A DNA stretch of 64,000 nucleotides from Schumannella luteola (GTDB taxonomy: Bacteria; Actinomycetota; Actinomycetes; Actinomycetales; Microbacteriaceae). The stretch is from assembly GCF_013408685.1 (NCBI RefSeq), contig NZ_JACBZY010000001.1, positions 3,472,001 through 3,536,000 of the forward strand, read 5' to 3'. The notes under the pieces are model-generated. The model was not told the DNA's origin and did no database searches. It worked only from the letters and a program-made list of their open reading frames with translations. Positions within the stretch are counted from its first letter, which is position 1. Every line of letters starts with the position of its first letter. The translations under genes were made by a program, and so were the position numbers. Below are positions 1 to 64,000 of the stretch, in pieces.

Positions 1-525
1 CGCGCCGGTGAAGCGGTAGATCGGATCGCGCGGCGCCGTGGCGAGGTCGCCGAGCGGCGTCGGGGTGTTGCTCCAGTCGCTGCCGACGTCGGGGTTCGAC
101 GCGGCTTCGATGTAGAGCGTGAAGCTCTCCCCCGGCCCGGCGGGCACCGGCACGAAGGTGTTCTTCGGCTCGAGTCCCTTGACGACGACGCCGTCCTCCG
201 ACCAGATCAGCCCCTCCGACTGGAAGCCGGGGCCGCTCGGCAGGAAGCCGAGGTCGGCGACGAGCTCGATCGCATCCGCCGGCCAGTCCGCGGGAACCGT
301 GCCGGTCACCCGCAGCCAGGTCGTGCCCCAGGGGCGCCCCCACATCCGCCCCATCTCGAAGGGCTCGAAGGTCTGGCCGACGGCCTCGGCGAAGGGCACC
401 GGCTCGCCCGGCGCCTCCCACGCCGTCACCTCGACGGGTGCGGTCGCGGAGTAGGCGGCGGGCAGGATGCGCTCGCGGTAGCTGCGGCGGATGCGCGCCT
501 CGATGAGCGCGGCGGTGTCGTGCAT
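1..525 (-). CDS. Alpha-mannosidase, glycoside hydrolase family 38 (N-terminal part, cut by window edge)
   Basis: The first 175 codons are present, starting at the ATG complementary to 523-525; the rest lies beyond the left edge. The visible part contains a motif of the type MGRMWGRPWGTTWLRV followed by an all-beta stretch (VADLGFLPSGPGFQSEGL), which matches the N-terminal domain that precedes the catalytic domain in bacterial GH38 alpha-mannosidases. The catalytic Asp and zinc ligands are not in the window. It is the last visible gene of a minus-strand run with a sugar ABC importer, so it probably trims imported mannosyl glycans in the cytoplasm; no signal peptide is visible. The family call is fairly firm, the substrate is inferred. 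Confidence 0.75.
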   Translation of the reverse strand, partial: MHDTAALIEARIRRSYRERILPAAYSATAPVEVTAWEAPGEPVPFAEAVGQTFEPFEMGRMWGRPWGTTWLRVTGTVPADWPADAIELVADLGFLPSGPGFQSEGLIWSEDGVVVKGLEPKNTFVPVPAGPGESFTLYIEAASNPDVGSDWSNTPTPLGDLATAPRDPIYRFTGA

Positions 526-595
526 GGGTGTCTCCCCGGATGGTGGATGGATCAGGTGATTCGAGGTCGGAGGTGCTCGGCGGCGCCCGCCCGGG

Positions 596-1435
596 TCAGC
601 CCTTGACCGCGCCCGCAAGCGCGAAGGAGCCGCCCGAGAAGCGCTGCACGAGCACGTACAGCGCCAGCACGGGCACCGAGTAGAGCAGCGAGAACGCCGC
701 CAGCTGGCCGTAGGCGACGGCCCCGTAAGCGCCGAAGAAGTTGTAGATCGTGACCGCGGCGGGCATCTGCCCCGGATCGGTGATGAGGATGAAGGGGACG
801 AAGAAGTTCCCCCAGGCCTGAATGAACACGAAGATGAACACCACGCCGATGCCCGGCCGCATGAGCGGCACGACGACGCGCAGCAGCGTCGACAGCATCG
901 ACGAGCCGTCGGTCCAGGCCGCCTCCTCGATCGAGATCGGCACCGAGTCCATGAAGTTCTTCGCCATCCAGATCGCCATCGGCAGGCTGGTCGCGGCGAG
1001 GAACAGGATGATGCCGGGGAACGAGTTGAGCAGGTCGAGGGCGACGAACAGGCCGTAGACGGGCACCATCATCGCTGTGATCGGCAGGCAGGTTCCGAAC
1101 AGCACCCCGTAGAGGAACGGCCGGTTGATGCGCAGCGAGTAGCGCGACAGCGGGTAGGCGGCGAGCACCGCCACGACCACCGTCAGCAGCGCGGTGCCGG
1201 CCGAGATGATGAGGCTGTTGCCGAGCGGGATCCACGCGTTCTCGGGCGTGAGCACCTTCGTGAAGTTGTCGAGCGTGAACTCGGGCGCCTTCGCGGTGAG
1301 GGTCGCGCGGGTGTCGAAGCTGGCGAGCACGAGCCACACCATCGGCAGCAGGAACGCCACCCCGATGAGCACGAGCACCAGGTTCGAGACGATGCGCAGC
1401 CCGCGGCCGCGCGGCGAGGTCAGGGCGAGCGACAT
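596..1435 (-). CDS. Carbohydrate ABC transporter permease, MalG type
   Basis: A 279-residue inner-membrane subunit with about six hydrophobic segments; the first is near residues 15-35. The cytoplasmic EAA loop that docks the ATPase is readable as EEAAWTDGSSMLSTLLRVVV (about residues 170-190), followed by a Pro-Gly. It ends with the GAVKG tail common in the MalG branch (CUT1 family). The start lies one base after the stop of the upstream permease, so the two are surely co-translated. No ATPase gene is nearby; CUT1 importers in actinobacteria usually share one distant MsiK-type ATPase. The substrate, a mannoside or oligosaccharide, is inferred from the adjacent GH38 gene. Confidence 0.88.
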   Translation of the reverse strand: MSLALTSPRGRGLRIVSNLVLVLIGVAFLLPMVWLVLASFDTRATLTAKAPEFTLDNFTKVLTPENAWIPLGNSLIISAGTALLTVVVAVLAAYPLSRYSLRINRPFLYGVLFGTCLPITAMMVPVYGLFVALDLLNSFPGIILFLAATSLPMAIWMAKNFMDSVPISIEEAAWTDGSSMLSTLLRVVVPLMRPGIGVVFIFVFIQAWGNFFVPFILITDPGQMPAAVTIYNFFGAYGAVAYGQLAAFSLLYSVPVLALYVLVQRFSGGSFALAGAVKG

Positions 1436-1436
1436 G

Positions 1437-2375
1437 TCAGTCGACCTCCGGCTTCAGGGCGCGGATGTACACGATCGAGCACAGGGCGCCGACGACGAGC
1501 AGGATGAGCGCGATCGCGGTGCCGAAGCCGAGCTGGCCGAAGGAGATGCCCTCCTTGTAGGCGAGCAGCGGCAGCGTCGACGAGTTCGTGCCCGGCCCGC
1601 CGCCCGTCATGACGTAGATGAGGGTGAACACCGACAGGGTCTGCAGCGTCGTCAGCATCAGGTTGGTCGAGATGCTGCGGCGGATCATGGGGATCGTGAT
1701 GCGGATGAGGCGCTGCCAGCCGGCGGCGCCATCCACCTCGGCCGATTCGGTGATCTCCGGCGGCACGTCGTTGATGGCCGCCGAGTAGACGAGCATCGAG
1801 AACGCGGCGCCGCGCCAGATGTTGGCGAGGATGACGGCGAGCATCGGGAAGCTGTAGAGCCAGCTCGGTCCGTCGATGCCGATCGCCGCGAGCATCCCGT
1901 TGAGGGTGCCCGCCTTCGTGAAGAAGGCGTAGGCCGCGAAGGAGGCGACGATCTCGGGCAGGATCCACGCGCCGACGACGATCGTCGACACGAGGGCCCG
2001 CACGACCTTGTTGGCGCTGCGCAGCATGAGAGCGAGACCGAGGCCGAGCACGTTCTGGCCGACGACGGCCGAGAAGAACAGGAAAACCAGGGTCAGCACG
2101 ACCGACTTCGGGAAGTCGGGGTCGGCGAACAGGTCGGTGAAGTTCTTGAAGCCGATGAACTCGGCGCCGGCCGCGGCGGAGCCCGACAGGGCCGAGTTGG
2201 TGAAGGCGCCGAAGACGGCGCTGATGACGGGCCCGAGCAGGAAGATCGCCAGCAGCACGATGGCCGGCAGCAGCGGGGTGCCGCGCAGCAGGTTCCGGCC
2301 GAGCCGGCCGCGCCGGCGGCGGTCCCCGGAGGGACCGCCGCCGAGCACGGCGGGCGCGGCAGCGCTCGCCGTCAC
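1437..2375 (-). CDS. Carbohydrate ABC transporter permease, MalF type
   Basis: A 312-residue membrane subunit of a CUT1 sugar importer. The GTG start complementary to 2373-2375 overlaps the TGA of the binding-protein gene (GTGA), and I prefer it because everything upstream in that frame is shadow of the other gene. A basic N-terminus is followed by a membrane segment (TPLLPAIVLLAIFLLGPV). The EAA loop reads about ITESAEVDGAAGWQRLIRIT near residue 215. It pairs with the MalG-type permease directly downstream. Confidence 0.87.
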   Translation of the reverse strand: MTASAAAPAVLGGGPSGDRRRRGRLGRNLLRGTPLLPAIVLLAIFLLGPVISAVFGAFTNSALSGSAAAGAEFIGFKNFTDLFADPDFPKSVVLTLVFLFFSAVVGQNVLGLGLALMLRSANKVVRALVSTIVVGAWILPEIVASFAAYAFFTKAGTLNGMLAAIGIDGPSWLYSFPMLAVILANIWRGAAFSMLVYSAAINDVPPEITESAEVDGAAGWQRLIRITIPMIRRSISTNLMLTTLQTLSVFTLIYVMTGGGPGTNSSTLPLLAYKEGISFGQLGFGTAIALILLVVGALCSIVYIRALKPEVD

Positions 2376-3760
2376 TTCGTGGTGTTCTTCTCGCCGACGA
2401 TGCCGACGACGGATTTGTCCCAGTCGGCCGCGGCCTCCTTCGGACTCTGCTGTCCGGTCATCACCGCCTCCATCGCCTTCTGGATGTCGAGCGAGATCTT
2501 CGAGTAGTCGGCGGTCGCCGGTCGGAAGTTCGTGACCGGCACGATCGAGCTGAAGAACTTGAACGAGGGGTTGGCCTCGGCGTAGGCCGGGTCCTCGGCG
2601 ACGTCCTTGCGCACCGCGATCTGGCTGGCGGCCACGTCGTAGGCGAGCGAGTTCTCCTTGTTGAGCGCGAGCGAGATGAAGTCCCAGGCCGCGTCCTTGT
2701 TCTTGCTCTTCGCGCCCATGGCGAGCGTCCATCCGCCCGACATGCTCACCGAGCCCGGGTCCTGGCCGTCCTGGGTCGGCATCGGCGCCTGGCCCATCAC
2801 GTCGTTCCACTCGGGCCAGGGGGCGTTGCCGTCGGGCAGCCAGGTTCCGCTCTGCCACGAGCCGTCGAGCGAGATGGCGAGCTTGCCCTGCGGCAGCCAC
2901 TCCGACGAGATCGTCGTGCCGATGTTCTTGTCGAGCGCCTGGTCGGGCGTCGGGCCGAGGTCGCCCTGGTAGACGTCCTTGATGAACTGCAGCGAGTCGG
3001 TGAAGCCCTTCGAGCCGGTCACCCACTTCTTGCTGTCGGTGTCGTAGAGGGTGTCCTTCGTGCCGTAGAGCAGCATTTCGAAGCCCTGCATCGACGAGGC
3101 CTCGCCCTGGGCGGTGCCGGAGTAGATGTTGAACGGCACGACGCCGGGCAGCTTCGCCTTCACGGCCTTCGCCGCATCCAGCACGTCGTCCCACGTCTTG
3201 GGCTGCCAGGGCACCTGGATGCCGGCCTTCGTCAGCAGCTCCTTGTTGTACCAGAGGGCGCGGGTATCGGTTCCCATCGAGATGCCGTAGGTCTTGCCGT
3301 CGTCGCCGAGGCCGGCCTGCTTGGCGTTGCCGAGGAACTGATCCCAGTCATCCCACTTGTCGATGTAGCCGTCGAGCGGGGCGAGGTAGCCGGCGTCGAC
3401 ATCCGACTTCACCTGGAAGGTGTCTTCGTACATCACGTCGGGCGCGGTCGAGCTCGACTTGTTCATGAGCGCGAGCTTGGTGAAGTAGTCGGTCTCCTGC
3501 GCGGCGATCGGCACGAGCTCGACCTTCATGCCGGGGTGGGCCTTCTCGTACTCGGCCTTGACCTTCTTGAGGTTCTTGTCGAGCTGGATGAAGTTGCCGA
3601 ACTTCTGGTAGGCGACCTTGATGGTCTTGCTGTCGCCTCCGCCGCTGCCGGAGCAGCCGGTGAGCAGCAGGGCTCCTGCGGCGATGGTGGCGAGAACCGC
3701 GAGTGCGCGCTTCGGCGCGGTGACGCGGCGTGCTGTGTTCCTGAGTGCTGGTTTCCTCAT
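2372..3760 (-). CDS. Sugar ABC transporter substrate-binding lipoprotein
   Basis: A 462-residue extracytoplasmic binding protein (family 1 solute-binding fold). The ATG complementary to 3758-3760 is chosen because it has an AGGAG box five bases upstream and begins a signal sequence: basic KRALAV, a hydrophobic run, then lipobox LLTGC with Cys about residue 29. The mature part carries family features such as DVMYEDTFQVKSDVDAGYL and a GTSMGTDTRALWYNKELL-like segment. It is the first gene of a run with two permeases and a GH38 alpha-mannosidase, which suggests a mannosylated ligand. A good promoter lies 120-150 bp upstream. Confidence 0.88.
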   Translation of the reverse strand: MRKPALRNTARRVTAPKRALAVLATIAAGALLLTGCSGSGGGDSKTIKVAYQKFGNFIQLDKNLKKVKAEYEKAHPGMKVELVPIAAQETDYFTKLALMNKSSSTAPDVMYEDTFQVKSDVDAGYLAPLDGYIDKWDDWDQFLGNAKQAGLGDDGKTYGISMGTDTRALWYNKELLTKAGIQVPWQPKTWDDVLDAAKAVKAKLPGVVPFNIYSGTAQGEASSMQGFEMLLYGTKDTLYDTDSKKWVTGSKGFTDSLQFIKDVYQGDLGPTPDQALDKNIGTTISSEWLPQGKLAISLDGSWQSGTWLPDGNAPWPEWNDVMGQAPMPTQDGQDPGSVSMSGGWTLAMGAKSKNKDAAWDFISLALNKENSLAYDVAASQIAVRKDVAEDPAYAEANPSFKFFSSIVPVTNFRPATADYSKISLDIQKAMEAVMTGQQSPKEAAADWDKSVVGIVGEKNTTK

Positions 3761-3880
3761 CGAAACTCCTCGGTGTGCACGGCACCCGTCGGCGAGGAGT
3801 CGGCGCAGCGCGATCGGAGTCGGTGCTGCTGGTGATGCATTCGCGGGGGCTTCGTCGTCGCCGCGGGCGGGGGTGCAATA

Positions 3881-3910
3881 ACTAAAACCGATGTACTTAA
3901 TGCCTGTCAA
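3881..3910 (-). promoter_or_regulatory. Promoter of the mannoside ABC importer operon, with candidate ROK operator
   Basis: On the minus strand a consensus -35 box TTGACA (complement of 3905-3910) is followed 18 bp later by TTTAGT (complement of 3881-3886). The stretch around it, 3879-3902, is unusually AT-rich for this genome and contains TTAGTTA and TTAAGTA elements resembling half-sites of the operator before the other ROK gene (15458-15482). The neighbouring ROK regulator gene is the obvious candidate ligand; that link is inference. Confidence 0.5.
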
Positions 3911-3964
3911 GAGTTCGCGCACGGTCGGTCTGCCGATCGACCGGAGGAGGCGCGGCTGCGCGGC

Positions 3965-5269
3965 TCAGGCCTGGGCGGCCAGCAGCAGGTTCGCGGGGCG
4001 CGGCGAGTAGAGCGCATCCAGCACCTGGCACGCGGCGCCCACCGCGGTCACATCGGCTCCCGCGGCGCTCGACACGATGCGCACCGGATGCGGCGTCACC
4101 AGCGCCGGCGAGGTGCGCACCGCGCGCTCGACCCGCTCGAGCAGCAACCGCTCGACGGGCTGCCAGAACGGGCCGCCGCAGACGATCCGGTCGACGTCGA
4201 GCAGGTCGGCGAAGCGCACGAGCGCCGTCGCCACGTCGTCGGCGAGCGCCTCGATCAGCGCGACCGCGACCGGCTCGCCCGCCTCGGCGCGGTCGGCGAG
4301 GGCGCCGAAGGAGTCGAAGAGCTCGCGCGGGTCGTCGAGCGCGGGGCCGGCAGGGGCGGCGCCCAGGGGCTCGGCGCCGCCGGCCGCGGCTGCACCCCCG
4401 CTGTCGCGCTTTCCGCCGGCCGCGCGCTGCACGAGCCGCAGCGGGCTCGTCTGCTCGCCGAGGCATCCGGTGCGCCCGCATCCGCAGGGCACGCCGCCCT
4501 CCGAGCTGTCGCGCACGATCGTGTGGCCGATGTCGCCCGGGTTCGCCGAGGCGCCGCGCACGACGGCATGGTCGAGCACGATGCCGAGGCCGACGCCCGA
4601 GCCGTAGTAGAAGAACGCGAAGTCGTCGCCGTCGTGCCCGGTCTGCCCCCAGAGCTCCGCGGCGGCGGCGGCCGTCACATCCTTCTCGAGCACGACCGGC
4701 ATGCCGAGCCGACGAGCCAGGTCGTCGCGCAGCGGCACTTCGCTCCAGCCGCGCAGCAGCGGCGGATCGTCGACGACGCCCCGCTCGCGGTCGATCGGCC
4801 CGGGGGCGGCGATGCCCACTCCGAGCACGCGCTCGCGCGGCACCTCGAGCGTCGCGGAGGCCTCGGCGAGCAGCGACTCGATCGCCTGCTCGATCGCGTC
4901 GAGCACCTGGGTCGGTGACACTGCGACAGGGGTGCGGTGGATGCGGCGTGCCACCACGGCCCCATCGAGATCGGTGAGCACGAAGGAGATCAGAGCGGGA
5001 TCGAGGTGCACGCCGATCGCGTAGCCGCCGCGCGGGTCGAGACGCAGGATCGTGCGCGGCTTGCCCCGGCCGTTGACCTGCTTGCCGGTCTCGAGCACGA
5101 CCTCGTCGTCGAGCAGCCGGCGCACGACGTTGCCGATCGTCTGCGGGCTGAGCCCGGAGGCGCGGGCGAGCTCGACGCGACTGAGCCCGTCGGGAGCGCG
5201 GCGGATGAGGTCGAGCACGACGGCCTGGTTGAAGCCGCCGACGGCGAGCAGGTTGGTGCCGCGGCGCAT
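3965..5269 (-). CDS. ROK-family transcriptional regulator
   Basis: A 434-residue NagC/XylR-type repressor. The ATG complementary to 5267-5269 is preceded by a strong purine-rich ribosome site (GAGGAGGGGGAGG). An N-terminal winged helix-turn-helix lies at about residues 20-70 (LSRVELARASGLSPQTIGNVV). It is followed by the sugar-kinase-like ROK domain with PGDIGH and the zinc-binding cluster CGCGRTGC. The C-terminal part has an Ala/Gly-rich insert near residues 280-310. It is divergent from nagA and upstream of the mannoside importer, so it may sense an aminosugar or a mannoside; which promoter it controls cannot be settled here. Confidence 0.87.
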   Translation of the reverse strand: MRRGTNLLAVGGFNQAVVLDLIRRAPDGLSRVELARASGLSPQTIGNVVRRLLDDEVVLETGKQVNGRGKPRTILRLDPRGGYAIGVHLDPALISFVLTDLDGAVVARRIHRTPVAVSPTQVLDAIEQAIESLLAEASATLEVPRERVLGVGIAAPGPIDRERGVVDDPPLLRGWSEVPLRDDLARRLGMPVVLEKDVTAAAAAELWGQTGHDGDDFAFFYYGSGVGLGIVLDHAVVRGASANPGDIGHTIVRDSSEGGVPCGCGRTGCLGEQTSPLRLVQRAAGGKRDSGGAAAAGGAEPLGAAPAGPALDDPRELFDSFGALADRAEAGEPVAVALIEALADDVATALVRFADLLDVDRIVCGGPFWQPVERLLLERVERAVRTSPALVTPHPVRIVSSAAGADVTAVGAACQVLDALYSPRPANLLLAAQA

Positions 5270-5395
5270 CGCCTCCCCCTCCTCGATCGTCGGGCCGATG
5301 CCGGTCGCGGTCGTGTCGAGCGAGCGTCTCCGGCGGCACCCGGGTGGGCACGCTGGACAGTATGGCCCTCGCGGGGCGGTGGGTAGAGTTCCGCC

Positions 5396-6541
5396 ATGAG
5401 TGTTCTGCTGCACTCCGGTCGCCGTGTCGATGCGCGCGGAGAGGTCGATGACGCCTGGTTGCTGCTCGAGGGCGAGCGCATCACGAGCACGGGACGCGGA
5501 GTTTCCTCAGCGCCATATGCCGACGAGAGCATAGATGTCGACGGGGCGCGCATCCTGCCCGGTTTCGTCGACATCCACGGGCACGGCGGCGGCGCCGCAG
5601 CCTATGACGCGGGCGGCGAGGAGCTGGAACGCGCCCTCGCCGCGCATCGACCGCACGGCACGACGCGACAGGTCGTCAGCCTGGTCGCGAACCCGCTCGA
5701 GCAGCTCGAGGCGAGCCTGCGCGGCATCGCCGAGTTGAGCCACCGCGACCCGCGCGTGCTGGGCGCGCACCTCGAAGGCCCGTTCCTCTCCCCCGCCCAC
5801 AAGGGCGCCCACAACCCCGAGTTCCTCATCGACCCCTCGGCGGATGCGGTCGGGCGCCTGCTCGCCGCGGCCGACGGCACGCTGCGGCAGATCACGATCG
5901 CCCCCGAACTTCCCGGAGCCCTCGAGGCGATCACGCGGTTCAGCGCCGAGGACGTCGCCGTCGCCGTCGGGCACACGGATGCCGACGCCGCGCTCGTCCG
6001 CAAGGCCTTCGACCACGGCGCGCGACTGCTCACCCACGCCTTCAACGCGATGCGCCCCATCCACCACCGCGCGCCCGGCCCGGTCGTCGCCGCCCTCGAT
6101 GACGAGCGCGTGGCGCTCGAGCTGATCCTCGACGGCACCCACGTGCATCCCTCGGTCGCGCGGATGCTGTTCGCCTCAGCCCCCGGCCGCGTCGCGCTGG
6201 TGACGGATGCGATGGCCGCCGCCGCAGCGGCCGACGGCGACTACCGCCTCGGCAGCCTCGATGTCGAGGTGCGCGACGGGGTCGCCCGCATCGCCGGCAC
6301 CGACACGATCGCGGGCTCGACCCTCACGCAGGACACGGCGCTGCGCCTCGCGCTGCGCGAGCTCGACCTGCCCCTGGCCGACGTGTCGGCGGCGCTCTCG
6401 CTCACCCCGGCCCGGGCGCTCGGCCTCGACGACGACTTCGGGCTGCTCGCCGCGGGCCACGCCGCCGATGTCGTCGTGCTCGACGACGACGATCGCGTCA
6501 GCCGCGTCTGGGCCGCCGGCGTGGAGGTCGAGCGCGACTGA
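5396..6541 (+). CDS. nagA: N-acetylglucosamine-6-phosphate deacetylase
   Basis: A 381-residue amidohydrolase that converts GlcNAc-6-phosphate to glucosamine-6-phosphate plus acetate. The family signatures are all present: HGHGG (His61, His63), the metal-ligand Glu128 in HLEGPF, His193 in VGHTDA, His214 in THAFNAM, the DGTHVHP loop, and catalytic Asp271 in VTDAM. A TAGAGT box ends six bases before the ATG, which points to a leaderless transcript. It works with the nagB, kinase and GH3 genes on the opposite strand, from which it is separated by the VOC/HxlR pair. The divergent ROK gene may regulate it. Confidence 0.95.
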   Translation: MSVLLHSGRRVDARGEVDDAWLLLEGERITSTGRGVSSAPYADESIDVDGARILPGFVDIHGHGGGAAAYDAGGEELERALAAHRPHGTTRQVVSLVANPLEQLEASLRGIAELSHRDPRVLGAHLEGPFLSPAHKGAHNPEFLIDPSADAVGRLLAAADGTLRQITIAPELPGALEAITRFSAEDVAVAVGHTDADAALVRKAFDHGARLLTHAFNAMRPIHHRAPGPVVAALDDERVALELILDGTHVHPSVARMLFASAPGRVALVTDAMAAAAAADGDYRLGSLDVEVRDGVARIAGTDTIAGSTLTQDTALRLALRELDLPLADVSAALSLTPARALGLDDDFGLLAAGHAADVVVLDDDDRVSRVWAAGVEVERD

Positions 6542-6588
6542 CGAGGTGCTCGCTGTCGGGGACTTCGGCGTCGGGCTGTTGACGGCGC

Positions 6589-6605
6589 ACTTGCATTTTG
6601 CAAGT
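6589..6605. promoter_or_regulatory. Palindromic operator, probably for the HxlR regulator
   Basis: A perfect inverted repeat ACTTGC-ATTTT-GCAAGT lies 10 bp before the ATG of the VOC gene. It occupies the spacer between a TTGACG -35 box (6579-6584) and the expected -10 position (AAGTAT, 6602-6607). A repressor bound here would block the promoter. The co-transcribed HxlR protein is the natural candidate. Confidence 0.6.
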
Positions 6606-6614
6606 ATCGCCGGC

Positions 6615-7040
6615 ATGAGCCTCTTCATCACCTGCCCGGTCGCCGACATCGAGCGCGCGACCGCCTTCTACACGGCTCTCGGCTGGACGCTCAACGCCGA
6701 GATGTCCGATCACAACGTGTCGTGCTTCCAGATCGCGACGAGCGAGGCCGACCCCGCCGCCGCGCAGTACGTCATGCTCGGCACCCGCGAGATGTACGCG
6801 AGCGTCGGCGGCACCGACGACCTCATCGGCGGTCCCGACACGCCGTCGAAGGTCACCGTCTCGTTCGACCTGCCGAGCCGCGAGGCCGTGGATGCGCTGG
6901 TCGAGCGCGCGGGCGCGGCCGGCGGGCGGGTCGGCGACATCGACGACTACCCGTTCATGTACCAGCGCCAGTTCGACGACCCGGACGGCTACCACTACTC
7001 GCCGTTCTGGATGAAGCCGGACGCCGCGCCGACCGCGTGA
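6615..7040 (+). CDS. VOC-superfamily (glyoxalase/bleomycin-resistance fold) protein
   Basis: A 141-residue protein opening with the typical VOC strand-helix pattern MSLFITCPVADIERATAFYTALG. It contains the later CFQIA strand and a C-terminal DPDGYHYSPFWM segment, which in the family carries the last metal ligand. The specific activity (lyase, dioxygenase or drug binding) cannot be read from sequence. The start has no Shine-Dalgarno sequence; an AAGTAT box seven bases upstream suggests a leaderless or very short leader. It overlaps the HxlR gene by GTGA, and such VOC-HxlR pairs are often induced by electrophiles. Confidence 0.8.
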   Translation: MSLFITCPVADIERATAFYTALGWTLNAEMSDHNVSCFQIATSEADPAAAQYVMLGTREMYASVGGTDDLIGGPDTPSKVTVSFDLPSREAVDALVERAGAAGGRVGDIDDYPFMYQRQFDDPDGYHYSPFWMKPDAAPTA

Positions 7041-7408
7041 GCGGGCTCGACGACGCGGGGGGCCGTCGCCGTGACGGTCCCGACCGCGACGCCGACAGCG
7101 CATCCGACGCCGCCGATGGCCCGTCTCCCGGTCTCGCCGCCGCGCTCGACGTGGTCGGCGCCCGCTGGGCGCTGCTCATCGTGGCGCGACTGCTCGACGG
7201 ACCGCAGCGCTACGGCGACCTGCAGCGCGACCTCGGCGTGCCGACGAACATGCTCGCGACCCGCCTGCGCGAGCTCGAGACGGCCGGGGTGCTGACTCGG
7301 CTGCCCCTGCGCCACAACACCCGCGCCTACGCCCTCACCGAGCGCGGCCTCGCCCTGCGCGGCGCCGTCGAGACGCTCTCCCGCTGGGGCGAGCAGCTCG
7401 ACGGCTGA
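7037..7408 (+). CDS. HxlR-family winged-helix transcriptional regulator
   Basis: A 123-residue regulator starting at a GTG that overlaps the stop of the VOC gene. After about 30 disordered residues comes the diagnostic HxlR core: ALDVVGARWALLIVARLLDG, then RYGDLQRDLGVPTNMLATRL and the wing LTRLPLRHNTRAYALTERG. It probably autoregulates the two-gene operon through the palindrome at 6589-6605. HxlR proteins that sense oxidants or aldehydes do so through cysteines; this one has none, so its signal is likely a direct ligand. Confidence 0.9.
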   Translation: MSGLDDAGGRRRDGPDRDADSASDAADGPSPGLAAALDVVGARWALLIVARLLDGPQRYGDLQRDLGVPTNMLATRLRELETAGVLTRLPLRHNTRAYALTERGLALRGAVETLSRWGEQLDG

Positions 7409-7471
7409 GCTGCGAACGGCAGGGGGCCGCGTCGTCCACCGCGATCGAGTCGATGCGGCGGGCACCTTGCC

Positions 7472-8242
7472 TCACACCTCGAACGGCAGCCGGTTGTCCC
7501 AGGCGAAGCGGTAGTAGTCGGCGTGCTGCAGGCGCGAGGCGGCGGCTTCGTCGACGATCACGAGCACCTTCGGGTGCAGCTGGATCGCCGAGCCGGGCGA
7601 CGAGGCGCTGACCGGCCCCTCGACCGCACCCGCGATCGCCCCGGCCTTGGCCTCGCCGAAGGCGAGCAGCACGAGCTGGCGCGCGTCGAGGATCGTGCCG
7701 AGGCCCTGCGTGAGACAGTGTCGCGGAACCTGGTCGGGCGAGTCGAAGAAGCGCGCGTTGTCGGCGCGCGTCGCCTCGGTCAGCGTCTTGATGCGGGTGC
7801 GGCTGGCGAGCGACGAACCGGGCTCGTTGAAGCCGATGTGCCCGGTGCGGCCGATGCCGAGGATCTGCAGGTCGACCCCGCCGGCCGCCGCGATCGCCGC
7901 CTCGTAGCGCTCCCCCGCGCCCGCGAGCTCTCCGCCGTCGTCGCCGGGCACGTGCACGTGCGACGGGGTCAGGCCCAGCGGCTCGACGACCTCGCGGGTG
8001 ATCACCGCACGGTAGCTCTCCGGGTGCCCCGCCGGCAGCCCGACGTACTCGTCGAGCGCGAAGCCGCGCGCGGCCGACAGGTCGAGCGAGCGGCGGGCGA
8101 GCGCCGTCCAGGTCGTGAGGGGCGTGGATCCGGTGGCGAGTCCCAGCACCGCGTCCGGGCGGCGCGCGACGAGCCGGGCGATCTGCTCGGCGGCCAGCTC
8201 GCCGGCGGCCTCCGCGTCGGGGACGATCGCGATCTCAGCCAT
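7472..8242 (-). CDS. nagB: Glucosamine-6-phosphate deaminase
   Basis: A 256-residue sugar isomerase/deaminase that makes fructose-6-phosphate and ammonia from glucosamine-6-phosphate, the last step of GlcNAc catabolism. Seen are LGLATGSTP (phosphate binding), Asp64 in FALDEYVGL, and GRTGHIGFNEPGSS with His135 and Glu140. The residue before GH is Thr where E. coli NagB has Asp; other bacterial NagB proteins also vary here. It is the distal gene of the aminosugar run, 76 bp after the kinase stop. Length is normal for the family. Confidence 0.94.
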   Translation of the reverse strand: MAEIAIVPDAEAAGELAAEQIARLVARRPDAVLGLATGSTPLTTWTALARRSLDLSAARGFALDEYVGLPAGHPESYRAVITREVVEPLGLTPSHVHVPGDDGGELAGAGERYEAAIAAAGGVDLQILGIGRTGHIGFNEPGSSLASRTRIKTLTEATRADNARFFDSPDQVPRHCLTQGLGTILDARQLVLLAFGEAKAGAIAGAVEGPVSASSPGSAIQLHPKVLVIVDEAAASRLQHADYYRFAWDNRLPFEV

Positions 8243-8318
8243 TCGGGTTCTCCATCATCTTCGGGGCGATCCGCTCCCAGGCGGCGCGGGTCTCAGGCGG
8301 GGTGTCGGTCGGCGGGTC

Positions 8319-9251
8319 TCAGGCGGGATGCGCGGCGCCCGCGGCCCCGAGGGGCTCGACGCCGATCAGCGCGGCGCCGACGGCCGCGGCCGGGAATCCC
8401 CGGGGCAGCAGGTCGACGCGGGTCGGGAGGTCCTGCATGCGCAGGAACGGCGAGGCCTCGCTCCAGGCTTCGAGCACGCCGCGCACGGCCGCGAGCAGCT
8501 CGTCGCCGAGCGAGCTGAGTCCGCCGCCGATCACGACGCGGTCGACGTCGACCGTCAGCACGAGGATGCGCACGGCCGCGGCCACGTTCGACACGAGCCG
8601 CTCCCGCACCGCGAGCGCGCGCTCATCCCCCGCCTCCGCGGCGGCGAACAGGGCCCGCACCGGCTTGGGGTCATCGCTCGGCCAGAGCCGCGCGACGGCC
8701 GAGCCGGAGGCGCTGAGCTCGAGGCAGCCGCGCTGACCGCAGGGGCATTCCGGACCGTCGGGGTCGACGGGGATGTGGCCGATCTCGCCCGCGACGCCGC
8801 GCGATCCGCGCCAGAGCCGGCCGTCGAGCACGAGTCCGGCGGCGAGTCCGGTGCCGAGGTTGAGGTAGGCCATCGAATGACTGGGGCCGTGCTCGAGCAG
8901 CGAGTAGACGCCGAGCGCGGCCGCGTTGACGTCGTTCGCGACGCGCACCGGGCGTCCCAGCGCGGCGCCGAGCCGCGCGCCGAGGTCGAGCCCCTCGAGG
9001 CCGAGGTTGACCGCGTGCCTCACGCGACCGAGGTCGTCGACGGCACCCGGGATGCCGACCCCGACCGAGCGGGCGGCGGCGACCCCGGCGGGCTCCGCTT
9101 CGGCGAGCTCGGCCACGACGGCCGCGGCGGTGGCGATGACCTCGTCGGCGCCGAAGCCGGTCGCACGGCGGCTCTCGGCGATCACGGCGCCGTTGTCGCC
9201 GACCAGCACCGCGTGGGTCTTGGTGCCGCCGATGTCGATGCCGATCCTCAC
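8319..9251 (-). CDS. ROK-family sugar kinase, probable N-acetylglucosamine kinase
   Basis: A 310-residue kinase with ATP-binding DIGGTKTHAVL at the N-terminus, catalytic Asp in VANDVNAAALG (about residue 106), a GTGLAAGL phosphate loop and the ROK zinc cluster CPCGQRGCLE. It lacks an N-terminal DNA-binding domain, so it is an enzyme rather than a regulator. It overlaps the GH3 gene by four bases and precedes nagB, so the expected substrate is free GlcNAc released by the GH3 enzyme. A glucokinase role is the main alternative. Confidence 0.88.
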   Translation of the reverse strand: MRIGIDIGGTKTHAVLVGDNGAVIAESRRATGFGADEVIATAAAVVAELAEAEPAGVAAARSVGVGIPGAVDDLGRVRHAVNLGLEGLDLGARLGAALGRPVRVANDVNAAALGVYSLLEHGPSHSMAYLNLGTGLAAGLVLDGRLWRGSRGVAGEIGHIPVDPDGPECPCGQRGCLELSASGSAVARLWPSDDPKPVRALFAAAEAGDERALAVRERLVSNVAAAVRILVLTVDVDRVVIGGGLSSLGDELLAAVRGVLEAWSEASPFLRMQDLPTRVDLLPRGFPAAAVGAALIGVEPLGAAGAAHPA

Positions 9252-10756
9252 GGCCGCTCCAGCCAGTCGACCAGCGCGGCGCCGACGATGCGCGACGCCC
9301 CGAAGGTGGCGACGTCGGCGTAGGCGCGGTCGGGCGCGGGCCAGCCCATGTCGATCGCGATCGTGCCGGGCCGGATGGCGCGGGCCTCGTCGATGAGCTC
9401 GCGCACCCAGGCGTGGCGGTGATTGTCCTTGCCGATCAGCACGAGCGGTGCGAGCGCCCCGTCTGCCGTCGCGGGCAGCGCCGCGAGCACGGCCGCGGCA
9501 TCCGCCTCGCGCACCTCGACCACCTCAGCGCCGGCCGCGGCGACCCCCCACGGGGAGTGGCCGACGGCGATGTTGGCGGTGGTCTCGATGGTGACCAGAG
9601 TGGCACCGGCGGCGGGCGCCGCGCCAGGCTTCACCTCGAAGGCGGTGCGGATGCGCTCGGCCGGCACGGGCGGCGGGCCGGCGCTCCAGCCGTCGCCGTC
9701 GACAGCATCCGCGTCGCGATCCGATTCGGACGACACCGGCAGCTCGGCGCCGCCCGGTACCGTCGCCGCCAGCTGCTCGCCGAGCGCCGCGACGCGTGCG
9801 GCGGCATCCTCGATCCGCGACGCCGGCAGCTCGTCACGCGCGACGGCGGCGCGCACGGCCGCCTCGATCAGGGCGAGCTGCTCGTCGGTGTTGCGCGTGC
9901 CGATGCAGAGCAGGTCGCAGCCGGCCTCGAGCGCGAGCGCGGCGGCGCGCGGGATGCCCACCTCGCCGCTCGCCCCGGCCATGTCGAGCGCGTCGGACAC
10001 GACGACCCCCGCGAAGCCCAGGCTGCTTCGCAGGAGGTCGTCGAGCACGGCCCGCGAGAACGTCGCGGGGGTCTTCGGCCCGTCGAGGGCGGGCACGACG
10101 ATGTGCGAGCTCATGATCGTGCGCGCCCCGGCCGCGATGGACGCGGCGAAGGGCGGCAGCTCGCGCTCGTCGAGCTCCTCGCGCGAGGCGTCGACGACGG
10201 GCAGCGCCAGGTGCGAGTCCTGCGCGGTGTCGCCGTGGCCCGGGAAGTGCTTGGCGCTCACGGCCACGCCCGCTGCCTCGTGCGCGGCGATCCACGCGGC
10301 GCTGTGCCGGGCGACGAGCCGGGCGTCCGCGCCGAAGCTGCGCACGCCGATGACGGGGTTGTCGGGGTTGGAGTTGACGTCGACGTCGGGCGCGAAGTTG
10401 AGGTTCACGCCCGCCGCCGCGAGCTCGCCGGCGACGGCCGCGCCGACGGCGCCGGTCAGCGCGACGTCGTCGAGCCGGCCGAGCACGGCGTTGCCGGGGA
10501 ACGGCGAGCCGGTCGCCGCGTGCAGGCGGGTGACGTCGCCGCCCTCCTCGTCGATCGCGATGATCGCGCGCGGGTTGGCGGCGCGGATCGCGTCGGTGAG
10601 CGCGCGGGTCTGCTCGGGATCGACGATGTTCTCGCCGAACAGGCACACGCCCGCGAGCCCCTCGCGCAGACGCGTCTCGAGCCACGACGGCAGGGTCGTG
10701 CCGACGAAGCCGGGCAGCAGCGTGCCGAAGACGGCCGCGGGCGCGACGTCGCTCAT
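9248..10756 (-). CDS. Beta-N-acetylhexosaminidase, glycoside hydrolase family 3 (NagZ type)
   Basis: A 502-residue cytoplasmic enzyme. The start ATG overlaps the TGA of the upstream permease gene (ATGA). GH3 signatures: IAIDEEGGDVTRL, KHFPGHGDTAQDSH (the His-Asp loop typical of the NagZ subgroup) and the nucleophile region VVSDALDMAG. Residues after about 335 form a second domain with a Ser/Asp-rich linker, longer than in E. coli NagZ and typical of two-domain forms. It should cleave GlcNAc from imported chitobiose or muropeptide-type sugars and hand it to the ROK kinase. Confidence 0.92.
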   Translation of the reverse strand: MSDVAPAAVFGTLLPGFVGTTLPSWLETRLREGLAGVCLFGENIVDPEQTRALTDAIRAANPRAIIAIDEEGGDVTRLHAATGSPFPGNAVLGRLDDVALTGAVGAAVAGELAAAGVNLNFAPDVDVNSNPDNPVIGVRSFGADARLVARHSAAWIAAHEAAGVAVSAKHFPGHGDTAQDSHLALPVVDASREELDERELPPFAASIAAGARTIMSSHIVVPALDGPKTPATFSRAVLDDLLRSSLGFAGVVVSDALDMAGASGEVGIPRAAALALEAGCDLLCIGTRNTDEQLALIEAAVRAAVARDELPASRIEDAAARVAALGEQLAATVPGGAELPVSSESDRDADAVDGDGWSAGPPPVPAERIRTAFEVKPGAAPAAGATLVTIETTANIAVGHSPWGVAAAGAEVVEVREADAAAVLAALPATADGALAPLVLIGKDNHRHAWVRELIDEARAIRPGTIAIDMGWPAPDRAYADVATFGASRIVGAALVDWLERP

Positions 10757-11685
10757 CCCTTCACCGCCCCGGCGACGAGGCCGCTGGTCATGCGGCCCTG
10801 CACGAGCATGAAGAACACCACGACGGGGATGGCGACGAGCGTCGAGCCCGCCATGATCGCCGCCCAGTTGGTGGTCGTGTTCGCCTGCACGAAGGTGCGC
10901 AGCCACACCGGCAGGGTGTGCGCCGAGTCATCGGACATCACGACGAGCGCGAAGACGAACTCGTTCCAGGCCTGGATGAAGCCGAAGACGCCCGTCGCGA
11001 TCAGGCCCGGCGCGAGCAGCGGGAAGGTGACCCGCCAGAACGCGCCGGCGCGCGAGCAGCCGTCGATCATCGCCGCCTCCTCGAGCTCGGCGGGCACGCC
11101 GTTGACGAAGCCGCGCAGGGTCCAGATCGTGAACGGCAGCACCGTCGCGACGTAGACCAGGCTCAGGCCGATGATCGAGTTGAGCAGGTTCCAGCCCTCG
11201 AGCAGGCGGTAGGTGGAGATGATCATCGCCTCGCCCGGGATCATCTGCACGACGAGGATCGCGATGATGAACGCCCGGCGGCCCTTGAAGCGGAAGCGGG
11301 TCACGGCGAGCGCCGCGAGGAAGGCGAAGACGAGCGCGACGCCGACCGTGATGAGGGTCGAGCCGAGCGAATTCAGCAGCGCCGGCAGGAACGGCGTGCG
11401 GGTGTCGCCGAAGAGCACGAGCGCGTAGTTGCGCAGCGTGAACTCGTCGGGGAAGAAGTGCGGCTCGGCCCCGCGCACCAGGTTGTTGGGCAGGAACGAC
11501 GAGTTCACCATCCAGTACACCGGGAAGACCGACAGCAGGAAGATGATCACCGCGATCGCGCTGAACACGATCGACGAGGGGCGGATGCGGCGGCGCCGCA
11601 CGACCCCGCGCCGGGCCGCCGTGATGGTGCGGCCGGAGGCGGGCGACGCGGATGCGGTGCGCCCCGGGGTGACGACGGCGGTCAT
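10753..11685 (-). CDS. Carbohydrate ABC transporter permease, MalG type (aminosugar importer)
   Basis: A 310-residue membrane protein. The ATG complementary to 11683-11685 overlaps the stop of the MalF-type gene (ATGA) and has GAGGACGAGG upstream. About 35 basic residues precede the first membrane segment. The EAA loop reads ELEEAAMIDGCSRAGAFWRV, and the protein ends in GAVKG. It forms the channel with the neighbouring permease. Position before the GH3 enzyme suggests transport of GlcNAc or its oligomers, as in NgcEFG or DasABC systems. Confidence 0.88.
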   Translation of the reverse strand: MTAVVTPGRTASASPASGRTITAARRGVVRRRRIRPSSIVFSAIAVIIFLLSVFPVYWMVNSSFLPNNLVRGAEPHFFPDEFTLRNYALVLFGDTRTPFLPALLNSLGSTLITVGVALVFAFLAALAVTRFRFKGRRAFIIAILVVQMIPGEAMIISTYRLLEGWNLLNSIIGLSLVYVATVLPFTIWTLRGFVNGVPAELEEAAMIDGCSRAGAFWRVTFPLLAPGLIATGVFGFIQAWNEFVFALVVMSDDSAHTLPVWLRTFVQANTTTNWAAIMAGSTLVAIPVVVFFMLVQGRMTSGLVAGAVKG

Positions 11686-12734
11686 GCCTCGTCCTCCTTC
11701 AGGCTCTGGCGGATGTACACGAACGAGACCGCCATGAGGATGAGCACGAGGATCACGGCGATCGCGCCGCCGGTGCCGTACTCGCCGTTCGCGAGCGAGG
11801 TCTGGTAGATGTACACCCCGATGGTCGAGGTGTCGGCGATCGAGCCGCCGATGGCCTGGAGGGCCTGGATCTGGGCGAAGACGCGCAGATCCCAGATGGT
11901 GCTGAGCACGATCAGCACCAGGAAGATCGAGCGCAGATAGGGCAGCACGATCAGGCGGAAGCGCTGCAGGGCTCCGGCGCCGTCGAGCTGGGAGGCCTCG
12001 AGCACCTCTCCGGGCACCTGGGTGAGGCCGGCGTAGACGGTGAAGGCGACGAAGGGGATGGCGCCCCAGACGACGATCACCCCGGCGACGAAGAAGAATC
12101 CGACGGGCGAGATGAGCCACGAGTGGCCCATCCAGTTCGTGCCGGTGACCTGGGTGAGCAGGTAGTTGGCGACGCCGTACTGGGTGTCGAACACCCAGCC
12201 CCAGACGAAGGTCGCCGAGAGCGGCGGCATCGCCCAGGCGAGCAGCAGGCCGATCGAGAGCAGGGTGCGGAAGCCCTTGTTGAGCCGCTGCATGAGCAGT
12301 GCCACGAGGGTGCCGACGACGATGGTGATGACGACGCAGACGATGCAGAACAGCACGCTGCGGCCGAGCACGTTCCAGAACTTCGGGTCGGTCAGCACGT
12401 TGACGTAGTTCTGGAAGCCGATGAACGGCGCCGGGGCGCCGAAGACCTGGGCGCGGCCGTACTGCTGGAACGACTGGATGACGAGCTGGATGAGCGGCCA
12501 GCCGATCACGACGGCCAGCACGACCGTGCTCGGCACGAGCAGGGCGAGCGGCAGGCCGACGCGGCCCCGGCGACGGGCGCCGGCGGGGGCGATGGCGGGC
12601 GGGCGACCGCCGCCGCGGGAGCTGCGGGGGCCGCGCGGGCCGGCGATGGTCGCTCCGGCGGTGCCGGGGGCGAGCTCGGCGGCGGGCTCCAGATCCGGCT
12701 GCACCGGAACGGACGCCTTCGAGGCGAGAGACAT
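11682..12734 (-). CDS. Carbohydrate ABC transporter permease, MalF type (aminosugar importer)
   Basis: A 350-residue permease with an unusually long, Pro/Gly/Arg-rich cytoplasmic N-terminus of about 60 residues. It is followed by six membrane segments and an EAA-like loop (EVLEASQLDGAGALQRFRLI). The basic tail KEDEA ends the protein. It lies 104 bp after the binding-protein gene, with a stem-loop in the gap that likely lowers permease expression relative to the binding protein. Confidence 0.87.
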   Translation of the reverse strand: MSLASKASVPVQPDLEPAAELAPGTAGATIAGPRGPRSSRGGGRPPAIAPAGARRRGRVGLPLALLVPSTVVLAVVIGWPLIQLVIQSFQQYGRAQVFGAPAPFIGFQNYVNVLTDPKFWNVLGRSVLFCIVCVVITIVVGTLVALLMQRLNKGFRTLLSIGLLLAWAMPPLSATFVWGWVFDTQYGVANYLLTQVTGTNWMGHSWLISPVGFFFVAGVIVVWGAIPFVAFTVYAGLTQVPGEVLEASQLDGAGALQRFRLIVLPYLRSIFLVLIVLSTIWDLRVFAQIQALQAIGGSIADTSTIGVYIYQTSLANGEYGTGGAIAVILVLILMAVSFVYIRQSLKEDEA

Positions 12735-12798
12735 GGGGAGGGGCTCCGACTACTGTGAGCCGCGTGACCTCACCTTCCTAGGGCGATGGCCGCGCGGG

Positions 12799-12833
12799 CC
12801 GGACGGGCGGCGATGGAACCGCCGCCCATCCGG
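12799..12833 (-). terminator. Intra-operon stem-loop between binding protein and permease genes
   Basis: An inverted repeat of 14 bp arms with one mismatch (12799-12812 and 12820-12833, 7-nt loop) begins six bases after the stop of the binding-protein gene. It has no U-tract. Such hairpins after a solute-binding-protein gene commonly stabilise its mRNA or cause partial termination. Confidence 0.6.
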
Positions 12834-12838
12834 TTCGA

Positions 12839-14107
12839 TCACTTGTTGAGGATGGCGTCGATCTTCTTGTCGAGATCCGCCGCGAGGCTCTCCACGTCGC
12901 CGCCCTGGGCGACGGCGCTGAAGAAGTCCTGCAGCAGGTTGCTCGACTCGACATCCGCCCACTTCGGCGAGGCCGGGGTGAGCTTCGAGTTGGCGGCCGC
13001 CTCGGCGATCGCCTTCGCCACGTCGTCGGTGCCGAGGGTCGAGGCGAGCGACTTCTTGGCCGGCACGAGGCCGTTCTTGCCGAGGATGGTCTGGTAGTCG
13101 TCGCTGAGCATGATCTTCAGCGCGTCGTACGCCAGGTCCTTGTGGGCCGACTTGTTCGAGACGGCGATGTTCGATCCGCCGGCGAACACGTGGGCGGCTC
13201 CGCCGTCCTTGCCCGGCAGCGCGAAGACGCCGAGGTTCGACTCGAGGTCGGGGCAGCCGGGGGTGTCGCTGTCAGCGGGGGCGAGGATGGATCCCTTGAC
13301 CCAGCTGGGCGCGCTCAGCTGAGCGACCTGGTTGGCGCAGAAGGGCACCTGCGGGTTGGTCTCGTCGCCGTCCTTCGGGGCGGTCGAGGCCTTCTCGTAG
13401 ACCTGCTGCAGCTGCTCGATGCCCGCGATCGACTCGGGGCTCGAGAAGCTCGAGCTCCACTTGCCGCCCTTCTCGGTCGCGATCTCGCCGCCGTTCTCCC
13501 AGATGTAGGGCAGGGCGTTGTACCAGTCCTTGCCGGGGGCGTAGATGCCCGAGACGCCGGCGTTCGCGCTCGCGAGCTTCTCACCGTCGGCGACGTACTC
13601 GTCGAGCGTCTTCGGAGCCTCGAGGCCGGCCGCGGCGAACATGTCCTTGCGGTAGAAGACGAGGCGCGCACCCGAGTAGTACGGGGCGGCGTAGAGCTTG
13701 CCGTCGGCGCTGCCCGCCTCGACGAAGCCGGGCAGCAGGTCGTCGCCGCCGAGCTCCTTCTTCTTGCTGCTCAGGTCCATGAACGCGCCGACCGTGGTGA
13801 AGGCGGGCGACTGGGTGTTGCCGACCTCGACGACGTCGGGGCTGTCGCTGCCCGAGAGGGCGGTGGTGAGCTTGTCGACCAGGCCGGTCCAGCTCTGCTC
13901 CTCGATCTTGAGGGTGGAGCCGGGGTGCTGCTTCTCGAAGGTCTTGGTCAGGTACTCACGCGCTTCCTTGGGCGTGTCGGTTCCGTTGAGCCAGACCCGG
14001 ATCTCGGCTTTGTCGCTGCCGCCGCTGCCTCCGGCAGCGCAGCCGGAGAGCACGAGGCCGGCGGCCGCGACGAGCGCCGTCGCGGCGACGATGCTGAACT
14101 TCCGCAT
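12839..14107 (-). CDS. Aminosugar ABC transporter substrate-binding lipoprotein
   Basis: A 422-residue family-1 binding protein. A signal peptide (MRKFSIVAATALVAAAGLVL) is followed by lipobox LSGC with Cys at about residue 23. The body contains the typical DVVEVGNTQSP and YYSGARLVFYRKDMF segments. The start has a strong ribosome site (AGGAAAGGAAAT). With two permeases, a GH3 hexosaminidase, a ROK kinase and nagB in the same run, the ligand is most likely GlcNAc or chitobiose; this is inferred from context, not from binding residues. Confidence 0.87.
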   Translation of the reverse strand: MRKFSIVAATALVAAAGLVLSGCAAGGSGGSDKAEIRVWLNGTDTPKEAREYLTKTFEKQHPGSTLKIEEQSWTGLVDKLTTALSGSDSPDVVEVGNTQSPAFTTVGAFMDLSSKKKELGGDDLLPGFVEAGSADGKLYAAPYYSGARLVFYRKDMFAAAGLEAPKTLDEYVADGEKLASANAGVSGIYAPGKDWYNALPYIWENGGEIATEKGGKWSSSFSSPESIAGIEQLQQVYEKASTAPKDGDETNPQVPFCANQVAQLSAPSWVKGSILAPADSDTPGCPDLESNLGVFALPGKDGGAAHVFAGGSNIAVSNKSAHKDLAYDALKIMLSDDYQTILGKNGLVPAKKSLASTLGTDDVAKAIAEAAANSKLTPASPKWADVESSNLLQDFFSAVAQGGDVESLAADLDKKIDAILNK

Positions 14108-14173
14108 CTCGATTTCCTTTCCTAGGGCGATGTGCCGTCACGGATCGGTGGTGCCTGTCCGCGACGGTGCGGG

Positions 14174-14213
14174 GGTGATGCAGATGGAGCTGTGGTGATG
14201 CGAGTGGAGCTGT
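14174..14213. repeat. 20-bp tandem repeat in the leader of the aminosugar importer
   Basis: Two adjacent 20-bp units (14174-14193 and 14194-14213) share GGTGATGC...TGGAGCTGT and differ at three positions. They lie within a GT-rich low-complexity stretch, 14170-14270, between the ROK regulator and the binding-protein gene. No promoter could be picked out in this 194-bp gap. Confidence 0.6.
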
Positions 14214-14301
14214 GTCAGTGCAGGTAGTGCTGTGGTGCGGGTGGTGGTGCAGTGGTGGTGCGGTGCGCATCCCCTCGATCAGGTGGATGCGGCAGGCGGG
14301 G

Positions 14302-15456
14302 TCAGCTGACCCCGAGCCGCCCCGAGAGCACGAGCGCGGCGGATCCCCGCAGCACGATGTCCTCTCCGAGGCTGCTCGACCGCAGGGCGACATGGTCGTG
14401 GAACTCGGCCATGGTGCGACTGCGGAGGGTCTCGAGCGTGGCCACGGCGAGCGGCCCGTCGAGAAGGGCGGCGGGACCGTTGAGCACGATCTCCGCGAGG
14501 TCGAGGGCGCCGACGACGGGCGCGAGGGCGATGCCGAGGCGGCGGCCGGCTTCGGCGAGCACGGCGTCGCGCGCGCTGTCGTCGGCCGCGGCGGCGAGGC
14601 CGGCCTCGAGCCGGGGCACGGCGAGCCAGGTCTCGAGGCAGCCGCGCTTGCCGCAGACGCACGCGTCGCCGCCGTCGGTGCCGACGACGACGTGGCCGAT
14701 CTCGCCGGCGGCCCAGCGGCTGCCGTGCAGGGCGATGCCGCCGATCACGAGACCGGCGCCGACACCGTGGCCGACCTTGACGAGCATGACGTCGCTCGAG
14801 GCGCCGCCGAAGCTGTGCTCGGCGAGCGCCGCGACGTTGGCGTCGTTGGCGACGACGACGGGCAGAGCGGTCTCAGCGGCGAGACGGCTCTGCAGGTCGA
14901 CGCCCGCCCAGCCGAGGTTCGGGGCGCTCTGCACGCGCCCGGCGGGGTCGACGATGCCGGGGCTGCCGACGCCGATGCCGAGCACGGGCACGGAGGCGAG
15001 CCCGACGAGTTCGCGCACGAGCGCGACGGCCTTCTCGAGCGCGTCGTCGCCGGTGGCGGCGTCGAGCGGAACCTCGCGGCGGTGCACGACGTCGCCGTCG
15101 ATCGTGAGCACCGCGCCGCGGAAGGCGTCGTGCTGGCTGAGGTCGACGCCGATGATCTGGTGTGCGTCGCGGGCGATGTCGAGCAGCGTCGCCGGCTTGC
15201 CGGGGCGCGGATCCTCACGCTGACCGAGCTCGACGACGTAGCCGTCGGCGATGAGCTCGGCGACGAGGTCGCTCACGGTGACGCGGGTCAGACCCGTGTC
15301 GCGGGCGAGGTCGGCGCGGCTGCGCGCGCCTTCGCGGAAGAGCGTCTGCAGCACGAGCGAGCGGTTGTGGCCGCGGGCGTGCTCGGGCAGCAGCTTGGTG
15401 CGGGGACGCAGGGCGCGCCCGAGGGCGGTGACTCCGTTGACGTCCGACGCTGACAT
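14302..15456 (-). CDS. ROK-family transcriptional regulator of the aminosugar operon
   Basis: A 384-residue repressor starting at the ATG complementary to 15454-15456. The HTH is at about residues 35-80 (GARSRADLARDTGLTRVTVSDLV). The ROK domain follows, with AAGEIGHVVV and zinc cluster CVCGKRGCLE. No Shine-Dalgarno sequence precedes the start; the operator palindrome begins two bases upstream of it, so the transcript is probably leaderless and self-repressed. It lies directly upstream of the GlcNAc importer and catabolic genes in the same direction, and a GlcNAc-derived inducer is expected. Confidence 0.87.
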   Translation of the reverse strand: MSASDVNGVTALGRALRPRTKLLPEHARGHNRSLVLQTLFREGARSRADLARDTGLTRVTVSDLVAELIADGYVVELGQREDPRPGKPATLLDIARDAHQIIGVDLSQHDAFRGAVLTIDGDVVHRREVPLDAATGDDALEKAVALVRELVGLASVPVLGIGVGSPGIVDPAGRVQSAPNLGWAGVDLQSRLAAETALPVVVANDANVAALAEHSFGGASSDVMLVKVGHGVGAGLVIGGIALHGSRWAAGEIGHVVVGTDGGDACVCGKRGCLETWLAVPRLEAGLAAAADDSARDAVLAEAGRRLGIALAPVVGALDLAEIVLNGPAALLDGPLAVATLETLRSRTMAEFHDHVALRSSSLGEDIVLRGSAALVLSGRLGVS

Positions 15457-15457
15457 G

Positions 15458-15482
15458 TTTGTTAGTAAAGCGTACGAACAAA
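15458..15482. promoter_or_regulatory. Palindromic ROK operator over the regulator's own start
   Basis: Arms TTTGTTAGTA (15458-15467) and TACGAACAAA (15473-15482) match at 9 of 10 paired positions around a 5-bp centre. It is the AT-richest spot in the region and begins two bases upstream of the ROK start codon, which fits autorepression. Confidence 0.6.
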
Positions 15483-15506
15483 GCCCGCGCAACACGGCGC
15501 GGGCTT
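15481..15506. terminator. GC-rich hairpin upstream of the ROK gene
   Basis: Perfect 10-bp arms AAGCCCGCGC / GCGCGGGCTT with a 6-nt loop. It lies directly upstream of the operator and may insulate the ROK promoter from the S8 protease gene. No U-tract is visible. Confidence 0.5.
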
Positions 15507-15557
15507 CGTGACCGATCGGTGACCGAGTGCCGAGCATCCGGCGCCTCGCCCGGACGA

Positions 15558-15607
15558 CTGAGGGGATGCGCTGCCGCGAGTCACCCCGCGGCAGCGCATC
15601 CCCTCAG
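15558..15607 (-). terminator. Terminator of the S8 protease gene
   Basis: A perfect 21-bp inverted repeat (15558-15578 and 15587-15607) with an 8-nt loop lies 15 bp beyond the protease stop codon. It has the GC-rich form without a U-tract that is usual for actinobacterial terminators. Confidence 0.75.
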
Positions 15608-15622
15608 CTCATCCCTCCCCGA

Positions 15623-19267
<3,645 letters not shown>

Positions 19268-19529
19268 TGATGAGGTCCTTTTCGATCAGGGATGCGGATC
19301 ACGCGGCAGTCGGGTCTGCGACGATGATTCAACCTAGCTGAGAACCACCCCCGAACGGGGGACAATCTCGAATGAACCTTCCGCGGGGTCGATGCGTTGG
19401 AATGGATGTACGCACAGCCCGGTTGCGGCTGTCGCACAGACCGATCCGCTTCGGTTGACCCGCGCGATCACGCGCACAGGACTTCTGCGCCGACGGCGCC
19501 AGGACGACCATCCGCCCCCTGGAGGACCC

Positions 19530-19991
19530 ATGACCGCCCTTTCCCGCCCTCTCGTCCTCGGCGTCGCCGGGCTCGGACTCGTCGGCGCTCTCGCCGGCTG
19601 CGCCACCACCACGACCGACTCCTCCGGCTCGACCGGCAGCGGCGACAGCGGCTCCGGCTCGTCATCGAGCGACTCGGGCTCGACCTCGAGCAACAGCTAC
19701 AAGGACGGCTCCTACACCGCGACGGGCAAGTACCAGTCGCCCGGCGGCAACGAGACCATCAAGGTCACGCTGACCCTCGAGAGCAACAAGGTCACCAAGG
19801 CCGAGGTCGAGCCGCAGGCCTCGAGCGGCAACGCGAAGCAGTACCAGACGCAGTTCAGCTCGGGCATCGACGGCGAGGTCGTCGGCAAGAGCCTCGACGA
19901 GCTCTCGGTCACCCGCGTCTCCGGCTCGTCGCTCACCTCGCGCGGCTTCAACGACGCGGTCGACCAGATCAAGCACCTCGCCGAGCTCTAG
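19530..19991 (+). CDS. FMN-binding-domain lipoprotein
   Basis: A 153-residue lipoprotein with ATG after GGAGG. Signal peptide and lipobox LAGC (Cys about residue 23) are followed by a Ser/Gly-rich linker of about 35 residues and a small FMN_bind domain (YKDGSYTATGKYQSPGG to the end). The flavinylation site, canonically SGAT-x-TS, reads SGSSLTS here, so a Ser would carry the phosphoester-linked FMN. It is followed three bases later by the ApbE gene that could attach the flavin. It likely acts as an extracytoplasmic one-flavin electron carrier. Confidence 0.85.
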   Translation: MTALSRPLVLGVAGLGLVGALAGCATTTTDSSGSTGSGDSGSGSSSSDSGSTSSNSYKDGSYTATGKYQSPGGNETIKVTLTLESNKVTKAEVEPQASSGNAKQYQTQFSSGIDGEVVGKSLDELSVTRVSGSSLTSRGFNDAVDQIKHLAEL

Positions 19992-19994
19992 GTC

Positions 19995-20906
19995 GTGCCC
20001 GATTCCTCCGCGACCGCGTCGACCCCGCCGGCGCAGTGGCGCTTCGAGGCGATCGGCACCGCGTGGAGCATCGACACCCCGACTCCGCTGAGCCCGGCGC
20101 TGCGCCGCGACATCGCCGACCGCATCGACGGCTTCGATCGCGACTGGTCGCGGTTCCGCCCGGATTCGCTCGTGAGCCGCATGGCACGCGAGCCCGGGCG
20201 GTACCGCCTGCCGGCCGAGGCCGTCCCGTTGCTCGACTTCTACCGCATCCTGTTCGAGGCCACCGGGGGCAGTGTGTCGCCGCTCGTGGGCCACGCCCTC
20301 GAAGACCTCGGCTACGACGCGGGCTATCGGCTCACGCCGGCCGCGCACATCCGCGCGACACCCAGCTGGGATGACGCCCTGGCCTGGGACGGCGAGCACC
20401 TGACGCTGCTGCGGCCGGCCCTGCTCGACGTCGGCGCGGCCGGCAAGGGGCTGCTGGTCGACCTGCTGTCGCGGATGCTGCACGACGCGGGCGAGCACGA
20501 TCACGTCGTCGACGGCAGCGGCGACCTGGTGCGCTCGGCCCCGGCCGGCGCGGCGCCGGAGCGCATCGCCCTCGAGCACCCCGCCGACCCGACGAAGGCG
20601 GTCGGCGTGCTCGAGCTCGGCAGCGGCGCGGTCGCGGCGAGCGCCGCCAACCGCCGCGCCTGGGCCGGGGCGCATCACATCATCGACGCGCTCACCGGCG
20701 TGCCGACGCAGCACGTCACCGCGACCTGGGCCGTCGTGCCCGCCGCGGCCGACTACGCCGCCATGACGGCCGACGGACTCGCGACGGGACTGTTCTTCGC
20801 CCCGCCCGCCGCGTTCGCCGCGGCCGGCCCCTTCGACTGGGCCACAATCACTTCCGGGGGGCGCATCGCGCACTCCCCCGACCTGCCTGGAGAGGTCTTC
20901 GCATGA
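19995..20906 (+). CDS. apbE: FAD:protein FMN transferase (ApbE family)
   Basis: A 303-residue enzyme starting at a GTG three bases after the lipoprotein stop. Family features: RFEAIGTAWSIDT at the N-terminus, FDRDWSRFRPDSLVSRM, TGGSVSPLVG, LLDVGAAGKGLLVD, and the later AGAHHIIDALTG with GLATGLF. ApbE moves FMN from FAD onto a Thr/Ser of a target protein. Bacterial forms are often secreted, but no signal peptide is seen here, so where it modifies the exported lipoprotein is unclear. The stop overlaps the next gene by four bases. Confidence 0.92.
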   Translation: MPDSSATASTPPAQWRFEAIGTAWSIDTPTPLSPALRRDIADRIDGFDRDWSRFRPDSLVSRMAREPGRYRLPAEAVPLLDFYRILFEATGGSVSPLVGHALEDLGYDAGYRLTPAAHIRATPSWDDALAWDGEHLTLLRPALLDVGAAGKGLLVDLLSRMLHDAGEHDHVVDGSGDLVRSAPAGAAPERIALEHPADPTKAVGVLELGSGAVAASAANRRAWAGAHHIIDALTGVPTQHVTATWAVVPAAADYAAMTADGLATGLFFAPPAAFAAAGPFDWATITSGGRIAHSPDLPGEVFA

Positions 20907-22492
20907 TCGAGCGACTGGATGCGGTGTTCGGCCGCATCACGATGTACCGGCTGATCGCCATCAGCCTGACCGCGCTGGCGGTGATCTCGGGCATCCTCGC
21001 CGCCACCGGCGCGTACGTGCCGATCGGCGCCGGCCTCTACGAGCCCGCTCTGCGGCCGGTGGCGATGCTCGCGAGTCTCGCCGTGGCCGTCATCTGGGCG
21101 TCGATCTCGAACATCGCCTTCGCCGCACTGCGCCGCGCCAAGCCGCACGCCGAGTCGAGCGTCATCACCGGACTGCTCCTGTTCTTCATCCTGCCGCCGA
21201 CGCTCGACGTCGTCGGGCTGCTCGGCATCGCCCTCGCCGCGGTGCTGGCCTCGGCGAGCAAGTGGCTCATCGCCCCGCACGGCCGCCACCTGTTCAACCC
21301 CGCGGCGTTCGGCGCCTTCGTGGTCGGGGTGCTCGGAATCACGACCGGCACCGGCAGCCCCGTGTCGAGCGCCTGGTGGGCAGCGAGCCCGTGGCTGCTG
21401 CCCTTCGTCGTCGTCATCGGCCTGGCCGTGGCGATCCGCACGCGCCGCGGGTGGATCATGCTGACCTTCGCCGTCATCGCCGCGATCAGCGTGACCGTGC
21501 GCTTCCTCGCCACCGCGGTGCCGTTCGCCGACGCCCTCTCGCTCGCCCTGGTCAGCTCGCCCGTCGTGTTCTTCGCGGTGTACATGATCACCGAGCCGCT
21601 GACCCTGCCGCCGCGACGCTGGCAGCAGCTGCTCGTGGCGGCGATCGTCGGCGTGCTGTTCGCGGTGCCGTTCTCGCTGCCGACCGCCACGATCGGCCCC
21701 TTCGCCCTCGGCCTCTTCGCGACCCCCGAGCTGTGGCTGCTGATCGGCAACCTCGTCGCCTTCGTGCTCGCCCGCCGCCGCGGCATCCGCCTCGAGCTCA
21801 GCGACCGCCGCCAGCTGACGCCGACGAGCTGGGAGTTCCAGTTCACGCCGACCCGGCACATCCCCTTCGCGCCGGGTCAGTTCCTCGAGCTCGACGTGCC
21901 GCACGCGAAAGCCGACAGCCGCGGCACGCGCCGCACCTTCAGCATCGCGTCGCCGCCGCACCCGGAGTCGGGCATCCGCCTGGGCCTGCGCGTGCCCGAG
22001 TCGAAGCCGTCGAGCTACAAGCGCGCGCTGCTCGCGCTGCCCGTCGGCGCGAAGCTCACGGCGACCTCGGTCGGCGGCGACTTCACCCTGCCGACCGACG
22101 ACGGCCGCCCGCTGCTGCTGGTCGCCGGGGGCATCGGCATCACCCCGTTCATCGCCCAGCTCGAGCAGCTGCGCCTGGCGGCGGCCGAGCGGGATGTCGT
22201 GCTCGTCTACGCGGTGTCGTCGCTCGACGAGATCGCCTACGCGGCCGAGCTCGGCCGCAGCGGCGCCCGGGTTCTGCTGGTGTCGCCGCAGCCGCTGCCG
22301 CGCATGCCGAAGGGCTGGGACTGGCTCGGCGACGGACGCCTCGACGGGGCTCGCCTGCTCGAGGCCGTGCCCGACGCGGCGTCACGCGAGACTCTGCTCT
22401 CGGGGCCGCCGGCGCTCATCGCCGCGCTCAAGCCGGCGCTGCGGCGCGCGGGCGCCCGCCGCATCCGCACCGACGCCTTCCTCGGGTACTGA
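20903..22492 (+). CDS. RnfD/NqrB-like membrane domain fused to ferredoxin-reductase (FNR) domain
   Basis: A 529-residue fusion. Residues about 15-290 hold eight or nine membrane segments including HLFNPAAFGAFVVGVLG, the signature of the RnfD/NqrB family. Residues about 295-529 form a cytoplasmic FNR module with FAD-binding RRTFSIAS, the NAD(P)-binding LLVAGGIGITPF and a C-terminal LLSGPPALI. It could take electrons from NAD(P)H and pass them across the membrane to the FMN lipoprotein. The covalent-flavin motif SGAT of canonical NqrB/RnfD is not found in the membrane part (only TTGTGSP after the signature). It is the last gene of the three-gene operon. Confidence 0.87.
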   Translation: MIERLDAVFGRITMYRLIAISLTALAVISGILAATGAYVPIGAGLYEPALRPVAMLASLAVAVIWASISNIAFAALRRAKPHAESSVITGLLLFFILPPTLDVVGLLGIALAAVLASASKWLIAPHGRHLFNPAAFGAFVVGVLGITTGTGSPVSSAWWAASPWLLPFVVVIGLAVAIRTRRGWIMLTFAVIAAISVTVRFLATAVPFADALSLALVSSPVVFFAVYMITEPLTLPPRRWQQLLVAAIVGVLFAVPFSLPTATIGPFALGLFATPELWLLIGNLVAFVLARRRGIRLELSDRRQLTPTSWEFQFTPTRHIPFAPGQFLELDVPHAKADSRGTRRTFSIASPPHPESGIRLGLRVPESKPSSYKRALLALPVGAKLTATSVGGDFTLPTDDGRPLLLVAGGIGITPFIAQLEQLRLAAAERDVVLVYAVSSLDEIAYAAELGRSGARVLLVSPQPLPRMPKGWDWLGDGRLDGARLLEAVPDAASRETLLSGPPALIAALKPALRRAGARRIRTDAFLGY

Positions 22493-22523
22493 TCCGCGAC
22501 GCACCCGGGCGAGGATGGAGCGC

Positions 22524-23174
22524 ATGAGCGAGCTCCGCCCGATCGACGTCAGCACCTGGAACCGCGCTGAGCACTTCGCGCACTTCCTCGACGCCTCGCC
22601 CTGCACCTACTCGGTGACGGTCGAACTCGACACGACCGAGCTGGATGCGACGCTGCGTGCCGAGGGACGGCGCCGCTATCCCGCGCAGATCTGGGCGCTG
22701 ACGACGATCGTGAACCGCATCCCCGAGTTCCGCACGACGGTGCTCGACGACGGGTCGCCCGCGATCTGGGATGCGCTCGAGCCCTCGTTCGCATCCCTCG
22801 ACGCCGAGCGCGAGACCTTCAGTGCGCTCTGGACGCCCTACGACGCCGACTTCCGGACGTTCCACGATGCCGTGCTCACCACGATCGCCGAGCACGGATC
22901 GAGCGGGCGATTCGTCCCGCAGCAGCTGCCGCCGAACGCCTTCGACGTGTCGAGCATCCCCTGGCTGCGGTTCTCGGCCTTCGACCTCGACGTGCAGCAC
23001 GGCTATCGGCATCTCGCACCGATCTTCACGCTCGGCAAGAGCGTGGAGCGCGCTGGGCGCACGACCGTCCCGCTCGCCCTGCGGGTGCACCACGCTGCGG
23101 TCGACGGCCTGCACGTGGCCCGCTTCGTCGACGCCCTGCAGCAGCTCGTCGCGCAGCCCGACTGGGTGCGCTGA
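22524..23174 (+). CDS. catA: Chloramphenicol O-acetyltransferase (type A)
   Basis: A 216-residue acetyl-CoA-dependent enzyme of the usual family length. The catalytic motif LRVHHAAVDGLHVARFVDAL matches HHxxxDGxH with both His and the structural Asp. The middle segment SSIPWLRFSAFDLDVQHGYRHLAPIFTLGK is the conserved substrate and trimer region. I chose the second ATG (22524) because GAGG lies nine bases upstream; an ATG three codons earlier is possible. No mobile element is nearby and the base composition matches the host, so this looks like an intrinsic gene whose resistance role is unproven. Confidence 0.88.
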   Translation: MSELRPIDVSTWNRAEHFAHFLDASPCTYSVTVELDTTELDATLRAEGRRRYPAQIWALTTIVNRIPEFRTTVLDDGSPAIWDALEPSFASLDAERETFSALWTPYDADFRTFHDAVLTTIAEHGSSGRFVPQQLPPNAFDVSSIPWLRFSAFDLDVQHGYRHLAPIFTLGKSVERAGRTTVPLALRVHHAAVDGLHVARFVDALQQLVAQPDWVR

Positions 23175-23223
23175 GCGCGGGCGATCCGGGCGCGTTCGCC
23201 CTGCGAGATCAGAGTCGGAATCC

Positions 23224-23250
23224 TTAGCACTCGCGTTACCCGAGTGCTAA
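23224..23250. promoter_or_regulatory. CIRCE element (HrcA operator)
   Basis: A perfect 27-bp match to the CIRCE consensus: TTAGCACTC, nine bases, GAGTGCTAA. It lies 51 bp before the hsp20 start. CIRCE is the binding site of the heat-shock repressor HrcA. Confidence 0.95.
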
Positions 23251-23260
23251 TTTGAACGCA

Positions 23261-23281
23261 GTTGAGTCACACCGACTCAAG
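23261..23281. promoter_or_regulatory. HAIR element (HspR operator)
   Basis: The sequence TTGAGT, seven bases, ACTCAAG matches the HAIR consensus (CTTGAGT-N7-ACTCAAG) at all but the first base, which is G. It lies ten bases after the CIRCE element and 19 bp before the hsp20 start. Confidence 0.85.
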
Positions 23282-23300
23282 TTCGAGAAGGAGCTCATCC

Positions 23301-23768
23301 ATGTACCTGACCCGCGATCTCGAGCGCGCCACCGCCGCCCGCCGACTGACGAGCGCCCCGGCCCCCCGCGCCCTGCCCGCCGACCTCTACCGCGACGGCG
23401 ACCACTACGTCCTCGCCCTCGAGATGCCGGGCGTCGACCCGGGCTCGATCGACGTCGGCGTCGACGGCCGCCTGCTCACCGTGAGCGCCCGCCGCACCGC
23501 CCGCACGGGCGAGAGCGTCGAGTGGATCGCGCGCGAGCGCGGCACCGGCGAGCTCAGCCGCCGCTTCACGCTCGGCCGCAGCATCGACACCGAGCAGATC
23601 TCGGCCGACTACCGCGACGGCGTGCTCAGCGTCGTCATCCCGGTCGCGGAGACCGCCAAGCCGCGCAAGGTCGCCGTCGTCGGCGCGCCGGCCGCGCCCG
23701 CCGAGGCCGCGACCGATGTCGCGTCGAGCCATGCCGGCGCCGCTGCCGCGGAGACCGCCGCCGAGTAA
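23301..23768 (+). CDS. Hsp20/alpha-crystallin small heat-shock protein
   Basis: A 155-residue chaperone that holds unfolded proteins. The ATG at 23301 has GAAGGAG eight bases upstream; an earlier in-frame ATG would overlap the HAIR operator and is rejected. The alpha-crystallin domain spans about residues 30-125: DLYRDGDHYVLALEMPGVDPGSIDV, LLTVSARR, and GVLSVVIPVAE containing the V/L-x-I-P type C-terminal strand. A 30-residue Ala-rich tail follows. It is under two heat-shock operators, CIRCE and HAIR, and ends at a strong terminator. Confidence 0.92.
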   Translation: MYLTRDLERATAARRLTSAPAPRALPADLYRDGDHYVLALEMPGVDPGSIDVGVDGRLLTVSARRTARTGESVEWIARERGTGELSRRFTLGRSIDTEQISADYRDGVLSVVIPVAETAKPRKVAVVGAPAAPAEAATDVASSHAGAAAAETAAE

Positions 23769-23815
23769 GCGGCACCGCTGCCGTACCCGCGCTCCCCCAC
23801 GCGGCGACGGCGGAG

Positions 23816-23848
23816 ACGGGCCCGGATGCCACGCGCGTCCGGGCCCGT
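23816..23848 (+). terminator. Terminator of hsp20
   Basis: Perfect 11-bp arms (ACGGGCCCGGA at 23816-23826 and TCCGGGCCCGT at 23838-23848), 48 bp after the stop. GC-rich, no U-tract. Confidence 0.65.
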
Positions 23849-23948
23849 TCGGCATTCCCAGGCAGAGACGCCCCCAGCGGATAGGCTGACGCTCCCCGCC
23901 CCGCGGCGGCCCCGCCGCGCATCACGGACCATCCCGAGGAGACCCGCC

Positions 23949-24398
23949 ATGGCCCCGATCCGCCGCACCGCCGCCCGCCGCACCACGACCGCGCTGCTCG
24001 CCATCGGCGCGCTCAGCACAGCTCTGCTCGCCGGCTGCAGCGCGATCGACCCGAACGGCAAGCCGCAGGCCTGCCTCTCGCTGAAGGACCCGGCGCAGAA
24101 GGCCGTCACCGACGTCAGCGAGGCGCTGCAGGGCATCACGACCGACCCCCAGGCGGCGGCCGACCAGGTGCGCACCACCAAGGACGACCTGCAGAAGGCC
24201 GTCGACAAGGTGAAGAACGACGAGGTGAAGGCCTCGTCGCAGAAGGTCGTCGATGCGCTGGGCGACCTCGAGACCGCGATCGACGACCGCGTCGCGAACC
24301 CGGCGAACCTCGACACCAGCGCCCTGACCGACGCGGGCACCTCGGTGCAGACCACCGCGAAGGACCTCGTCGACCTCTGCGCCTCGAGCCTCAACTGA
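23949..24398 (+). CDS. Small lipoprotein of unknown function (paralogue A)
   Basis: A 149-residue predicted lipoprotein: twin-Arg-containing signal, lipobox LLAGC (Cys about residue 29), then an all-helical, Lys/Asp/Gln-rich body. The start follows GAGGAGACC. A cysteine near the N-terminus (QACLSLKD) and another near the C-terminus (VDLCASS) are both conserved in the next gene and could form a disulfide joining the ends of a helical bundle. No known domain is recognised. It is a tandem duplicate of 24514-24936. Confidence 0.75.
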   Translation: MAPIRRTAARRTTTALLAIGALSTALLAGCSAIDPNGKPQACLSLKDPAQKAVTDVSEALQGITTDPQAAADQVRTTKDDLQKAVDKVKNDEVKASSQKVVDALGDLETAIDDRVANPANLDTSALTDAGTSVQTTAKDLVDLCASSLN

Positions 24399-24513
24399 AG
24401 CCCGGCGACCGGATGGGGATGGGTAGTCCTCCCCCACGCTGCGACCACAGGCCGGTCACACCCGGTGCATAGACTGCAGATTCCTGCTCAGCTACCGCAC
24501 CAAGGAGTCCCCC

Positions 24514-24936
24514 GTGGTTTCGTCCCGTCGTCTCACCGTCGCCGCCCTGAGCGTCGCGACCCTCAGCATCGCCCTGCTCGCCGGCTGCGCCGGCGGCCAG
24601 AGCAAGGCCGAGGCCTGCGCGTCGCTCAAGAGCGTGACCGAGAAGACCAACAGCGAGCTCTCGAGCGCGTCGAGCGACATCGCCTCCGACCCGTCGAAGG
24701 CCGCCGACACGATCGACACTTTCAAGAACGAGTGGCAGAAGGCCACCGACAAGATCCAGAACCCCGACGTGAAGAAGTCGGCGCAGAAGGCCGTCGACTC
24801 ACTCGACGACTTCTCGAAGGCCCTCGCCGAGCGCACCGACGACCCGACGAGCACCGACACGAGCGGCCTGATGGATGCCGCCACCGGCGCCCAGAAGGCG
24901 TTCACCGACCTCGGGACGCTCTGCTCGAAGGCGTGA
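24514..24936 (+). CDS. Small lipoprotein of unknown function (paralogue B)
   Basis: A 140-residue lipoprotein with a GTG start after AAGGAG. Lipobox LLAGC, Cys about residue 25. The body aligns with the preceding gene: EACASLKSV for QACLSLKD, the central NPDVKKSAQKAVDSLDDF for NDEVKASSQKVVDALGDL, and a final LGTLCSKA for LVDLCASS. So this is a duplication followed by divergence. Spacing of 115 bp suggests separate promoters. Helical content and paired cysteines suggest a small extracytoplasmic bundle; function unknown. Confidence 0.75.
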   Translation: MVSSRRLTVAALSVATLSIALLAGCAGGQSKAEACASLKSVTEKTNSELSSASSDIASDPSKAADTIDTFKNEWQKATDKIQNPDVKKSAQKAVDSLDDFSKALAERTDDPTSTDTSGLMDAATGAQKAFTDLGTLCSKA

Positions 24937-24980
24937 CCGCCGCGGCGGTCGGCGCCTCGCACCGCCCGCCGACGACGCAG

Positions 24981-25014
24981 AAGGGGCCCGGATGCTCGCG
25001 CATCCGGGCCCCTT
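24981..25014. terminator. Bidirectional terminator between lipoprotein B and icd
   Basis: Perfect 14-bp arms (24981-24994 and 25001-25014) with a 6-nt loop between two convergent genes. The outer bases are AA...TT. It serves both directions. Confidence 0.75.
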
Positions 25015-25030
25015 CGCTGTGCAGCGGAAC

Positions 25031-26248
25031 TCAGCCGAGCTTCGCCTGCAGGTTCTGGTCGAGGGCCTCGAGGAACTCCTCGGTCGTCTGCCAGCCCTGG
25101 TCGGGGCCGACGAGCAGCGCGAGGTCCTTCGTCATCTTGCCGCTCTCGACGGTCTCGATGACGACCTGCTCGAGCGCGAGCGAGAAGTCGATCAGCGGCT
25201 GGTTGCCGTCGAGCTTGCCGCGGTGCGCGAGGCCGCGCGTCCAGGCGTAGATCGAGGCGATCGGGTTCGTCGAGGTGGGCTTGCCCTGCTGGTGCTGGCG
25301 GTAGTGGCGCGTGACGGTGCCGTGCGCGGCCTCCGCCTCGACGACCTTGCCGTCCGGGGTGGAGAGCACCGAGGTCATGAGGCCGAGCGAGCCGAAGCCC
25401 TGCGCGACGGTGTCGGACTGCACGTCGCCGTCGTAGTTCTTGCACGCCCAGACGTAGCCGCCCTCCCACTTCATGGCCGAGGCGACCATGTCGTCGATGA
25501 GGCGGTGCTCGTAGGTGAGGCCGGCGGCCTCGAAGCGCTCCTTGAACTCGGTGTCGTAGATCTCCTGGAACAGGTCCTTGAAGCGGCCGTCGTAGGCCTT
25601 GAGGATCGTGTTCTTGGTGGAGAGGTACACCGGGTAGTTGCGGGCCAGGCCGTAGTTGAGCGAGGCGCGCGCGAAGTCGCGGATCGAGGCGTCCTGGTTG
25701 TACTGCACCTGGGCGATGCCGTCATCCGGGGCGTCGTAGACCTCGAACTTCATCGGCTCCGAGCCGTCCTCGGGCGCGAACTCGACCGTGAGCTTGCCCT
25801 TGCCCTTGAAGACGAAGTCGGTGGCGCGGTACTGGTCGCCGAAGGCGTGACGGCCGATGATGATCGGCTTGTTCCACCCCGGCACCAGACGCGGGATGTT
25901 CGAGATGATGATCGGCTCGCGGAAGATGACGCCGCCGAGGATGTTGCGGATCGTGCCGTTCGGCGACTTCCACATCTTCTTCAGGCCGAACTCCTCGACG
26001 CGGGCCTCGTCGGGGGTGATGGTCGCGCACTTGACGCCGACGCCGTGCTTCTGGATCGCGTGCGCCGCGTCGATCGTGACCTGGTCATCGGTCGCGTCGC
26101 GGTGCTCGATTCCGAGGTCGTAGTACTCGAGGGTCACGTCGAGGTAGGGGTGGATCAGGCGGTCCTTGATGAACTGCCAGATGATCCGCGTCATCTCGTC
26201 GCCGTCGAGCTCGACGACCGTGCCCTCGACCTTGATCTTCTCCGCCAC
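25031..26248 (-). CDS. icd: Isocitrate dehydrogenase, NADP-dependent (homodimeric eukaryote-like type)
   Basis: A 405-residue TCA-cycle enzyme that oxidises isocitrate to 2-oxoglutarate. GTG start after AAAGGA. Conserved pieces: [18 protein letters not shown] at the N-terminus, [14 protein letters not shown], the substrate loop [13 protein letters not shown] with its Ser-Asn-Gly, [14 protein letters not shown], the metal Asp cluster [11 protein letters not shown], and NADP-binding [20 protein letters not shown] (His-Gly-Thr with Arg). These are the short homodimeric type rather than the monomeric enzyme of corynebacteria. The upstream palindrome is shared with sucC. Confidence 0.96.
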
Positions 26249-26307
26249 TGATGTGTCCTTTGCTTCGCGTAACAGGCCGTAGCAGAGCCTACCGCCCCGG
26301 GGAGATA

Positions 26308-26321
26308 TCTCGACATCGAGA
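26308..26321. promoter_or_regulatory. Palindrome TCTCGA-CA-TCGAGA before icd, shared with sucC
   Basis: A 14-bp perfect inverted repeat about 60-73 bp upstream of icd. It lies over the expected -35 region of a TAGGCT -10 box (complement of 26287-26292). The same motif appears twice before sucC. No regulator can be named with confidence. Confidence 0.6.
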
Positions 26322-26493
26322 GATCTGGCGGCCCTCCGGGCGCGGCGCCCCCGGCGCCGGGGATCGGCGGCGGAGACGGAGGCGAGCCGGTCCCCCGAAG
26401 GGCGGACACCGCATCCCCGGCATCGTCGATGAACGCGCCGATCTCCTCCTGAGGGCTTACGCGGGGGTGGACGAAGCGGGTTAGTCTCGTGTC

Positions 26494-26946
26494 ATGGCTG
26501 ACCTGAGACTCGAGGAGCTGTCGGCTCAGACGATCGCCGCGGCGAACAGTCTGACGCTCAAGCCGGGCCAGGAGGCCTTCCTCGCCCCCGAGACCTACAC
26601 CCACAACGAAGACAAGATCGACCCCACCACCACGTGGGCGCGGGTCGTGCTCGACGGCGACGAGGTCGTCGGCTATCTCGTCGGCAATTTCGACGAGGAG
26701 GCGAGCGACGACTTCCGCCGCGCCGCCCTCTGGCGCATCAACGTCGCCGCCGACGCCCAGGGCAGCGGCGTCGGCAAGTTCGCGGTGCACGCCCTCGCCG
26801 ATGAGGCCCGCAAGCGCGGATTCACCCGCGTCACCGTCGTCTGGGAGTCGGGCGAGGAGGGACCGGAGCGGTTCTTCCAGGCCGTCGGATTCCACGTGAT
26901 CGGCGAGACGCCCTACGGCGAGAACCTCGGCGCGCTCGACCTCTGA
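26494..26946 (+). CDS. GNAT-family N-acetyltransferase
   Basis: A 150-residue acetyl-CoA-dependent acetyltransferase. The CoA-binding motif A is clear: LWRINVAADAQGSGVGKFAVHAL (Q-G-x-G-x-G/K). Motif B lies in FFQAVGFHVIGE. The N-terminal LTLKPGQEAF and YTHNEDKIDPTTTWARVV resemble polyamine-type acetyltransferases (BltD-like), but the substrate is not established. A TAGTCT box ends six bases before the ATG, so the mRNA is probably leaderless. It ends at its own terminator. Confidence 0.87.
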   Translation: MADLRLEELSAQTIAAANSLTLKPGQEAFLAPETYTHNEDKIDPTTTWARVVLDGDEVVGYLVGNFDEEASDDFRRAALWRINVAADAQGSGVGKFAVHALADEARKRGFTRVTVVWESGEEGPERFFQAVGFHVIGETPYGENLGALDL

Positions 26947-26970
26947 TCGAGCAGCCGCCTGATCTTCGAC

Positions 26971-27002
26971 GAAGCGCCGCCGCCGATCGGCGGGGGCGCT
27001 TC
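26971..27002 (+). terminator. Terminator of the GNAT gene
   Basis: Hairpin with outer arms GAAGCGCC / GGCGCTTC and a self-complementary interior (CCGCCGATCGGCGG), 25 bp after the stop codon. Confidence 0.6.
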
Positions 27003-27066
27003 TCCGTCGGGGCAGGAGCAGGCGGCGACCCGGCCAGGCCGCCGCCGTCGGTGACAGACTGACCGG

Positions 27067-27378
27067 ATGCCGCCCTCCGACGACTTCGTGAGCCGCGTGC
27101 TCGAGGTGGTCGCCGACATCCCCGAGGGCCGCGCGATGGCCTACGGCGACGTCGCGGCCGCGCTCGGCTCGCGGGCGGCTCGCGGTGTCGGCCAGGTCAT
27201 GGCCTACTACGGGTCGGAAGTTCCCTGGTGGCGCGTCGTGCGCGCGAGCGGTCATCCCGCCCAGGACCACGAGCACATCGCGCTCGAGCACTACCGCGCC
27301 GAGGGCACGCCGCTGCTCTGGTCGCGCGACAGCACGGTGTTCCGCGTCGACCTCTCCCGCGCGCGCCACCTGCCCTGA
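27067..27378 (+). CDS. Alkyltransferase-like (ATL) DNA-repair protein of the MGMT family
   Basis: A 103-residue protein that matches the DNA-binding C-terminal domain of O6-methylguanine methyltransferase: VLEVVADIPEGRAMAYGDVAAALG, then ARGVGQVMAYYGSEVPWWRVVRASG. In active methyltransferases the loop reads PCHR with an acceptor Cys; here it reads PWWR, so the acceptor is missing. ATL proteins with PWHR bind alkylated guanine and recruit nucleotide-excision repair, and this is likely one with His also changed. The start is probably leaderless (CAGACT six bases before ATG). Confidence 0.88.
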   Translation: MPPSDDFVSRVLEVVADIPEGRAMAYGDVAAALGSRAARGVGQVMAYYGSEVPWWRVVRASGHPAQDHEHIALEHYRAEGTPLLWSRDSTVFRVDLSRARHLP

Positions 27379-27426
27379 CCCACGTCATGAGCTGGATCGC
27401 CGTGCGAAGCGGATTCAGTTCGAGGT

Positions 27427-27455
27427 TTGACAGTTAGAGATCTAACAGTTAGAGT
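27427..27455 (+). promoter_or_regulatory. Promoter and operator of the MarR gene
   Basis: TTGACA (27427-27432), a 17-bp spacer and TAGAGT (27450-27455), seven bases before the ATG. The spacer holds a perfect palindrome GTTAGA-GA-TCTAAC (27433-27446). CAGTTAGAG also occurs as a direct repeat at 27431 and 27446. Confidence 0.75.
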
Positions 27456-27462
27456 CCTGAAC

Positions 27463-27906
27463 ATGGACGCACCGGAGAACGCCTTCGACAGCAGCCTCGG
27501 CTTGCTGCGATGGATCGGCTGGGCCCAGCGCAAGGCCGCTGAGGACTGGGTTCGCGAACGCGAGCTCAGCTTCGAGCAGGGCTTCGTGCTCGGGTACCTC
27601 GTCGACTCCCCCGGCGCGATCCAGCGCGACATCGCGCGGATGACCCGAACGAGCGCCGCGAGCGTGTCGAGCCTGCTGCAGGGACTCGAGCGCCGCGGAC
27701 TCGTCGAGCGCCGCACGGAGGAGGGCGACGAACGCAGCAAGCGCGTCTACGCGACGCCGACCGGTTCCGAGCTCATCGCCGGATTCGAGACCGCCATGGC
27801 CTCGGCCGACGAGGTCATCCTCGCCCCGCTCAGCGACGACGAGCGCTCCACGCTCGACGCCCTGCTGAGGAAGATCACCGCCGCGCTGCCCAAGCCCAGC
27901 CGCTAG
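27463..27906 (+). CDS. MarR-family transcriptional regulator
   Basis: A 147-residue winged-helix regulator. The ATG at 27463 sits seven bases from a perfect -10 box, so the transcript is leaderless. Recognition region: GAIQRDIARMTRTSAASVSSLLQGLERRGLVERRTEEGDERSKRVYAT, which has the MarR helix-turn-helix and wing with the D-x-R wing residues. It lies 215 bp upstream of a MATE exporter gene in the same direction and probably represses itself and the exporter; the operator sits inside its own promoter. Confidence 0.9.
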   Translation: MDAPENAFDSSLGLLRWIGWAQRKAAEDWVRERELSFEQGFVLGYLVDSPGAIQRDIARMTRTSAASVSSLLQGLERRGLVERRTEEGDERSKRVYATPTGSELIAGFETAMASADEVILAPLSDDERSTLDALLRKITAALPKPSR

Positions 27907-28121
27907 CAGCCCGCCACCGCCGAAGACCGCACCACCCTCGCCGCCGCCCTGGGCGGCCCCCTCGACGACCGGGATCTCCGGCGCGGATCCGTCCCGCGCA
28001 TCCCGACGACTCATCCCGCCACGCCGGCTGCCGCCGGCGCGCGCTCGACCCTGCCCGACCGGCCCCGCCGACCGAGCGCTGGCCGGCATGCCCCTTCGGC
28101 GTGCCCGGAAGGAGAATCACT

Positions 28122-29600
28122 ATGAGCACCTCAGAACCCGCCGCCACCGCGGCACCCGCCACCACGGCATCCGCGACCCCCTCATCCGCCGGCGCCGTCG
28201 GCTCGAACCGCTGGTACCTGTCGGCCGCGCCGATCGTGCGCGCCCTCATCCACCTCTGCGCCCCGATGGCCGCCGGCATGATCGTCGGCGCCGTCTACAA
28301 CGTCATCAACGCCGGCTTCATCGGCTCGCTGCACGACACCGCCCTGCTCGCCGCGATCACCTTCGGCACCCCGCTGCTCGGCCTGGTCATGGCGGTCGGC
28401 GGCGTCTTCGGCGTCGGCGGCGGCGCGCTCATCTCGCGCCTGCTCGGCGCGGCCGAGAAGAACCCGGCCGAGGCGGGCGAGATCAAGCACGCCTCCTCCG
28501 TCGCGGTCTGGGGTTCGGTGATCGCCGGCGCCGTCTTCGGCGTCGCGGGCCTGCTGCTGCTGAACCCGCTCGTCGGCCTGCTCGGGGCGGATGCGGCGGC
28601 TCACGCCGCCACGGCCTCGTACGTCGCGGTCATGCTCGCCTTCGTGCCGGTGCTGGCGCTCACCTTCTGCCTCGAGCAGCTGGTGCGCGCCGAGGGCGCG
28701 GCACGGCAGTCGATGATCGGCCTGATCCTCTCGACCGTGGGCAACCTCGTCTTCGACGTGCTGTTCATCCTCGTGCTGCACTGGGGCGTCGCCGGCGCGG
28801 CGCTCGCGCTGGGCCTGTCGAACGTGATCGCGGTGATCTACTACGGCACCTGGCTGCAGCGGAACAGCGAGTTCGTCAGCCTCTCGCCGCGCTGGTTCAC
28901 GCTGCGCGGCAGCATCCTGGGGCCGATCTTCGGCGTCGGGGTGAGCGAGCTGCTGCAGTCGTCGTTCCTCATCGTCACCTCGCTCGTGCTCAACAACCTC
29001 GCGGTCGCCTACGGCGACGGGCCTCTCGCCGCCATGGGCGTCGCGGTGCGCATCGCCCAGCTGCCGGAGTTCCTGGTGATGGGCATCACGATCGGCGTGC
29101 TGCCGCTGCTCGCCTACGCCTACGGCAAGGGCGACCGCGAGCGGCTCAACTCGGCACTGAAGGCGGCGGCTGTCGCGGTCGGCGTGATCGTGCTGGTGTT
29201 CTCGACGGTCGTGTTCGTGTTCCGCGAGCCGGTGTTCGAGCTGTTCTCCGACGACCACGCCGTGCTCGGCATCGGGCTCACGATCCTGACGGCGCAGCTC
29301 GTCGCGGCGATCGTGAACGGCTTCACGGGACTCATGACCTCGCTGTTCCAGGCGACCGGGCGCTCGGTGCCCGCGATCATCATCTCGATGGCGCAGGGCG
29401 TGCTGTTCATCCCGATCGTGCTGCTCGGCGACCTGTGGTTCGGTCTCGCCGGCATCGTCTGGTCGCTGACCGTGAGCGAGATCCTCGTCTTCCTGATCGG
29501 CGGCGGGATGTGGCTGGCCTCGCGCCGCGCCATCGACCGCGGGCTCGCCGAGGGCAGCCCCGAGCGCGCCGAGGAGGCGCTCGCCATGGCCGAGGGCTGA
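28122..29600 (+). CDS. MATE-family multidrug efflux transporter
   Basis: A 492-residue cation-coupled exporter with 12 hydrophobic segments in two homologous halves. The ATG at 28122 follows GGAAGGAG; an earlier ATG seven codons upstream is rejected for lack of spacing. After a 35-residue Ala/Thr-rich tail the first helix opens with LIHLCAPMAAGMIVGAVYNVINAGFIG, followed by VGGVFGVGGGALISRLLGA, both typical of NorM/DinF-like proteins. The second half starts near GPIFGVGVSELLQSSF. It is downstream of a MarR gene, so drug-inducible expression is likely. Confidence 0.9.
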   Translation: MSTSEPAATAAPATTASATPSSAGAVGSNRWYLSAAPIVRALIHLCAPMAAGMIVGAVYNVINAGFIGSLHDTALLAAITFGTPLLGLVMAVGGVFGVGGGALISRLLGAAEKNPAEAGEIKHASSVAVWGSVIAGAVFGVAGLLLLNPLVGLLGADAAAHAATASYVAVMLAFVPVLALTFCLEQLVRAEGAARQSMIGLILSTVGNLVFDVLFILVLHWGVAGAALALGLSNVIAVIYYGTWLQRNSEFVSLSPRWFTLRGSILGPIFGVGVSELLQSSFLIVTSLVLNNLAVAYGDGPLAAMGVAVRIAQLPEFLVMGITIGVLPLLAYAYGKGDRERLNSALKAAAVAVGVIVLVFSTVVFVFREPVFELFSDDHAVLGIGLTILTAQLVAAIVNGFTGLMTSLFQATGRSVPAIIISMAQGVLFIPIVLLGDLWFGLAGIVWSLTVSEILVFLIGGGMWLASRRAIDRGLAEGSPERAEEALAMAEG

Positions 29601-29653
29601 GCAGGGAGGGCTGAGCGGGGAGGGCTGAGCGGGGCTGAGCCCTTCCCGAACGG

Positions 29654-29693
29654 ACGAGAGCGCCGATCCCACCACCGGGGTCGGCGCTCTCGT
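29654..29693. terminator. Bidirectional terminator between the MATE gene and the aldehyde dehydrogenase operon
   Basis: Arms ACGAGAGCGCCGA (29654-29666) and TCGGCGCTCTCGT (29681-29693), 14-nt loop, between convergent genes. A short GGGAGGGCTGAGC repeat lies just before it (29603-29640). Confidence 0.7.
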
Positions 29694-29712
29694 GTTCTCT
29701 TCTCGGCTCGGC

Positions 29713-31254
29713 TCAGGCGTAGGGATCGGCGATGCCGATGTACCGCGTCTCGAGGTACTCGTCGATGCCCTCGAAGCCGCCCTCGCGGCCGAGCCCCGAC
29801 TGCTTGACGCCGCCGAAGGGCGCCGCCGGGTTCGACACGATGCCCGTGTTGAGTCCGAACATGCCGACCTCGAGCTCTTCGGCCAGACGCAGCCCGCGGT
29901 TGAGGTCGCGGGTGAAGGCGTAGGCCACGAGGCCGAATTCGGTGTCGTTCGCGAGCGCGATCGCCTCCGCCTCGTCCGCGAAGGTCTGCACCGGCGCGAC
30001 CGGTCCGAAGATCTCCTCGCGCAGGATGCGGGCGCCGGCCGGCACGCCGGTCAGCACGGTCGGCTCGTAGTAGAAGCCGGCCCCGTCGCGGGCGCGACCT
30101 CCGATGGCGACCGCTGCGCCCTCGGCCTCGGCCTCGGCGACGAGCTCGGCGACCTTGTCGCGGGTCGCGGCGTCGACGAGCGGCCCGATCCGCGTTCCCG
30201 GCTCGGTGCCGCGGGCGAGGGTGAACTCGCGCATCCGCTCGACCAGTCGCGCGGTGAACTCCGGTGCGACCGACTCGTGCACGAGGATGCGGTTCGCCGC
30301 CGTGCAGGCCTCGCCGTTGTTGCGGAACTTCGCCAGCAGCGCGCCCTCCACGGCCCTGTCGAGGTCGGCATCCTCGAACACGAGCAGCGGCGCGTTGCCG
30401 CCGAGCTCCATCGAGACGCGCAGCACCTGATCCGCCGCGGCGGCGATGAGCCGACGGCCGACCTCGGTCGACCCGGTGAAGGAGAGCTTGCGCAGGCGGG
30501 AGTCGGCGATGAGCGGCGCGGTGACGGCTCCGGCGGTCGAGGTCGGGACGACGTTGAGCACGCCCGCGGGAAGCCCCGCCTCCTGCAGCACCTGCGCGAA
30601 GAGCAGCGCCGTGAGCGGCGTCTGCGCGGCGGGCTTGAGCACCATCGTGCAGCCGGCCGCGATCGCCGGGGCGATCTTGCGGGTCGCCATCGCCAGCGGG
30701 AAGTTCCACGGCGTGATGAACAGGCTCGGGCCCACCGGGCGCTTCGTCACCATGAGGCGGCTGCGCCCATCCGGCGCTGTCGCGAAACGGCCCGAGATGC
30801 GTGCGGTCTCCTCCGAGAACCAGCGCAGGAACTCGGCGCCGTAAGCGACCTCCCCGCGCGACTCGGCGAGCGGCTTGCCCATCTCGAGCGTCATGAGCAG
30901 CGCGAAGTCGTCGGCGCGGGCGGTGACCGCCTCGAAGGCGCGGCGCAGGATCTCGGCGCGCTCGCGCGGCGCCGTGCGACCCCAGTCGCGCTGGGCGGCG
31001 TGCGCCGCGGCGAGCGCCGCATCGCCGTCGTCGACGGTCGCGTCGGCGATCGAGAGCAGCACCTGCTCGGTCGAGGGGTCGAGCACCTCGAGCCGGCGAC
31101 CCGTGCTCGAGTCGCGCCACTCCCCCGCGATCAGCAGACCGGTGGGCACGCGGGCGAGCAGCTCGCGCTCGGCGTCGCTCTGGCCGCCGATGACCGGGCT
31201 CGGCGAGGCCGGTCGCGCGGTGGACGAAGCGGCGCCGCCGCCGACGCCGCTCAC
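29713..31254 (-). CDS. Succinate-semialdehyde dehydrogenase-type aldehyde dehydrogenase
   Basis: A 513-residue NAD(P)-dependent dehydrogenase. The GTG start overlaps the stop of the alcohol dehydrogenase gene. Conserved: FITPWNFPLAMATRKIAPAIAAGC (cofactor fold), FTGSTEVGR, catalytic Glu in MELGGNAPLLVFEDAD, and catalytic Cys in NNGEACTAANRI. The NGEACTA and FGLNTGIVSNPAAPFGG segments are those of GabD-like enzymes. The first 25 residues are an extra flexible tail. It is the final gene of the 10.6-kb array and may feed a semialdehyde into central metabolism. Confidence 0.88.
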   Translation of the reverse strand: MSGVGGGAASSTARPASPSPVIGGQSDAERELLARVPTGLLIAGEWRDSSTGRRLEVLDPSTEQVLLSIADATVDDGDAALAAAHAAQRDWGRTAPRERAEILRRAFEAVTARADDFALLMTLEMGKPLAESRGEVAYGAEFLRWFSEETARISGRFATAPDGRSRLMVTKRPVGPSLFITPWNFPLAMATRKIAPAIAAGCTMVLKPAAQTPLTALLFAQVLQEAGLPAGVLNVVPTSTAGAVTAPLIADSRLRKLSFTGSTEVGRRLIAAAADQVLRVSMELGGNAPLLVFEDADLDRAVEGALLAKFRNNGEACTAANRILVHESVAPEFTARLVERMREFTLARGTEPGTRIGPLVDAATRDKVAELVAEAEAEGAAVAIGGRARDGAGFYYEPTVLTGVPAGARILREEIFGPVAPVQTFADEAEAIALANDTEFGLVAYAFTRDLNRGLRLAEELEVGMFGLNTGIVSNPAAPFGGVKQSGLGREGGFEGIDEYLETRYIGIADPYA

Positions 31255-32480
31255 AGCGCCGCTCGCAGGATCTCGACGATCTGCTCGGCCGTCGGGTCGA
31301 GGGGATTGTTGACCGTGACCGCGTCGGCGAGGGTGTCGGCGGCGAGCGAGGCCAGCGCCTCCTCGGTCACGCCGAAGCGCGTGAGCGGCGCGACCAGACC
31401 GACCGCAGCGGCGAGGCCCGTGACGGCGGTGATCGCCGCATCCGCGTTGACGGCGTCGCTGGCGGCGGTGTCGCCGACGCCGAGCGCGAAGGCCGCGCGG
31501 GCGAGACGCTGCTCGCGCACGGCGCGGTTCAGCTCGAGCACGCCGCCCGCGACGAGCGCGAGAGCGAGGCCGTGCGGGATGTCGAAGCGGCCGCCGAGCG
31601 GATGCGCGATGCCGTGCACGAGGCCGAGTCCGGTGTGCGAGAAGCCGACCCCGGCGACGTGGCTGGCGAGCAGCAGCTCGCTGCGCGCCTCGAGGTCGGA
31701 GCCGTCGGCGACCGCGCGCGGCAGGTAGGTCGACACCGTCGCGATGACCTGCAGCGCGATGCCGTCGGAGTAGGGGTTCGCGCGCCGCGAGAGGTACGAC
31801 TCGAGCGCGTGGATCAGCGCGTCGAAGCCGGTCGCGGCGGTCGCGGCCGGCGGCAGGCCGACGGTGAGCTCGGGGTCGAGGATCGCCGCCTTCGCGAGAG
31901 CGCTGTCGTGGCCGACGTAGAACTTGCGGTGGCCGACCACGTCGGTGATGACGCCGAAGGCGTTCACCTCGGCGCCCGTGCCCGCGGTCGTCGGGATGGC
32001 CACGATCGGCAGCGCCGCGTGCGCGAACGGGGTCGCGTAGTCGAGCGCGATGCCGCGCTCGGGGTTGACGGCGCCGAGCGAGATGCCCTTGGCCGCATCG
32101 AGCGACGAGCCGCCGCCGACCGACACCAGCGCATCCGCCCCGACCGCGGCGGCGAGATCGCTGCCGGCGTCGAGGTTCGTCGTGGTCGGGTTCGGGGTGA
32201 CCTCGCCGTAGACGTGCACGGCCAGCCCGGCGGCCTCGAGCGAGGCCCGCACCGCGGCGACGATCGGCGACGCCGCGAGGAAGGGGTCGGTGACGATGAG
32301 CACCGTCGTCGCGCCGAGCCCGCCGACGATCGCGCCGACCTCGGCCACGCGGCCCCGGCCGAAGTGCGCGACCGGCTTCGGGTCGAGCGTGAGCTGCGTG
32401 TCGGCGAGCGGGGCGGGCAGCGGAGCGAGGCGCGTGCCGACCGCGTCGTGCGCCGCGGGGGCGCCGTCGACGCCGCTCAC
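31251..32480 (-). CDS. Iron-containing alcohol dehydrogenase
   Basis: A 409-residue group-III alcohol dehydrogenase with a GTG start overlapping the previous stop. The NAD-binding GGGSSLDAAKGISL and the second signature AIPTTAGTGAEV are intact. Metal ligands are seen as Asp in KAAILDPELT, and His residues in GFDALIHALESYLS, GLGLVHGIAHPLGGRFDIPHGLA. It interconverts an alcohol and an aldehyde with NAD. Its partners in the operon are two aldehyde dehydrogenases, so it probably supplies an aldehyde to one of them. Confidence 0.9.
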   Translation of the reverse strand: MSGVDGAPAAHDAVGTRLAPLPAPLADTQLTLDPKPVAHFGRGRVAEVGAIVGGLGATTVLIVTDPFLAASPIVAAVRASLEAAGLAVHVYGEVTPNPTTTNLDAGSDLAAAVGADALVSVGGGSSLDAAKGISLGAVNPERGIALDYATPFAHAALPIVAIPTTAGTGAEVNAFGVITDVVGHRKFYVGHDSALAKAAILDPELTVGLPPAATAATGFDALIHALESYLSRRANPYSDGIALQVIATVSTYLPRAVADGSDLEARSELLLASHVAGVGFSHTGLGLVHGIAHPLGGRFDIPHGLALALVAGGVLELNRAVREQRLARAAFALGVGDTAASDAVNADAAITAVTGLAAAVGLVAPLTRFGVTEEALASLAADTLADAVTVNNPLDPTAEQIVEILRAAL

Positions 32481-33430
32481 GCGGGCACCGGCTCGGCCGT
32501 GGCGGTGTCGGCGGCCGCGGCGGCGGCGCGCCGCAGCGGAACCCCCGCGACATCCTCGTAGAGCTTGACCGGCGTCATCTCGCCGGCGAGGTCGCCGTAC
32601 TGCGCCTTCGCGCGGCGGTAGATCTGCTCGACGACGGCCGAGAGCTCGGCGGGCACGCCGACCGAGCGGGCCAGGTCGATCGACAGCCCGAGGTCCTTGC
32701 AGGCGAGGGCGATCGCGAAGCCCTCGTCGTAGTCGCCGTGGTCGAGGATCGACAGCACGTCGTTCTGCACGAAGTTCGAGTTCGCGGGGCTCGCGACGAG
32801 CGACTCGCGCAGCACGCCGAGGTCGACGCCGGCCTTGACGCCGATCGCGAGCACCTCCGCCGTCGCGACGAGGTGCGAGAACCAGAGCTGGTTGATCATG
32901 AGCTTGACCGCGTAGCCGGCTCCGGCGGCGCCGACGTGCAGGATGCGCTCCGGGTCGCCCATCGCCTCGAAGACGGGGCGCAGACGGGCGACGTCGGCCG
33001 CGTCGCCGCCGACGAAGATCTGCAGCATGCCGGTGGCGGCGCCGATCGACATCCCGCTGACCGGGGCGTCGAGGATGCGCAGCCCGCGCTCGGCGAAGTC
33101 GCGGCGCACCCGCTCGGCCGGCTCGGGCACCGAGGTCGACATGTCGATCCAGGTGCCGCCGTCGCGGATGCCGGCGAGGATGCCGTCGGCGCCGTGCAGC
33201 ACGGCCTCGACGTGACGCGGCGTCGGCAGCATCGTGATGACGAGGTCGCTCAGCGCGGCGACCTGCGCGGGCGACTCGGCCCAGAGGGCGCCGCCGGCGA
33301 TGAGCTCGGCGGCCGACTCGGGTCGCAGGTCGGTGACGACCAGCGGGAAGCCGGCCTTCTGCAGGTTGCGGGTCATGCCCGAGCCCATGTTGCCCAGGCC
33401 GATGAAGCCGACGGTGGGGAGGTTGGTCAT
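32477..33430 (-). CDS. Beta-hydroxyacid dehydrogenase (3-hydroxyisobutyrate dehydrogenase family)
   Basis: A 317-residue NAD(P)-dependent enzyme. Rossmann motif GFIGLGNMGSGMTRNL at residues 8-23, the substrate-binding LDAPVSGMSIGAATGML, and the catalytic Lys in GYAVKLMINQLWFSH are all present; the family NKxxNN-type element is KLMINQ. Candidate substrates are 3-hydroxyisobutyrate, tartronate semialdehyde or a related hydroxyacid. It lies 127 bp after the aldehyde dehydrogenase gene, the widest gap in the array; no promoter was recognised there. Confidence 0.9.
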   Translation of the reverse strand: MTNLPTVGFIGLGNMGSGMTRNLQKAGFPLVVTDLRPESAAELIAGGALWAESPAQVAALSDLVITMLPTPRHVEAVLHGADGILAGIRDGGTWIDMSTSVPEPAERVRRDFAERGLRILDAPVSGMSIGAATGMLQIFVGGDAADVARLRPVFEAMGDPERILHVGAAGAGYAVKLMINQLWFSHLVATAEVLAIGVKAGVDLGVLRESLVASPANSNFVQNDVLSILDHGDYDEGFAIALACKDLGLSIDLARSVGVPAELSAVVEQIYRRAKAQYGDLAGEMTPVKLYEDVAGVPLRRAAAAAADTATAEPVPA

Positions 33431-33557
33431 TGCTCTGTCTCTCTCGAGGTCGGTCGCAGCTCTGCGACGCGGTTCAGGAAGCGGTGGTGCGGCGGCCGAG
33501 GGGTCGGCCGAGCCTCGCGCACGGTGCAGGCGGCGCGAGAGGGATGCGGGATCCGGC

Positions 33558-35042
33558 TCAGTCGAGCTGGATCCAGGTGGTCTTGAGTCCGGTGTACGAC
33601 TCGAGCGCGTGCAGCGATCGGTCGCGCCCCGCACCGGACTGGCCGAAGCCGCCGAACGGGGTGATGACGTCGGCGACGTCGAAGGTGTTGACCCAGACGG
33701 TTCCGGCGCGCAGGCGACGAGCGACTTTGTGGGCCGTCGAGACGTCGCTCGTCCAGACGCTCGCGGCGAGGCCGTAGCGGCTGTCATTGGCGACCCGCAC
33801 GCCCTCCTCGGTGTCGCGCACGGTGGTGACGGCGAGCGCCGGACCGAAGATCTCCTCCTGGCCGATGCGCCCGGCGTTGTCGACGCCGTCGAAGACGGTC
33901 GGCTCGACGTAGTAGCCCGACTCGACGCCGGCCGGGTGCAGCTGGCGCCCGCCGTGCACGGTGGCTCCCTCGGACCGCGCGACCTCGGTGTAGCCGAGCA
34001 CGCGCTCGAGCTGCACGGCGCTCGCGATCGTGCCGAGCTGGGTCGTCTCGTCGAGGGGATCACCCTGGGTGAGCGAGCGGCCGACGGCGAGCACCGCATC
34101 CACCAGCTCGTCGTGCACGCGCTCGTGCACGATCAGCCTGCTGCCGCCGTGGCAGGTCTGGCCGGCGTTGTAGAAGATGCCCCAGGCGACGGCCGAGGCG
34201 GCGGCCTGGATGTCCTTGACGTCGTCGAGCACGAGCTGCGGCGACTTGCCGCCGAGCTCGAGCGAGACCTGCTTGCCGTTCGACTCCCCCGCGTAGCGCT
34301 GGAAGGCGAGACCGACGGCGGGCGACCCGGTGAAGGCGACCTTGTCGACGCGCGGATGCCGGCCGAGCGCCTGTCCGGCGACGGCGCCGAGTCCCGGCAC
34401 CACGTTGAACACGCCGTCGGGGATGCCGGCCTCGGCCGCCAGCTCGGCGAGCTTGAGCGCCGAGAGGCTGGTCAGCTCGGCCGGCTTCAGCACGACCGAG
34501 TTGCCGGTGGCGAGGGCCGGGGCGATCTTCCACGCGGTGATGATGAGCGGGTAGTTCCACGGCACGACCGCGCCGATCACGCCGAGCGGCTCGCGGGTGA
34601 CGAGCGCGACCGCGCTCTCGGGCGCCGGGGCGATCTCGTCGCCGACCTTGTCGAGCGCCTCGGCGTACCAGCGGATGACCCGCGCCGCGGTCGGCACATC
34701 GACGTTCCGCGCGTCGCCGATCGGATGCCCGGAGTCGATCGACTCCAGCAGCGCCAGCTCGTCGAGGTTCGCCAGCAGCAGGTCGGCGAAGCGCAGCAGC
34801 ACGCGCTGGCGCTCGCGGCGGTCGGCGCGCGACCACACGCCGGAGAGGAAGGCGCGCTCGGCGGCGGTGACCGCCGCATCCACGTCGACCTCGCCGGCCG
34901 ACGACACGGCGGTGATGAGGCTGCCGTCGCGCGGGGCGATCGTGTCGAAGGTGCCTCCGTCGGCGGCGGGACGGAATGCTCCGTCGATGAAGAGCCGGGT
35001 CTCGGGGCGCAGGGCCGCCGCTGCGGCGATCCAGTCGGTCAT
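33558..35042 (-). CDS. Aldehyde dehydrogenase (betaine-aldehyde / aminobutyraldehyde type)
   Basis: A 494-residue dehydrogenase. Seen: VVPWNYPLIITAWKIAPALATGN, FTGSPAVGLAF, catalytic Glu in SLELGGKSPQLVLDD, and catalytic Cys in YNAGQTCHGGSRLIVHE. The GQ-T-C-HGGSR and WTSDVSTAHKVARRLRAGTVWVN parts place it near PuuC/BetB-like enzymes that act on amino-aldehydes. The OpuC-type importer in the same array makes a quaternary-amine-derived aldehyde plausible, but this is not proven. Confidence 0.88.
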   Translation of the reverse strand: MTDWIAAAAALRPETRLFIDGAFRPAADGGTFDTIAPRDGSLITAVSSAGEVDVDAAVTAAERAFLSGVWSRADRRERQRVLLRFADLLLANLDELALLESIDSGHPIGDARNVDVPTAARVIRWYAEALDKVGDEIAPAPESAVALVTREPLGVIGAVVPWNYPLIITAWKIAPALATGNSVVLKPAELTSLSALKLAELAAEAGIPDGVFNVVPGLGAVAGQALGRHPRVDKVAFTGSPAVGLAFQRYAGESNGKQVSLELGGKSPQLVLDDVKDIQAAASAVAWGIFYNAGQTCHGGSRLIVHERVHDELVDAVLAVGRSLTQGDPLDETTQLGTIASAVQLERVLGYTEVARSEGATVHGGRQLHPAGVESGYYVEPTVFDGVDNAGRIGQEEIFGPALAVTTVRDTEEGVRVANDSRYGLAASVWTSDVSTAHKVARRLRAGTVWVNTFDVADVITPFGGFGQSGAGRDRSLHALESYTGLKTTWIQLD

Positions 35043-35118
35043 GGGGTGCTGCTCCTGCAGTGGTGGGCGGATCGGAGGGTCAGGAGAGGGACAGGGAGGT
35101 GCGGATGACGCGGCCGCG

Positions 35119-36225
35119 TCAGCTGACGGTGAAGCGCTTCACGGCGTCGTGATCGATGCGGGCGCCGAGGCCCGGCGCCTCCGGCACGACGAGGTCGCCG
35201 GCGGCGTCGATCATGAGCGGCTCCATGAAGAAGTCGCGGCGCTCGGGCGTCCAGCCCGGCGGGTCGTAGGGGAACTCGAGGTACGGACCCGCGTCGACGC
35301 CGGCGGCGACGTGCAGGTTCGCGAGCAGCCCGAGCCCGTTCGACCAGGTGTGCGGGGTGAAGGAGCGGTGGCGCAGGTTCGCCGACTCGGCCACCTGGCG
35401 GGCGCGGTGCATGCCCACGGCGAGCGCCACATCCGGCTGGTAGATGTCGAAGGCGTCGGCCTCGATGAGCGCCATGATCTCGGGCAGGCTGCGCACCATC
35501 TCGCCGCCGGAGATCTGGATGCCGGTCTCGGCCCGCACGCGGCGGGCTCCGATGACGTCCACCTGCGGCAGCGGCTCCTCGAGCCAGAGCACGCCCAGCT
35601 CGGCGAGCTCGGCCGCGACCCGCTGCACCTTGGCGAGCGGCAGGGCGGCCTCGATGTCGCCCGACATGCGCCACATCTGGTTGAGGTCGACCATGAGGTC
35701 GAAGTCGTCGCCGACGGCCTCGCGGGCGGCCCGTACCGAGGCGATCCCCTCGGCGAGGCGATCGCGGGCGATGCGGATCTTGACGGCCTTGAAGCCGACC
35801 TCGCGCGCGGCGAGCACCGACTCAGCCCGCGCCTCCGGCGCCTTCAGCTCGCCGCTCGAGGCGTAGGCGGGCAGGCGGTCGCGGGCGCCGCCGAACAGCA
35901 CGCTCACCGGCAGCCCGGCGACCTGCCCGACGATGTCCCACAGCGCCGCCTCGAGCGGCCAGTAGCGTCCGCCGTGGAAGTTGATCGTCTCGATGCGGCG
36001 CACCTGGTTGAGGATCTGCAGCGGATCGGTGCCGAGGAACAGGTGCTCGTAGGCCTCGAAGCCGTCCATCGTGTCGCCCGAGCCGTAGCCGACGAGGCCC
36101 TCGTCGGTCTCGACCGTGACGAGCGTCGCCGCGAACTCGCGACGCGGGTCCGGATCCCAGGCCGCGTTGAACGGCGGATCGAGGGGCAGGTTCATCCGCG
36201 TGAGGCGGATGGCGGTGATCTTCAT
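35119..36225 (-). CDS. Enolase-superfamily dehydratase/racemase (mandelate racemase subgroup)
   Basis: A 368-residue protein whose ATG overlaps the Fae stop by one base (TGATG). The capping domain is followed by the barrel: base residues in FKAVKIRIARD (K-x-R), metal ligands Asp in DLMVDLNQMW, Glu in LWLEEPLPQVD and Glu in ISGGEMV, and a C-terminal His in SFTPHTWSNG that acts as acid/base in the mandelate-racemase subgroup. This is consistent with dehydration of a sugar acid or epimerisation of an acid; the substrate cannot be read off. Downstream oxidoreductases would process the product. Confidence 0.88.
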   Translation of the reverse strand: MKITAIRLTRMNLPLDPPFNAAWDPDPRREFAATLVTVETDEGLVGYGSGDTMDGFEAYEHLFLGTDPLQILNQVRRIETINFHGGRYWPLEAALWDIVGQVAGLPVSVLFGGARDRLPAYASSGELKAPEARAESVLAAREVGFKAVKIRIARDRLAEGIASVRAAREAVGDDFDLMVDLNQMWRMSGDIEAALPLAKVQRVAAELAELGVLWLEEPLPQVDVIGARRVRAETGIQISGGEMVRSLPEIMALIEADAFDIYQPDVALAVGMHRARQVAESANLRHRSFTPHTWSNGLGLLANLHVAAGVDAGPYLEFPYDPPGWTPERRDFFMEPLMIDAAGDLVVPEAPGLGARIDHDAVKRFTVS

Positions 36226-36764
36226 CAGGAGGCACCCGGGGTGGTAGAAGCGGCGGTCGGAGGGGCGGTGTAGAAGGGGTTGGCAGCGGCGTCGCGCGCG
36301 GCGACGACGTCGTCGAGGGCGGGGAGACCGCGCAGTCCGTTCTCGAGCGCGGTGCGCACCGAGAGACGGTTGTTGCGATAGACGGTGTCGGCGTCGTCGG
36401 CGCCGGGGTTCACCCAGACCGCCGCGACGAGCGCGTGCGTGTCGGAGTGCTCGGCGGGGATGATGCCGTCGGCGACGGCATCGGCGACGCCCGCCGCGAT
36501 GCCGGCCTGCGCGGGCCCCCAGATCAGCAGCCCGTGCTCGTCGCCGGCCGGAGCGGCCTTCGTGACGAACAGGGTCAGCGGCTTCACCGGGAGCGAGGGT
36601 CGCAGCACGGTCACGAAGGGCACGTGCCCGGCGCTCGGGGTGGCGAGCGCGGTCGCCCACGCCACCCCCGCCGGTCCGTCGCGGTGGCCGAGCACGGTGT
36701 TCACGTGCGCGGCGTTCACGCCCTCGCCGATGAAGCTCTCGCCGATCTGGAGGCCCGCGGTCAT
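36225..36764 (-). CDS. Formaldehyde-activating enzyme (Fae) homologue
   Basis: A 179-residue protein. The N-terminus (IGESFIGEGVNAAHVNTVLG, then HRDGPAGVAWATALA) matches the Fae family, including the catalytic His (about residue 20) that binds formaldehyde. The core LRPSLPVKPLTLFVTKA and WGPAQAGIAAGVADAVADGIIP is equally typical. In true Fae the residue after His-x is Asp; here it is Asn. Fae condenses formaldehyde with tetrahydromethanopterin, a cofactor not expected in this lineage. Its partner could be another pterin or a different aldehyde. It overlaps both neighbours by one base, so it is firmly part of the operon. Confidence 0.82.
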   Translation of the reverse strand: MTAGLQIGESFIGEGVNAAHVNTVLGHRDGPAGVAWATALATPSAGHVPFVTVLRPSLPVKPLTLFVTKAAPAGDEHGLLIWGPAQAGIAAGVADAVADGIIPAEHSDTHALVAAVWVNPGADDADTVYRNNRLSVRTALENGLRGLPALDDVVAARDAAANPFYTAPPTAASTTPGAS

Positions 36765-37702
36765 CAGATCAGGCCGTTCTGCTCGAGCCAGTCGCGCGCG
36801 ACGTCCTCGGGGTCCTCGCCGTCGACATCCACCTGCGCGTTGAGCTTCTGCATCTCGGCGGTGGTGAGCAGCTTGGTGGCCTCGGCGACGACGTCGGCGA
36901 TCTCCGGGTACTTGTCGAGGGTCGTCTGCTTGAGCGTGAACGCGCCCTGGTAGACGGGGAAGAACTGCTTGTCGTCTTCCATCACGGTGAGCTTGAGCGC
37001 CGGGATGCGGCCGTCGGTCTGGAAGACCTCGCCGAAGTTGCAGTCCTCGCCCTTCTGGGTGGCGGTGTAGATGACGCCGGTGTCGAGCAGCGCGACGTTC
37101 GAGTCGGGCACGTCGATGCCGTAGGCCTTCTTGAGTCCGGGCCAGCCGTCGTCACGGGTCGAGAACTCGCTCTCGATGCAGAAGGTCTGGTCTTCCTTCG
37201 GCAGCTTGGCGACATCCGACAGCGTCTTCACGCCGAGCTTCTTCGCCTCGGAGGAGCGGATCGCGAAGGCGTAGGTGTTGTTGAGCTTCGCCGGGTCGAG
37301 CCAGGCGATGCCCTTCTTCGCGTCGGCCTCCTTGGTGGCCTTGAACTGCTCCTCCTCGCCCTTCACGGGCGTGGTGTTGCCGTTGTAAGTGACCCACGAA
37401 GTGCCGGTGTACTCCCAGTAGCCGAGGAAGTCGTCCTTCTCGAGCGCCTGGCGCACGTTGGCCGAGCCGACGAGCTTGGTGTTCGCCTCGGTCTTCGCGC
37501 CGTGGGCGTTGAGCAGCTGACTGGTGAGGTGGGCGAGGATGAACTGCTCGGAGAAGTCCTTGGCGCCGATGTCGCCGGTCAGTCCCTTGAGCTCGTCGCC
37601 CTTGCTGCCGGCGGCCGCGTCGCCGCCGCCGCTGCAGGCGGTGAGGCCGAGCACGCTCACGGTCGCCAGGGCGACGGCCGAGAGCAGGTATCGGGTCTTC
37701 AT
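36764..37702 (-). CDS. OpuC-type (betaine/choline family) ABC transporter substrate-binding lipoprotein
   Basis: A 312-residue binding protein with signal peptide and lipobox LTAC (Cys about residue 23). Family features: IGAKDFSEQFILAHLTSQLLNAHG, the WEYTGTSWVTYNG segment (aromatic cage region), CIESEFSTRDDGWPGLKKAYG, and a C-terminal DPEDVARDWLEQNGLI. This is the fold that binds betaine, choline or carnitine in an aromatic box. Its stop overlaps the Fae start (TGATG), so importer and enzymes are one operon. The ligand may be an osmolyte used as carbon source rather than for osmoprotection. Confidence 0.9.
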   Translation of the reverse strand: MKTRYLLSAVALATVSVLGLTACSGGGDAAAGSKGDELKGLTGDIGAKDFSEQFILAHLTSQLLNAHGAKTEANTKLVGSANVRQALEKDDFLGYWEYTGTSWVTYNGNTTPVKGEEEQFKATKEADAKKGIAWLDPAKLNNTYAFAIRSSEAKKLGVKTLSDVAKLPKEDQTFCIESEFSTRDDGWPGLKKAYGIDVPDSNVALLDTGVIYTATQKGEDCNFGEVFQTDGRIPALKLTVMEDDKQFFPVYQGAFTLKQTTLDKYPEIADVVAEATKLLTTAEMQKLNAQVDVDGEDPEDVARDWLEQNGLI

Positions 37703-37778
37703 GCTGTGTCTCCTTGGTGGGATGGGGTGCGTCGTCTCGTCGTCGAGGCGGCGCGGGTGCGGTGAGGGTCGTGAGGGC

Positions 37779-38579
37779 TCAGACGCCCTTCGGCGTGAGC
37801 AGGTCTTCGGCGATGCCGGCGATCCAGTCGATGAGCAGCGCGATGCACGCGACGAGCACGGCGCCGACGACGAGCACCGGGTAGCGCTGCAGCTTGAGGC
37901 CGTTGACGATCATGTCGCCGAGGCCGCCGGCGTTGATGAAGGTGGCGATGGTCGCGACGCCGACGGCGAAGACGAGCGAGGTGCGCAGGCCCGCGAGGAT
38001 GACCGGCACGGCGAGCGGCAGCTCGATGCGGGTCAGCACCTGGTTGCGGGTCATCCCCATGCCGCGGGCCGACTCGGTGACGCTCGGGTCGACCTGCTGG
38101 ATGCCGATGAGCGTGTTGCGCAGCACCGGCAGGAAGGCGTAGATCACGAGCGCGACGAGCGCCGTGGTGTAGCCGGTCTGCCAGACGATCGCGAGCAGGA
38201 TGACGACGCCGACCGCCGGGGTGGCCTGCCCGACGCTCGCGATCGCGAGCACGCTGCCGCGCACGGCCTTCGCGCGGGTGCGGGCGAGCAGGATGCCGGT
38301 CGGGATCGCGAGCAGCGCCACGAGCGCTGAGGCGACGACGGTCAGGCTGAGGTGCTCACCGGTGCGGCGCAGGATGTAGTCGAGGTTGAGCGTGCGCTGC
38401 TCGATCGAGTCGAGGTCGAGCGTCGACACCCACAGCAGCAGCGCCGCGAGCAGCAGCACGACGACGACCGGGGTGAGGAAGCGACGCAGGGTGATGCGGC
38501 GCTTCGGCGGCTTCGGCGCTCCCGCCTTCTCCTCCTCGGTGAGGTCGCCGATCATCTGGGTCTCGGTGGTGACCGACAT
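37779..38579 (-). CDS. OpuC-type ABC transporter permease 1
   Basis: A 266-residue membrane protein with about six hydrophobic segments after a 30-residue basic cytoplasmic tail. The QAT-family signature VGQATPAVGVVILLAIVWQTG and the coupling loop VTESARGMGMTRNQVLTRIELPLAVPVILAG are clear. The start touches the stop of the ATPase gene. It pairs with the permease at 39654-40316. Confidence 0.9.
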   Translation of the reverse strand: MSVTTETQMIGDLTEEEKAGAPKPPKRRITLRRFLTPVVVVLLLAALLLWVSTLDLDSIEQRTLNLDYILRRTGEHLSLTVVASALVALLAIPTGILLARTRAKAVRGSVLAIASVGQATPAVGVVILLAIVWQTGYTTALVALVIYAFLPVLRNTLIGIQQVDPSVTESARGMGMTRNQVLTRIELPLAVPVILAGLRTSLVFAVGVATIATFINAGGLGDMIVNGLKLQRYPVLVVGAVLVACIALLIDWIAGIAEDLLTPKGV

Positions 38580-39661
38580 CAGGCACCCGCCGGGGTGGAG
38601 GGCGACGGGGTGGAGGGCGACGGGGTGGAGGGCGACGGGGTCGAGGGCGTCGCCGCGACGGGCAGCTCGCCGCCGAGGGCGGCCGAGATGCTGTCGACGG
38701 TGAGCGAGCCCACGGCGCGACCCGATGCATCCACGACGTCGACGGTCGCGGCCCGGGTGAGCACGAGGCGGTCGAGGGCGTCGCGCAGGGTGCCGTCGGC
38801 CGGCACCGAGCCGCCGGGTCCGCCGGCGGCGGCGCCGAGTCGCGCTTCGTTGATCGGCAGCAGCGCGAGGCGCTTGAGCGCGGCGCCGTGGCCGATGAAC
38901 GAGCTCACGTACTCGTTCGCGGGCGCGGCGAGGATGTTGGCGGGCGTGTCGAACTGCTCGATGCGGCTGCGCTCCGAGAGCACCGCGATGCGGTCGCCGA
39001 GCCGGATCGCCTCTTCGAAGTCGTGCGTGACGAAGATGATCGTCTTGCCGATCGTCTCCTGCAGGCGCAGGAACTCGGCCTGCAGCTTCTCGCGGGTGAT
39101 CGGGTCGGTCGCGCCGAAGGGCTCGTCCATGAGCATGACCGGCGGGTCGGCGGCGAGCGCGCGGGCGACGCCGACGCGCTGCTGCTGGCCGCCGGAGAGC
39201 TGCTTGGGGTAGCGGTCCGCGAAGACGCCGGGATCGAGCTGCACGGTGCGCAGCAGCTCGTCCACGCGTTCGGCGGTCTTGGCCTTGTTCCAGCCGAGCA
39301 GCTTCGGCACGGTCGCGATGTTCTCGGCGATCGTGAGGTGCGGGAAGAGCCCGATCTGCTGGATGACGTAGCCGATGTGGCGGCGCAGCTCGTTCGGGTC
39401 GATCGACAGCACGTCGCGGCCGTCGATCGAGATGCGACCCGAGGTCGGCTCGATGATGCGGTTGATCAGCTTCATCGTCGTGGTCTTGCCGCAGCCCGAG
39501 GGGCCGACGAACATGACCAGCTCGCCGGGCTGCACCTGCATCGAGAAGTCCTCGACGGCGGGGGCGGCCTGTCCGGGGTAGATCTTGGCTACTCCGTCTA
39601 GCTCGATGCCGACGCCGCTGGTGCTGCGGGCGGCGGTTGCGGTCGCGGTGGTTTCAGACAC
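38579..39661 (-). CDS. OpuC-type ABC transporter ATP-binding protein
   Basis: A 360-residue ATPase. Walker A GPSGCGKTTTMKL, Q-loop YVIQQIGLFPHLT, signature LSGGQQQRVGVARAL, Walker B VMLMDEPFGATDPITR and switch His in FVTHDFEEA are intact. The region after about 260 carries one degenerate CBS-like half (TLRDALDRLV ... SGRAVGSLTVDSISAAL), a domain that senses ionic strength in OpuA-type transporters. It then ends in a (PSTPS)n tail encoded by 15-bp repeats. It energises the importer at the head of the catabolic array. Confidence 0.92.
   Translation of the reverse strand: MSETTATATAARSTSGVGIELDGVAKIYPGQAAPAVEDFSMQVQPGELVMFVGPSGCGKTTTMKLINRIIEPTSGRISIDGRDVLSIDPNELRRHIGYVIQQIGLFPHLTIAENIATVPKLLGWNKAKTAERVDELLRTVQLDPGVFADRYPKQLSGGQQQRVGVARALAADPPVMLMDEPFGATDPITREKLQAEFLRLQETIGKTIIFVTHDFEEAIRLGDRIAVLSERSRIEQFDTPANILAAPANEYVSSFIGHGAALKRLALLPINEARLGAAAGGPGGSVPADGTLRDALDRLVLTRAATVDVVDASGRAVGSLTVDSISAALGGELPVAATPSTPSPSTPSPSTPSPSTPAGA
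38592..38650. repeat. 15-bp tandem repeat coding for the PSTPS tail of the ATPase
   Basis: Three exact GGGGTGGAGGGCGAC units (38592-38606, 38607-38621, 38622-38636) and a fourth diverged copy. Each encodes five residues of a Pro/Ser/Thr tail, so copy-number change would keep the frame. Confidence 0.9.
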
Positions 39662-40316
39662 GGAGCCCCCTGGAGGTGGTGACGCGGGTGACGAGGATGA
39701 AGAGGGCGTCGATGACGAGCGCGAGCGCGACGACGCCGAGGGTGCCGGTGAGGGCGAAGTTCAGGGCGTTGAGCGAGCCGAGCGACGACAGGCCCTGGAA
39801 GATGAACTGGCCGAGCCCGGGGCCGGCCACGTAGGCGGCGATCGCGGCGATGCCGATCGTGAGCTGCGCGGCGACGCGGATGCCGGTGAGGATGATCGGC
39901 CAGGCGATCGGCAGCTGCACGGTGAGCAGCACGCGCAGGGGCGAGAGCCCCATCCCCTTCGCCGCCTCCATGATCGCGGGCGACACCTCGCGGAGGCCGA
40001 CGACGGTGTTGCGCACGATCGGCAGCAGCGAGTAGAAGACGAGCGAGAACACGGTCGGCGTCCAGCCGAGTCCGAAGATCGGCGTCAGCAGCGACAGCAG
40101 CGCGAGCGAGGGGATCGTCAGCGCGATGCCGGCGGCGGTGATGCTGAGCGAGCGGGGAACGGGGCGGTTCCAGACCAGCATGCCGATGACGACGCCGATG
40201 ACCGTGGCGAGCACGACGCTCAGCGCGACGACGGCGAGGTGCTGGCCGACGAGCTCGAGGATGTCGTCCCAGCGCCGCCCCCAGAACGTGAGCAGTCCGG
40301 ACAGTCCGTTGTTCAC
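39654..40316 (-). CDS. OpuC-type ABC transporter permease 2
   Basis: A 220-residue membrane protein, the first gene of the array. The GTG start has AGAGGAG six bases upstream. It has five or six hydrophobic segments with the family signature ALTIPSLALLSLLTPIFGLG and the coupling loop MEAAKGMGLSPLRVLLTVQLPIAWPIIL. Its end overlaps the ATPase start by eight bases. Its promoter lies in the IclR operator region. Confidence 0.9.
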   Translation of the reverse strand: MNNGLSGLLTFWGRRWDDILELVGQHLAVVALSVVLATVIGVVIGMLVWNRPVPRSLSITAAGIALTIPSLALLSLLTPIFGLGWTPTVFSLVFYSLLPIVRNTVVGLREVSPAIMEAAKGMGLSPLRVLLTVQLPIAWPIILTGIRVAAQLTIGIAAIAAYVAGPGLGQFIFQGLSSLGSLNALNFALTGTLGVVALALVIDALFILVTRVTTSRGLRV

Positions 40317-40366
40317 GGCCGCTCCTCTCTTCGTCGAGAGCCCCGGTCATCCGGTGGCGTAGCTGG

Positions 40367-40396
40367 ACGATAGAACGGGGTTGCCATTTTGCACAA
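40367..40396 (-). promoter_or_regulatory. Promoter of the OpuC/Fae catabolic operon
   Basis: On the minus strand TTGTGC (complement of 40391-40396), an 18-bp spacer and TATCGT (complement of 40367-40372). The -35 box lies inside the palindrome at 40389-40410. Confidence 0.55.
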
Positions 40397-40410
40397 CTAA
40401 GGTTGCGCGA
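40389..40410. promoter_or_regulatory. Candidate IclR operator between the divergent promoters
   Basis: Imperfect palindrome TTGCACAAC-TAAG-GTTGCGCGA (7 of 9 pairs). It covers the -35 boxes of both the catabolic operon and the iclR gene, so one bound protein could control both. Confidence 0.55.
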
Positions 40411-40431
40411 ATGTCAACTGACGTCTAGCGT
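40403..40431 (+). promoter_or_regulatory. Promoter of the iclR gene
   Basis: TTGCGC (40403-40408), 17-bp spacer, TAGCGT (40426-40431), six bases before the ATG at 40438. This predicts a leaderless mRNA. Confidence 0.55.
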
Positions 40432-40437
40432 GACGGG

Positions 40438-41310
40438 ATGCCAGCGACCTCCCGCACCGCCGACGCCGCCACCCGAACTCCCCCGCGCCGCAACGCCGCG
40501 GGGCTCCGCCGCGACCTCGAGCTGCTCGAGGTGCTCGCCTCCGACGAGGCGCGCGCCGCACCCGCCGGACTCGGGGTCGTGCGCGTCGCCGAGCTGGTCG
40601 GCCGCGACAAGGGTCAGGTCTCCCGCACCCTCGCGACCCTCGCCGATGCGGGCCTCGTGCGCCGCGACGCCGACTCGCTCGGCTACACCCTCGGCCACCG
40701 GCTCTACTCGCTCGCCGCGCAGACCGCCGAGGCGCGGCTCGTGCGCGACGCCGCGCCCTACCTGCGCCGGGTCGTCGGCGCGACGCACGAGACGACCCAC
40801 CTGTGCGTGCTGCGCGGCGGCAGCGTGCTCACGCTCTCGAGCGAGCTCAGCGAGCACAACTACCGCGGCCTCGGCTGGGAGGGCGTCAGCACCGCCGCCT
40901 GGCGCACGTCCTCGGGCCGCGTGCTCGTGAGCGAGTACGGCGACGACGAGCTCGCGCAGTGGTTCGCCGAGCACGGCGCCGACGAGCCGATCGTCGACCG
41001 GCCGCCGCGCTCGCTCGGCGCCGAGGTGCCCGCTCCGCGGCCGGACCCCGGCAAGCTCATCGTGACCGACGAGGCCAGCCTGCTCGCCGAGATCGGCCGC
41101 GTCCGGCAGACCGGCTACGCGAAGGTCGACGAGGAGTTCGAGGTCGGCGTCGTCGGCGTCTCGGCGCCCGTGCGCGACTTCCGCGGCACGATCGTCGCCG
41201 CCCTCAACATCAGCGCGCCGAAGTCGCGCCTCGGCCGGCACCTCGACGAGGCCGGCCGTCTCACGGCGAAGGTCGCCGACGAGCTCTCGCGCGCGCTCGG
41301 GCGGCCGTGA
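40438..41310 (+). CDS. IclR-family transcriptional regulator
   Basis: A 290-residue regulator. An N-terminal winged helix lies at about residues 25-85 (LEVLASDEA ... VRVAELVGRDKGQVSRTLATLADAGLVRRD). The effector domain follows, with LVRDAAPYLRRVVGATHETTHLCVLRGG, AAWRTSSGRVLVSEY and the C-terminal VDEEFEVGVVGVSAPVRDFRGTIVAALNISAPKSRL. It is divergent from the importer/Fae operon with an intervening palindrome, so it is the likely local regulator sensing the imported compound or a breakdown product. Confidence 0.92.
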   Translation: MPATSRTADAATRTPPRRNAAGLRRDLELLEVLASDEARAAPAGLGVVRVAELVGRDKGQVSRTLATLADAGLVRRDADSLGYTLGHRLYSLAAQTAEARLVRDAAPYLRRVVGATHETTHLCVLRGGSVLTLSSELSEHNYRGLGWEGVSTAAWRTSSGRVLVSEYGDDELAQWFAEHGADEPIVDRPPRSLGAEVPAPRPDPGKLIVTDEASLLAEIGRVRQTGYAKVDEEFEVGVVGVSAPVRDFRGTIVAALNISAPKSRLGRHLDEAGRLTAKVADELSRALGRP

Positions 41311-41314
41311 GCGG

Positions 41315-41353
41315 CGAGAGGCCCGCATCCTCGGTCAGGATGCGGGCCTCTCG
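41315..41353. terminator. Bidirectional terminator between iclR and the ABC exporter
   Basis: Perfect 17-bp arms (41315-41331 and 41337-41353) with a 5-nt loop, starting five bases after the iclR stop, between convergent genes. Confidence 0.8.
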
Positions 41354-41402
41354 GATCGGCACGCCGGCTCAGACCGGCGAGCCGGCTCAGAAACGAGCCG
41401 GG

Positions 41403-43211
41403 TCAGACCAGCGAGTCGCGCCAGGCCGCGTGCAGCTGGGCGAAGCGCCCCGTGCCCGCGATCAGCTGCTCGGGGCTGCCGTCCTCGACGATGCGACCGT
41501 GCTCCATCACCAGCACCCGGTCGGCGATCGCGACCGTCGACAGACGGTGCGCGATGATCACCGCGGTGCGGTCGGCGAGCAGGGTCGTGAGGCCCTCCTG
41601 CACGAGACGCTCCGAGGGGATGTCGAGGGAGGCCGTGGCCTCGTCGAGGATCAGCACCGCCGGGTCGGCGAGGAACGCGCGCGCGAACGAGATCAGCTGG
41701 CGCTGACCCGCCGAGACGCGCCCGCCGCGCTTGTTCACATCGGTGTCGTAGCCGTCGGGCATCGACATGATGAACTCGTGCGCGCCGACCGCCTGCGCGG
41801 CCCGGCGGATCTCGTCGAAGCCCGCACCCGGCTTGCCGAGCGCGATGTTCTCGCCGACCGAGCCCGAGAACAGGTAGGCCTCCTGCGTGACCATGACGAT
41901 CGCGCGGCGCAGGTCCTGCGCATCCAGCTCCCGCAGGTCGACGCCGTCGAGCGTCACCGCGCCCTTGCTCGGGTCGTAGAAGCGCGAGATGAGCTTCGCG
42001 AGCGTCGACTTGCCCGCGCCGGTCGAGCCGACCAGCGCGATCGTCTGCCCCGAGGGGATGTCGAGCGAGAACTCCGGCAGCACCACCCGGTCGCCCTTGT
42101 AGGCGAAGGTGACGTCGTCGAAGCGCACGGCGCCGGTCGAGTGCGCGACGCGCACCGGCTTGACCGGATCCGGCACGCTCGGCTTCTCCTCGAGCACGCC
42201 CGAGATCTTCTCCAGCGCCGCCGCGGCCGACTGGTAGGAGTTGTAGAACATCGCCATCTCCTCCATCGGGTCGAAGAAGCGGCGCGTGTACAGCACCACG
42301 GCCAGCAGCGCGCCGATCTCCAGCCCGCCGCCGATCACTCGGAATCCGCCCACCAGCAGCACGACCGCGACGGTCACGTTGCCGATGAGGATCAGGCCGG
42401 GGTCGAAGATCCCGAACAGCTGGATGACCTTCGCGTTCGCGTCGCGGTACTCCTCGACGAGGCCGCCGAACTCCTTCTCGTTGCGCTTCTCCTTGCGGAA
42501 CGCCTTGACGGCGCGGATGCCGGTCATCGACTCCACGAAGTGCACGATCACGGCCGCCGAGGCGACGCGGGTGCGGCGGAACAGGTTCTGCGAGCTCTTC
42601 TGGAACCAGCGCACCAGGAACCACAGCGGCACGAGCGCCCCCGCGAGCACGAGCCCGCTGAACGGGTCGAGCGACACCAGCGCGATCGCGATGAACACCA
42701 TGTAGAGCACGCCGCGCACGAGGCCGTTGATGCCCGAGTCGAGCAGCTCGCGGATCGCATCCAGGTCGCTCGTCTGGCGGGCGATGATTCGGCCCGAGGT
42801 GTAGGTCTCGTGGAACTCGAGGCTCAGCCGCTGCGCGTGCAGGTACACCCGCTTGCGCAGGTCGAACAGGATGGCCTGGCTGATGCGCGCCGACAGCACC
42901 GTGTACTGCGCGATCAGCACCGCGCCGGCGATGCCCGCGATGAGGTAGCCGCCGACCGCGGCGCCCAGCGGGAACCAGTCGGAGGCCTTCATCAGCGCCG
43001 GCAGGCCCTGGTCGATGCCGAAGGCGATCAGCGCCGGGCCCGCGACCTGCAGGCCGGTGGAGACGACGATGACCGCCGCCGTCAGCACGAGCCGCGCGCG
43101 CAGCGGCCTCAGCAGCGAGCCGAGCAGGCGCAGCGAGCGCTGCCGGATCGCCCGGCTCTCGTCTTTCGTGTAGTCGGAGCGCTCTTCGCCCGCGACGCCC
43201 GAGATGCTCAT
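41403..43211 (-). CDS. ABC exporter half-transporter, catalytic-site subunit
   Basis: A 602-residue fusion of a six-helix membrane domain (about 35-330) and an ATPase domain (about 370-600). Walker [11 protein letters not shown]-loop VTQEAY, Walker [13 protein letters not shown] with catalytic Glu, and switch His in IIAHRLSTV are all intact. The signature is VSAGQRQ instead of LSGGQ. The partner gene has the complementary defect, so the pair should form a heterodimer with one active and one degenerate site, as in TM287/288 or BmrCD drug exporters. It starts eight bases after the partner's stop. Confidence 0.92.
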
Positions 43212-43219
43212 TCGCGTCC

Positions 43220-45121
43220 CTACTCGGCGATGACCGCATCCCGCTCGAACGATCCCTCGTCGGGGATGATGTCGAGCGTTCCGGTCTGGGTGTGCTTCTG
43301 GCGCGCTTCCTCCTCCTCGTCGAGCGACGAGATGACGAAGCGGTAGTGCTCGTTGCGGGCCAGCAGCTCGCTGTGCTCGCCCACGTCGGTGACGCGGCCG
43401 TTCTCGAGCAGCGCGACGCGGTCGGCGAGGGTGACGGTCGACGGACGGTGCGCCACGATCAGCGCGGTCGTGCTGCTGAGCACGCGGCGCAGCCCCGCCT
43501 CGACCCGCGCCTCGGTGTCGACGTCGAGCGCCGACAGCGGGTCGTCGAGCACGAGCACCTCGGGTCGGGCGGCGACAGCACGGGCGAGCGCGAGGCGCTG
43601 CCGCTGACCGCCGGAGAGGCTCAGCCCCTCCTCGCCGACCTTCGTGTCGACGCCCTCGGGCAGCTCGTCGACGAACGACGCCTGCGCCACATCGAGCGCC
43701 TCGCGCATGACGCGCTCGGCCTCGACGGCCTGGCTCGGATCGGCGAGCTCGGGCCGGCCGAGCAGCACGTTGTCGCGCACGGACGCCGAGAACAGCGTCG
43801 CGTCCTCGAAGGCCATCGCGATGTGGCGCCGCAGATCCTCGCGGGTCAGGTCGCGCACATCCACGCCGTCGAGTCGCACGGCGCCGCCGGTCACGTCGTA
43901 GAGGCGCGTCGTGAGCGCGGTGAGCGTCGTCTTGCCCGAGCCGGTCAGGCCGACCAGCGCCATCGTCTCGCCCGGGCGCACCTCGAGCTCGATGCCGTTG
44001 AGCAAGTCAGGGAACTGCTTCGGCGAGTCCTGGTAGCGGAAGTGCACGTCGTCGAAGACGAGGCGCCCCTTCGCATCCTGCACCGTCGCCGGCTCGTCGG
44101 GATCGGTGATCGCGTTCTCCGAGTCGAGCACCTCGTAGAGACGGTCGACGGCCGTGCGGGTGTCGAAGGTCATCGACAGCAGGAAGCCGATCGACTCGAT
44201 CGGGAAGCGCAGCACGGTCGCCGTCGCGAAGAACGCGAACAGCTGGCCGACCGTGAGCACGTCGTTCGCTGCGAGCAGCACGCCCCCGAGCAGGCTCAAC
44301 GCGAAGGCGACGTCGGGCACGAGCAGCAGCCAGAGCCAGATGCCGGCGATCGCCTGCGCCTTCTCGATCTCGGTTCCGCGCAGCTCCTCGGCCTGACGGG
44401 AGAACTTCTCGAGCGAGTGCCGCCCGCGCCCGAAGGCCTTGAGCACGCGGATGCCGTGCACGCTCTCCTCGACCGCGGTCGCGAGGTCGCCCTGCTGGTC
44501 CTGACTGCGGCGGGCGACGACCGAGTACTTCTGCTCGAAGACGTAGCCGTAGATCCACAGCGGGATCGAGCAGATCAGGAACAGCAGACCCAGCTGCCAG
44601 CTCCAGAAGAACAGCACCACGAAGCCGACGACGATCGTGATCACGTTGACCACGAGCAGCACGATGCCGAACGACAGCCAGCGGCGGATCAGGCCGAGGT
44701 CGCTCATCGCGCGCGACAGCAGCTGCCCGCTCGCCCAGCGGTCGTGGAAGGCGACCGGCAGGTCCTGCAGCTTCGCGTAGAAGGCGTTGCGCATGGTCGC
44801 CTCGACGTGCGTGCCCGGAGTGAGCACGAACCAGCGGCGCAGGGCGATGAACACCGCCTCGCCGGCGCCGAGCAGCAGCACGAGGATGACGGCGGGCCAG
44901 ATCTGCGCGCCGTCGCCCGACGACAGCGGACCGTCGACGAGGTTCTGCAGGACCACCGGGATCGCCAGCGAGACGAGGCCCGCGAGCAGCGCCGCGACGG
45001 CGCCGAGGATCAGCCGGCCGAGGGCCGGCTTCACGAAGGGGTAGATCTTGGCGAGCGTGGCGACGGTGCCGGCGCGATGCTCACGCGGTTGGGGACGGTC
45101 GGGGGACGTGGTGGAGCGCAT
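43220..45121 (-). CDS. ABC exporter half-transporter, degenerate-site subunit
   Basis: A 633-residue partner of the preceding exporter. The membrane domain spans about 25-330 and the ATPase domain about 355-600. Walker [10 protein letters not shown] and signature [15 protein letters not shown] are normal. Walker B reads [12 protein letters not shown], with Asp in place of the catalytic Glu, as in degenerate sites of heterodimeric exporters. A 40-residue acidic tail follows. Only a weak ribosome site precedes the ATG. A leader ORF and hairpin lie upstream. Confidence 0.92.
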
Positions 45122-45186
45122 GCGTCATCCAGGGTCGTTTCGGCGCACGGAGACGCCGGAGCGGAGATGGTGGTGGTGTGGATGCT

Positions 45187-45215
45187 GCGGGCGGCCGGTG
45201 AGACCGGAGGCCCGC
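45187..45215 (-). terminator. Hairpin between leader ORF and ABC exporter (candidate attenuator)
   Basis: Outer arms GCGGGC (45187-45192) and GCCCGC (45210-45215) enclose an inner stem CCGGT-GAG-ACCGG (45195-45207). It lies 26 bp after the leader ORF stop and 66 bp before the exporter start. No U-tract, so it could act at transcription or translation. Confidence 0.5.
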
Positions 45216-45240
45216 CGAGATGAGGCTGGGGGTGCCGCCG

Positions 45241-45333
45241 CTACGGCCGCTTCGCCGCGCGCATACGGCGCGTGACGGAACCGGCCGGGTAGAGGCGGAC
45301 GCCCTCGAATCGCGTGATGGTCGTGGTGTCCAT
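45241..45333 (-). CDS. 30-residue leader ORF upstream of the ABC exporter
   Basis: The ATG (complement of 45331-45333) has a near-perfect ribosome site, GAGGAGGCGAC, far stronger than that of the exporter itself. The predicted peptide starts MDTTTITRFEG and ends in the very basic RRMRAAKRP before a TAG stop. A good promoter lies 54-83 bp upstream and a hairpin follows. The set of promoter, strong short ORF, hairpin and exporter is the layout of ribosome-dependent attenuation. A free-standing small protein is the alternative. Confidence 0.55.
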   Translation of the reverse strand: MDTTTITRFEGVRLYPAGSVTRRMRAAKRP

Positions 45334-45386
45334 GTCGCCTCCTCGTCGCGTCCGCAGCCCGCGGGGTGAGCCCACGCGAGCCTTAC

Positions 45387-45416
45387 AACCTATCCCCGGG
45401 CTGTGAATCCGCGCAA
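45387..45416 (-). promoter_or_regulatory. Promoter of leader ORF / ABC exporter
   Basis: Minus-strand TTGCGC (complement of 45411-45416), 18-bp spacer, TAGGTT (complement of 45387-45392). The transcript would have a leader of about 45 nt before the short ORF. Confidence 0.5.
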
Positions 45417-45483
45417 GACCCGATCACCGGCCCCGCTCGGCTCGGCTCGGCTGCTCGACCGCTCGGCTGCGTGGGCCCGTGAC

Positions 45484-47403
45484 TCAGTCGCGCTGCGCGG
45501 GCCCGGCCGGCAGCCGCACCGTCACGGTCGTCCCCGTCCCGGCGTCGCTCGCCAGCTCGAGCTCGCCGCCGAGGGCCTCGACCCGGTCGACCAGACCGCG
45601 GATGCCGGTGCCGGCATCCAGCGACGCTCCCCCGCGCCCGTTGTCGCGCACGGTCAGCACGAGGGACCCGGCCTCGCCATCGCCCACCACCTCGCGGGTG
45701 TCGTCGAGCTCGAGATGCAGACGCACCCAGGCTCGCCGAGCACCCGAATGCCGGGCGATGTTGGCCAGGCACTCCGAGGCGACGAAGTAGACCGTCGCCT
45801 CGACCAGCTCGGTCGGGCGCTCATCGACGAGCACATCCACCTCGGTCGGCACCGGGCAGCGCGACGCGAGCTCGGGCAGGGCCAGCGCGAGGCCGCCCTC
45901 GACCAGCACGGTCGGGTGGATGCCGCGGGCCAGCTCGCGCAGCTCCTTCAGCGCCGACGACAGCCGCCCGAGCGTCTCCTCGAGGCGCTGCGCGAGTTCA
46001 TGGGCCCCCTCGGCGCGGGCGGCCGACACGAGCGTGCGCAGCTCCATCGCGAGGGCGACGAGCTGCTGCTGCGAGCCGTCGTGCAGGTCGCGCTCGAGCC
46101 GCTTGCGCGCCTCGTCCCCCGCCTCGACGATGCGCTGACGCGACTCGCGCACCTGCGCGAGGGTGCGCTCGACCTCGCTGCGCAGCGAGCGGTTGTCGAC
46201 GCTGAGCCGGAGGGCCGCCGAGACGCCGTCGAGCAGCCGCTCGTTCTCGGCGAGGGCCCGGTCGTGGCGGATCACGGCGATCGGCGTGCCCCCGTCGCCG
46301 GAGATCGGCAGCAGGGTGCTCGTCGGCTCGGCGACATCCAGGTCGATCTCGACCGGGGCGCCGGCGTCGTCGATCCAGCCGCCCGTGCGCTCATCCCACC
46401 AGAACACCTCGACGCCGGGATCCCGCAGCACGGTCGCGAGCGACTCGCGCCAGGCCGCGCGGTCGACGCCGTCGCGGGTGATCATCATGAGGTCGGCCAC
46501 GCGGCCGCGGGTGTTGCGCAGGTGCACGCTGCCGGCGATGTAGCAGATCGGCACCGAGGCGACCGCGAACAGCGACACCACGGCCACCGATCCGTCGCCC
46601 GTGATCGCGACGACGAAGGCGCCCTTCGAGGCGCTGTGCATCGCGTAGCTGATCGCCTCGGCGACGAGCGCCGCCGTCCAGGCGAAGAGGCCGATCGGCA
46701 TCACGAAGGCGACGCTGCGGGTCGGCTGGCTGCCGCGGCTCCACTGCCAGAGCAGCCGGGTGGCGACGAAGAGCACGATCACGGCGCCGATGACGCGGTA
46801 GATCGTGTCGACGGTCGTGAAGGTGCTCTGGTCGCCCACGAGAGCGTAGGCGTTGCTCACGCAGAGGCAGTCGCGGTTCTCGGTCTTGTCGGCGATCAGC
46901 ACGACCCCGGCACGCACGATCGACACGCTCACGCCGAAGCCGACGACCGCCCAGTCCACGACGCCGACGTAGCGCCCACGCGGATACGCGAGGGCGATGA
47001 GGCCCAGCAGCAGCGCCCAGATCAGGTCGATGCTGCGCAGGATGGGCCAGACGTAGCCGAAATAGGCGACCACGGCGAAGAAGGTCTGCGGGATCCAGAA
47101 GTAGGGGAACAGCGCCATCATGACGATCGGCAGCCGACGCTCGCCCAGCTGCAGGCCGACCATCGCCGAGAACGCGAAGACGAAGGGCACGGCCGCGTGC
47201 AGAGTCACCCAGGAGACGTCGGGCCGGTCGAGCGGCGGCGTCGACTGCCAGCCGAGCACCTGCATGACCAGGTTCAGCAGCGGACCCGCGGCGATGAAGA
47301 CACCCCAGGCGATCCCGCGGCCCACGCCGAGGCGCCGCGGCGGCGCCGGACGCACATCCAGCGGTCGCGGATGGGCGGCGCGAGCGGCCGCCGGGGCGTT
47401 CAT
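45484..47403 (-). CDS. Two-component sensor histidine kinase (HisKA_3 / NarL type)
   Basis: A 639-residue membrane kinase. About seven to nine hydrophobic segments (residues 28-300) form an integral membrane sensor. A soluble linker with a GAF-like fold follows, then the dimerisation/phospho-acceptor helix EARKRLERDLHDGSQQQLVALAMEL with His in DLHDGSQQ, and the ATPase part with FVASECLANIARHSGA (N box) and DNGRGGASLDAGTGIRGLVDRV (G boxes). Its start overlaps the response regulator stop (ATGA). The signal is unknown; the adjoining exporter and peptide/ATP-grasp pair are candidate targets. Confidence 0.92.
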   Translation of the reverse strand: MNAPAAARAAHPRPLDVRPAPPRRLGVGRGIAWGVFIAAGPLLNLVMQVLGWQSTPPLDRPDVSWVTLHAAVPFVFAFSAMVGLQLGERRLPIVMMALFPYFWIPQTFFAVVAYFGYVWPILRSIDLIWALLLGLIALAYPRGRYVGVVDWAVVGFGVSVSIVRAGVVLIADKTENRDCLCVSNAYALVGDQSTFTTVDTIYRVIGAVIVLFVATRLLWQWSRGSQPTRSVAFVMPIGLFAWTAALVAEAISYAMHSASKGAFVVAITGDGSVAVVSLFAVASVPICYIAGSVHLRNTRGRVADLMMITRDGVDRAAWRESLATVLRDPGVEVFWWDERTGGWIDDAGAPVEIDLDVAEPTSTLLPISGDGGTPIAVIRHDRALAENERLLDGVSAALRLSVDNRSLRSEVERTLAQVRESRQRIVEAGDEARKRLERDLHDGSQQQLVALAMELRTLVSAARAEGAHELAQRLEETLGRLSSALKELRELARGIHPTVLVEGGLALALPELASRCPVPTEVDVLVDERPTELVEATVYFVASECLANIARHSGARRAWVRLHLELDDTREVVGDGEAGSLVLTVRDNGRGGASLDAGTGIRGLVDRVEALGGELELASDAGTGTTVTVRLPAGPAQRD

Positions 47404-48071
47404 CGCGACCCGAGGAAGGCGAGCACCGCCAGCACCCGACGGTGGTTGTCGGGCGAGTCGTCGAGGCCGAGCTTCTGCATGATGTTGCGCACGTGCGTCT
47501 CGACGGTCTTCACGCCGAGGAACAGCTGGCGCGAGATGCCCGCGTTCGAGTTGCCCTGCGCCATCGCCTCGAGCACCGAGAGCTCGCGGGCGGTCAGGGT
47601 CGACAGCGGTCCGTCGGCGCGCGGCCGGTTCATCAGCTGAGCTACGACCTCCGGGTCGACGACCGAGCCACCGCGCGACACGGTCGTGACCGCGGCGACG
47701 AGCGTGTGCGGCTCGGAGACGCGCTCCTTCAGCAGATAGCCGGTGCCGGCGCCGGCATCCAGCGCGCGCATCGCGTACTCGGGCGTCGCGTACATCGACA
47801 GCAGCAGCACGCCGATGCGCGAGCCCTGACTGCGCAGGGTCTCGAGGGCGACGATGCCCTCGTCGCGGAACTTCGGCGGCATGCGGATGTCGAGCACCGC
47901 CACGTCGATCCCGCCGGACTGCACGGCGGCGACCAGCTCCTCGCCCGATCCGACCGACGCGACGACGTCGACGCCTCCGTCGGCGAGCACTTTGCCGATG
48001 CCCTCGCGCAGCAGCATCGCGTCATCGGCGACCGCTGCGCGCAGTCGCGTTCCTGATAGTGCGTCGGTCAT
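47400..48071 (-). CDS. Two-component response regulator, NarL/LuxR type
   Basis: A 223-residue regulator. In the receiver domain the acidic pair is in AAVADDAMLLREG, the phospho-accepting Asp is in VAVLDIRMPP, and Lys is in YLLKERV. The C-terminal LuxR HTH reads LTARELSVLEAMAQGNSNAGISRQLFLGVKTVETHVRNIMQKLGL. It is the first gene of the two-gene operon, and the cognate kinase follows with a four-base overlap. Its targets are not identifiable from the sequence. Confidence 0.94.
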   Translation of the reverse strand: MTDALSGTRLRAAVADDAMLLREGIGKVLADGGVDVVASVGSGEELVAAVQSGGIDVAVLDIRMPPKFRDEGIVALETLRSQGSRIGVLLLSMYATPEYAMRALDAGAGTGYLLKERVSEPHTLVAAVTTVSRGGSVVDPEVVAQLMNRPRADGPLSTLTARELSVLEAMAQGNSNAGISRQLFLGVKTVETHVRNIMQKLGLDDSPDNHRRVLAVLAFLGSR

Positions 48072-48240
48072 AGCAACCCGACCTCCGATGGGCGGCGGGG
48101 CTCCGCCCGAGCGTCCCGATCTCCCCTCAGGACAGGTTGAGGATACCTAATCAGGGCTTCCCCCGATGAACTGGACAGACCGTTCCGCCAGATTGTGGCT
48201 CGGAGCAAGCGCTCCCAGCGACGGAACGGGGGTAGAGCTG

Positions 48241-48483
48241 GTGTCGTCCCACACCGCGAAGCTCATCGCCCCCGTCGGCGTGTCGGTCGTCAGCCCCGCG
48301 ACCGATGCCGACTCCGACACCGTGATCCGCTCGATGCGCAACCCGAAGCGCCCTGCGCTGCGCCCGAGCGGGGCGAGGAGTCGTCTCGCCCCCCGTGCGG
48401 TTCCCAGCTCGGCCCCGGCGGGCCGGGAACCGCACGGGTCCCCTCGTCCTCTCGCGGGCATCCGAGGAGAGCTCCGCCTGTGA
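48241..48483 (+). CDS. Small peptide ORF coupled to an ATP-grasp ligase (candidate graspetide precursor)
   Basis: About 80 residues from a GTG at 48241; the frame is open from an ATG at 48166 but the first 25 codons lack the strong G/C third positions seen from 48241 on, so the GTG is preferred. The peptide contains VGVSVVSPATDADSDTVIRS, a Ser/Thr plus Asp cluster of the kind cross-linked by ester bonds in graspetides. An Arg/Pro-rich tail follows. Its TGA overlaps the GTG of the ligase gene. A 14-bp hairpin lies within the 3' part. No homologous precursor family is recognised, so the role is inferred. Confidence 0.45.
   Translation: MSSHTAKLIAPVGVSVVSPATDADSDTVIRSMRNPKRPALRPSGARSRLAPRAVPSSAPAGREPHGSPRPLAGIRGELRL
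48392..48438 (+). other. Hairpin inside the 3' part of the small peptide ORF
   Basis: Perfect 14-bp arms (48392-48405 and 48425-48438), 42 bp before the ATP-grasp start. In peptide clusters a partial terminator between precursor and ligase is common; here the reading frame runs through it. Confidence 0.6.
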
Positions 48484-49448
48484 TCCTGCTCGTCGCCCCG
48501 CCCGATGACCGTCATGCCGCCGCCGTCGCCGACCGCCTCCGCGCGCGCGGCGAGGACGCCGCCCTCATCGACGTTGCCAGCCTGACCGCACAGCTCACGA
48601 TCGGCCTCGAGTTCGCCCCGGGCCTGAGCGCCTCCGGATCCGTGCAGGTGCACGGCCTCGACGGCGCCACGACCCAGACCATCGACCTCTCCCGCGTCAC
48701 CGCCGGGTGGTGGCGACGCAGCTGGATCCCGCTGCTCGGCGCCGACGACCCGCGTCTCACCGGCGCCCCCGTCGACTTCGGCGAGGCGCTCGTGTCGACC
48801 GCCGAGGCGCTCGACATCGCCTGGGCGAACGAGCCCGTCGCCGTCGACCTGGCTCAGCGCCGCACCCGGCTGTGGGCCTCCGCACGCCGTGCCGGTCTGA
48901 TCATGCCGCACACGATCGTGACCCACGATCCGGGCGCCGCGCACCGCTTCGCGAAGCAGCACCTGCGCACCGGCGTCGTCTGCCGCCCGCTCGTGAAGTC
49001 GCACGCCGAGTGGCCCGCGCAGGATCGCATCATGGGCGTCTCGGCGATCGACGAGCTCGTCGAGCAGAACGGCCCCGACCTCGTGCTGCGCGCCTTCGTC
49101 CCGGGCTCCGACCTGCGCGCCTTCGTCGCCGGTGATCGCGTGCTGGCCGCCGATCTCGGCCCGACCGCGACGAACGACCCCGGCGCCGGTCTGCTGCCGG
49201 TCGTGCCGAGCGGCGCCCGGGCCGTCGAGCTGCCGGTCGAGGTGCGCGACGGTCTCGCCGCGCTCGTCGCCGACCTCGGCCTCGGGCACGCCGCCGTCGA
49301 CCTGCGGCGCACGCGCGCCGGCGAGCACCTCTTCCTCGACCTCGACCCGCTCGCCGGCTGGCTCGACGTCGAGGCCGTGACGGGGCTGCCGCTCACCGAG
49401 CAGCTCGTCGACGAGCTGCTCGCGCGCTCCGCCGCGCGCGTCGCCTGA
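48480..49448 (+). CDS. ATP-grasp ligase of the RimK/MvdC-MvdD type
   Basis: A 322-residue protein with a GTG start after GAGGAGAG. An N-terminal pre-ATP-grasp domain (MILLVAPPDDRHAAAVADRL, then SRVTAGWWRRSW, the A-x-WWRR element of peptide-modifying ATP-grasps) is followed by the ATP-binding region RTRLWASARRAGLIMPHTIVTHDP, VVCRPLVKS and LVLRAFVPGSDLRAFVAGDRVLAAD. The C-terminus FLDLDPLAGWLDVEAVTGLPL matches the metal site, but Glu-x-Asn is Asp-x-Asp. It is translationally coupled to the small peptide ORF, a likely substrate. A glutathione- or RimK-like ligase on another target is the alternative. Confidence 0.8.
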   Translation: MILLVAPPDDRHAAAVADRLRARGEDAALIDVASLTAQLTIGLEFAPGLSASGSVQVHGLDGATTQTIDLSRVTAGWWRRSWIPLLGADDPRLTGAPVDFGEALVSTAEALDIAWANEPVAVDLAQRRTRLWASARRAGLIMPHTIVTHDPGAAHRFAKQHLRTGVVCRPLVKSHAEWPAQDRIMGVSAIDELVEQNGPDLVLRAFVPGSDLRAFVAGDRVLAADLGPTATNDPGAGLLPVVPSGARAVELPVEVRDGLAALVADLGLGHAAVDLRRTRAGEHLFLDLDPLAGWLDVEAVTGLPLTEQLVDELLARSAARVA

Positions 49449-49528
49449 CGCCGCGCGTCCCGCGACGCCGCGCATCCCACCCCACTACGCCACGCATCGC
49501 GCGACGACCGAGACGGCCGACGCCCCGG

Positions 49529-49608
49529 ACGACCGACGCCGGAGACGAACGACGCCCCGGACGAACGACGCCGGAGACGACCGACGCCGGGGACGAACGA
49601 CGCCGGGG
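49529..49608. repeat. Five 16-bp tandem repeats
   Basis: Units start at 49529, 49545, 49561, 49577 and 49593, consensus ACGA(A/C)CGACGCCGGAG, each exactly 16 bp. The last unit is also the left arm of the hairpin at 49596-49639. They lie in the 220-bp gap between the ATP-grasp and purH genes. Confidence 0.9.
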
Positions 49609-49639
49609 CGGATGCGCGCGCATCCACCCCGGCGTCGTT
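49596..49639. terminator. Bidirectional terminator between ATP-grasp gene and purH
   Basis: Left arm AACGACGCCGGGG (49596-49608) pairs with CCCCGGCGTCGTT (49627-49639) around an inner perfect GGATGCGC/GCGCATCC stem, with one mismatch between. The genes converge on it. Confidence 0.75.
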
Positions 49640-49668
49640 CCGAGTCGCGGGCCGAGAGCCCGGCCGGC

Positions 49669-51258
49669 TCAGTGGAAGAAGTGGCGCTCCCCGGTGAAGT
49701 ACATCGTCACGCCCGCCGCGGCGGCCGCGTCGATCGTCTCCTGATCGCGCACCGACCCACCCGGCTGCACGATCGCGCGGATGCCCGCCTCGAGCAGCAC
49801 GGCCGGGCCGTCGTTGAAGGGGAAGAAGGCGTCGGATGCGGCGACGCTGCCCGCGGCGCGCTCACCGGCGCGGTCGACGGCCAGCTTGCACGAGTCCACG
49901 CGGTTGACCTGGCCCATGCCGATGCCGACCGAGGCCCCGTTCGACGCCAGCAGGATCGCGTTCGACTTCACCGCGCGGCAAGCGGTCCAGGCGAAGGCGA
50001 GATCGGCGAGGGTCTGCTCATCGGCCGGCTCGCCCGCGGCGAGGGTCCAGGTCGACGGGTCGGCGAAGTGCGCGTCGACGTCCTGCACGAGCACGCCGCC
50101 CGAGATGTCCTTGAACTCGCGCGTCGGGCGCTGGAAGCCCTCGGGCAGGGTCAGCAGTCGGATGTTCTTCTTCGTCGACAGCACCGCGAGGGCGTCGTCG
50201 TCGAAGCCCGGGGCGACGACGACCTCGGTGAAGATGTCCTTGATCGACTCGGCCGCGGCCAGGTCGATGCGCCGGTTCGCGGCGATCACGCCGCCGAAGG
50301 CCGACACCGGGTCGCACTCGTGCGCCTTGCGGTGCGCGGCGGCGATCGTCGCGCCGACCGCGATACCGCAGGGGTTCGCGTGCTTGATGATCGCGACCGC
50401 CGGCTCGGCGAGGTCGTAGGCGGCGCGCACCGCCGCATCCGCGTCGACGTAGTTGTTGTACGACATCTCCTTGCCGTGCAGCTGCGCCGCCTGGGCGATG
50501 CCCCGCTCGGCCGGCACGGTGTAGAGCGCGGCGCCCTGGTGCGCGTTCTCGCCGTAGCGCAGCTGGCCCTGCAGCTCGGCGCTGTAGCTGAACTCGAGCG
50601 GGAAGCCGTCGACACGGCCGATCGCCTGGGTGTCCTCGACCTCGAACCAGCTCGCGACGGCGGCGTCGTAGGCGGCCGTGTGCTGGAAGGCCTCGCGCGC
50701 GAGGCGGCGACGCTGCGCCAGGTCGGTGCCGCCGGCGTGCACCGCGGCGATGACGTCGGCGTAGCGCTCGGGCGAGACCACGATCGCGACGTTGGCGTGG
50801 TTCTTCGCCGAGGCGCGCACCATCGCGGGGCCGCCGATGTCGATCTGCTCGACGACGTCGTTCGCGGCCGCGCCCGAGCGCACCGTCTCGACGAAGGGGT
50901 ACAGGTTGACGACGACGAGCTCGAAGGGGCGGATGCCGAGCTCGTCGAGCTGACGCTCGTGCGACTCGAGGCGCAGGTCGGCCAGCAGACCGCCGTGCAC
51001 GCTCGGGTGCAGGGTCTTGACGCGGCCGTCGAGCGACTCGGGGAAGCCGGTGACGCTCGAGACCTCGGTGACCGGGTGTCCGGCATCCGCGATGGTCTTG
51101 GCGGTCGAGCCGGTCGACACGATCTCGATGCCGGCGGCGGCGAGCTCGCCGGCCAGGTCGAGCAGTCCGGTCTTGTCGCTGACCGAGATCAGCGCTCGGC
51201 GGATCGGGACGATGTCCCTGCTGCGGTAATCGGCGGGGTCGTGGCTGGGACCGCTCAC
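49669..51258 (-). CDS. purH: Bifunctional AICAR formyltransferase / IMP cyclohydrolase
   Basis: A 529-residue enzyme for the last two steps of IMP synthesis. The GTG start overlaps the purN stop. The N-terminal cyclohydrolase domain has [30 protein letters not shown] and [12 protein letters not shown]. The C-terminal transformylase domain has [14 protein letters not shown], the Lys-His pair in [30 protein letters not shown] and DAFFPFNDG. Length and order are normal. Confidence 0.97.
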
Positions 51259-51842
51259 GCGAGCTCCTTCAGATCGAGATGGCCGTTGGCGATGTCGAGC
51301 ACGGTCTGGATGAGCAGACGGCGCTCGACGGGCTTGATGCGCTCGTGCAGCGCGGCTTCGGTGTCGTCGGGCAGGATCGCGACGCGCTCCTGGGCGACGA
51401 TGGGGCCGGAGTCGACGCCGTCGTCGACCACGATCACGCTGGCTCCGGTCTGCTCGGCGCCGGCGCGCACGGCGTCGCGCACGGCGTGAGCGCCCGGGAA
51501 CTCGGGCAGGTACGCGGGGTGGGTGTTCAGCAGCGCCGGGGTGAGGGCGCGCACGAAACGCGGCGGCACCAGGCGCATGAGGCCCGACAGGATGACGAGG
51601 TCGGGCTGCCACTGCTGCACCTGCGCGAGCAGCTCGTCGCCCCAGGCGTCGCGGTCGGCGAAGGCGCCGTACGGCACCGTGAAGCTCGGGATGCCGAAGG
51701 CCTCGGCGTGGGCGAGGCCCTCGGCGTCGCGGTCGGCGCCGATCGCGACGACGCGCGCGGGGAACTCGGCGTCCTGCGAGGCCTCGAGCAGGGCGCGGAG
51801 GTTCGACCCGCCGCCGGAGATGAGCACGACCAGCCGGAGCAC
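51255..51842 (-). CDS. purN: Phosphoribosylglycinamide formyltransferase
   Basis: A 195-residue formyl-tetrahydrofolate-dependent enzyme of purine synthesis. The N-terminal [18 protein letters not shown] binds phosphate. Catalytic Asn, His and Asp are in [20 protein letters not shown] and [10 protein letters not shown]. The GTG start has no ribosome site, but a TAGTCT box ends six bases upstream, so the mRNA is probably leaderless. It overlaps purH by four bases. Confidence 0.96.
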
Positions 51843-51892
51843 CCGTCAAGACTAGGGGACGCGCGCCGGGGCGCCGACCACGGCGTGGGCGC

Positions 51893-53683
51893 TCAGCGGG
51901 GCAGGTCGACCGGGCCGGTGTCGAGGTCGTCCTGCGCGGAGCGTCCGCCCGTCGCGCGCCCGGCGTCGTCGCGCTTCTCCTCGCCGCTCGTCGGCTCACC
52001 GGCGGACGTGCTGGCGGCATCCCGCGCCCGACGCTCGGCTCCTGGACGCCGCAGTCGTCCGCGCAGCGAGCCGAGGCTGTCGAGGAACGAGGCCCCCGAC
52101 CTCACGGTGTCGATGGGGCCGGTGTCGGCGTGCACGTCGACGCTCGCATCGCGGTCGGCGGCCGGGTCGTGCACCACGATCGGCTCGGCATCGACGTCAG
52201 CCCCGGAGCCGGCGTCGGCGCCGGGCCGGGTCGGCGCGTCGGCGGATGCGGCGCGGGCGCCCGCGGACTTCCGCATCGGCTTCTCGTCGGTCGAGGCCTC
52301 GGCGGCCGACGACCGCCCCGCGCGTCGAGCGAGGACCGACGACGATGCCGCGGCCGTCGCCTCCGCCCCCGCGGGCACCAGGGCGCCGCGACGTTCGGCG
52401 GCCGTGCGCGCATCCAGGTCATCGGCGGCCCCGAGTCCATCGGCCGACTCGGCGTCATCGAGGTCGCCGCGGCGCCGCAGCGGACGTCCGGCCGCGAAGC
52501 CGATGCCGATCGCCAGGGCGAACTCGACCGCCGAGACCAGGCCGACGGCGACCGGATCCGGTCCGACCGACACCAGTCGCCCCGGCCCCGCGGCGCCACC
52601 CGAGGCGCAGGCGAGGAGGCCCATCACGAGCCCGCCCGTGACGCCGCCGCCCAGCGCGGCGACCAGCATCCACCGGCCGGAGCCCTCCTCGCCGAGCTCG
52701 CGGCGCAGCCCGCCGCGCGTCGCCGCCCCGGCCAGGAACCCGGCCACGATCGGCACGAGCAGCCCGACGAAGCCGAAGGCCGACGAACCCTCGGGGATCG
52801 CGCCGAAGATCGGCAGCGCCGGGATCGGGCCGAGGCTCGTGCCGAGCGGCGAGACGTTCGACCCGAGGCCGATTGCGAAGCCCGGGCCGACGAACCACGA
52901 CGCCGTCCAGATGATGAGGTTCGGCAGCAGCGCGAGCTGGCCCGCCGTAAGGGCGATGCTGCCCGCGACGCCGGGGTGCAGCGATTCGTAGAGGCGGATG
53001 ATCTGGGCGTACGACACCACGAGCGCGACCGCCAGCGCGACCGCGGAGACGAGCAGCGTGATCGACGCGGCCGCCGCCCCCGACCGCAGCGACCCCGTGA
53101 GCACGATGCGCGGCAGCTCGGGGATGAGGCGGTGCACCCGCTGCCGCACCCGCTCCGCCGTCTCGTCGCTGCGGTTCCAGGCCCACTCGCGCAGCAGGCC
53201 GAGCGCCAGGCCGACCGCGAACGCGACCGTCGGCAGCAGGGCGCCCTGCCAGATCGAGGGCCGCGCCGACTCGTGCAGCGCCGACAGGGTCGCGAGCAGC
53301 GACAGCGCGCCGAAGACGCCGGCGGAGGTCAGGGTGCCGAGGATCGGGTGGTGCGTCTCGAAGATGCGCGAGCCGGCGCGCAGCCCCAGCAGCGCCGTCA
53401 GCAGCGCGAAGCCGAGCGCCGCGATCGTCACCACGACGACCGAGGTCTCGGGGCCGGCGCCGAGCGCAGCGGCCGTCACCGGGTCGAGCGCGAGCCGCAC
53501 ATCCGCCCCGTGCCCGATCAGCCAGCTGTCGACCGCGGCGCGCCAGAAGATCAGCCAGTCGGGGCCGAAGCCGTACTGCGCCGCCCACAGGATCGTCAGC
53601 GGCACGAGCGGGATCGCGATGCCGATCGCGAACGCGAGGGCCGCCTCGAACGCGGAGAGGAGCAGGGTGAGGCGGCGGGTCAC
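51893..53683 (-). CDS. DUF6350 multi-pass membrane protein
   Basis: A 596-residue protein. GTG at 53683 is chosen because TACAGT lies six bases upstream and the hydrophobic part begins directly after [10 protein letters not shown]. About ten membrane segments fill residues 5-400. The last 190 residues are an Ala/Asp/Arg-rich, probably disordered cytoplasmic tail, longer than usual. The gene keeps its conserved place next to purN/purH and near sucCD in actinobacteria; homologues are named PerM-like cell-division proteins. Its biochemical function is unknown. Confidence 0.82.
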
Positions 53684-53844
53684 GTGCCGACTGTATTCGG
53701 GCGTCCGGCATCCGCCGCGGGGGCGCGGCGGGGTCGCGTGAACCGGGAGCCGGATGGGCCGCGGTCGCGACCGGCGCGCCCCCGGCGGCGGCCGGGCGGC
53801 CACGCCACCGGCCCGGCGCTAGGGTCGGAGGCGAGGAGGCGCGC

Positions 53845-54459
53845 ATGGCGGAGTCGGTGTACCAGCGGGTGCTCGGCGACGAGTTCGCGCTGCTCGACCT
53901 GCGGCTGCGGCGCTACTTCGGCCCGCCGCCCGAGGGCGCCGTCGGCGTCGGCCGCGGCGTCTACGACCAGGCCGGCGCGGTCGGGATCGGCGGGCGCCTG
54001 CTGCGGCCGGTGCTGACCTGGCTGGCGTGGCAGCGCATCCTCTTCCCCGAGAGCGGCGAGGAGATCGCGTTCACGGTCGTGAACCGCGCCGACGAGCGCC
54101 GGGGCACCCTTTCAGCGCAGCGGACCTTCGACTTCGACGGCGTGCGCCGCGTCATGGAGGACACGATGTCGGTGCGCCGCGGCCGCCTGCGCGACCGACT
54201 CGGCCGCACGCGCTGGCTCGAGGTCGACCTCGAGCTCAGCGTCGTCGACGGCGGGCTGCACATGGTCTCGCGTGGCCTCGGCGTCCGCCTCGGCTTCGTG
54301 CGTCTGCCGCTCCCCCGCCTCGCCCGTGTCTCGCTCGACGAGCGCAGCGACCCCGACGGCGTGCACCAGCGGGTGGATGTGCGGCTCACCGCGCCCCTGC
54401 TCGGCGAGTTCTTCCGCTACTCCGGCATCTTCAGCTACGACTACCGCCAGCTGCGCTGA
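53845..54459 (+). CDS. DUF4166-domain protein
   Basis: A 204-residue soluble protein of unknown function. The ATG follows GAGGAGG, and a TAGGGT -10 box lies 19 bp upstream. Family-like segments: VYQRVLGDEFALLDLRLRRYFG at the N-terminus, and RTFDFDGVRRVMEDTM plus FRYSGIFSYDYRQL at the end. DUF4166 domains occur alone or fused to saccharopine-dehydrogenase-like enzymes. It interrupts the usual DUF6350-sucD neighbourhood. Confidence 0.75.
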   Translation: MAESVYQRVLGDEFALLDLRLRRYFGPPPEGAVGVGRGVYDQAGAVGIGGRLLRPVLTWLAWQRILFPESGEEIAFTVVNRADERRGTLSAQRTFDFDGVRRVMEDTMSVRRGRLRDRLGRTRWLEVDLELSVVDGGLHMVSRGLGVRLGFVRLPLPRLARVSLDERSDPDGVHQRVDVRLTAPLLGEFFRYSGIFSYDYRQLR

Positions 54460-54511
54460 CCCGCTCGCGCGCCGCCTCCTCTTCCTCTCCCGTCGCCCGC
54501 GGAGCCTGTCG

Positions 54512-54529
54512 ACTTGCCCACTTCCGCGG
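54512..54529 (+). repeat. Solitary half-copy of the palindromic repeat
   Basis: ACTTGCCCACTTCCGCGG, the same arm as in the two full copies at 54555-54604 and 54900-54949, without a matching right arm. Confidence 0.85.
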
Positions 54530-54554
54530 GGTGTCGCATGTGCAGTTTCGCGAC

Positions 54555-54604
54555 TTGCCCACTTCCGCGGCGTGCCGAACTCGTGAGGCCGCGGAAGTGG
54601 GCAA
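54555..54604. repeat. 50-bp palindromic repeat, copy 1
   Basis: Arms TTGCCCACTTCCGCGG (54555-54570) and CCGCGGAAGTGGGCAA (54589-54604) are perfectly complementary around an 18-nt loop with GAACTC at its centre (54577-54582). Confidence 0.9.
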
Positions 54605-54733
54605 CACGGGAGCGAGAACGTTGGCTCCTCCCCAGTCGGAACATCGACAGACTGTCCACGATGATCCGCTCGGTCACCGTGCGGGATCAGCGATGCGACG
54701 AGCCTGCATGCATGGCACCGCCGCGCGCCGCTC

Positions 54734-54898
54734 GTGATCCCTGAGCAGTGGCGAGCCGACCTGAGACGCCGGGCGCGGCTCGAAGCGCTCGGCTGGCGCG
54801 TGCTGGAGCTGACCGCGGATGACCTCCGCGATCTCGACGCCGTCGTGCACCAGGTCCGCGCGATCCTCGCCCGGCGCGAAGCCGCTGCCGTCCGCTGA
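54734..54898 (+). pseudogene. Remnant of a DUF559-domain protein (C-terminal end only)
   Basis: A GTG-initiated frame of 54 residues (IPEQWRADLRRRARLEALGW, then VLELTADDLRDLDAVVHQVRAILARR) resembles the C-terminal end of DUF559/Vsr-like nuclease-fold proteins, where an R-D-x-x-R-x-x-x-L-x-x-x-G-W pattern precedes an LTADDL helix. The catalytic N-terminal part is missing and the upstream frame has a stop 70 bp earlier. It is bracketed by two copies of a palindromic repeat. Whether it is translated is unknown. Confidence 0.55.
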
Positions 54899-54899
54899 G

Positions 54900-54949
54900 T
54901 TGCCCGCTTCCGCGGCAACGAGAACTCAGCTCACCGCGGAAGTGGGCAA
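54900..54949. repeat. 50-bp palindromic repeat, copy 2
   Basis: Arms TTGCCCGCTTCCGCGG (54900-54915) and CCGCGGAAGTGGGCAA (54934-54949), 18-nt loop with GAACTC at the same position (54922-54927) as in copy 1. One G-T type difference in the left arm. Confidence 0.9.
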
Positions 54950-54995
54950 CTCGGAAATCGGGGCGAGTCCGCGGCAGGCCCGGGGACGTCGCATG

Positions 54996-55032
54996 ACGAG
55001 GGGCCCGCATCCGGTGGATGCGGGCCCCTCGT
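54996..55032 (-). terminator. Terminator of the sucCD operon
   Basis: Perfect 17-bp arms (54996-55012 and 55016-55032) with a GGT loop, about 40 bp after the sucD stop codon. Confidence 0.8.
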
Positions 55033-55072
55033 CCGCGAGTGCGAGCCGCGGTCGGCTCGACGCGGGCGCGGC

Positions 55073-57174
<2,102 letters not shown>

Positions 57175-57223
57175 GCTGGCTGCTTCTTCCTTGCGCGTCG
57201 GAGTCGTCGGGGAACAGCCGGTA

Positions 57224-57253
57224 TCTCGACATAGAGATAGTTCGACATCAAGA
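57224..57253. promoter_or_regulatory. Two TCTCGACAT-type palindromes upstream of sucC
   Basis: Site A (57224-57237) reads TCTCGACATAGAGA within a TATCTC...GAGATA palindrome. Site B (57240-57253) reads GTTCGACATCAAGA, 11 of 14 identical to the icd site. Start-to-start spacing is 16 bp. Confidence 0.65.
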
Positions 57254-57346
57254 GATATCGGCGGCACCAACCCTAGCGCTCCCGCGCGACTGCTTCGTGC
57301 GCGGGCGCCCAGGTTCGACGCGCGGGGTGCGCCGTACGATCGCGGC

Positions 57347-58111
57347 GTGAGAGCTGCCCGCGACTGGCCGGAGTACGCCGCCGACGGCGCTCTCGTGCTG
57401 GGCGGCGCGGCCGCGATCCTGCTGCAGCTGGGCGACCCGGTGGTCGCCCGCGGGGTGGCCGCGCACAGCGCCTTCGCGCGCGATCCGCTGCGTCGGCTCG
57501 AGCACACGCTCGCCTATGTCTATGCGGTGTCGCTCGGCGACGACGAGCTCGAGCGCCTCGTCGCCGGCATGGTCGACGGCGCCCACTCGGGCGTGCCGGG
57601 AGCCCGCGACGCCGCGCACCAGATCTGGGTCGCGGCGACGCTGTGCTGGACCGGGATGCGCACGCATGCGCTGCTGCGCGGTGCGATCACAGCGGAGCTG
57701 GCCGACGAGATCGTCGCCCGCAGCGAGCGTCTCGCGACGGCGCTACAGACGCGGCCGGGCGCCTGGCCACGCGACCGCACCGCTTTCGCCGACTACTGGG
57801 ATGCGCGCATACCGGCCCTCGAGATCGGCCCCGAGGCCCGCGAGGTCGCCGGGCAGCTGCTGCACCCGACCGCGCTGCCGTGGTGGGCGCGGCCCGCGAT
57901 GCCGATCGTGCGCGCGCTGACGCCCGCGCTGCTGCCGCCGACCGTGCGCGAGGCCTACGGCCTGCCGCTGCGTCGGGGGCGTGCGGCTCTCGCGCTCGCG
58001 CTCGTGCGCGCGCTTCTCGCCCTCGCCCCGCGACGCCTGAGCGAGCTGCCATCACGGCATGTGCTCGAACGACTACGGCGCCACGCCGCCCGCCGGAGCG
58101 GGAAGGCGTGA
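57347..58111 (+). CDS. Oxygenase MpaB-family protein (DUF2236)
   Basis: A 254-residue protein. GTG start with TACGAT ending six bases upstream. Features: [57 protein letters not shown], then [25 protein letters not shown], typical of the DUF2236 family. The family His ligands are visible in AHSAF and GAHSG. Members include rubber oxygenase LcpR-like and mycophenolic-acid pathway MpaB-like enzymes. No substrate can be assigned. It is divergent from sucC. Confidence 0.8.
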
Positions 58112-58164
58112 CTCCGCAGTGAGAGAGCCGGTTCGCGCACCGAGACGATCGCGAGCCGGGTGGA

Positions 58165-58545
58165 TCAGGCCGCAGGCCCCGAGCTGATGTAGATGCCCGC
58201 GTTCGAGGCGGCGCCGCCGATCGCATCCACCAGCTGGCCGTAGGCGGCGTCGGTCTTCGAGACGCCGATCGCGCCGCCCTTGAGGAAGCTCGCGCCGCCG
58301 TCGCGGTCGACGCGCACGGTGAGGTTGCCCGACTCGTCGTGGGCGTAGGCGACGACGAAGGCGACGTGGAAGTCGTCACCCGAGAGGGCGCCGAGCCAGA
58401 AGGTCTTGGTCTTGTTGCCGCGGCTGAGTCGGTGAGCGCCGTTCGGCAGCACCTCGGCCGCGTAGCCGAGCGACGACACCGTGTTCGCGACGAGGGTGGA
58501 GGCGGCGGTGCTGTCGCCGCCGAGGGTGAAGAGGGTGCCGGCCAT
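58165..58545 (-). CDS. Hypothetical protein
   Basis: A 126-residue protein of unknown function. ATG (complement of 58543-58545) has GGAG four bases upstream. The sequence is a compact alpha/beta mix: MAGTLFTLGGDSTAAST, a strand-rich centre FWLGALSGDDFHVAFVVAYAHDESGNLTVRVDRDGG, and a C-terminal helix-rich DAAYGQLVDAIGGAASNAGI. No signal peptide, membrane segment or known motif. It converges on the MpaB-like gene. Confidence 0.65.
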   Translation of the reverse strand: MAGTLFTLGGDSTAASTLVANTVSSLGYAAEVLPNGAHRLSRGNKTKTFWLGALSGDDFHVAFVVAYAHDESGNLTVRVDRDGGASFLKGGAIGVSKTDAAYGQLVDAIGGAASNAGIYISSGPAA

Positions 58546-58741
58546 GATGCTCCAGATGCTTGCGACGTGCGCGCACGTCGATGGTGGTGGTGTCACCGCG
58601 ACGGGGCAGCCGCGGCGCCGATGCCGCGAGCTCCCCCGAGGATGCAGAGCGGCGTTTCGCTCACATTAGCGCCGGGATGCGCGACCGCGCGATGGGCAGC
58701 TCTGCCCGCGCGCATCCGGAGCGGGGTCCTAGGCTGGCGCG

Positions 58742-59998
58742 GTGAGATTCGCCGCGCTGCGCGCCCCCTGGTACCGCGGCTATCTGATCGGCGGCATCCT
58801 GCTCATGTCGGGCGACCACGTCGAGCACGCGATCACCTACTTCGTCATGTGGCAGAAGTTCCAGTCGCCGGTGCTCGCGGGCTTCGCGACGATCAGCCAC
58901 TGGGTGCCGTTCCTGCTCGGCGCGATCCCCTTCGGCCACATCGCCGACCGCTTCGACAACCGGCGCATCATCCAGGCCTCGTGCGTGCTCTTCGCGCTCG
59001 TGTCGGTGGCCTGGGCGGTGCTGATCGGCACGAACACGCTGCAGCCCTGGCACTGTGTGATCCTGCTCGTGCTGCACGGGCTCTCCGGTGCGTTCTGGAA
59101 CCCCGCCGACCAGCTCATGCTCTACGACATGGTCGGCCCCGAAGTGCTGCCGAGCGGGGTGCGGCTGATGGCGACCGGACTGAACCTCGGCATGCTGGCC
59201 GGCCCCGCGCTGGGGGCGACGCTGCTCGCGATCCCCGCGATCGGACCGGTCTGGGGCATGGCGCTCAACGTGCTGCTCTACGTGCCGTTCTTCGTCTACC
59301 TCGCGATCACGCCGGTCACCGGGCATCGGCGCCGACGGGTCGCGCCGCCGCGGATGCGCTTCCGCGATCTCGTCGGCGTGCTGCGCGAGGTGCCGCGCTA
59401 CCCGGCGATCCTGCTGATGATGCTCACCCAGGGCGCGGTTGGCCTCTTCATCGGCACCGCGCTGCTGCCACTGCTGCCCGACTTCGGCCGGCTGCTCGGG
59501 CAGGACCAGGGGCCCGGCTATATCCTGCTGCTCATCGCCATGTCGACCGGCGCCGTCGCCGGCGGGCTCGGGATGGAGGCGCTCGGTCGCATCGCCGCGA
59601 GCACCCGCGCCGCGATCGTCGCCTCGGCGCTGTTCGGTCTCGGGGTGCTCGTCTTCGCGGTCTCGCGCAGCTTCCCGCTCTCGCTCGCGGCACTCGTACT
59701 GGCCGGCCTCGGCAACCTCGTCGGCGCCTCGACCGCGCAGACGGTCGTGCAGCTCGCGGCACCCGAGGACCGCCGCGGCGCCTTCATCGGCGCGTTCGGG
59801 ATGGCCGCGAACGGCTTCCGCGCCGGCAGCGGCATCGTCGTGGGCGGGCTGAGCGCGCTCATCGGCGTCGCGGGCGGCGTCGCTGTCGGCGCCGGGGCGC
59901 TGCTCGTCGTCGCGGTCGTGCTGCTGGTCGTCGTCACGCTGCGGCGCCGTCGCGGAGACAGGTCGGTCGACCCGGCGCGCGAGGTCGCCCTCGACTGA
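58742..59998 (+). CDS. Major facilitator superfamily transporter
   Basis: A 418-residue transporter with 12 hydrophobic segments. The MFS loop-2/3 motif reads GHIADRFDNRRII (G-x-x-x-D-R-x-x-x-R-R). The N-terminal YLIGGILLMSGDHVEHAITYFVMWQKFQSPVLAG and WNPADQLMLYDMVGPEVLPSGVRL are like EntS/MefA-type exporters. GTG start with TAGGCT six bases upstream, so probably leaderless. The substrate is unknown; export is more likely than import. Confidence 0.85.
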   Translation: MRFAALRAPWYRGYLIGGILLMSGDHVEHAITYFVMWQKFQSPVLAGFATISHWVPFLLGAIPFGHIADRFDNRRIIQASCVLFALVSVAWAVLIGTNTLQPWHCVILLVLHGLSGAFWNPADQLMLYDMVGPEVLPSGVRLMATGLNLGMLAGPALGATLLAIPAIGPVWGMALNVLLYVPFFVYLAITPVTGHRRRRVAPPRMRFRDLVGVLREVPRYPAILLMMLTQGAVGLFIGTALLPLLPDFGRLLGQDQGPGYILLLIAMSTGAVAGGLGMEALGRIAASTRAAIVASALFGLGVLVFAVSRSFPLSLAALVLAGLGNLVGASTAQTVVQLAAPEDRRGAFIGAFGMAANGFRAGSGIVVGGLSALIGVAGGVAVGAGALLVVAVVLLVVVTLRRRRGDRSVDPAREVALD

Positions 59999-60042
59999 GG
60001 TCCCGCTCGACCGACGACCCGACGCGCGAGGTCACGCTCGAC
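59968..60042. repeat. 28-bp direct repeat spanning the MFS stop codon
   Basis: 59968-59995 (the last codons of the MFS gene) recurs at 60015-60042, 25 of 28 identical, beyond the stop. It looks like a small duplication of the gene end. Confidence 0.75.
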
Positions 60043-60091
60043 CGACGACACGGCGCCGCCCACCGCGCAGGCGAACGTCAGCTGACGAGCT

Positions 60092-60586
60092 TCAGCGCGG
60101 CTGCGCGGCGATCGGTCCCGAGAATCGTCCCGGGTTGGCGACCGTGAAGGTCGGCGCCTCGAGCCCGGCGGTGAGCGCCTGGCCGACGGCAGCGGCCAGA
60201 TCGGCGCGCTCGGGGAAGGGCTGCGGAACGCGCTCGGCCTCGCCGATCGCGAGCTGCCCCACGAGCTGCATGGTCACGCCGCCCTGCTGGCCGACGCCGG
60301 TCAGCGGCGCGAGGCCGGTGCCCGGCAGCATCACGATCTCCTGCTCGGCCGGGTTCGCCGACAGCACGCCGATCTCGCGGGCGGTCAACGACACGATCGC
60401 GAGCAGCACCGGCGCGGTGAAGTTCTCGCTGGCGACACGGGCGTCGAGCGAGCCCGAGAAGGGCTGCGCGGCGACGATCGGGCCGCCGAGCCCCTCGGGC
60501 GCCCCGCGCCAGACGATGCCGCTGAACTGCGGCAGCTTCTGGATGATCGGCAGCAGCTGCTCGATCGGCGGCGGAGTCGTGCTCAT
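60092..60586 (-). CDS. Small protein with an ADP-ribosyltransferase (R-S-E) signature
   Basis: A 164-residue soluble protein without signal peptide. Residues fit the three catalytic motifs of the R-S-E ADP-ribosyltransferase fold in order and spacing: Arg27 in GIVWRG; Ser44-Gly-Ser46 in QPFSGSLDARVASENF, the STS strand followed by an A-x-x-F helix; and Glu81-Gln-Glu83 in SANPAEQEIVMLPGT, the E-x-E followed by the usual LPGT. The E-x-E form usually means Arg-specific transfer. STS is SGS here. A TAGGGT box six bases before the ATG predicts a leaderless mRNA. It is next to pcrA, with no obvious immunity or cofactor gene. Confidence 0.6.
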   Translation of the reverse strand: MSTTPPPIEQLLPIIQKLPQFSGIVWRGAPEGLGGPIVAAQPFSGSLDARVASENFTAPVLLAIVSLTAREIGVLSANPAEQEIVMLPGTGLAPLTGVGQQGGVTMQLVGQLAIGEAERVPQPFPERADLAAAVGQALTAGLEAPTFTVANPGRFSGPIAAQPR

Positions 60587-60758
60587 GCCGACACCCTAGC
60601 TTCCCCGGCCCGCGAGACCGCGGCCCCTGTTCGTGCCACAGCACCGTACGTCGCAGCTCGCATCGACATCCCCCTGTCTCCGGCGGACGCCCGTCGGGTC
60701 GGGCTCCGCACATCCCACTCCCCGATCGCCTCCGCGACCGGATCCGTCACCTCGCGCG

Positions 60759-63149
60759 TCAGAGCTTCTCGATCGGCGCGATCTTGATGAGCAGCTTCTT
60801 GCGGCCGGCCGTGTCGAACAGCACCTCGGCGATCGACTTCGGGCCCTGGCCGGTCACGCCGGTGACGCGCCCCTCGCCGAAGTCGGCGTGGCGGATGCGG
60901 TCGCCGGTCGCGAGCGTCAGGTCGCCGTTGTCGCGCACCTTCGCGGTGACGGCGTTCGCCCATTCGCGCTTCTCGCGGTTCGGTGCCGGCGGCAGCGACG
61001 TGCCGTAGCTGAAGCGGTCGCCGGAGTCGCGGCGGGCGTTGAGCGCCCGCGGCTGGCTGCCGCCGCGCGAGTTCGCGAATCCGGGCGACTGCCGCCACTC
61101 GATCAGCTCGGCCGGCACCTCCTGCAGATAGCGGCTCGGCAGCGCGACGGTGGTGTCGCCGAACTGCGACCGCTGCATCGCGAGCGAGAAGAACAGGCGG
61201 CGCTTGGCGCGGGTGACGCCGACGTAGAACAGGCGGCGCTCCTCCTGCACTCCCCCGGGCTCGCCGGCCGACATCTGGTGCGGAAGCAGCCCCTCCTCGA
61301 TCCCGGTCAGGAAGACGGTGTCGTACTCGAGGCCCTTGGCGGTGTGCAGGGTCATGATCGACACCGAGCCGTCGGTGTCGTCGATCTCGTCGGCGGCGGC
61401 GAGCAGCGCCACGTTGGTGAGGAACTCGATGAGGGTGCCCTCGGGGTTCTGCTTGCGGAACTCCTTGGTCTGCGCGAGCAGCTCCTCGAGGTTCTCGGCG
61501 CGCGCCTCGTCCTGTGCGTCGCGCGTCGCGCGCAGCCCGGTGACGTAGCCGGTGCGCTCCATGAGCAGCGCGAAGATGTCGGCCGGGGCGGCGGTGAGCG
61601 CCTGACCGGAGGCCTCGTCGAGCAGGTCGACGAGAGTGCGGATCGCGCCCGTCACCTTGGGCCCGAGCCCGAGCTGCTCGACGTCGCGCAGCGCATCCCG
61701 CAGCGGCATGCCCTCGCGATCGGCGTGCGCCTGCAGCGTCGCCTCGGTGGCCGGGCCGATGCCACGGCGGGGCACGTTGAGCACGCGCCGCAGCGCCAGG
61801 TCGTCGGCGGGGTTGACGACCTGGATCAGGTAGGCCATCGCATCCTTGATCTCGGCGCGCTCGAAGAACTTCGTGCCGCCGGGGATGCGGTACGGCAGCG
61901 CCGAGCGGATGAAGATCTCTTCCAGCGGACGGGTCTGCGAGTTCGTGCGCACGAAGACGGCCATGTCGTTGAGCGAGGTGCCCGCCGTGCGCAGCTTGTC
62001 GATCTCGTCGGCGACGAACTGGGCCTCGTCGTGCGCCGAGTAGCCGGTGTAGCCGGTGATCTTGTCGCCGGCGCCGATCGTCGTGAAGAGGTTCTTCGCG
62101 GTGCGGTCGAAGTTGTTGCCGATGACCGCGTTGGCCGCGTCGAGGATGTTCTGCGTCGAGCGGTAGTTCTGCTCGAGCAGGATCGTCTTCGCCTCGGGGA
62201 AGTCGCGTTCGAACTCGACGATGTTGCGGATGTCGGCGCCGCGGAAGGCGTAGATCGACTGGTCGGAGTCGCCGACGACGGTGAGCGAGGCGGGCGCGAT
62301 CGACCCGTCGGCCTCGAGCCGGGTGCGGGTGTCGGCGGGCACGTTCTGCGGCTTGACCGCGCGCACGAGCTCGCGGATGAGCGCGTACTGGGCGTGGTTC
62401 GTGTCCTGGTACTCGTCGACGAGCACATAGCGGAAGCGGCGCTGGTAGAGCGCGGCGACCTCGGGGAAGGCGCGGAACAGGTAGACGGTCTGCGCGATCA
62501 GGTCGTCGAAGTCGAAGGCCTTGGCCCGGGCGAGACCCTCGCTGTAGCGGCGGAACACCTCGAGGAAGGCCGACTCCTTGGGGTCGTCGACGTTGGCGCC
62601 CCGGGCGAAGCTCTCGGCATCCGTCAGCTCGTTCTTGAGCTTCGAGATGCGCCCGGCGACGCTCGACACGGTCAGCCCGAGGGTGTCGGCCTCGAGCTCC
62701 TTGAGGATGCGCTTGATGAGGGCACGACTGTCGGCCGAGTCGTAGATCGTGAAGCTCGGCGAGAGGCCGAAGGCCTCGGCCTGCCGACGCAGGATGCGCA
62801 CGCAGGCGGAGTGGAAGGTCGAGATCCACATGCCCTGCGCGGCGTCGCCGACGAGTCCGTGGATGCGCTCGCGCATCTCGGCGGCGGCCTTGTTGGTGAA
62901 GGTGATGGCGAGGATCTGGCTGGGCCAGGCCTCGCGGGTGTCGAGCAGACCGGCGATGCGGCGGGTCAGCACGCTCGTCTTGCCCGAACCGGCTCCGGCG
63001 ACGATCAGCAGGGCCCGTCCGCGGTAGAGCACGGCCTCCCGCTGCTGCGGATTGAGCCCGGCGAGCAGGCGCTCGTCGACCTCGGACGATCCGCCGAAGG
63101 AGGAGGTGGTCGGGTGGTCGGGCTCGAAGCCGTCGAGGACGAAGCTCAT
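60759..63149 (-). CDS. pcrA: ATP-dependent DNA helicase PcrA/UvrD
   Basis: A 796-residue superfamily-1A 3'-5' helicase for repair and replication-fork maintenance. Walker A AGAGSGKT (Lys57), motif Ia AITFTNKAAAEM, motif II VLVDEYQDTN, motif III VVGDSDQSIYAFRGAD, motif IV EQNYRST, motif V SVSIMTLHTAKGLEYDTVFL and motif VI RRLFYVGVTRAKRRL are all intact. The C-terminal Tudor-like domain (DRIRHADFGEGRVTGVTGQG ... KKLLIKIAPIEKL) that contacts RNA polymerase is complete. A TAGACT box lies nine bases before the ATG. It is part of the conserved pcrA-sucCD neighbourhood. Confidence 0.97.
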   Translation of the reverse strand: MSFVLDGFEPDHPTTSSFGGSSEVDERLLAGLNPQQREAVLYRGRALLIVAGAGSGKTSVLTRRIAGLLDTREAWPSQILAITFTNKAAAEMRERIHGLVGDAAQGMWISTFHSACVRILRRQAEAFGLSPSFTIYDSADSRALIKRILKELEADTLGLTVSSVAGRISKLKNELTDAESFARGANVDDPKESAFLEVFRRYSEGLARAKAFDFDDLIAQTVYLFRAFPEVAALYQRRFRYVLVDEYQDTNHAQYALIRELVRAVKPQNVPADTRTRLEADGSIAPASLTVVGDSDQSIYAFRGADIRNIVEFERDFPEAKTILLEQNYRSTQNILDAANAVIGNNFDRTAKNLFTTIGAGDKITGYTGYSAHDEAQFVADEIDKLRTAGTSLNDMAVFVRTNSQTRPLEEIFIRSALPYRIPGGTKFFERAEIKDAMAYLIQVVNPADDLALRRVLNVPRRGIGPATEATLQAHADREGMPLRDALRDVEQLGLGPKVTGAIRTLVDLLDEASGQALTAAPADIFALLMERTGYVTGLRATRDAQDEARAENLEELLAQTKEFRKQNPEGTLIEFLTNVALLAAADEIDDTDGSVSIMTLHTAKGLEYDTVFLTGIEEGLLPHQMSAGEPGGVQEERRLFYVGVTRAKRRLFFSLAMQRSQFGDTTVALPSRYLQEVPAELIEWRQSPGFANSRGGSQPRALNARRDSGDRFSYGTSLPPAPNREKREWANAVTAKVRDNGDLTLATGDRIRHADFGEGRVTGVTGQGPKSIAEVLFDTAGRKKLLIKIAPIEKL

Positions 63150-63253
63150 GTCCCGACGAGTCTAGGTGCGACCGCCGACGTGCGCGGGCGGGTCACGACC
63201 GGGCGGCGAAGGGCGCTCTCGGGTCTCTCAGGAGCCGCGGTCACCATGGCCGC

Positions 63254-63955
63254 ATGAGCGACGCCGCGAACCGACCGACGACCGCCCCGAGCTCCGCGGA
63301 CGCCGCGGAACTGCCCGCCGTCCCGGTGCGCTGGCTGCTCTTCGACGTCGGCGGGGTGATCGAGGTCGTCGACGACGCCGTCTGGCCGGGCCGGCTGCGC
63401 GAGCGCTGGGCCGCACGGCTCGGACTCGAGCCGGAGGAGTTCTCGCAGCGCCTCGCCGAGGCCGACCTGCCGGACGTCGCGACGACATCCGGGCAGGCGG
63501 AGGCCTACTGGAGCGGGATGGGCGCCGCGCTCGGCGCGTCACCGGAGCAGCTGGCCGAGCTGCGCGCCGACTTCTGGAACGAGTACTGCGGAACCGCCGA
63601 CGAGCCGCTGCTCGAGTTCCTGCGCACGCTGCACGGCCGGGTCGGACTCGCGATCCTGTCGAACTCCGGCGACGGCGCCCGCGAGGAGGAAGAGCGGCGC
63701 TTCGGCTTCGCGAGCCTCTTCGACCCGATCCTCTACAGCCACGAGATCGGCGTGAACAAGCCCGATCCGGAGGCCTTCCGGATCGCGCTGCGCGAGCTCG
63801 GGGCCGAGCCCGGCGAGGTGCTCTTCGTCGACAATTGGACTGACAACGTCAGCGCGGCCCGCGAGCTCGGACTGCGAGCGCACCTGCACGCCGACGGGCA
63901 GGCCGGCACCCCGGCGACGATCGCCGCGATCGAGGCCGCGCTGAGCGGGGCCTGA
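63254..63955 (+). CDS. HAD-superfamily hydrolase (subfamily IA)
   Basis: A 233-residue phosphatase-like protein. After a 25-residue disordered start, motif I reads LLFDVGGVIEVV; the nucleophile Asp is present but the usual second Asp is Gly, as in the YihX/glucose-1-phosphatase branch. Motif II is ILSNSGDG, motif III the Lys in GVNKPDPEAF, and motif IV VDNWTDNVSAARELG. The cap helices span about 45-120. Length is normal. The substrate is probably a small phosphomonoester, not identifiable here. Confidence 0.85.
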   Translation: MSDAANRPTTAPSSADAAELPAVPVRWLLFDVGGVIEVVDDAVWPGRLRERWAARLGLEPEEFSQRLAEADLPDVATTSGQAEAYWSGMGAALGASPEQLAELRADFWNEYCGTADEPLLEFLRTLHGRVGLAILSNSGDGAREEEERRFGFASLFDPILYSHEIGVNKPDPEAFRIALRELGAEPGEVLFVDNWTDNVSAARELGLRAHLHADGQAGTPATIAAIEAALSGA

Positions 63956-64000
63956 GCGGCGGGGCCGAGTCGCGAGGCCTGAGCAGCGAGGCCGAGTCGC

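Follow-up and report, generated by a model that had tools for sequence, protein, structure and literature searches.

A lone ATP-grasp gene of the graspetide-ligase kind in Schumannella luteola, preceded by a probable leader frame

The window, by which we mean the whole 64,000-nucleotide stretch of Schumannella luteola DNA analysed here, holds an ATP-grasp gene of the graspetide-ligase kind (48480-49448, forward strand, 322 aa), identified by family match, predicted fold and residue comparison. A small upstream frame of 80 codons (48241-48483, forward strand; GTG start at 48241, TGA stop at 48483) runs up to it, open in all five genus members and free of detectable amino-acid constraint. On balance we favour reading the locus as a lone ligase-type gene with a leader frame, not as a conserved pair of precursor and ligase, the protease partner and some of the catalytic residues apparently having been lost. 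The altered residues, the absence of the protease, the lack of measurable constraint on the small peptide and the conservation of hairpin arms within the small frame were each observed directly.

The window protein matched TIGR04187 (E=2.4e-27), MvdC (4.3e-19) and PDB entry 9bou (3.7e-15), and its predicted fold agreed with the peptide-modifying ATP-grasp branch (MvdC/MvdD/PruB). The elements AGWWRRSW and FLDLDPLAGW, which the sequence-only reading had taken as marks of such enzymes, were present, and its assignment of the protein to this branch is supported by the family and structure matches together with the predicted fold. TIGR04187 was the best NCBIfam match, at full length, in all five genus members, with scores below the curated cut-offs (96 against 350 bits for TIGR04187, 68.8 against 425 for TIGR04185 and 48.6 against 475 for TIGR04184). 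R128 replaced the first ATP lysine and R169 the second, and the metal site read D287-x-D289 (D-L-D) where canonical relatives have E-x-N, as had been noticed earlier, with D274 retained. Graspetide ligases share lysines for ATP and a metal site of the form D...E/D-x-N, residues whose roles in those enzymes we take as given; the window protein does not have the complete set. A D-x-D motif is still able to hold metal, and the ligase activity of the window protein may be altered or lost. Within the D-x-D branch, ligase dN/dS was 0.26-0.59, so the gene is kept by selection and does something. It was found in all five genus genomes, with the same response regulator alongside every time, and is rare in the family, where E 1e-15 was reached in 12 of 398 genomes, among them the five genus members. 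Over the ligase, Schumannella soli (L003) was 87% identical to the window in the best segment and 88% in the alignment, with 64 of 101 changes at the third codon position.

Homologues were searched for in overlapping sets of genomes from the family (398), class (394), order (396), the genus of G105 (60) and the family of G691 (394), each species being represented by one genome and large groups by samples. The comparison took in the eight outside loci that the first four of these searches matched at E 1e-48 or better, together with three more from the G691-family search, a set that leaves out L063 (E 1.2e-25) and other weaker homologues. Eight of these 11 close outside loci carry E-x-N (L016, L060, L042, L043, L064, L065, L067 and L068); the other three (L017, L061, L062) carry D-x-D and, with the five genus members, make eight D-x-D loci. 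Among the closest relatives, those whose catalytic site is intact immediately follow an astacin-type zinc protease gene (Pfam Astacin 1.4e-49 for L035, which is the L016 locus), whose end lay between a 4-nt overlap with the ligase and 4 nt before it in all eight E-x-N loci. In the C-terminal tail of this protease, the 70 residues that precede a PFVL, PFLL or TFVT motif include 5-8 Lys and 6-14 Asp/Glu, these charged residues recurring every few positions. We infer that the tail is the likely substrate of the E-x-N ligases, and it may have been the ancestral substrate. No astacin-type gene stood ahead of the ligase in any of the eight D-x-D loci, and a PF01400 search found no match in these eight genomes, having found one in all four E-x-N genomes searched alike. 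An astacin acting as substrate in trans was therefore rejected for the eight D-x-D genomes. A tail-bearing protease of the M43 type was also considered for that role and had no relative among them, though some other substrate may exist. In L018 and L023 the ATP-grasp gene, again of the graspetide type, is preceded by a protease of this M43 type (L040, 5934-7637, Pfam 4e-17; L038, 5573-8443) with a long KDRPKD-like repeat tail and a PFVIG motif.

The first ATP lysine was K in all seven E-x-N rows aligned (and by eye in L068) and in none of the eight D-x-D rows, and the second was missing in four of the eight D-x-D members. As L016, with astacin, and L017, without it, adjoin the same HAD-type gene within one genus, loss of the protease in place is likely. 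In a tree computed without L050 and L051, a single branch separated the D-x-D group from the rest, as it did in 96% of the 200 bootstrap trees, although the support of that branch was only 73/96 and the tree program gave a long-branch warning. The contrast between E-x-N and D-x-D loci involves few loci and probably reflects a single loss event.

On the reverse strand beside the locus lie a divergent LuxR-type response regulator (47400-48071), a histidine kinase (45484-47403) and two exporter-type ABC transporters (43220-45121, which is not locus-specific, and 41403-43211). A two-component system and a drug-type exporter had been reported next to the ATP-grasp gene, and they are there. Both pairs also stood near each other in two genomes without the ATP-grasp gene (G029 and G032), so their nearness to it says little, and they were rejected as parts of the locus. 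The convergent neighbour in four of the five genus loci is purH (49669-51258, reverse strand in the window), a LytR-CpsA-Psr gene taking its position in L006. An imperfect palindrome, TCAGGGCTTCCCCCGA (48151-48166), lies between the response regulator and the small frame, with a copy 70-77 nt before the small frame in all five genus loci, and is a possible binding site of the neighbouring regulator. No promoter or terminator was found by consensus, the promoter scan covering sigma-70 only. Taken in 60-nt windows, identity to S. soli over positions 48101-48520 was 93-100%, for the most part at least 97% and above the coding neighbours. This identity fell sharply past 48520, and the tract, possibly a recombined one, was not specially conserved at the distance of L004. 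Between the converging ATP-grasp and purH genes, GACGACGCCGG-like units are repeated in tandem (49510-49640), a region much diverged in S. soli, and a 14-bp inverted repeat lies at 49595-49640.

The small frame contains VVSPATDADSDT, and its stop overlaps the GTG start of the ATP-grasp gene (GTGA), both as first described. The overlap had been read as translational coupling; as a fact it stands, but it gives no independent evidence of coupling, because it is made by the ligase's own start, an NTG followed by ATC (Met-Ile). At a GC content as high as that of the window (71.7%), long open frames are frequent. Every genus member has an open frame that ends where the ligase begins (80, 80, 82, 80 and 61 codons), and no genus ligase lacked it. 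The frame was also intact against L004, where the sole indel was of 6 nt, with no sign of frame-shifting substitutions. GC by codon position was coding-like over codons 1-40 (0.62/0.55/0.95) and not coding-like in the second half (0.80/0.78/0.73). A ribosome site seen by eye in seven of the eight D-x-D loci (not in L005), an end at the downstream start and a peptide free to change suit a leader frame, and such a frame was present in all eight. We consider that the small frame is probably translated.

Whether its peptide matters bears on the proposal made from the sequence alone, that the locus makes a graspetide, the small frame being a precursor that evolves fast and in which the ATP-grasp enzyme cross-links the side chains of Ser/Thr/Lys and Asp/Glu. 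The constant position of the frame beside the ligase, its coding-like first half and its residues (14 S/T and 5 D/E of 80) agree with this. Against S. soli the frame showed six changes, distributed 1/5/0 over codon positions 1/2/3, and against L004 there were 30/35/21 changes, of 80 sites each. Its dN/dS was 1.57 (codons 2-50), a value above 1 that could mean diversification and that lay beside a permutation median of 1.48 (666 valid permutations); the response regulator gave 0.08 and the ligase 0.54. These codon tests covered the three alignable species (the window, S. soli and L004). A BLOSUM permutation put amino-acid similarity in the small frame at the random level (codons 1-50, P 0.58; codons 1-76, P 0.16; against S. 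soli, P 0.89), and the same permutation detected five ligase segments at P 0.005 or less each. One antisense frame in the region scored better than neutral (P 0.000 and 0.014); an antisense gene was rejected, the best-scoring frame having 2, 1 and 1 stops in the window, S. soli and L004.

The TDADSDT region had been expected to be the most conserved and proved not to be: the core reads ATDADSDT in the window and S. soli and VGVETDT in L004, and L005 and L006 had nothing comparable. Clearly alike peptides were limited to the window, S. soli and L004 among the five genus members, which had no leader and core motif common to their orthologous loci. The peptides of L004 and L005 were weakly alike, a point in favour of a precursor (P 0.0006 uncorrected, 50,000 shuffles, one of 36 frame comparisons), but the L005 peptide has no Lys and only 5 Ser/Thr in 80 residues, and L005 and L006 share neither core nor leader with the others despite orthologous ligases. 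Similarity of the small peptide to true precursors of the family did not rise above shuffles (P 0.27-1.0). It matched no precursor family in NCBIfam or Pfam, a null that is uninformative because two likely true precursors (those of L021 and L022) were missed too. The other three D-x-D relatives have frames of merely 16, 14 and 14 codons at this position, encoding unrelated peptides, and the ATP and metal residues of the enzyme are altered. We found no sign that the peptide is guarded as a precursor common to the orthologous ligases. With codon tests showing no protein constraint, unrelated short frames in three relatives and the first ATP lysine and E-x-N gone, the claim that the small frame encodes the substrate was not supported, and the graspetide reading as a whole is unlikely.

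A 14-bp hairpin had been placed in the 3' part of the small frame, and this was borne out: a perfect inverted repeat pairs 48392-48405 with 48425-48438 (48392-48438, forward strand), around an inner 5-bp stem and loop, its arms conserved in S. soli and L004. Just 5' of it lies an 8-bp hairpin (48370-48392, forward strand), perfect in the window and S. soli and broken in L004. A second explanation makes of frame and hairpin an attenuator that senses translation and controls expression of the ATP-grasp gene. The 28 arm sites carried 2 differences between the window and L004, compensating each other (C-G to G-C), against 82 in the other 200 aligned sites (26/28 against 118/200 identical; P 8e-5), the folding energy of 48241-48500 had a z of -3.56, and L005 has an 11-bp hairpin of different sequence within its own frame, all of which would suit such a device. 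Yet no U-run or terminator-like site was found, and Rfam gave nothing above threshold, its one match, at 20.4 bits (E 0.66) where the gathering score is 59, being unconvincing. Pair statistics (161/500 shuffles), from three alignable sequences, were not decisive, at the corresponding place L006 had no perfect arm reaching 9 bp, and the frames of 14-16 codons are too short to hold the hairpin. This attenuator must be counted distinctly improbable. A dispersed repeat was rejected as the origin of the hairpin: a pattern built from its arms (11 nt each, spaced by 10-30 nt) occurred at a single place in the window's genome, and among the genomes searched G000, G003 and G004 had one occurrence each, whereas G001 and G002 had none.

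That the upstream stretch is an N-terminal part of the ATP-grasp protein, starting at or near 48195, is very improbable indeed: the ligase frame is open from there (417 aa) and was better than neutral over the small-frame region (P 0.003 against S. soli, 0.026 against L004; dN/dS 0.53), but its codon composition there argues against coding (third-position GC 0.55 over the first 40 codons against 0.94 in the ligase), residue 1 of the modelled protein already aligns with residues 1-7 of the solved ligases, and the eight E-x-N relatives start at Met-(Ile/Val)-Leu.

Returning to the lone ligase-type gene with a leader frame, the following course would account for the locus. In the ancestral state the ATP-grasp ligase would have stood behind an astacin-type protease, the protease tail being its likely substrate. 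In the D-x-D branch the protease would then have gone, the first ATP lysine been replaced and E-x-N become D-x-D, the gene staying under purifying selection. Ribosomes would probably load at the leader frame (14-82 codons in the branch) and reach the ligase start at the leader stop, coupling the two translationally, with the leader peptide presumably free to vary. The conserved hairpin between the leader start and the ligase start may tune the hand-over of ribosomes. More tentatively, a graspetide-type branch may have lost its substrate, the Lys/Asp-rich tail of an adjacent astacin-type protease, at the same time as the canonical residues for ATP and metal, and yet been maintained by selection, as a repurposed enzyme of altered chemistry or as a descendant that no longer catalyses but binds or regulates.

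These loci carry a warning that not every small frame ahead of a peptide ATP-grasp gene is a RiPP precursor. They offer for testing a natural series of loci in which catalytic residues disappear along with the partner, a single site on the chromosome of one genus occurring both with the protease and without it. They also raise the testable idea that for certain proteases a dedicated ATP-grasp ligase may stitch the protease's own tail. In the parts of the open PMC literature consulted, subscription papers lying outside that scope, no description of the window locus or of an astacin/ATP-grasp pair was found. One paper mentions metallopeptidases in some graspetide loci and describes a Phhx(1,2)h leader motif (PMC8939145), of which the PFVL-type motif of the astacin-type tail is reminiscent, by analogy. 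Another mentions groups that have proteases as neighbours and precursors made of long repeats (PMC13097080), and the protease link as such is therefore already known.

Among known systems, the solved graspetide ligases PruB (9bou), AMdnB (7m4s), MdnC (5ig9), MdnB (5ig8), PsnB (7drm) and the Chryseobacterium ligase (7mgv) differ from the window protein, in which both ATP lysines are Arg and E-x-N has become D-x-D, and which has no demonstrable precursor. The SAV_5884 family (TIGR04187, ATP-grasp ribosomal peptide maturase) is its best match, yet one far below the cut-off. In three further loci (L021, L022 and L024), which are likely ordinary graspetide loci, a D-x-N ATP-grasp gene follows two successive small frames that contain stretches resembling ETSDSDE or ETSDHGF. 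They resemble the window in their small upstream frames, and ETSDSDE recalls TDADSDT by eye, but their precursors are alike between species (0/1000 shuffles) and dissimilar to the window peptide. The closest outside homologues are the astacin-coupled E-x-N loci, which share with the window an upstream gene that overlaps the ligase or nearly does, and differ from it in that this gene encodes a protease with a Lys/Asp-rich tail and in that their catalytic residues are intact.
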